Origin: Pseudomonadota bacterium
Lineage (GTDB): Bacteria > Desulfobacterota > JADFVX01
Reading direction: 5' to 3'
Length of the DNA stretch: 32,861 nucleotides
Assembly (NCBI GenBank): GCA_015222755.1
Contig: JADFVX010000002.1
Span: forward strand, 1 to 32,861
Shown: positions 1 to 32,861 of the stretch, in pieces
Layout of the letters: each line of letters opens with the position of its first letter
How positions within the stretch are numbered: the stretch's first letter is position 1
The notes under the pieces: model-generated
What the model saw: only the letters and a program-made list of their open reading frames with translations
Told to the model about the DNA's origin: nothing
Databases searched by the model: none
Program-made: the position numbers and the translations under genes

Positions 1-405
1 ATGCAAGAGGGAGCAGGTAAGTTTTTCATACTGGCGAGCTTTTTTTATCTGGCTGCAGGTCCCCTTATGGGTTTCCTCATGGCCTACCTTAGAGGGAAAT
101 GGGTGCTCAGGCTTATGGCGGCGCATACACATTTCAACATCATGGGATGGGTATCTATGATGATATTCGGCTTCTCCTACAACTTCCTGCCCGTACTTGC
201 CGGTAAAGAGCTATACAGCGATACACTCCCCTACGTTCACTTCGTCCTGGGCAACGTGGGACTGCTGGGAATGGGCTTTGTTTGGGTAGGGAGCAGATTT
301 CCAAAGTCGCCCATCAAACCGAAGGCGGTCTGGCCGTTCGGCCTTATGGTCTTCATATCCTTTATACTATATATATTTAATATGATAATGACGCTGATGT
401 TTTAA
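1..405 (+). CDS. Short haem-copper oxidase subunit I-like membrane protein (may continue upstream of the window)
   Basis: 134 aa, several hydrophobic helices, 'AAHTHFNIMGWVSMMIFGFSYNFLP' resembles cbb3/NorB-type subunit I helices; ORF touches the window edge. Confidence 0.55.
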   Translation: MQEGAGKFFILASFFYLAAGPLMGFLMAYLRGKWVLRLMAAHTHFNIMGWVSMMIFGFSYNFLPVLAGKELYSDTLPYVHFVLGNVGLLGMGFVWVGSRFPKSPIKPKAVWPFGLMVFISFILYIFNMIMTLMF

Positions 406-562
406 TCTTTCCTTAATCTTCTTTAATGTATATTTATCTAAAGCTTGAACTTTAAGGTATTCCAAGAGTCTACAAAAAGAAAAGGCTTAACGCGCTTTAC
501 TCGCAATAATAGAAAAAATTTTCTACAATAAATATAAAAAACAAACCCTAAGGAGGAAAATC

Positions 563-1093
563 ATGTTTAAAAAATTTCTAGCACTACCAGTTATGCTCAT
601 TGCCATTTTGGTCTTTACCCAGTCTGCCCCGGCCGAGCCAGAAATAAAGCGTACAGGTAAAGAGTGCGACAAGACACAGAAAAAAGATTGCGACAAAAAG
701 TCAAAAAAAGACTGTGATAAAAAAGGAGGAGAGCGCCATAGCCGTGGGGATTATAAGCGCGGAAAGGGAGGGTTCAACATACTCATGATCGCCGACAAGA
801 TCGGCCTCTCTGCAGACCAGGTGGAAAGCATAAAAGGCATCAAATCTTCACATGGAAAAGCTCAGATCATGACAAATGCCGAGATCGATGTACTCAAGAT
901 CGAGCTTAAAGAGCTCAGCCATGATTACAGCACGAATATCAAGGTCTATGCCAGGAAGGTAAGGGAGATAGAGGCAAAAAAGAGTGATGAAAAAATCGCC
1001 AGTTTCAAGTTAAGGAAAGATATAAGCGCTCTTATGACGCCCGAGCAGAGGACCAAGATAAAAGAATATTACATGAAAAAGTATAAGAAGTAG
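563..1093 (+). CDS. Spy/CpxP-like periplasmic protein with Lys/Asp/Cys-rich repeats
   Basis: Signal peptide (MFKKFLALPVMLIAILVFTQSAPA), 'LSADQVESIKGIK' and 'LMTPEQRTKIKEYY' LTxxQ-like motifs; RBS aggagg upstream. Confidence 0.65.
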   Translation: MFKKFLALPVMLIAILVFTQSAPAEPEIKRTGKECDKTQKKDCDKKSKKDCDKKGGERHSRGDYKRGKGGFNILMIADKIGLSADQVESIKGIKSSHGKAQIMTNAEIDVLKIELKELSHDYSTNIKVYARKVREIEAKKSDEKIASFKLRKDISALMTPEQRTKIKEYYMKKYKK

Positions 1094-1113
1094 TTACCGG
1101 CTTCTAAATTATT

Positions 1114-1147
1114 AAAAAGGCCGCCCCAAGTGGGCGGCCTTTTTTGT
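1114..1147 (+). terminator. Rho-independent terminator
   Basis: Perfect stem AAAAAGGCCGCCC (1114-1126) / GGGCGGCCTTTTT (1132-1144), loop CAAGT, T-tract. Confidence 0.9.
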
Positions 1148-1268
1148 TTGGTTTAAGCTCGTGCTGAACTACCCTGGACCTCCATCAGCTTGGGACTTTC
1201 ACCTACAAAGCATCAAAAATGTTGCAGGCTTAGAATTGACGATTACAGAAAGAAAGAGGTGGTAATAA

Positions 1269-2411
1269 TTACAGGCCAGTCATGATCTTTAACCTGTCTA
1301 TCACCTGAAACTCATCACAACCTTTGCAAGGTATAGAGTTGGAATAGACCGATGTGTCGTCAAATATATTACGTATGCTCAGTGCAATGATATAGCCGCC
1401 GCTGTTCTTCATCACCTGTGCTGTGGCGATAAGCTCAGTCTGAAAGGCTATGGCAATATCCTGCATGCATCTTGTCTCATCACACTCCTTACCCACTTCT
1501 GTAGCTTTGGCCTCTCTGGTAAAAATCTCACGAACTTTCTTGTGTACCTGCTCTCCTGAAAAAACCTGATACTTTGCCTGAAGGCTATTTACAAGAGCTG
1601 CCTCCATAGGGCCACTATAGCCTGCATCTACTCCACTCAATCTAATAGGCATCATTACAAGTGGTTCCTTTGTTCCTGATGTAGCCTTTGCAACAGGTTG
1701 AGTTGACCGTGTATTTGCCGCAGCCATGTACTTTCTCTTCGGCCCTCTTGCGCTATATAAGCTTTTGCCTGTCATAGGAAACTGGTACAATGCATAACCC
1801 CAAGCAAAGCCTTTAGCCAAAAAACCACCACTATCAACGTCAAGCTCACCTCCCAAAATGCCCTTGTCGAAGTCGATATAATCAATAGCGAGTTTTTTTT
1901 CTGCACCTCCTGGAATAAATCCCAACGCGACCCCTTTATTCCCAGACTGTAGTCTTACATTGTTTGGATCCCTCACCATTAACTTGCCTTTCCCTGACGC
2001 CATTATGGGTATACCCATCCATGATGCTGACTCTTTTTCATTAAAGGTTATCTCAGAACGTTCCTTATTTCGTTTGGCATCTGTCCTCCAAATACTCTTT
2101 ATAAATACTACCCCCGGTATAGGACCTCCTTGAACAAATTCTTTCATGCGACCCTTGCATTCCTTCGTCTCCGGGTTGCCCCAGCAAGGAATGATAGTTT
2201 CACCTTCGTTCACATTGAGTAAGGAGTAAAGATCCTCCAACAGTTCTTCCTTCTTGACCATGTTGGGGTTTTCGTCGAGAGTATTACATTCGTTCTCAAT
2301 ACAGAGCTTGAGGTTGCCCACCTTTCTGTATTCTGCATTAAAAGTACAGCCGACGGCAAAGGCCGAAATAAACAGTAATAGAAGCATAAGAGCGTTTACA
2401 TTGTTTTTCAT
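1269..2411 (-). CDS. Lipoprotein of unknown function
   Basis: 380 aa, lipobox-like signal 'LLLLFISAFAVGC'; no family recognised with certainty. Confidence 0.6.
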   Translation of the reverse strand: MKNNVNALMLLLLFISAFAVGCTFNAEYRKVGNLKLCIENECNTLDENPNMVKKEELLEDLYSLLNVNEGETIIPCWGNPETKECKGRMKEFVQGGPIPGVVFIKSIWRTDAKRNKERSEITFNEKESASWMGIPIMASGKGKLMVRDPNNVRLQSGNKGVALGFIPGGAEKKLAIDYIDFDKGILGGELDVDSGGFLAKGFAWGYALYQFPMTGKSLYSARGPKRKYMAAANTRSTQPVAKATSGTKEPLVMMPIRLSGVDAGYSGPMEAALVNSLQAKYQVFSGEQVHKKVREIFTREAKATEVGKECDETRCMQDIAIAFQTELIATAQVMKNSGGYIIALSIRNIFDDTSVYSNSIPCKGCDEFQVIDRLKIMTGL

Positions 2412-2817
2412 ATTTCCCTTATCCTAAATTAAGTAACAGAAAATCGTTTTTCTGAAACAGGTGATAATTATCACAAAGAACTTATCTTGGCAAGAACTTA
2501 TCGAAGCAATAAAACTTGAAGGGACTTGATGATTACTGACTGAAATGTGGCAGTTTTCTAAAAGACCTAGTTTTGTTTGTTACAGGAAGTAATAGCTGAA
2601 GCTTTCACATACAAGGACTCAAAATTTGAACGATTCGGAATTAAAGATTACAGGATAAAAAAACAGCATTTCAAACAGGGATAGATTTAATTATGCCCAT
2701 CTGAGTACGACCACGCCTCCATTGCAACAAGGTTCATGATAGTCTCAGTGTAGGTGAAAATTTGTGGGGCCAAATCCAGCAAAGTGACACTGGAAGAAGC
2801 AGCACGATGAAAATTAT

Positions 2818-4728
2818 CTACACTTTTGATTTCAACCCTTGGTACCTGCTGCAGGCCTCCTTGTTTCCAAGTTCACAAGACTTTTCCAGATCACTCGATG
2901 CATTTATCAGATCTCTATTATGATAGTATGTGCCTGCTCTTTCAAGGTATGCCTCTGCATTATCTGGTTCAACAGCAATAAATGAATCCCAATAACCGAT
3001 GATACTTTCCCACTGTTTATCTTTTGCGAGGATATAGTCTATCATGCGATATGATTCAAAGTGACTGGGGTTGACATCAATTGCTTTTTCAAAATCTGAG
3101 AAGGCTGAATCTATATCCGCCAAATAGGTAAAAGCCATTCCCCGCCAATAGTATGCCTCGAAATTTTTATCATTGGAATCTATCGCAAGTCCAAACATTT
3201 CAACAGATCCATTATAGTCTGACTCCTTGTAAAGTTGGTGGCCTTGGTAGACGAGTGCCTTGGATACCCACTCCTTCCATTCGCTAATTTTAGGGTCATC
3301 AGGTTTTATAAGTTCTGCTGCATGTAGGTCTTCAAGGGAATCGTAATAGTTACCGGTTGTAAAGTATATTTTTGCACGCAAGAGATAATATTCGTCCATT
3401 ACAGGTCGGAGCTCAATGGCTCGGCTAATATCTTCTAAGGCCAGGCTGTAGTCTTTTAAATGGTAATGGTAAATCCTTGCTCGCATCTTATAAAAAGAGC
3501 TATCATCACCAAAGGTAATGGCCTTTGTCAATTTGTCCACCGCTTCTTTATATTTTTCTTTCCCAAAAAGAATTCTTCCCTGATCGTAATAGATTTGCCC
3601 ATAAAGCGCCGTGAGCTTAGGATTCACGTCAGAATACCTCTCGGCACCTTTGGCTATATTTTCCATCACTGCATAGTTTCCACCCCACCGTGGCTCTTTC
3701 GCCCATGTACTGTTAGAGGCAGCAATGTAAGAATGGGGGAAAAGCTCCAGTACCTTATTAATAATTTCATTTTCATCACCAGCAATTGAGCTTGTATTAG
3801 AAATTCCTATTAATATGCGATAAGCAGGCATTAAATTTGGATTGATCTCTAATGCATTATTGATGTTTTCCTCTACCTTTACAAAGTATGAGTTCATTTC
3901 TTCAATTTGATCTTCAGATGTATCCTTTATAAATTTGTGTCCTCTGCTTTCCCATCCTTTCGTATAGTAATATTGAGCTATAGCCAGACGTGGCTGGTAG
4001 CTATCAGGGTAACGTTTTACCCACTCCTCCATATATCCCTCATATGAAGGGTTTGTTAGACGAAATGCTCCATAGGCATCGAAGACTTTATACTCATTTG
4101 TTTGGTCTGCCTCAAAGCTTTTTTGATATTTCTCCAGCGCTGTGTTTAGCTGTTCAAACTGCCTTTTTCTTAACATTTCCCGCAACTGTACAACTCGGGC
4201 AACAGTTATGGTTTCTTTTGCCTCTCTTGAAACTGGAAGATTACTCGCTGCCTTTGTTACCTCATACTCTGTTCCAGCAGGTAAAAATTTGGAAAGATTA
4301 AATTCAGGTTTGGCAAAAGCTACTAGTAGAAGAACGACTCCTCCCATCAACATTACTGCCAATAGATCTGCTTTCTTTATTCCCTTGTCATCTTTTTTGG
4401 GGGGAAAGGGAAAGCCTATTGAATTATTGTTAGGTCTTTTTGTAGTCCGGGGGGCATGAGATATGGAAGCACTTCCTTTCTGCACATCTGAACTACTACT
4501 AGGTATTGATAAAGACTCGACTTTTCCTGTCAGCGTCTTTGCGACAGCCTCCTGTCTCTTCTTACTCCCTTCGGCACCTTCAACTGCTGCTGAGGTCTCA
4601 ACCTTTCTGAAGAGAAGGATCTTTTCATTGCAGGTTTTACAAGTGATATACTTCTTGATGTTGGGCGGGATCTTCTCATCGGCAATGGTTCCAAGAACCT
4701 TTTGACATGTTTTGCAGTAGACTTTCAT
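2818..4728 (-). CDS. Zinc-ribbon / TM / TPR-repeat protein
   Basis: N-term CxxC-x21-CxxC, one TM segment (LLAVMLMGGVVLLLVAFA), then multiple TPR-like repeats ('AYYWRGMAFTYLADIDSAFSDFEKAIDVNP'). Confidence 0.8.
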   Translation of the reverse strand: MKVYCKTCQKVLGTIADEKIPPNIKKYITCKTCNEKILLFRKVETSAAVEGAEGSKKRQEAVAKTLTGKVESLSIPSSSSDVQKGSASISHAPRTTKRPNNNSIGFPFPPKKDDKGIKKADLLAVMLMGGVVLLLVAFAKPEFNLSKFLPAGTEYEVTKAASNLPVSREAKETITVARVVQLREMLRKRQFEQLNTALEKYQKSFEADQTNEYKVFDAYGAFRLTNPSYEGYMEEWVKRYPDSYQPRLAIAQYYYTKGWESRGHKFIKDTSEDQIEEMNSYFVKVEENINNALEINPNLMPAYRILIGISNTSSIAGDENEIINKVLELFPHSYIAASNSTWAKEPRWGGNYAVMENIAKGAERYSDVNPKLTALYGQIYYDQGRILFGKEKYKEAVDKLTKAITFGDDSSFYKMRARIYHYHLKDYSLALEDISRAIELRPVMDEYYLLRAKIYFTTGNYYDSLEDLHAAELIKPDDPKISEWKEWVSKALVYQGHQLYKESDYNGSVEMFGLAIDSNDKNFEAYYWRGMAFTYLADIDSAFSDFEKAIDVNPSHFESYRMIDYILAKDKQWESIIGYWDSFIAVEPDNAEAYLERAGTYYHNRDLINASSDLEKSCELGNKEACSRYQGLKSKV

Positions 4729-4743
4729 TATTAAAGTACTCCC

Positions 4744-5763
4744 TTAATCCTCTAGCAACTTCAGATTATGCACCCTTTCATCCGTTTCGGGGTGGGTTGA
4801 GATCAAAGACATACCCGTAATATTGGCTCCCCTCTTGGTAAGGCGCAGCAGAATATCTTGAAGAGGTTTTGTCCCCCATCCTTTGTCCATCATGTAAAGC
4901 CCCGCAGCTTCATCTGCCTCTCTCTCAAAATTGCGGGAATAACCTGTTTGGGCCAGCACCGTCGGAAGCGTGGAGGCGACAGAGGTGATAGAAGCGATAT
5001 CCCCTGCCAGTGCCGATACGAGGAGGAATACCCCGGCATTCTGGAAAACACTTCGCATGCCATGCCGTTTTTCCACATGGGTTATTTCATGGTAAAGTAT
5101 TCCAATGAGCTCTGCGTCACTCTCCGACATATCAACAAGCTCATCGGTCATCAATATAAGACCCGAGGGAAGGGCAAAGGCATTGGCACCTATTATCTTG
5201 CCCTCTCGAAATTCAAGGCGGAAGTCAAATTCCTTACCTTTGCCAGCGACGAGCATCTGAAAGGTTTCCTCAAGTTCTCTGGCCCTATTCTCACTCAGCT
5301 TAGTCGGTGCAAGGTAGTTCTTATCCAAAAACTCAAGGGTGTGCAGGCTTATTTTCTCCGTTACTTTTGGAGGGATAGCGGCGGCAGCCTTTTTAGCAAT
5401 AACTGGTATGCCGTGGCTTATAAAGAGCCAGGTGCAAAGGATCAAGCCGACAAAACAGACTGCCACCAACTGCCAATGTGACTCCAGGAGGTTGACAATT
5501 CGCATGCCAGGATTGAGTCCTAATAACCTTTCAAGAACGGCTACCGACTTAAATTCATCAGTATCACACCTGGCTCCACCAGGAAGGAGTATGGATCGGG
5601 TCGTCTGGCCCAAGGCGGGTGTTATTTCACAATCCACAAGGGGGACAACAATGTCTTTCAGGCCTTCGCCTCTTATGGAAAGACTTTGGCCGGCAAGCTT
5701 AACCGTAACGGTATAGGATCTGGATGTCTGTCCATCGAAATAGTTCCCTCTGAACTCGATCAT
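4744..5763 (-). CDS. M48 family zinc metallopeptidase, membrane anchored
   Basis: HExxH motif 'YHEITHVEKRHG', downstream 'FEREADEAAGLYMMDKG', TM segment; ATGA overlap with upstream gene. Confidence 0.9.
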   Translation of the reverse strand: MIEFRGNYFDGQTSRSYTVTVKLAGQSLSIRGEGLKDIVVPLVDCEITPALGQTTRSILLPGGARCDTDEFKSVAVLERLLGLNPGMRIVNLLESHWQLVAVCFVGLILCTWLFISHGIPVIAKKAAAAIPPKVTEKISLHTLEFLDKNYLAPTKLSENRARELEETFQMLVAGKGKEFDFRLEFREGKIIGANAFALPSGLILMTDELVDMSESDAELIGILYHEITHVEKRHGMRSVFQNAGVFLLVSALAGDIASITSVASTLPTVLAQTGYSRNFEREADEAAGLYMMDKGWGTKPLQDILLRLTKRGANITGMSLISTHPETDERVHNLKLLED

Positions 5764-7091
5764 AGGCCAATTTCAAAATCGAAGAAGTCTGTTGCCGCAT
5801 CTCCCAGGGCACTTTCGTCTTCCGCCACATCAGCTGTGAATTCATCAAGGTTGCAGTAGGCTTCAACAGCCAGGTTATCAAGGATATAACGTGCACGCCG
5901 GATCTTTGCCCAGGGCGCCATGAGTCCGAGAGAACAAATAATGGCAAGTATGTTAGTCATCTGTATCCAGACCAGTTTTCTAACCTGTATATCACTTTTA
6001 AACATCACCTTGCCTAATCTGGAATGGTGCCAACAGTAGTTGGTTAGACGTACAAAAACATACTGCTGAACAATTGTGAAAAGAAGCATGATAGTTAAGT
6101 ATGAAAAAATCGCTCCAATGAGCATAGCCTGTCCAATCTTACCACCTGGACCAGCGCTATTAATAGACCCTAGCTTTGCCACCAGGGCAGCTATAGAGCC
6201 AGCCCCGAGACCAAAAAAGAGGGATAGAGCAGCAACGAGGGTTAGTATAATCAGGACTGCAGCTACAGCATGGATTCTATAGAAGGGGGCAATCCTTCCA
6301 GCAAAGTTGCTTCCCGTTTTTCCATAGGCAAAATTATTGAAGAAGTAGCCTTTGCGCTTGTATGCCCAGTAGGGCGTGATTAAGCCAAAGGTGAGTGGGA
6401 TCAGCAGCGGGATCAATAGGTAGTTAAAATAGCTCTCCTTCAATCCTCCTCGAAAGTGGAAACGAATATTCCTGAAAGAGGAGTTGTGGGCATAGAAACG
6501 AAGCGACTTATAGATCAGGAAGGGAAATATGATGGCAAGGGCTATGCCTATAAATATTTTCATGCTGGGATAGAAAAAATCAGATGTTGAATATAAAGCA
6601 AGTCCACCCCCCATGATCAGGTTTCCCTTCAAAATAGCTACAGGGTTAGCGAGGTAGTCAAATGGGTGTCCCGCCAGCTTCGTGTGGGCATAGAAGTAAC
6701 GTCTTGTCCTGACCTTTGCCCATGCTGCATAGATGCCTAGTGTAACTATGGTCAGAAAGGTATTAACTATCCATATTCTGAAATATTCACCTGCCGTACC
6801 GGAAAACTGAGGCCTGAATGTCCTTCCTTTCGGCCGATCTGAAGTTTTTCGAGAGGCTGAGAGTGTCTTGGTTTGTTTGGGTGTTGCGGGAGCTTTTATT
6901 GTAGCGACCTCCCTCTTTTTCCTCTCTTTGATACCTTCAACTGGTGCTAGGGTCTCAACCTTTCTGGAGAGAAGAATCTTTTCCTTGCAGATTTTACAAG
7001 TGACATACTTCTTGACGTTGTGCGGGATCTTCTCGTCGGCAATTTTGCCCAAGACCTTTTGACATGTTTTACAATAAACTTCCATTTTCAA
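5760..7091 (-). CDS. Zinc-ribbon + DUF898 (YjgN-like) multi-pass membrane protein
   Basis: N-term CxxC..CxxC module; 'GEYFRIWIVNTFLTIVTLGIYAAWAKVRTRRYFYAHTKLAGHPFDY' is typical of DUF898. Confidence 0.85.
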   Translation of the reverse strand: MKMEVYCKTCQKVLGKIADEKIPHNVKKYVTCKICKEKILLSRKVETLAPVEGIKERKKREVATIKAPATPKQTKTLSASRKTSDRPKGRTFRPQFSGTAGEYFRIWIVNTFLTIVTLGIYAAWAKVRTRRYFYAHTKLAGHPFDYLANPVAILKGNLIMGGGLALYSTSDFFYPSMKIFIGIALAIIFPFLIYKSLRFYAHNSSFRNIRFHFRGGLKESYFNYLLIPLLIPLTFGLITPYWAYKRKGYFFNNFAYGKTGSNFAGRIAPFYRIHAVAAVLIILTLVAALSLFFGLGAGSIAALVAKLGSINSAGPGGKIGQAMLIGAIFSYLTIMLLFTIVQQYVFVRLTNYCWHHSRLGKVMFKSDIQVRKLVWIQMTNILAIICSLGLMAPWAKIRRARYILDNLAVEAYCNLDEFTADVAEDESALGDAATDFFDFEIGL

Positions 7092-7239
7092 GAGGTCCTT
7101 TACCCTATTTTGACAACCAGCATATCAATTAAAGTTGACGAGTTTGCATCACTAAGTTTACAAAAAAAATCGTAGATTTGATGTATATAATTAGCAAATC
7201 TTGAAACAAGCTGAACATATCACAAAATCAATATGAAAG

Positions 7240-7277
7240 TGCGACACATATTGCTTAATATGCGACATATATTGCTT
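7240..7277. repeat. Two near-identical 17-bp direct repeats with 21-bp period
   Basis: TGCGACACATATTGCTT (7240-7256) and TGCGACATATATTGCTT (7261-7277), 16/17 identical. Confidence 0.75.
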
Positions 7278-7429
7278 TTGTGTATTTTTTGGAGAAAAGG
7301 AGTGGTTTGGGTTTATTTATAGGTGAAATATTGTATGTGAAGACGCAATTGAAAAATCACACTTTTAGGAAGGAAGCGTTGAGGACTTCACCTACTACTA
7401 AACAATTTTTAATTTAAATGGTTTAACTA

Positions 7430-8218
7430 TTACGAATTATAATTATTACTGTTCAACTCTAGTTCATTTACCTTATCTTCATCGGTTTCTACCAAGTACT
7501 TATATGACAATGACAGCGCGGAGATTTCTACAGCAATTAATGCATAGCTTAAATAGTAAACGATTATATCTATAAGTAGATGTTTCCCAGTAAGAAATGC
7601 AATAAACAACGATGAGACCAAAGGAAAAGCTGTAAAAACTACGACAAGCCTCCAGCCGTTACCAATCGTTAAATCCAATGCCGTGTTCACACCAATTTTC
7701 TTATCAATTGCTGTAGCTGGAAATAAAACACAGAGTCGAGAAATCATATACAGGCTTGCCAAGGTCATAGCTGTAAAGCTGACTATCGTTCCAACCTTGT
7801 TATTTGAAAGTATTGGAAAAACATAATAAGACATGAAAAACAGCACTAGGCCTACTATGTATATTAGTATGAAAAAGAATGCCACGATGAGTCCAAATCT
7901 TATAAATTGCCATTCTCTTTTTGACCACTTTAAAACTCCATATATCGAAACAGAATTAGGACCAAGTAAAATTATTCGATGGCATGTAATAGCGAAAAGC
8001 GTATATATGACGCTTTGAATTACGATTTTGGCAATAACTATAGGCTTTGCAATATTAGTGGTTGGCTGGATATCATAGAGTATTTGAATGAAGACAAGAG
8101 ACGTGGTCATGATGAAAAGAGATTTTGTCAAATAGGCAGACTGATTCCATGAAGCAACAACAGCACTCTTGATAATATAAAAAACAGGAAGTACTTTTTT
8201 AGTTTGATTTTCTTCCAT
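7430..8218 (-). CDS. Integral membrane protein of unknown function
   Basis: 262 aa with several hydrophobic helices; AT-rich gene. Confidence 0.55.
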   Translation of the reverse strand: MEENQTKKVLPVFYIIKSAVVASWNQSAYLTKSLFIMTTSLVFIQILYDIQPTTNIAKPIVIAKIVIQSVIYTLFAITCHRIILLGPNSVSIYGVLKWSKREWQFIRFGLIVAFFFILIYIVGLVLFFMSYYVFPILSNNKVGTIVSFTAMTLASLYMISRLCVLFPATAIDKKIGVNTALDLTIGNGWRLVVVFTAFPLVSSLFIAFLTGKHLLIDIIVYYLSYALIAVEISALSLSYKYLVETDEDKVNELELNSNNYNS

Positions 8219-8382
8219 GCATACTTGCCTTCTTATAATTCAGACAACAATAACCCTAGAATGTATAGAAATTGATTCAATCATAAATTCGAATAAATTG
8301 CAAATTACTAGTTGAAATGTTGCATGCATGGAGGAGGTCGAAAAATCTCGCTTTCAGGAAGTAAGGCTTACTTGCTACCAAT

Positions 8383-8410
8383 AAAAAAGGACAGGGGTTT
8401 ATCCCTGTCC
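8383..8410 (-). terminator. Rho-independent terminator of the HU gene
   Basis: GGACAGGG (8389-8396) / CCCTGTCC (8403-8410) followed on the - strand by a T-tract (a-tract 8383-8388). Confidence 0.85.
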
Positions 8411-8434
8411 CTCTTAATTGCAAACTATATTATA

Positions 8435-8707
8435 TTAATTAACTGCGTCTTTAAGTGCCTTGCCGCCCTTAAATTTAGGGACTTTTCTTGCCTTAATCTG
8501 GATGGTTGCCCCAGTCTGAGGATTTCTTCCTGTCCTGGCTGCCCTTTGAGAGACAGAGAAGGTACCGAAACCAACAAGACTGACGCTTTCACCTTTGGCC
8601 AATGCACCTGATACACTTCCTGTAAAAGCCTTTAGTGCCGCACCTGCCTCCTTCTTTGATATACCTGCATCTTCTGCAATCTTTGTTACGAGTTCATCTT
8701 TAGTCAC
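8435..8707 (-). CDS. HU/IHF family DNA-binding protein (GTG start)
   Basis: '[21 protein letters not shown]...[44 protein letters not shown]'; RBS AAGGAGG. Confidence 0.97.
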
Positions 8708-9142
8708 GTCTTACCTCCTTTAATGATTTTTATTTCTATTAACGATTTTATAAAAACTAATGGATGTAGCAACAATCCATTTTGTTATTTTTGCGACTCG
8801 TACAGTTCTTTTACATTTTTTAGAAAGCTGTGACTGTATAGATAGTCAACTACGCCCACAACCTATCAAGATTAAGTCAATAAATCAATACTCAAAAAGG
8901 TGTATTTTGGGGTAGATATTTTGAGGTAGGCATTTAATGTTTTCTTGGAAATTTATCAGATGATCTCTGCCAAGCAAAAATTACGGATGACAGAGCTTAA
9001 TTCTGCAATCCTCACAGATCCACAAGAGGAAGCTAAACAAGCCAATACTCCCCCTCCCCTTACAGATTTTTGACAGGCTGCTGAGGCATATTTCATTAAG
9101 GCGGAAAACGAAAAAAACGCAACAAAAACAACACTTAGAGTT

Positions 9143-9165
9143 TTATGCACAAAAACTGTGGATAA
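9143..9165. promoter_or_regulatory. Inverted pair of perfect DnaA boxes
   Basis: TTATGCACA (9143-9151) and TGTGGATAA (9157-9165). Confidence 0.75.
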
Positions 9166-9353
9166 ACTGTGTCCAAAAAAATCTACATCTGGCCTTAAAG
9201 CCTTACAAAGCTGGGCGTAGAGCAAATTGCCTATTTTTTAGGCACATAACAAGGGACAATTTGCCCTTACTTTTCATGAACTTACAGACTATGCCATTTG
9301 CCAAACTTGTCTCTTTAAATTTTTTCATAACATTTTCATTTCTTGGCACATTT

Positions 9354-9386
9354 TTATCCACAGCCACATGTGGCATCTGTGGATAA
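9354..9386. promoter_or_regulatory. Inverted pair of perfect DnaA boxes around a 10-bp palindrome
   Basis: TTATCCACAG (9354-9363), CCACATGTGG (9364-9373), CTGTGGATAA (9377-9386). Confidence 0.75.
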
Positions 9387-9470
9387 GCGACCTTTCTTCC
9401 ACTATTCTAAGGGTTTTTGGAATATAACGGCAAAGCATGTTTTTGACAATTCCCATTCTCTCATCCAAAT

Positions 9471-9499
9471 AAAAAAAGGACCGGTAAAAACCGGCCCTT
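9471..9499 (-). terminator. Rho-independent terminator for the 9647-11639 transcript
   Basis: GG-CCGGT / ACCGG-CC hairpin followed on the - strand by T7 (a-tract 9471-9477). Confidence 0.75.
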
Positions 9500-9646
9500 C
9501 TCGCTCTATACAAAAGAAATCCCTTGGCATAAAACGGCCCATCTTAAATATCACCAGGGGAAAAGCTCTTTTTTTCTTCCGGAGAGTTGAGGAAAGTTCT
9601 TATTACAAACGCCCTGCCAGCCCTCCTCTTTTTGATTTTTAAGCAC

Positions 9647-10060
9647 CTAGTAGGAAGCAGCCAGGACTCTCTCTTTGTCCTCAAAGATAATTGTCACCTT
9701 CTTTTCAAAAACTTCCAGCACAACTCCCCTGCCAAAGCTCACATGCAAAACGATATCGCCTTTATTGTATGACCCGGACATCTCATAGGGAATGTCTTGC
9801 CCCTTGGCCTTAAAAACAGCCTCCTCCCAACGTCTCTCAGGGCTCTTGACCGGAGTGGCTCTCTTGGCTGTAGAGGTCCCCTTCTTTATCGTGGCCCTCT
9901 TTTTTGTCCTGTCCCTGTAATTGTGCTCGCTCCCGCAGGTTCGGCATTTGACCCTGACAATCTTATCTTCTATCATCGCAACAATAGTATGACTAAGATC
10001 CATCTTGCACTTGGTGCAGTAACAGACTGTGTTTTCCCCTGCAGCCGACTTACTTTTCAT
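9647..10060 (-). CDS. Zinc-ribbon protein with C-terminal Tudor-like (UvrD/PcrA C-terminus-like) domain
   Basis: CTKC-x20-CRTC at N-term; 'YNKGDIVLHVSFGRGVVLEVFEKKVTIIFEDKERVL' at C-term. Confidence 0.6.
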   Translation of the reverse strand: MKSKSAAGENTVCYCTKCKMDLSHTIVAMIEDKIVRVKCRTCGSEHNYRDRTKKRATIKKGTSTAKRATPVKSPERRWEEAVFKAKGQDIPYEMSGSYNKGDIVLHVSFGRGVVLEVFEKKVTIIFEDKERVLAASY

Positions 10061-10106
10061 TATTATGCCCTTTTACCTGATTTTATGGGATATAGACCCA
10101 ATTCAA

Positions 10107-11639
10107 CTAAAATGCTAACTTGTCGTCAGCAACGTGGTAGCGCGGGTCTTCCATAATATTGACCTCCACAAGGTCTCCCGCCTTACTCAGTAACTTTCTG
10201 CACTCTGGGCTCAGGTGGCGAAGCCTGAGAGTCTTGCCCGCCTTTGTGTAACGCTCTGCCAGTGAATCAATGGCCTCAATAGCAGAATGATCTGCTACGC
10301 GTGAACGGGCAAAGTCTACAATCACTTCATCAGGATCTTCCTTCGGGTCAAATATTTCATTAAAACGGTGGATGGATGCGAAAAAGAGAGGGCCATCGAG
10401 CATATAAATCTTTGCACCCCCAAGGTCGGCATGGGTTTCAGCATGAATCTGTTTTGCATGATTCCAGGCATATACAAGGGCTGAGACAATGACACCGACA
10501 ACAACGGCAATGGCAAGATCGGTGACAACGGTCACAACTGCGACAAGGATGACAACAAAGAAATCTTCAGAGGGGACACGTTTCATCAACCTGAAAGAGC
10601 CCCATTCAAACGTTCCCAGTACGACCATAAACATCACGCCCACAAGTGCTGCAACGGGGATCATTTCAATAAGTGAGGAGCCGAAAAGAATAAAACTAAG
10701 GAGAAAGAGCGCCGCTGAAATTCCCGACAGGTTTCGCTGACCGCCTGAGCTGATATTGATCATACTCTGACCGATCATTGCACAGCCCCCCATGCCGCTA
10801 AAAAAGCCGGTTACGACATTTGCCGCCCCCTGTCCGAGGCAAACCCGATTACCCTGGCCGCGAGTTTCGGTCATTTCATCAATAACGGTCATCGTAAGCA
10901 GTGATTCTATCAGGCCGATGGCCGCGAGAATTATCGAGTAGGGAAAGATGATTTTAATTGTATCAATGTTAAATGGAACCTGAGGGATATGAAAGGGTGG
11001 AAATCCACCACCGATTTTAGCAATGTCGCCGACCGATTTTGTATCGAGCCCGCCAAAAATAACTATCAGCGAAATACTAAGAATGGCTATCAGTCCGGCA
11101 GGCAGGGCGCGCGTAAATTTGGGCAGAAAATGCATAACAGACATCGTCCCAAAAACCAGTGCCAGCATGAGCCCTAACTGTGCAGACGGCATCCATGCAA
11201 GGCTGCCATCGGCAAGTGTCACCTTAAACTGAGGAATCTGGGCCAGAAAAATAACAATGGCCAAACCGTTCACAAAGCCCAGCATGACGGGATAGGGAAC
11301 CATACGTATAAACTTTCCAAGCTTTAAAAGACCTGCCGCGATTTGCAAAGCACCCATTAAAACTACGGTGGCAAACAGATATTCCACACCATGCCTTGCA
11401 ACAAGGCTCACCATTACAACGGCCAATGCGCCCGTAGCGCCGGAAATCATTCCAGGCCTTCCGCCCACAATCGCCGAGATCAAACCAACCATGAAGGCAG
11501 CATAAAGGCCTGTCAGGGGATGCACCCCCGCCACAAATGAAAAGGCCACAGCCTCCGGCACCAGTGCCAGCGCTACCGTTAAACCTGAAAGAACATCATC
11601 TTTGGCACGCGCAGCATGCCTGTAATAAAGCGCAAACAT
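10107..11639 (-). CDS. SulP family anion transporter with STAS domain
   Basis: 'ALALVPEAVAFSFVAGVHPLTGLYAAFMVGLISAIVGGRPGMISGATGA' SulP signature; C-terminal STAS-like 'VIVDFARSRVADHSAIEAIDSL'. Confidence 0.95.
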   Translation of the reverse strand: MFALYYRHAARAKDDVLSGLTVALALVPEAVAFSFVAGVHPLTGLYAAFMVGLISAIVGGRPGMISGATGALAVVMVSLVARHGVEYLFATVVLMGALQIAAGLLKLGKFIRMVPYPVMLGFVNGLAIVIFLAQIPQFKVTLADGSLAWMPSAQLGLMLALVFGTMSVMHFLPKFTRALPAGLIAILSISLIVIFGGLDTKSVGDIAKIGGGFPPFHIPQVPFNIDTIKIIFPYSIILAAIGLIESLLTMTVIDEMTETRGQGNRVCLGQGAANVVTGFFSGMGGCAMIGQSMINISSGGQRNLSGISAALFLLSFILFGSSLIEMIPVAALVGVMFMVVLGTFEWGSFRLMKRVPSEDFFVVILVAVVTVVTDLAIAVVVGVIVSALVYAWNHAKQIHAETHADLGGAKIYMLDGPLFFASIHRFNEIFDPKEDPDEVIVDFARSRVADHSAIEAIDSLAERYTKAGKTLRLRHLSPECRKLLSKAGDLVEVNIMEDPRYHVADDKLAF

Positions 11640-12057
11640 AAAATCTCCTTAAAACTGATTTTCTCTCAGATAGTTTTAATGGACTTAAAAATAGACAAAG
11701 AGAGCGTAAATATCAGTGGAAAAACAGAGGAAAAAAATAAGGACAACGACAATCAATGCCGCTATATCTAAGCGTTTTTCAAGAAAACAACGGAGACAGT
11801 TGAACTATTTATTTCGATTAACTAAGCCACTTGAATAGAACGCACATGATAGCACAAAACCCCTTTCTCCTTCAATCATTTTGTTCCAGCAAATACCTCA
11901 TTTGGAACGCCTTTTTTACTATTCTAAAACAAAGGATAAGCCTGCAACATAGAATATTTCTATAAACTTCATCGAAGACATAGATATTTCAGATTTGAAT
12001 TTTCGCCCTGGATACTGTATCTTTTTTCAAAAAAATCAACATAAGGAAATCATATTT

Positions 12058-13083
12058 ATGAAGCGAGTCACTTCTTACCTTTTTGTTTTTTCATTCCTTT
12101 TCTTCACCTCCTCCGCCACGGCTGAAACAGTTAGCGGCAATGTGACCATGAAGTTTGACCTTTCGGCCCATCCAGGTGACAAAGTGGCCCAACTTTGGAT
12201 ACCCTACCCCATGTCGGACCAGGATCAGACTATCATGAATATCCGGGTAGATAGCAACGCAGCCTCATCGGCTGTTTACTCCGATAAGCGCTTTCAGACC
12301 CCCATGCTCTACGCCAAGTGGGATGCGGGAGTGAAGGAGCGTAAGCTGACCTTCTCCTTTGACGTAACAAGAAAGGAAATTATCCGACAAAACTTTCCTG
12401 AAAAGGAGGTGCCTTGGGACCCTGCTGATTACACGCTCTTTCTGGCCCCAACCAGGTTGGGACCACTGGGTGGCGACGTAAAAAAACTTGCTGAAAAGAT
12501 CACGGCAGGAAAGAAAAGTGTGCTCGACAAAGCAAAGGCGATCTACGACTGGAGCGTGGAAAACACCTACCGCAATCCTAAGACGCGCGGATGCGGCAAG
12601 GGCGATGTCTGTGAGCTTCTTAAGGACCCAGGCGGAAAGTGTACCGACATCAGTTCAATTTTTGTCGCCCTCTCACGCGCTGCCGGCGTGCCTGCAAGAG
12701 AGACATTCGGTATCCGGCAGGGTAAAAAGGCGGGTGATGATATCTCGCAGTGGCAGCACTGCTGGGCCGAATTTTACCTTCCCGGCCACGGCTGGGTGCC
12801 CGTCGACCCGGCGGATGTAAGAAAGATGATGTTCAGGGACGACCTTGCTCTGAATGACACTAAAACAGCAGAACTCCGGGACTACTTTTGGGGTGGTATA
12901 GACGCCTACCGCATCAGGCTGGGCACAGGGCGCGACCTTACGCTGAACCCGCCGCAGCATGGAGAAGCCGTCAACTACCTCATGTATCCCTTCGCACAAA
13001 TCGGCAAAAAAACGCTCGATTGGCTCGCCCCGGAGAGCTTTAGCTACGTCATTACCTACAGGCCGCTGAAAATAAACAAATGA
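12058..13083 (+). CDS. Secreted transglutaminase-like domain protein
   Basis: Signal peptide from ATG 12058 (RBS aaggaa); 'GKCTDISSIFVALSRAAGVPAR...HCWAEFYLPGHGWVPVDPAD' Cys/His/Asp triad. Confidence 0.88.
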   Translation: MKRVTSYLFVFSFLFFTSSATAETVSGNVTMKFDLSAHPGDKVAQLWIPYPMSDQDQTIMNIRVDSNAASSAVYSDKRFQTPMLYAKWDAGVKERKLTFSFDVTRKEIIRQNFPEKEVPWDPADYTLFLAPTRLGPLGGDVKKLAEKITAGKKSVLDKAKAIYDWSVENTYRNPKTRGCGKGDVCELLKDPGGKCTDISSIFVALSRAAGVPARETFGIRQGKKAGDDISQWQHCWAEFYLPGHGWVPVDPADVRKMMFRDDLALNDTKTAELRDYFWGGIDAYRIRLGTGRDLTLNPPQHGEAVNYLMYPFAQIGKKTLDWLAPESFSYVITYRPLKINK

Positions 13084-13325
13084 TCCCCAGCGCAAGTGGC
13101 GGGATATTTATCGGACATTGCAAGTAGGGAGCTTTAAAAGTCCCTACTTGCAGTAATTGCGAGCCCGCATCCTGAGGACCCGGCCTTTACATTCAGCACC
13201 TTATGCCTATAAAAACCCTGCCCATACACCTAAGCGCCATTTTTTAGGGAGGCTTTACATAAAATCAAAATTGCAGTCCCAAAAGGTATATGGTATTATT
13301 TGTCAACAATGGGGGTGGGAAGTTA

Positions 13326-13706
13326 ATGAGCAAAGCCAGAATACTGGTAGTAGACGATGATGAGGGAATACGTCAAAGTCTCTCCTTGATCCTCAAGAAG
13401 AGAGGATACCTGGCCGAGGCTTGCGCCTGTGGCAAGGATGCAGTCACAAAGCTTAGGAGTTCACCCTATGATGTTTTGCTGACAGATCTGAGGATGCCGG
13501 AAATGGGGGGCATAGAGCTTTTGAAGGCAGCAAGGAAACTTTACCCCTCCATGGGGGCCATTATAATGACAGGATTTGGCGAAATAAGTACATACCTTGA
13601 GGCTATGGACCTGGGCGCTGCGGAATATATTAACAAGCCTGTAAAAAGTGAAGAACTAGAGTTGATCATAAAAAAACTCATGGCAAAACAAAAAATTGAT
13701 GCATAG
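13326..13706 (+). CDS. Single-domain response regulator (receiver)
   Basis: 'ILVVDDDEGIRQSLSLILKKRGY...DVLLTDLRMPEMGG...NKPVK'; ATG at 13326. Confidence 0.93.
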   Translation: MSKARILVVDDDEGIRQSLSLILKKRGYLAEACACGKDAVTKLRSSPYDVLLTDLRMPEMGGIELLKAARKLYPSMGAIIMTGFGEISTYLEAMDLGAAEYINKPVKSEELELIIKKLMAKQKIDA

Positions 13707-13761
13707 AAACTGTACCCTAAACCTACGCACTTGTCCCATAAAACATCAATAATACCCAACA

Positions 13762-14403
13762 ATGGAAGGCGCTAGATATATCGCGATAGAAGGCCCCATC
13801 GGCGTAGGCAAAACCAGCCTTGCCGAGCTTCTGGCCAGGGCCATGAAGGGAAGGGTCATTGAAGAACAGGTTGAAGAGAACCCTTTTCTTAAAGATTTTT
13901 ATAGCGACAGACAAAAATACTCCTTCCAGACACAACTTTTTTTCCTTTTAAGCCGCTATCGCCAGCAGCAGGAACTGGCCCAGTGCGACCTTTTCAACAA
14001 AACCATAATAAGCGATTATCTGTTTGCAAAAGACAGAATTTTCGCGTATCTTAACCTCGATAAAAACGAGACGGATCTTTATGAACAGGTCTATAAGACG
14101 CTCGACGCGAAACTGCCAAAACCGGATCTTGTCATCTTTTTGCAGGCAACTACGGAGGTGCTCACAGAGCGCGTAAACACACGTAACAGGGACTATGAAA
14201 AAGAGATCAAGCCTGACTACCTTGAAGCATTGCAGCAGGCATATAACGATTTTTTCTTTCACTATGATGAAACCCCCCTGCTGGTAATAAACTCATCTGA
14301 AATCGACTTCGTGAACAACGAAGGCGACCTTGAACTGCTTATAAAGGAGATCAGGGAGATGAAAAAGGGCATAAAGCATTTTGTACCGCTTGGATCCATA
14401 TAG
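13762..14403 (+). CDS. Deoxynucleoside kinase family protein
   Basis: 'YIAIEGPIGVGKTSLAELLA' P-loop, 'ISDYLFAKDRIFAYLNL', 'RNRDYEKEI' lid. Confidence 0.9.
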   Translation: MEGARYIAIEGPIGVGKTSLAELLARAMKGRVIEEQVEENPFLKDFYSDRQKYSFQTQLFFLLSRYRQQQELAQCDLFNKTIISDYLFAKDRIFAYLNLDKNETDLYEQVYKTLDAKLPKPDLVIFLQATTEVLTERVNTRNRDYEKEIKPDYLEALQQAYNDFFFHYDETPLLVINSSEIDFVNNEGDLELLIKEIREMKKGIKHFVPLGSI

Positions 14404-14474
14404 CTGGACCGGGACGGAAAAAGCAGATAGTTTCAAGGTCGCTTCATATTTCTTATGGAGTAAGTCTTGCGCTG

Positions 14475-14505
14475 CCTTCCGCCTGGAAAAATGGAAGGTT
14501 TTTTT
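14475..14505 (+). promoter_or_regulatory. Terminator-like hairpin overlapping the panB Shine-Dalgarno sequence
   Basis: CCTTCC (14475-14480) / GGAAGG (14493-14498) followed by T7 (14499-14505), ATG at 14506. Confidence 0.5.
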
Positions 14506-15336
14506 ATGTGCGTAGCTAAAAGCAAGGACAAGATAACAGTCCCCATCATAGTCGGTAAAAGAACCCAGAAAGAGCCCATAAAGGTATTGACGGCATACGA
14601 CTTCCGCATGTCTGCCCTGCTGGACAGTTGCGGCATAGACATACTTCTTGTGGGAGACTCTCTGGGAAATGTCGTCTATGGTTTTGACAGCACCCTGCCT
14701 GTCACCATGGATATGATGATAGCCCACAGCGCTGCCGTAGCTCGCGGCAGAGAAAGGGCGCTTGTCGTCTCCGACCTCCCCTTCATGTCTTATCAGGTGT
14801 CAGAAGAAGATGCAGTAATGAATGCCGGGCGGCTCGTCAAAGAAGGCGGCGCAGAGGCCGTCAAGCTTGAAGGTGGTGTAGCCATGGCTGGCAGGATAAG
14901 GCGCATTGTAGAGGCAGACATCCCTGTCATGGGCCATATCGGATTGAGGCCGCAGGCAGTCAACATGATGGGCGGGTACAAGGTGCAGGGACGAAGCGAA
15001 CAGGAAGAAGCCATACTGCTCGAAGATGCAAGTGCCGCCCAGGAAGCGGGGGCATTTGCCATTGTTATTGAGGGAGTGCCTTCAGCCACTGCTGCAAGGA
15101 TCACAGAGGCCCTTAGCATACCGACCATAGGCATAGGAGCAGGGCCGGACTGTAACGGGCAGGTTCTGGTAATAGACGACCTGCTGGGCCTGTCTGAATT
15201 TACACCGAAATTTGTCCGCAAATTTGCAGACCTTTCAAAAGAGATAGTGAGTGCCGTCTCAAACTACGGCAAGGCCGTAGATGCAGGCAGCTTCCCCTCA
15301 GCAGAGGAAAGTTTCGGAGCAGACAGCCAGAAATGA
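14506..15336 (+). CDS. panB: 3-methyl-2-oxobutanoate hydroxymethyltransferase
   Basis: 'KVLTAYDFRMSALLDSCGIDILLVGDSLGNVVYGFDSTLPVTMDMMIAHSAAVARG...GHIGLRPQAVNMMGGYKVQGR'; ATG 14506 preferred over TTG 14467. Confidence 0.97.
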   Translation: MCVAKSKDKITVPIIVGKRTQKEPIKVLTAYDFRMSALLDSCGIDILLVGDSLGNVVYGFDSTLPVTMDMMIAHSAAVARGRERALVVSDLPFMSYQVSEEDAVMNAGRLVKEGGAEAVKLEGGVAMAGRIRRIVEADIPVMGHIGLRPQAVNMMGGYKVQGRSEQEEAILLEDASAAQEAGAFAIVIEGVPSATAARITEALSIPTIGIGAGPDCNGQVLVIDDLLGLSEFTPKFVRKFADLSKEIVSAVSNYGKAVDAGSFPSAEESFGADSQK

Positions 15337-16175
15337 GACTCATAGCTACAGTTGCCGCAATGCGGGAAACCTCAAGAGGGGCCAGACGGGAAGGTAAGAC
15401 GATGGCATTTGTTCCCACAATGGGCTATCTCCATAGAGGCCACCTTGCCCTGCTTAAGGAGGCAAAAAAACGTGCTGATCTAGTTGTTGCAAGTATCTTC
15501 GTCAACCCCACCCAGTTCAACGAAAGTGAGGATTTTAGCTCTTACCCAAGGGAGCCGGAAAGAGACAGGAAGCTGCTGGAAGAAAATGGAGTAGACATAC
15601 TATTTCTTCCCGCTACGGAGGAAGTGTACCCGGAAGGTTTCCAGACCACCATCGACGTAACAGGGCTGTCGGAAGGCCTCTGCGGTTCATCAAGGCCCGG
15701 GCACTTCAGTGCTGTCGCAACGGTTGTTGCTAAACTTTTTAATATTCTAAGGCCCGACGTGGCATTGTTCGGTGAAAAGGACTACCAGCAGCTTGCTCTT
15801 ATACGCAGGATGAATGCCGATCTTAACTTCGGCATTTCAATAGTAGGCGTCCCTACTGTGAGAGAGCATGACGGGCTGGCAATGAGTTCAAGAAATGCAG
15901 GGCTTTCGCCTGAAGAACGCAAGGCGGCACCTTCACTTTACAGGGCCCTTTCAAGGGGAAGGAAGCTCTTTGAAAGGGGAGAGAGAAAGGCCGAAGCTAT
16001 AATAGGCGAAGCAAAAGGCGTAATAGAAAACCCCATTGAACTTGACTATCTTGAGATAAGGGATAGCGAGACACTGGCTAAAATAGAAGAAATTTCAGGC
16101 GAGGCAGCCTTCGCCATCGCCGCAAGGCTAGGCAAAACAAGACTGATTGACAACATCATCCTAAAGGAGAAATAA
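15333..16175 (+). CDS. panC: Pantothenate synthetase
   Basis: '[19 protein letters not shown]', '[21 protein letters not shown]', '[15 protein letters not shown]', 'AMSSRN'; ATGA overlap with panB. Confidence 0.97.
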
Positions 16176-16177
16176 CA

Positions 16178-16555
16178 TTGAAGAGAATCATGCTGAAATC
16201 AAAAATCCACAGGGCAACACTTACGGATGCAAACCTCAACTACGAAGGGAGCATTACGATAGATGAAACGCTCATGAAGGCAGCTGACATCCTTGCCTTT
16301 GAACAGGTACAGATATACGATATAAATAACGGCAATAGGTTTGAGACCTATGTTATAAAGGGAGAAAAAGACAGCGGTGTAGTCTGCGTAAACGGAGCCG
16401 CGGCACGTCTGGTCAGCCCCGGAGACCTTATCATAATCGCAAGCTATTTCACGCTCAGTGAGGATGAAGCCATTGAGCACGAGCCAAAGCTTATTTATGT
16501 TGATGAAAAAAACTGTATGACTGCTAAAAAGTCCTCTCTAATGGCGGTATCCTGA
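16178..16555 (+). CDS. panD: Aspartate 1-decarboxylase (TTG start)
   Basis: '[25 protein letters not shown]' with G-S self-cleavage site; RBS AAGGAGA 16164-16170. Confidence 0.96.
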
Positions 16556-16558
16556 TAA

Positions 16559-17203
16559 ATGCTCAAACGTATTAAGCACCACATAAGGACATATTTTCTG
16601 ACGGGCCTCCTTGTTGTTATACCTGTGGGCCTGACATTTAATATCCTGCAAATAGCCATAACTTGGGCGGACGGCAAACTGGCCCTCCTTCCTCCTTCGC
16701 TGCATCCCGATACCTACCTGCCCTTCCCCGTTCCCGGGCTGGGTCTTATGATAACCCTTATGGGGATAATGTTCATAGGAGTGATTACAACCAACGTTGT
16801 AGGCAGATGGTTTGTAGGTCTTGGAGAAAAGATCGTCGATAAGATACCATTTTTCAGGAGCATCTATCTCCTTGCCAAGCAGGTACTTGAGACCATATTT
16901 AATAAGGACAAAGAGAGCTTCAAAAAGGTGATCATGGTGGAGTATCCAAGAAGGGGGCTTTATTCCATAGGCTTTGTGACGGGCATTGCCGGTGGTGAAA
17001 TTCAGGCAAAGACTTCAGGCAAGGTGCTGAATATATTTATCCCCACCTCCCCAAACCCTACATCGGGCTACCTGATAATGATCCCCGAGGAAGATACCGT
17101 AACACTTGATATAGATGTGGAAACGGCCTTTAAGCTTATCCTTTCCGGCGGGATGGTCAACTCTGATGATAACAACAACAGGAATGACAATGATGAAAAA
17201 TAA
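16559..17203 (+). CDS. DUF502 family membrane protein
   Basis: 'FLTGLLVVIPVGLTFNIL...VPGLGLMITLMGIMFIGVITTNVVGRWFVGLGEKIVDKIPFFRSIYLLAKQ'. Confidence 0.92.
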   Translation: MLKRIKHHIRTYFLTGLLVVIPVGLTFNILQIAITWADGKLALLPPSLHPDTYLPFPVPGLGLMITLMGIMFIGVITTNVVGRWFVGLGEKIVDKIPFFRSIYLLAKQVLETIFNKDKESFKKVIMVEYPRRGLYSIGFVTGIAGGEIQAKTSGKVLNIFIPTSPNPTSGYLIMIPEEDTVTLDIDVETAFKLILSGGMVNSDDNNNRNDNDEK

Positions 17204-17903
17204 AATAATAGTGGCGCTGGATGTGGACAGTGCGGAAGAAGCAGCCCTGTGGGCGCACAGGCTCAAAGACAAAGTGGGTATGTTTAAGATAGGCAAGCAG
17301 CTTTTCACCGCCGCAGGCCCTGACATAGTACGAAGGGTGCGCAGTGAAGGGGGCGAAGTATTTTTAGACCTGAAGTATCATGACATTCCCAACACCGTTG
17401 CCGCCGCAGCCGTTGAGGCAGTGAGGCTTGGGGCAAGTATGTTCAATGTACATGCATCAGGCGGCTTTGAGATGATGAGCAAAACAGCAGAGGCCGTTCG
17501 TGATGAAGCAGAGAGGCTGGACATTAAGAAACCTGTACTCATAGCAGTCACCGTACTTACAAGCATGAATGAGGAAGGGCTTAGGGAAACAGGCGTTACC
17601 GTTCCGCTGACTGAACATGTCATAAATCTTGCAAAACTTGCTAAAAAGGCAGGCCTCGACGGTGTTGTAGCCTCCCCCCACGAGATCGAAGCCATAAAGA
17701 ATGCCTGCGGTAGCGAATTTGTCGTAGTCACTCCCGGAGTAAGACCGACCTTTGCGTCTAAAGACGACCAGAGGCGTATCATGACCCCTGCCGAGGCGGT
17801 GAAAAAGGGAGCCGACTACCTTGTAATAGGCCGCCCCATCACAAAGGCGGACGACCCGATAGAAGCGGTATCACTTATTACAGAAGAGATATGTCAAGAA
17901 TAG
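17193..17903 (+). CDS. pyrF: Orotidine 5'-phosphate decarboxylase
   Basis: 'IIVALDVDSAEEA', 'FLDLKYHDIPNTV', 'TPGVRP', 'VIGRPIT'; start at ATG 17190/17193. Confidence 0.96.
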   Translation: MKNKIIVALDVDSAEEAALWAHRLKDKVGMFKIGKQLFTAAGPDIVRRVRSEGGEVFLDLKYHDIPNTVAAAAVEAVRLGASMFNVHASGGFEMMSKTAEAVRDEAERLDIKKPVLIAVTVLTSMNEEGLRETGVTVPLTEHVINLAKLAKKAGLDGVVASPHEIEAIKNACGSEFVVVTPGVRPTFASKDDQRRIMTPAEAVKKGADYLVIGRPITKADDPIEAVSLITEEICQE

Positions 17904-18640
17904 TATTCGGAATAAATCCTGTCAGGGAAGCGATTCGCTCATCTCCCGATGAAGTGGAGAGGGTATTCTATTGTGAGCATCCAAAGGGCGAGGCCCAAAG
18001 ACTCGTCAATGATGCTAAAAAATGCCACATAAAGACCAGCAGGGAAGAAAAAAAATATCTGGATAAGCTCACCGGTGAACCAAAGCACCAGGGGGTCGCA
18101 GCCCTCATATCCGATTTCAGCTACTCAGACCTGCATGACATACTTGATGTCTGCAAAGGCAGCGATGATGCAGCATTTATCCTGGTGCTTGACGGCATAC
18201 AGGACCCCCACAACCTTGGAGCAATAGCTCGCTCCGCAGAAGCAGCCGGCGCACATGGCATAATAATTCCAAAAGACAGGGCGGTAGGAGTCACCTCCAC
18301 AGTTGAAAAAGTAGCCTGCGGCGCAACGCAGCACATAAAAATCGCACGTGTCACAAATATTGCCAGAACTCTTGAAGAGATAAAGGAGGCAGGCATATGG
18401 GTTGCCGGCCTTGATGGCAGCGGGGATACATCCCTTTACAGCGCAGACCTTAAATTAGATACAGCTCTTGTCGTAGGTAGCGAGGGTAAGGGAATACGTC
18501 CTCTTGTAAGAAAAAAATGCGATTTTCTAATAAACATACCGATGAGAGGAAAGATAAACTCACTTAACGCCTCCGTATCTGCCGGTGTTGCAATGTATGA
18601 GCTACAAAGACAGCGATCTTCAACGGATATCAGCTCCTAG
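17891..18640 (+). CDS. rlmB: 23S rRNA (guanosine-2'-O)-methyltransferase, TrmH/RlmB family
   Basis: SPOUT motifs 'LDGIQDPHNLGAIARSAEAAGAHGIII', 'VVGSEGKGIRPLVRKKCDFLINIPMRGKINSLNASVSAGVAMYE'. Confidence 0.95.
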   Translation: MSRIVFGINPVREAIRSSPDEVERVFYCEHPKGEAQRLVNDAKKCHIKTSREEKKYLDKLTGEPKHQGVAALISDFSYSDLHDILDVCKGSDDAAFILVLDGIQDPHNLGAIARSAEAAGAHGIIIPKDRAVGVTSTVEKVACGATQHIKIARVTNIARTLEEIKEAGIWVAGLDGSGDTSLYSADLKLDTALVVGSEGKGIRPLVRKKCDFLINIPMRGKINSLNASVSAGVAMYELQRQRSSTDISS

Positions 18641-18828
18641 CACCACCCCTTTTACTGCTTGATATAATATCTGTTTTTTGATAAATTGTGCTGATATGCT
18701 TAATTTGCAGGACCACCTGTAAGGGACTTAATTTAAAATAAAGAAACTAATCCGGCGGTACCACATCTAAGAAATCAAGGGCATCGCAACTGGCCTCACA
18801 TAAAAAATAAAACCGAGCAGGAGGGTTT

Positions 18829-19332
18829 GTGAAAAAGACACAGAAATTTCTTATTGCAGGCATTGTTATTGCGACTGCCATATCCTACCTCATATACGTC
18901 GGTGTCAAGGAGTCTGGTGTTTATTTTATGACTGTTGCCGAACTCAAAACATCTACCAAGCTAAAAGAGGGAGAGGGGCTTAGAATCAGTGGCTCTGTTA
19001 TTGAAGGCTCCATTACGGAAGAGACTAAAGAGCTTATACTGAGGTTCAAGGTCAGGGATGAAGATGAAGAGGGAGAGGTAAAGGGAGATGACAATATCTT
19101 CGTAAATGTATACTACAAGGGGGTCAAACCCGATTCCTTCAAGGCCGATGTGCAGGTCATACTTGAGGGGAAATATAACAAGGCAGAAAACCTCTTCAAG
19201 GCAACTACCCTGCTTGTAAAATGTCCTTCTCGCTATGAGGGTGAGACCCCTCCGGAAGAGCATGATTATTCCACCGGTGGGAAGAAACTAGACGACGAGC
19301 CTGCCGTAGAGGAGAAGCCTCTTGCTGATTGA
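18829..19332 (+). CDS. ccmE: Cytochrome c maturation protein CcmE (GTG start), Cys-type
   Basis: N-term TM, 'ISGSVIEGSI', 'VNVYYKGVKPDSFKADVQVILEGKY'; CxxxY 'KCPSRYEG' where classical CcmE has His. Confidence 0.9.
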   Translation: MKKTQKFLIAGIVIATAISYLIYVGVKESGVYFMTVAELKTSTKLKEGEGLRISGSVIEGSITEETKELILRFKVRDEDEEGEVKGDDNIFVNVYYKGVKPDSFKADVQVILEGKYNKAENLFKATTLLVKCPSRYEGETPPEEHDYSTGGKKLDDEPAVEEKPLAD

Positions 19333-21289
19333 AATAGGCCGTGCCTCACTTAACATAGCCTTTGTTATGGCTATATATGTAGCCATTGCCTCTGTAATCG
19401 GTGTCGTCAGAAAAGACCTCCGCTTTGTAACAAGTGCCCGCCGTGGTATATACGCAATATTTTTTCTCGCAACAACATCAACGGGCGTCCTGCTTAACGC
19501 ATTTTTAACAAATGATTTCAGCATAAAGTATGTAGCTAGCTATTCTGAAAAAGCCTTAGGCCTGCACTATAAGATTGCGGCCCTTTGGGGTGGAAATGAT
19601 GGCTCCTTGCTTTTCTGGATATTCGGCCTTGCATCCTTTGCGGCACTTATGGCATTCCAGAACAGAAAAGATCGCAGCCACGCCTTTATTCCCTACACAT
19701 ACACAGTCATCATGGTCATATTGATCTTTTTCCTGATACTCACATGCTTCCTGACCAATCCTTTTGATACATTCCCTCCAAGTATGGTGCCAGCCGACGG
19801 AAGGGGCCTTAACCCGATGCTTCAAACTCCGGGGATGATATTCCACCCTCCGGCCCTGCTATGGGGATATGTGGGATTCACAATACCCTTTGCGTTCGCA
19901 GTTGCTGCACTTTTAACACGTGAACTTGACTCTGTATGGATCATTAAGACAAGAAAGTGGACCCTCTTTTCATGGACCCTTTTGAGCATAGGCAACATAA
20001 TGGGTGCAGAATGGGCCTATGATGAACTGGGCTGGGGGGGCTTCTGGGCATGGGATCCTGTAGAAAACGCCTCATTCATTCCATGGCTCACAGCTACGGC
20101 CTATCTTCATTCGGTAATGATCCAGGAACGGCGCAACATGCTCAAAGTATGGAACATGTTCCTCATAGTTATTACATTCGCCCTTACCATATTCGGAACA
20201 TTCCTTGTAAGAAGCGGTGTGCTTCAATCAGTGCATGACTTCGGTGTGTCCGAGATGGGTCCATACTTCATAGTCTTCATGGCTCTCACATCGGCCATTG
20301 CATTCGGCCTGATAATTTACCGCTATGACGACCTAAAAAGCGACAACAACCAGCTGGAATCATTCCTCTCTCGCGAGGCGACATTCCTTTTAAATAATGT
20401 GATACTCCTTGCCCTGGCATTTGCAACGCTGTGGGGGACTGTCTTCCCACTCATATCGGAACTTGCCACGGGCAACAAGATAACCGTAGGGCCTCCTTTC
20501 TTTGCGCAGGTAAATACGCCCCTCTTCCTTATACTTCTCATTATCACGGGAATATGCCCGCTCATCGGCTGGCGCAAGGCATCTCCTGAGAACCTGCGTC
20601 GTAACTTCGTAGTACCAACAGTACTGCTTATACTTACAGCAGTACTCCTCTTTGTATTTAAGATGCGTCACGTATATGCCATATTATGCTTTTCATTTTC
20701 CACCTTTGTACTTCACACCATATTCATGGAATATTACCGTGGCGTTAAGGCCAGGAAAAAGCTTAAAGGTGAAGGCACACTTAAGGCATTGGTGAATTTA
20801 TTATGGAAGAAGAAGAGGCGCTATGGAGGATATTTAATACATGCCGGCATAGTGATGGTCTTTATAGGTGCAACGGGTTCAAGCGTTTTTGTGACAGAAA
20901 AAGCAAAGAACCTTCATATAGGCGAAACAATGGAGATCGGCGACTATAAATTGAAGTATGAGGCAATAAGAAGCCGGGAAAAGCCCAACTACGAAGCTGT
21001 TGTGGCCTTTCTTTCTGTATACAAAAATGGTGAGAAAATCGAGGTTATAACACCGGAGAAACGTTTCTACAATAAATTCCAAGGCGAGCCTACAAGCGAA
21101 GTTGCCATTAGACGAACACTTAAAGAAGATCTCTTCGTCATACTTGCTGCATTTGAAAAAGACAGAACCATTACAATAAAAGCAATCATAAACCCTCTTA
21201 TAAATTGGATGTGGATAGGTGCCTGCTTGGCTATTTTTGGCGGTTTCTATGTGCTTTTACCCGATGGACGCAAAAAGGTGAAAGCGTGA
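19322..21289 (+). CDS. ccmF: Haem lyase subunit CcmF
   Basis: WWD-type 'GWGGFWAWDPVENASFIPWL', 'LGLHYKIAALWGGNDGSLLFW', 'GMIFHPPALLWGYVGFTIPFAFA'. Confidence 0.97.
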   Translation: MLIEIGRASLNIAFVMAIYVAIASVIGVVRKDLRFVTSARRGIYAIFFLATTSTGVLLNAFLTNDFSIKYVASYSEKALGLHYKIAALWGGNDGSLLFWIFGLASFAALMAFQNRKDRSHAFIPYTYTVIMVILIFFLILTCFLTNPFDTFPPSMVPADGRGLNPMLQTPGMIFHPPALLWGYVGFTIPFAFAVAALLTRELDSVWIIKTRKWTLFSWTLLSIGNIMGAEWAYDELGWGGFWAWDPVENASFIPWLTATAYLHSVMIQERRNMLKVWNMFLIVITFALTIFGTFLVRSGVLQSVHDFGVSEMGPYFIVFMALTSAIAFGLIIYRYDDLKSDNNQLESFLSREATFLLNNVILLALAFATLWGTVFPLISELATGNKITVGPPFFAQVNTPLFLILLIITGICPLIGWRKASPENLRRNFVVPTVLLILTAVLLFVFKMRHVYAILCFSFSTFVLHTIFMEYYRGVKARKKLKGEGTLKALVNLLWKKKRRYGGYLIHAGIVMVFIGATGSSVFVTEKAKNLHIGETMEIGDYKLKYEAIRSREKPNYEAVVAFLSVYKNGEKIEVITPEKRFYNKFQGEPTSEVAIRRTLKEDLFVILAAFEKDRTITIKAIINPLINWMWIGACLAIFGGFYVLLPDGRKKVKA

Positions 21290-21768
21290 AAAAAAGGTTT
21301 TTAATTATTGCCTTTATAGCAGTCGCTACACTTACAGCATCTTACCCTGTATCGCTTTTAGCTGGAGATACACAATCAGAGATAGAAGAGACCCTTATAT
21401 GCCTCTGTGGCTGCGGCCAGACCATTAAAAACTGCCCTCACCAGAACTGCGGCTTTGCTATACCGGCAAAGGCAAAGATTAAGGAATACCTTAGTGAGGG
21501 AAAGACCAAGGATGAGATCATAGATATATTTGTAAGTCAAAACGGAGAAGAGGTGCTGGCCGCGCCTAAAAAAGAGGGTTTTAACCTGCTTGGCTACATA
21601 ATGCCCTTCCTGGCCCTTTTTGCTGCAGTAGGAGTCATTGTGCTAATTATTCGGGGATGGACCAAGACAGGCATTGAAGATGAAGAAAAAACCCTGCCCA
21701 TGGCCAAGGATGACTTCGGCTCCGATATCGATAAACAGATAGAAAAAGAACTTGAGGAGATGGACTAA
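21286..21768 (+). CDS. ccmH: CcmH-like thiol protein (GTG start)
   Basis: Signal peptide, 'EIEETLICLCGCGQTIKNCPHQNCGFA', C-terminal TM; overlaps ccmF stop. Confidence 0.85.
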   Translation: MKKRFLIIAFIAVATLTASYPVSLLAGDTQSEIEETLICLCGCGQTIKNCPHQNCGFAIPAKAKIKEYLSEGKTKDEIIDIFVSQNGEEVLAAPKKEGFNLLGYIMPFLALFAAVGVIVLIIRGWTKTGIEDEEKTLPMAKDDFGSDIDKQIEKELEEMD

Positions 21769-21775
21769 TACCATC

Positions 21776-22084
21776 ATGGAAAATGCTCTAATTACAGTCT
21801 TGGCAATCATATCTGCCGGCATGGCCGCTTCACCCTTTTTGACAAAGCGTGAGGAGTGGAAAATAGTATCTCTCAATAAAAAACTTGAGAAATTACAAAA
21901 TGAGAAAGAGATATTCTATCAGGCCATAAAGGATATCGACTTTGAGTGTGCCGAAGGGAAACTGACGGACAAAGACCACCAGGAACTAAGAGATTACTAT
22001 AAGGAAAAGGCCATACAAACGGTCAAACAGATAGAGACCCTTCAGACATGTCTCAATGAAAATGAAAACTCTCCCCTTTGCTAG
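21776..22084 (+). CDS. Short CcmI-like membrane-anchored protein
   Basis: N-term TM plus coiled coil, position between ccmH and ccmA. Confidence 0.5.
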   Translation: MENALITVLAIISAGMAASPFLTKREEWKIVSLNKKLEKLQNEKEIFYQAIKDIDFECAEGKLTDKDHQELRDYYKEKAIQTVKQIETLQTCLNENENSPLC

Positions 22085-22102
22085 GGCGGATAAACTGCTC
22101 AA

Positions 22103-22807
22103 ATGATAAAAGTCTCGGGCTTAAGAAAATCATACGGTTCCATCGATGCCCTTAGAGGAATAGACTTAAACGTCCGCATGGGTGAGTTTCTGACCCTTTT
22201 TGGCCCCAACGGTGCCGGCAAGACTACACTCCTAAAAATACTGTCTACAATCATAGCACCAACATCGGGCAGCGTCATAATAGGCGGCCTCGACCTCAAG
22301 AAAGCAAATTATGAAATCCGCAAAAATATTGGCGTCATATCACATAAGACATTCCTCTACGGTGATCTTTCTGCGATGGAAAACCTCATCTTTTACGCAA
22401 AGATGTATGACGTTCCCAACCCAAAGGCAAGGGCCGCAGAACTAATCCGTGAGGTAGGCCTGAGAGGCCGTGAAGACCATCAGGTAAGGACCTTCTCGCG
22501 CGGCATGGAGCAGAGGCTTTCAATCGCACGCGCACTGATACATGACCCAAGCATCATATACCTTGATGAACCCTATTCCGGCCTGGACCAGCATGCAGCC
22601 CTTATGCTTGGGAACCTGCTTAAAAAGCTTCACACCCAGACCAGGACCATCATAATGACCACCCACAACATCACCCACGGCCTGGAGATAAGCGATAGAA
22701 TAGTCATACAGATATCGGGCAAGATCGTATACGAGGGTGAGACAAAGGATCATACAGTGAAAAGTTTTGAAAAGGTCTATTTTGAAAAAGTAGGAAAGAG
22801 GGACTGA
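22103..22807 (+). CDS. ccmA: Haem exporter ATP-binding protein CcmA
   Basis: Walker A 'GPNGAGKTTLL', signature 'FSRGMEQRLSIARAL', Walker B 'IIYLDEPYSGLD'; followed by ccmB. Confidence 0.92.
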   Translation: MIKVSGLRKSYGSIDALRGIDLNVRMGEFLTLFGPNGAGKTTLLKILSTIIAPTSGSVIIGGLDLKKANYEIRKNIGVISHKTFLYGDLSAMENLIFYAKMYDVPNPKARAAELIREVGLRGREDHQVRTFSRGMEQRLSIARALIHDPSIIYLDEPYSGLDQHAALMLGNLLKKLHTQTRTIIMTTHNITHGLEISDRIVIQISGKIVYEGETKDHTVKSFEKVYFEKVGKRD

Positions 22808-23484
22808 TGGCCTACTTCAGCAAGGTATTGCATATATGCATGAAAGACCTCAAGGTGGAGGTAAGGTCCAAGGAACGCATCTACTCCATGATGGTCTTCT
22901 CCCTGCTGGTGATGGTGATATTTAATTTCGCCTTCGACCCGGGAGCCGAATATATCCGTGAAGTGGCCCCAGGCATTCTGTGGGTCGCCCTGATTTTTTC
23001 TGCAACCCTTGGACTAAACAAGACATTTGCCGCCGAAATTGACCAGGACTGCCTCCAGGGGCTTATGCTCTCACCCATGGACAGGACGGGGATATACTTC
23101 GGCAAGGTCATCAGCAATATACTCTTTTCCCTGATTATATCACTGCTGACTCTGCCTTTCTTCGCTGTCTTTTTCAACATTCCCCTACTAGACGTACTTC
23201 CACAGCTCGTTCTTGTCATTAGCCTCACAATAATTGGTTTTATAAGTGTCGGGACTCTTTTTTCCGCCATCTCCGTCAGCGTAAAGGGAGGAGACATGAT
23301 GCTCCCTCTCCTTCTTTTTCCCATTGAAGTGCCCGTCATAATAGCTGCGGTAAAGGCTACAGGGATGATACTTGACGGTGCGCCTATGATGGACTATAGT
23401 ATGTGGCTGAAGGTTTTGACCCTATTTGACGTCATATTTGTCATGATAGCGTTTGTCACCTTCGAATACCTCATCGAGGAATAG
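22807..23484 (+). CDS. ccmB: Haem exporter permease CcmB
   Basis: 'KDLKVEVRSKERIYSMMVFSLLVMVIFNFAF', 'EIDQDCLQGLMLSPMDRTGIYFGK', 'LLLFPIEVPVIIAA'. Confidence 0.95.
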   Translation: MAYFSKVLHICMKDLKVEVRSKERIYSMMVFSLLVMVIFNFAFDPGAEYIREVAPGILWVALIFSATLGLNKTFAAEIDQDCLQGLMLSPMDRTGIYFGKVISNILFSLIISLLTLPFFAVFFNIPLLDVLPQLVLVISLTIIGFISVGTLFSAISVSVKGGDMMLPLLLFPIEVPVIIAAVKATGMILDGAPMMDYSMWLKVLTLFDVIFVMIAFVTFEYLIEE

Positions 23485-23509
23485 TGTAGAGTCCCGAAAG
23501 GAGAATAAC

Positions 23510-24193
23510 TTGAGAAAGATGATTACCAACCTGATTGGTCTTGCAGCGGCATCACTTATTATAGTGGCGCTCTACATGGCTTTTTTGTACGCACCTACTG
23601 AGGTGACGATGGGTCATGTTCAACGCATATTCTACTTCCATGTTGCATTCGCCTGGACCTCCTTTATAGCATTTTTTGTAACCTTTGCAGCAAGTATTGC
23701 CTATCTTGTAACAAGAAAAAAGTTCTGGGATACTGTAGCCGCCTCATCGGTAGAACTCGGTATTGCCTTTAGCTGCATAATACTTACCACAGGCCCTATC
23801 TGGGCAAGGCCAGTTTGGGGGGCTTACTGGACCTGGGACCCGCGGCTTGTAACTACACTTATCCTCCTCTTTATATACACGGCCTACCATATTTTAAGGG
23901 GGGCCATTACTGAAGAGACCAAGCGTGCCAGATATTCCGCCGTAATAGGCATCATCGGCTTTCTCGATGTTCCTATCGTCTATTTTTCGGTCAACTGGTG
24001 GAGCAGGACTATTCATCCCGATGTTATTAAACCTGAAGGCGCCGCACTAGCTCCCCAGATGTTGCAATCACTTTATGTGGCGCTGTGTGCCGTCACCCTC
24101 TTCTACCTCTATGTACTTCTGAGAAGGATAAGACTGGAAGAGCTGAGAGATGAAGTATCTGAACTTAGAAAGAAAGTATTGAAGGAGTCCTGA
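23510..24193 (+). CDS. ccmC: Haem exporter protein CcmC (TTG start)
   Basis: 'HVQRIFYFHVAFAW', 'GPIWARPVWGAYWTWDPRLVTTLILLFIYTAY'; RBS AAAGGAG. Confidence 0.95.
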   Translation: MRKMITNLIGLAAASLIIVALYMAFLYAPTEVTMGHVQRIFYFHVAFAWTSFIAFFVTFAASIAYLVTRKKFWDTVAASSVELGIAFSCIILTTGPIWARPVWGAYWTWDPRLVTTLILLFIYTAYHILRGAITEETKRARYSAVIGIIGFLDVPIVYFSVNWWSRTIHPDVIKPEGAALAPQMLQSLYVALCAVTLFYLYVLLRRIRLEELRDEVSELRKKVLKES

Positions 24194-24194
24194 T

Positions 24195-24338
24195 ATGGAA
24201 AACAGTCTTAAATATATGTTTATGGGTTACAGCGTACTATGGCTTATCATCTTCACCTATGTCTTCTTTATAGGCAAAAGGCAGGGAGACCTGAAAAAAG
24301 AGATTGATGAATTGCGACGAATTGCCGAGGAAAAGTAA
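24195..24338 (+). CDS. ccmD: CcmD-like small membrane protein
   Basis: 47 aa MENSLKYMFMGYSVLWLIIFTYVFFIGKRQGDLKKEIDELRRIAEEK, RBS gaaggag, directly after ccmC; not in the supplied ORF track. Confidence 0.85.
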   Translation: MENSLKYMFMGYSVLWLIIFTYVFFIGKRQGDLKKEIDELRRIAEEK

Positions 24339-24554
24339 ATCCTTTATTAACCCGCACCAGCCAAATTTTACATAAATTATTTTTTCCACTAGAGCTTTCA
24401 ATTAATGAGCTCCAGCGTCTGAAGCAGCAGAGCAAAAGCCCCACAGCTGTGGCAAATCACCTCCAAATCTGTTAAACTCTGTGTTCTGCCATACCTGTTC
24501 CTACAGCTTTTTAACAAATGCCCCTATCACGATAAAGGTTACACTATATCTTCA

Positions 24555-27167
24555 ATGACCCCATCTTCTCATATATTCAATGCAGATAATGAAAAGCGCT
24601 CCATAAAAGATATTGTTTATGTTTTCATCCCCTGGATGATAGCGACGACACTCCTTTTTTCCATATATATCTATGACACGCACAAAGAACACCTTAGAGC
24701 CGTAAAGACAAAAGCTACTGCAAAAGTCGAAGAGCAGACAAGAAATATTCTTTCGAGGTTAGAAACTGTAATAAAAGATGTTCTGAGCCTGTCAGAAAAC
24801 AATACAATACAAAAATACACAGATAAACCCTCACCTGCCCTCTACCGGGATATAAAAAAAGATTTCATTTCATTCCTGACCATAAAAAAACAATTTGACC
24901 AGGTAAGGATCATAGACAGTGCAGGCAATGAAATGCTACGAATCAACTACAATAATTCCAGGGACCAGTATCTGCCCCTTCCTGTTCCAGCAAGCGAGCT
25001 TCAAAATAAATCTGACCGATACTATTTCCTTGAGACTATGAAGCTGGATATAGACAGCCTCTTCATCTCACCTTTCGACCTCAACATGGAAGGCGGTAAA
25101 ATTGAAGAGCCCTTAAAACCTACGCTGCGCATTTCAACCCCCATCCATAACGAGCAAGGCATCATTAATGGCATGATTATAGTCAACTACCTTGCAGATA
25201 TAATGTTCAAACGTTTTAAGGCTATCCACATGGAGCTCCATGGAAAAAGCATGGTGCTTAACAGCGATGGCTACTGGCTTGACTCACCCGACGAGGACGA
25301 TGAATGGGGCTTCATGCTTGAAGAGAGGAAAGGGCGTACATTCCAAAAGAGCTTCCCAGGCGCATGGAAGGAGATTTCATCAAAGGACTCGGGACAGTTC
25401 AGAAACAGCAGCGGGCTTTTTACATATTCAAAAGTATATTTATCTTTCCTTGAAGACAAATCGATCTCCATAAACACATTGGCAGGCGCCGACCACATAA
25501 TAATCCTGTTTTACATACCTCAACTCTATATAAGCGGCTTCACTCTCGATGCAGCAAAAGACTGCCTGCCCTTCTATATTCTTACACTGGCAGCTTTTGC
25601 CCTGTTCTCCATATTCATTGAGCAGTCATCAAGACAAAAGAAGAATTCACTTACAACGCTCAACTACCTGAGCCAGGCTTTAATACAAAGCCCTAATGTA
25701 GTCGCAATCACTGACAAAAATGGGAATGTCGAGTTTATCAACCCCAAGTTTTCTGAAGTAACACAGTATTCAGAGGAAGAAGTCCTTGGGAAAAACACTC
25801 GCATATTAAAATCAGGGAAGACCCCTCCTGGGACCTATACCGACATGTGGGACACAATAAATTCCGGGAAAGTCTGGGTGGGCGAATTCTGCAACAGAAG
25901 GAAAAATGGTGACCTTTACTGGGATCTGGCCTCAATTTCACCTGTTCGTGACGCAGATGGAGAGATCAATCACTACATGAAGGTCTCCGCGGATATTACG
26001 GAGTACAAGTACTTGCTGAACGACCTTCAGAGAAGCGAAAAAAGAAGGGCAAGGGCGCAGGAAATAGCCCGCATGGGTGACTGGGAACTCGACGTAGAGA
26101 AAGGCAAAATTTATGCCTCCCCGGAGTTCTTTATGCTCTGCGGATTACCTGGGGAAAGCAAGAGCATAGAAAAAACCCGCTTTATAGCTGAAGTAGTCCA
26201 CCCCGATGACAGGGATATCGTCAGCTACACTATAGACAAGGCTGTAAACAGCGGAGGCAAATACAAACTGGAACACCGCATATGCCTTTCCGATGCTACT
26301 TTCAGGACAGTATATGCAGAAGGACAGCTTAACACCGATAGGCCAAATAAATCATTGGCATTAACAGGTACTCTTCAGGATATTACAGATCAAAAAAAGA
26401 CAGAAATAGACCTTGTAGAGGCAAAACAGATAGCAGAATATGCAAACAGGGCAAAATCGGAGTTTATGGCCAACATGTCTCACGAGCTTAGAACTCCCCT
26501 GAACTCCATTATAGGTTTTTCAGAAATGCTGAGCGCGGGCATTCCCGGAAAGTTGAATGGAAAGCAGCTAGAGTTTTCTGAAGATATAAATGCCAGCGGC
26601 ACCCATCTTTTGAACGTCATCAATGACATACTTGATCTAAGCAAGATAGAAGCTGAGCAAACAGAACTTAGTTTAAATACATTTAATGTTAACTCTCTTG
26701 TGAAAAACAGTGCAATGTTCTTCAAAGAAAAAATGATAAAAAAGAATATTGCCCTTAGCAATGAACTTGAAGGTGAACTCCCCGAGATTAAAGGCGATGA
26801 GCGCAGGATCAAACAGGTGCTTGTAAACCTCTTGAGCAATGCAATGAAATTTACTTCCGAAGGAGGAAGTATTGTAATCAAGGCAGGACTCAGCAAAATT
26901 AATACTGACAGGGATGCTATATTTATTGCTGTGGAAGACAGCGGTGAAGGCATCAGAGAAAAGGACATGGAAAAACTCTTCACACCCTTTGTGCAACTTG
27001 AATCAGCCTATCATAAAAAACACCCGGGAACTGGCCTTGGACTTGCGCTCTGTAAGAAAATAGTCGAACTTCACGGCGGCAAAATAGGCCTGGAAAGCAC
27101 CTTCGGCAAGGGGAGTTGTTTCACTATATACCTGCCTGTCAATATAAAGCAGGAGACTGGTTCATGA
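24555..27167 (+). CDS. Membrane sensor histidine kinase with extracytoplasmic sensor and PAS domains
   Basis: Two TM segments flanking a Cache-like domain, PAS motifs ('NPKFSEVTQYSEEEVLGKNTRILKSG'), HisKA 'SHELRTPLNSIIGFSEML', HATPase 'HPGTGLGLALCKKIVELHGGKI'. Confidence 0.95.
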   Translation: MTPSSHIFNADNEKRSIKDIVYVFIPWMIATTLLFSIYIYDTHKEHLRAVKTKATAKVEEQTRNILSRLETVIKDVLSLSENNTIQKYTDKPSPALYRDIKKDFISFLTIKKQFDQVRIIDSAGNEMLRINYNNSRDQYLPLPVPASELQNKSDRYYFLETMKLDIDSLFISPFDLNMEGGKIEEPLKPTLRISTPIHNEQGIINGMIIVNYLADIMFKRFKAIHMELHGKSMVLNSDGYWLDSPDEDDEWGFMLEERKGRTFQKSFPGAWKEISSKDSGQFRNSSGLFTYSKVYLSFLEDKSISINTLAGADHIIILFYIPQLYISGFTLDAAKDCLPFYILTLAAFALFSIFIEQSSRQKKNSLTTLNYLSQALIQSPNVVAITDKNGNVEFINPKFSEVTQYSEEEVLGKNTRILKSGKTPPGTYTDMWDTINSGKVWVGEFCNRRKNGDLYWDLASISPVRDADGEINHYMKVSADITEYKYLLNDLQRSEKRRARAQEIARMGDWELDVEKGKIYASPEFFMLCGLPGESKSIEKTRFIAEVVHPDDRDIVSYTIDKAVNSGGKYKLEHRICLSDATFRTVYAEGQLNTDRPNKSLALTGTLQDITDQKKTEIDLVEAKQIAEYANRAKSEFMANMSHELRTPLNSIIGFSEMLSAGIPGKLNGKQLEFSEDINASGTHLLNVINDILDLSKIEAEQTELSLNTFNVNSLVKNSAMFFKEKMIKKNIALSNELEGELPEIKGDERRIKQVLVNLLSNAMKFTSEGGSIVIKAGLSKINTDRDAIFIAVEDSGEGIREKDMEKLFTPFVQLESAYHKKHPGTGLGLALCKKIVELHGGKIGLESTFGKGSCFTIYLPVNIKQETGS

Positions 27168-27544
27168 AAAAAATATTGATTGTTGATGATAATCCTTTAA
27201 ACCTTAAGCTTATGCGTGAGATACTGAATACAGCAGATTACAATATCGTCGAGGCTACAGACGGTATTGAGTCTGTAGTCATTGCGATGAAGGAAAAACC
27301 TGACCTTATATTAATGGACATCCAGATGCCGGAAATGGACGGAATAGAGGCCCTTAAGCAGCTTAGGTTAAGATCTGGGCTGAAACATATACCTGTTATT
27401 GCCGTTACTGCAGCTGCAATGGAAGGAGATAGAGAAAACTTCTTATCACAAGGCTTTGACGGTTGTGTAACAAAACCTTTTGCCATGAAAGATTTACTTA
27501 GCGCTGTCAATAAGCAGATAAAAATGGAGACAACAAATGCCTGA
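27164..27544 (+). CDS. Single-domain response regulator
   Basis: '[18 protein letters not shown]...[22 protein letters not shown]...KPFAMKDL'; ATGA overlap with the kinase. Confidence 0.95.
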
Positions 27545-28628
27545 GGCTTCTGAACAATCAAAAATGGGAAAGATACTGATTGTAGATGATGAACCAAGAA
27601 ATATAAGTCTGCTTAAACACCTCTGTGAAAGTCTCGGCTATGAGACGGCTTCAGCAGTTAACGGAAAAGAAGGAGTAGAAACAACTAAAAAAGAGATGCC
27701 CGATGTGGTACTCATGGACATAATGATGCCAGAGATGAACGGCCTTGATGCTACAAAACACATCAAAAAAGATCATATTACAAAAAATATCCCTGTAATA
27801 CTGGTAACTTCCCTTGATTCCAGGGATGACCTCATAAAGGGGATAGAAAGCGGTGCCAGCGACTTAATTACAAAACCTGTTGATCTTCAAGAACTGTCTT
27901 TAAGGATAAGAAACAACATAGAAATAAAAAAATATCATGACCTCTTAAAAAACCATAACAAAATACTTGAAGAACGTGTCGCAGAGAGGACCATTGAACT
28001 AAAAAAGGCATACGAGAAAAACAAGGAGACCTACATAGACACCATATTCCGGCTGAACCTTGCAGCAGAATATAAAGATGAAGAAACAGGGGCCCATATC
28101 AAAAGGATTGGCCTCTACGCCAGAGAAATTGCATCTGTTATCGGTATGGACAGGGATTATTGCGACACTATATTCTACGCTTCACCAATGCACGATATCG
28201 GCAAGGTCGCCATTCCCGACAATATACTGACAAAACCGGGCAAGCTGACAGATGAAGAATTTATGGTCATGAAATCTCACACTACCATAGGCGCAAAAAT
28301 ACTCAGCGGATCAGATTCATCTTTTCTGAAGATGGCCGAGGAGATAGCGCTCACTCACCATGAACGGTGGAGCGGTGAAGGATATCCTAATCGGCTTAAG
28401 GGAGAAGAGATACCTATGGCGGGAAGAATAATCAACATTGTTGACCAGTACGATGCATTGCGCAGCTCTCGTCCCTACAAGCCCGAATTTGACCACACAA
28501 AGACCTTATCAGTAATTACCGAGGGTGACAGGCGGACCAGCCCTGAAGATTTTGACCCTCAGGTTCTGGAGGCCTTCAAAAAAGTAGCGGGAAAAATGGA
28601 AGAGATATTTGATACAGAAAGTGATTAA
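27537..28628 (+). CDS. Receiver-HD-GYP domain protein (probable c-di-GMP phosphodiesterase)
   Basis: Receiver '[12 protein letters not shown]'; '[25 protein letters not shown]', '[21 protein letters not shown]'. Confidence 0.93.
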
Positions 28629-28664
28629 CAAACGGCGTTTAACGGTAAAAAGGAGAAACACCTG

Positions 28665-28901
28665 ATGGAAGAAGAGAAAACCGGCAACAAAAAAACTGGT
28701 TCCCTAATGAGAGACCTGCTAGGCCCGCTTCTTATTTTAATAGGAGCGCTGGCAATCCTGTTAACGAAAGAGTATGTAAGCGCAAAACTGCTAACGGGGC
28801 TTGTGCTGCTGGACTATATGTCGAAGGGATATCTGAGCAAGCTGCCAATTCCAGTCTGCTTCATAATATTCATGGCGCTTATTGCTGTTGCAGCAACCTG
28901 A
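28665..28901 (+). CDS. Small two-TM membrane protein
   Basis: 78 aa, two hydrophobic segments, RBS aaaaaggag. Confidence 0.55.
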   Translation: MEEEKTGNKKTGSLMRDLLGPLLILIGALAILLTKEYVSAKLLTGLVLLDYMSKGYLSKLPIPVCFIIFMALIAVAAT

Positions 28902-28930
28902 CGGCACCGCTTTGTAAGCGGGGAGTACCA

Positions 28931-30646
28931 CTATTTGGCTTCGTAATCCGCCTGCTCGGGGTTCAGTTCCTTTTCTGCGTATTTATTAAATATGGCTTTT
29001 TGCATAAAAAGATGATGGATATCCGGGTCTATATGTCCGTCTTTCTTCATAAACTCCAGTATCTTCAGTGCCTGAGATAAACCCATAGGTTCCTTGTAAG
29101 GGCGGTCTTTGGCTGTCAGCGCCTCAAATATGTCGGCAATAACCATTATCCGAGCCTGTATGGAAAGCTGCTTGGCAGTAAGGCCTGATGGATAGCCGGA
29201 CCCGTCAAGTTTTTCGTGGTGCCCGCTGGCAAACTCAGGCACTCGTGCAAGCTTTTTGGGAAAGGGAAGCTCTGACAGCATCTTCTTGGTAACAAGAGCA
29301 TGGTTTTCAATTAAGTGGCGTTCTTTTGCCGTAAGGCTACCCTTCCTTATTGATAAATTTGCAGCCTCATCTGATGTAAGGTAATAATGCACCTTTCCTT
29401 CGACCTCGTATTTCTTTGAGGCTATTTCTGCTATCTTCTTTATTTTTTCATCATCCATATATTCCTTTGGCACATTACATTTTGCAACAAACTCCTTATC
29501 CTCTCTAAGTTGCGCAACACTTTGCTCAAAGTGAAGATCCATCTCTTCCTGTACTTTTGGGTCTTTTTCACCCAACAGGACGGCATGCAGCTTTTTTTCC
29601 AGATGATTACTCTTCATGATGTACTCAATCATATCAAAGCGTGCCGCTATAAGCTCTACCCTGTCATGTATAGTCTCCAGTTTCGTACGCTTATCTACCA
29701 CATACTCTGGCGTGGTTATCTTGCCGACATCATGCATCCACGCTGCAAGTTTCAGCTCTTCCATTTCATCTTCAGAAAAATTAATATCTCCAAGAAGGCC
29801 TGAATCGCAGGAGTTCACCTCCTCAGCTATCATAGTGGTCAGTTTTACCACTCTTTCTATATGACCTGCGGTGTATGGTGATTTTTCATCTATCGCGGCG
29901 GCTATACTTTTGATGAATGAGTACAATAGGTTTTTAAGGTCCTGTACGAGCTGGGCATTTGTCAGGGCAACAGCCGCCTGCGAGGCGAGGGAAGCGACAA
30001 GGTCAACATAATCAGAAGAAAAGGCTACTACCTCTCCTGTATCTACGTCTTTGGCATTAAGCAGCTGCAGAACACCTATAATATCGCCTTCATGGTTGCG
30101 CATAGGGATAACAAGCATGGACTTAGACCTATAGCCTGTAGCCTTGTCATATTTTCTGGGCCCCGTAAAATCAAAACCTTCCGCTTCATAAACATCAGCA
30201 ATATTCACCGTTTCACCGGATATTGCCACATAAGAAGAAACATTTGTGTAATTAGGCTTTCCAGCAACTTCAATAGGTACGGGCGGCAGCGTAATCTTGT
30301 CTCCACTTTCACCTCCCATCCTTGTATTCATACTATCATTTTGAAGTATCTCGAAGCGAAGTGTCTTTGTTCTCTCATCCAGCAGGTAAAGAGTTCCGGC
30401 ATCGGCGAAAGACAAATCTCGTGCCGCATCGACAATCATCTCCAGGAGCTTATTCATATCTCCCTCGGATGAAAGGGCAAGGCCTATGTCGGCAAGCTGC
30501 TTTAAGTGGGAAAACTGGTGTTCAGCGTAGGATTTCACTTCACGCTCAACGGTACTTAATACCCTGTTAAGACGTTTGTCTTCCTGAGAGAGATTGCCGG
30601 CTGAATACTTCTTTGGGGATTTAGTTTCTGAATCCATAGGGAACAA
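28931..30646 (-). CDS. GAF-HD-GYP domain protein
   Basis: GAF-like N-term ('DAGTLYLLDERTKTLRFEI', 'SMLVIPMRNHEGDIIGVLQLLNA'), 'WMHDVGKITTPEYVVDK', 'GHHEKLDGSGYPSGL'. Confidence 0.92.
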   Translation of the reverse strand: MFPMDSETKSPKKYSAGNLSQEDKRLNRVLSTVEREVKSYAEHQFSHLKQLADIGLALSSEGDMNKLLEMIVDAARDLSFADAGTLYLLDERTKTLRFEILQNDSMNTRMGGESGDKITLPPVPIEVAGKPNYTNVSSYVAISGETVNIADVYEAEGFDFTGPRKYDKATGYRSKSMLVIPMRNHEGDIIGVLQLLNAKDVDTGEVVAFSSDYVDLVASLASQAAVALTNAQLVQDLKNLLYSFIKSIAAAIDEKSPYTAGHIERVVKLTTMIAEEVNSCDSGLLGDINFSEDEMEELKLAAWMHDVGKITTPEYVVDKRTKLETIHDRVELIAARFDMIEYIMKSNHLEKKLHAVLLGEKDPKVQEEMDLHFEQSVAQLREDKEFVAKCNVPKEYMDDEKIKKIAEIASKKYEVEGKVHYYLTSDEAANLSIRKGSLTAKERHLIENHALVTKKMLSELPFPKKLARVPEFASGHHEKLDGSGYPSGLTAKQLSIQARIMVIADIFEALTAKDRPYKEPMGLSQALKILEFMKKDGHIDPDIHHLFMQKAIFNKYAEKELNPEQADYEAK

Positions 30647-30950
30647 TACCTTTATATGCCCTCCACAAAAACTCTGGAGAGATTATTTTTTTAAAACCGG
30701 TTCTTCCGTTAATTTCACTACACGGTCATTGGTGGGAATAATTACACGGGTCATATCTTCTGGAGAAGCCTTATGCCCTCAGCAGCTATAGCCTTAAATC
30801 ATGGATTTACACATAAACAGACAGCATAGTCACTCTATAAATATAGGAGACAAACTCAAAATAGCCTTTAAAATGCAAGGGGTCAAGCTTAAATTTGATT
30901 TGTCTTGCCAAAACAAACCTGTCATTCTCTAAAATTGATGCAAAAATGCA

Positions 30951-31571
30951 TCATTCGCCATCAAATTGCGCTATTTCTTCACTCCAGTCCCGGGAATCCG
31001 CTTCACCACTCCATGGTTTTTTTCCATAGAACTTCACATCATCCGTCCTGGCCCCATCAAAGACGGCACCCTGAGCCATCACCTGACGCATATCACAACC
31101 TGAAAGATCAGCATCACTAAAGTTGCAGTCATGCAGTTCAGACCCCTTAAGGGAGGCTATTTTAAGGACTGCACCTTTAAAACTGGCCTTGGGCAGTATA
31201 GATTTAAGTACCTGTGCACCTGACATATTGGCTCCTTCAAAACAGGCGCCCTCCCCCTCCATGCGAAATATAGATGCATCGACCATACTTGTATTTGAGA
31301 AATCAGCAGCCCTTATATCTCCGCGCTGAAAAAATACATCGTCCATAGAGGCATTACTAAAATCGGCTTCTATAGCAAAGACCTCACCCATAAATGCCCC
31401 TGTAAGGTCACAAGCAGACAGCTTGCATCTGTCAAGCCTTGACCCGGTAAGAGTGACACCACTTAGATTTATACCTTTAAAATCAATATCAGAAAGGTCG
31501 GTAAAGCTTATGTCCTCATCGGCAAGCGAACCACCTTCTTGAATAACTGTCAGAACTTCATCCCTAGTCAT
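30951..31571 (-). CDS. Pentapeptide-repeat protein
   Basis: Repeated A(D/N)LSx-type pentapeptides ('FKGINLSGVTLTGSRLDRCKLSACDLTGAFMG'); start chosen at ATG 31571 (RBS aagaagg). Confidence 0.85.
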   Translation of the reverse strand: MTRDEVLTVIQEGGSLADEDISFTDLSDIDFKGINLSGVTLTGSRLDRCKLSACDLTGAFMGEVFAIEADFSNASMDDVFFQRGDIRAADFSNTSMVDASIFRMEGEGACFEGANMSGAQVLKSILPKASFKGAVLKIASLKGSELHDCNFSDADLSGCDMRQVMAQGAVFDGARTDDVKFYGKKPWSGEADSRDWSEEIAQFDGE

Positions 31572-31862
31572 AAACACCTTCTTTTTTAATTTTACAGGCT
31601 GTATTTTATCATATTTTTCCAGCCACGGCAAAGGTCTCCCGCAAAACTAATTTGTTTTGCATCTTGACTGGCTAAGCATATTTATAGGTGCTACAAACTC
31701 AATTCTGGCCCTTTGCAAAAATAAGGACTCAAAAGTTCCATGGCATTTTGAAAGCTACCTTTTAACTGTACCTCAAAGTGTGAGAACCCCGCTTTAACTA
31801 TTTAAACAAAAATATCTATGTTATCTTGTTAAAAATGTGCAGAGAAAAGCCTCTTAAGCAGT

Positions 31863-31971
31863 GATGCTCCCCGCCTACAAGGCGGGGCATCCGAGTAAGG
31901 TTGATTTACAATTTTTATAGCTGCCATTCATCCCCGCTTATCCCCCACAGGGGACTGGGCATGCTGGCAGC
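31863..31971. repeat. Tandem palindromes, IS200/IS605-end-like or REP-like
   Basis: GATG-ct-CCCCGCC/GGCGGGG-CATC (31863-31891) and GCTGCCA (31920-31926)/TGGCAGC (31965-31971) enclosing CCCC/GGGG. Confidence 0.5.
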
Positions 31972-31999
31972 CTCTCGTCAAGATCTAAGGATTAATGTA

Positions 32000-32587
32000 A
32001 TGACAGATCTCTTTCTTGCCCTCAGCCTAAGCTACCTTCTAGGATCTATATCCTTTGCCTACATCGCCGGACGAATAAAGGGCCTTGATCTAAGCAAAGA
32101 GGGGACAGGTACACTTGGCGCAAGAAATGCCGGCCGGAAACTCGGCAAGGCGGCTGGCCTTTTCATCCTAATACTGGACATACTGAAAGGCATCACTGCC
32201 GTTGCAGCTGCAGGATTGATTACAGAACAGCCCATTGCGCCCTTAATCGCCTGGCTCGGTGTTGTATGCGGTCACTGTTGGTCTGTTTTTCTTGGTTTCA
32301 GGGGCGGCAAGGGGCTTGCCTCCAGCGCCGGGGCACTTCTTTTAATATCACCCACCCTGCTCTTTCTTGAAATGCTTATCATGCTGGTGATAATAACTAT
32401 CTTTCGCAATATCTACCTTGCTGCCATTATAGCCACCGTATTCCTGCCCCTCACAGTCTGGGCCCTTGGCGGCCACACCTATTTTATTACCATAGCGCTA
32501 CTGATAGCCCTCATGATTCTTTACCGCCACAAAAACAATCTTGCAGACCTCAGAAAATCCCCTCCCTCGCGCTGGCGCAGGAAATAA
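32000..32587 (+). CDS. plsY: Glycerol-3-phosphate acyltransferase PlsY
   Basis: 'YLLGSISFAYIAGRIKGLDLSKEGTGTLGARNAGRKLGK', 'GVVCGHCWSVFLGFRGGKGLASSAG'; start at ATG 32000. Confidence 0.93.
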   Translation: MTDLFLALSLSYLLGSISFAYIAGRIKGLDLSKEGTGTLGARNAGRKLGKAAGLFILILDILKGITAVAAAGLITEQPIAPLIAWLGVVCGHCWSVFLGFRGGKGLASSAGALLLISPTLLFLEMLIMLVIITIFRNIYLAAIIATVFLPLTVWALGGHTYFITIALLIALMILYRHKNNLADLRKSPPSRWRRK

Positions 32588-32686
32588 AAACACAGCATTT
32601 GATCATTCTACAACAGGCTTTATGATAAATTGAACCGAAGTCTGCTCTTCTTAATCTAAGTGTTAGATAGACAGTTAGGAGTTGAA

Positions 32687-32861
32687 ATGTCTAACAAACT
32701 TATAATACCGGTCTTAATACTGCTTTTGCTTCTTTCGGGAGATATTTGGGCCATTGAAACTACAGGACAGAAAGGGAGCGCTATGGGATTTCTTAAGAAG
32801 GCGACTTTTGCCGGTGGCTGTTTCTGGTGCATGGAACATCCATTTGAAAAACTGGATGGAG
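32687..32861 (+). CDS. msrA: Peptide-methionine (S)-S-oxide reductase, exported, truncated by the window end
   Basis: Signal peptide then '[22 protein letters not shown]'; not in the supplied ORF track. Confidence 0.92.

Follow-up and report, generated by a model that had tools for sequence, protein, structure and literature searches.

A strictly spaced non-coding DnaA-box element present in two copies per genome: a candidate DnaA-control site in a family of Desulfobacterota

Introduction

The sequence TTATNCACA is the high-affinity DnaA box, and its clustering in intergenic DNA is typical of the chromosomal replication origin oriC. DnaA-control loci of fixed architecture have been described mainly from Escherichia coli and its relatives, from which datA and DARS are known. 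The loci datA, DARS1 and DARS2 are short non-coding box clusters away from oriC; in E. coli their boxes and spacings are kept, and the function of datA is sensitive to the spacing (PMC4585315). Titration of DnaA on the chromosome has been described for E. coli (PMC12371093). Putative double oriCs, i.e. two DnaA-box clusters per genome, have been listed for some bacterial chromosomes; these adjoin dnaA, parB or hemE, at skew minima where stated, and a survey of 2015 found no evidence for two functional origins used on one bacterial chromosome (PMC4403523).

The element described here lies in a window of 32,861 nucleotides, i.e. the whole stretch of DNA that was analysed, from the draft genome of a bacterium of the Desulfobacterota (1.90 Mb, termed G000). 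Like datA and DARS, it is a short non-coding cluster of boxes distant from dnaA in which boxes and spacing are conserved, but blastn detected no sequence similarity in 5,426 E. coli genomes, its box numbers and arrangement are different, and it occurs in two near-equivalent copies and has its own central inverted repeat, the control activity being putative. As in the putative double oriCs, there are two DnaA-box clusters per genome, but they do not adjoin dnaA, parB or hemE, nor do they appear to lie at skew minima. With bacterial oriCs it has in common the high-affinity TTATCCACA boxes, a neighbouring AT-rich stretch and the intergenic position, while the two copies per genome, the absence of origin genes and of a DnaA-trio run, and a skew that does not look origin-like set it apart.

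Results

Architecture of the element

A preliminary description of the window had proposed a candidate replication origin or DnaA-titration locus at 8708-9470. This was based on four perfect TTATNCACA boxes; the window has no others, and their positions and strands are as given there (9143-9151, plus; 9157-9165, minus; 9354-9362, plus; 9378-9386, minus), and the surrounding gap without credible genes is equally real, as 8708-9646 contains only unconvincing open reading frames. The boxes form two inverted pairs, one with a spacing of 14 (starts at 9143 and 9157, TTATGCACA-N5-TGTGGATAA, hereafter pair-14) and one with a spacing of 24 (starts at 9354 and 9378, TTATCCACA-N15-TGTGGATAA, pair-24); the first box thus reads TTATGCACA and the other three TTATCCACA. 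The box count per se is weakly unusual (at least four boxes in 4 of 100 dinucleotide shuffles), and the motif is hardly enriched genome-wide, with 54 boxes in 1.90 Mb versus 43 for the reversed control. From these 54 boxes, about 3e-6 groups of four within 244 bp are expected, and the clustering is therefore not due to chance.

The extent needed correction, as the element proper spans about 9059-9500 (plus strand) with a core at 9143-9386. These limits are those of the stretch shared with a second copy, which lies on contig C45 (window 9105-9499 versus C45:10772-11169, 401 blastn columns with 77% identity), the shared CTTACAGATTTT(T)GACAG at 9059 having been recognized by eye. Just ahead of the first box, an ACTTA (9133-9137, plus) is invariant in all copies, and a central inverted repeat, TTGCCTA-TTTTT-TAGGCAC, occupies 9227-9245. 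The one-mismatch box noted at 9238-9246, TTAGGCACA, is present, but it is probably no DnaA box because it is part of the right arm of this repeat. The AT-rich tract also exists, starting at 9313 and not at 9312, and the element's least stable, DUE-like stretch lies at 9303-9343 beside pair-24, in the bottom 0.8% of sampled sequence (nearest-neighbour helix stability, 40-step, ranked against sampled sequence).

The adjacent HU-family gene (8435-8707, minus; Bac_DNA_binding, Pfam PF00216, E 1.5e-35), which had been named in the preliminary description, is an incidental neighbour, as the other three copies adjoin glnE, argS and tatD. On the other side, a gene for a small protein (9647-10060, minus; no Pfam match) is transcribed towards the element. 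Two tandem 14-bp copies of TATTTTGRGGTAGR lie at 8903-8930, in the gap on the HU-gene side of the element. The window indeed contains no dnaA, and parAB is absent from it as well.

Four copies in two genera

In a blastn search of G000 against itself, only two copies of the element were found, plus a terminator-like 30-mer on contig C56. The second copy, on C45, lies between rpe and glnE, is 77% identical over about 400 bp, and its boxes at 10810, 11022 and 11046 in the genome-wide box list show the spacings of the window copy (contig C116). Among 59 genomes searched, a match was obtained only in G001, the sole other genome of the family, which belongs to a different genus and also has two copies, one upstream of argS (G001-C20) and one between metG and tatD (G001-C108). 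When pair-24 was allowed up to 2 mismatches, G000 had the two sites only, and G001 had, besides its two perfect sites, two that are weak and imperfect and for which no second box pair was found.

The preliminary description had named conservation of boxes and spacing in relatives as a check, and the layout is indeed kept in the four copies from two genera: all have pair-14, about 188 bp (186-190), and pair-24, together with ACTTA, AAACTGT and the central inverted repeat TTGCYTR..YAGGCA, which starts 83-85 bp past the start of the first box. Both boxes of pair-24 are identical in all four copies, and the spacing of 14 to the second box is constant, while the first box reads TTATACACA, TTTTCCACA and TTGTCCACA in the other three. 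The helix stability minimum, as computed, is at +160 to +184 in every copy and falls into the bottom 0.4-0.8% of sampled sequence. The G001 form of the central repeat is TTGCYTR-N5-YAGGCAA, and in 831 kb of sampled contigs an exact TTGCYTR N3-6 YARGCAA was found only at the two G001 elements. The spacings are kept even though identity between the genera is only 46-52%. Since the copies within a genome are closer to each other (78% in G000, 57% in G001), they either emerged independently in the two genera or are subject to concerted evolution. The boxes vary without compensation across the pairs, and the pairs therefore look like protein sites and not like RNA stems; a structured RNA was rejected, as there was no Rfam match and the box changes break the would-be stems. 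Binding of the element by DnaA, the replication initiator, is almost certain. The DnaA sequence contains a canonical-looking REL..S..EIG..FGGKDHSTV, which we take to be the box-reading region.

Both copies lie in ordinary housekeeping surroundings. The C45 and G001-C108 copies have two neighbour genes within 10 kb in common (response-regulator-like and sigma-like), and this location may therefore be ancestral. With regard to the synteny of rpe-glnE and metG-tatD, the G001 contig ends in glnE, and tatD is missing from the G000 assembly. In G000, argS follows rho and has no element copy, whereas argS of G001 has one.

The exact layout was not found in 393 other genomes of the phylum, of which only two have a lone pair-24. 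In another family of the phylum, a lone TTATCCACA-N15-TGTGGATAA with a near-box inside was seen some 50-60 bp upstream of a TPR-protein gene, with no pair-14 beside it (G014 C54:182188-182220; L045 1501-1533). A GTDB-wide scan of 84,980 genomes with a looser version of the layout yielded 36 loci, many of which are multi-box clusters in Ktedonobacteria and Firmicutes; apart from G001, the exact layout is not among them, and the N15-bearing loci of the remaining genomes are clusters of another kind, in most of which the pair encloses an additional box. No match to the element was found in viral contigs, phages and plasmids, and an integrase or phage site was rejected on these grounds.

Origin-related features

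The dnaA-dnaN genes are on contig C5 in G000 and on C23 in G001, and parAB is on C18 in G000. A better box cluster near dnaA, which according to the preliminary description would have argued against the locus, was looked for in both genomes, and nothing comparable exists: no perfect box lies beside dnaA in either genome, and upstream of dnaA there is one weak TTTTCCACA in G000 and no box within one mismatch in G001. Clusters of at least three perfect boxes within 500 bp are formed only by the elements in either genome, and in a search for weighted box clusters in 1.2 Mb of G000, sampled in stretches (about 63% of the genome), the two elements were by far the best. No parS within 2 mismatches was detected in the same 1.2 Mb or in the sampled G001 contigs, and no run of at least four DnaA-trios lies beside the boxes of the four copies. 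A cluster at C16:23916 was rejected as oriC because it is inside a coding region, and so was the skew minimum near 40 kb on C60, where there is no box cluster. No oriC candidate other than the elements was found, and both genomes must possess one.

Strand asymmetry

Skew was measured on the draft contigs as keto excess at 4-fold degenerate sites, a measure adopted once GC and AT skew had been inspected, and 72 contigs were tested. As expected for the leading strand, more coding sites are on the keto-rich strand (41,868 versus 29,757 in G000; 14,346 versus 6,609 in G001). At C45, C116 and G001-C20 the keto skew flips towards fork convergence and not divergence (gene-resampling p = 0.008, 0.012 and 0.021, respectively). 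The plus-to-minus flip of C45 occurs at the element and outranks the best convergent position of every other contig (0/71), and C116 and G001-C20 also rank high; G001-C108 shows no flip. Three of the four copies thus show a skew of converging polarity, which is suggestive only, since skew flips also occur in several other G000 contigs and the keto measure was chosen post hoc. An inversion by recombination between the copies was rejected as the cause, because it predicts opposite flips in element orientation, and both are plus to minus. Diverging keto flips without a DnaA-box cluster were seen in G000 on C60 near 40 kb, C18 near 33 kb and C31 near 13 kb, and the genome has numerous short skew domains, as would be expected from rearrangement.

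Discussion

We propose, with a probability of roughly 0.4, that the locus is one of two family-specific, non-coding DnaA-binding copies that may serve as a DnaA-control or titration site like datA or DARS, and not as the main origin. This functional assignment is put forward as a hypothesis, to which oriC is a close rival. The exactly two copies per genus, the fixed spacings, the uncompensated box changes, the housekeeping surroundings and the convergent keto skew are counted in its favour, as are the canonical-looking box-reading region of DnaA, the parallel to the kept boxes and spacings of datA and DARS, and a second, short Hda/DnaA-like protein with a partial Bac_DnaA match in both genomes (L035 5983-6672; L091). 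Against it stand the lack of any other oriC candidate, the origin-like AT-rich dip beside pair-24, the lack of a sequence match to E. coli and of a consistent IHF site, and the skew test, which is weak because of the flips in other contigs and which gave no flip at G001-C108.

Mechanistically, DnaA would occupy both box pairs, and the 188-bp spacer would probably be bent by an HU/IHF-type protein or by one acting at the central repeat, so that the two DnaA pairs could touch. As for IHF sites, the spacers hold one-mismatch matches only, at places that differ between the copies, and one perfect match lies inside pair-24 of G001-C108. The resulting complex might sequester DnaA or alter its nucleotide state, and passing replication forks, by duplicating both loci, would retune the next initiation.

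What alternatives exist for such a control element? One or both copies could well be oriC, if with less probability, in which case DnaA would load on the pairs and open the AT-rich stretch by pair-24, and the second copy would be a spare or a duplicated titrating origin. This reading is favoured by the fact that the two elements are the best box clusters in the sampled 1.2 Mb of G000 and that none exists beside dnaA, and the four boxes in 244 bp with a DUE-like dip, judged by computed stability and found at the same place in all copies, have the appearance of an origin. An origin is, however, expected once per chromosome and near replication genes, whereas there are two copies per genome, none of which adjoins dnaA, dnaN or parAB, and the lack of parS in the sampled parts and of a DnaA-trio run as well as the convergent skew at three copies also argue against it. 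Two chromosomes may be the reason for the two copies. Of the two proposals made in the preliminary description, an oriC away from dnaA or a datA-like sink, the common part, that DnaA is bound at a locus remote from dnaA, is well supported by the layout kept in four copies from two genera and by the lack of a comparable cluster beside dnaA. An oriC is not established in view of the two copies, the convergent skew and the failure to find parS or a DnaA-trio; the titration reading fits somewhat better.

The convergent skew could also indicate a terminus-linked site where forks meet and where DnaA or another protein reads the boxes, as C45 has the strongest convergent flip of the 72 contigs at the element. 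This appears improbable, since two sites per genome would require two replicons or a rearrangement, G001-C108 lacks the flip, and no dif-like site lies near the elements in the sampled contigs, where the closest candidates differ at 3 positions and seem to be random. Equally improbable is a non-coding mobile or satellite element of the MITE type, whose DnaA boxes would be signals for its own replication. The greater similarity of copies within a genome, and the argS copy of G001 that is missing at argS of G000, would agree with mobility, but there are two copies only, no transposase and no terminal inverted repeats of at least 14 bp around either G000 copy, the spacing is strongly constrained, and phages, plasmids and viral contigs contain nothing similar.

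It seems rather unlikely, but would be of particular consequence, that on the chromosome of this family both of two equivalent and conserved elements dependent on DnaA are in use, be it as two natural origins or as a matched control pair where forks meet. A two-copy, strictly spaced element that is kept across genera in such a distant lineage would mean that DnaA-control loci arose elsewhere too, or it may offer a natural test case for paired origins.
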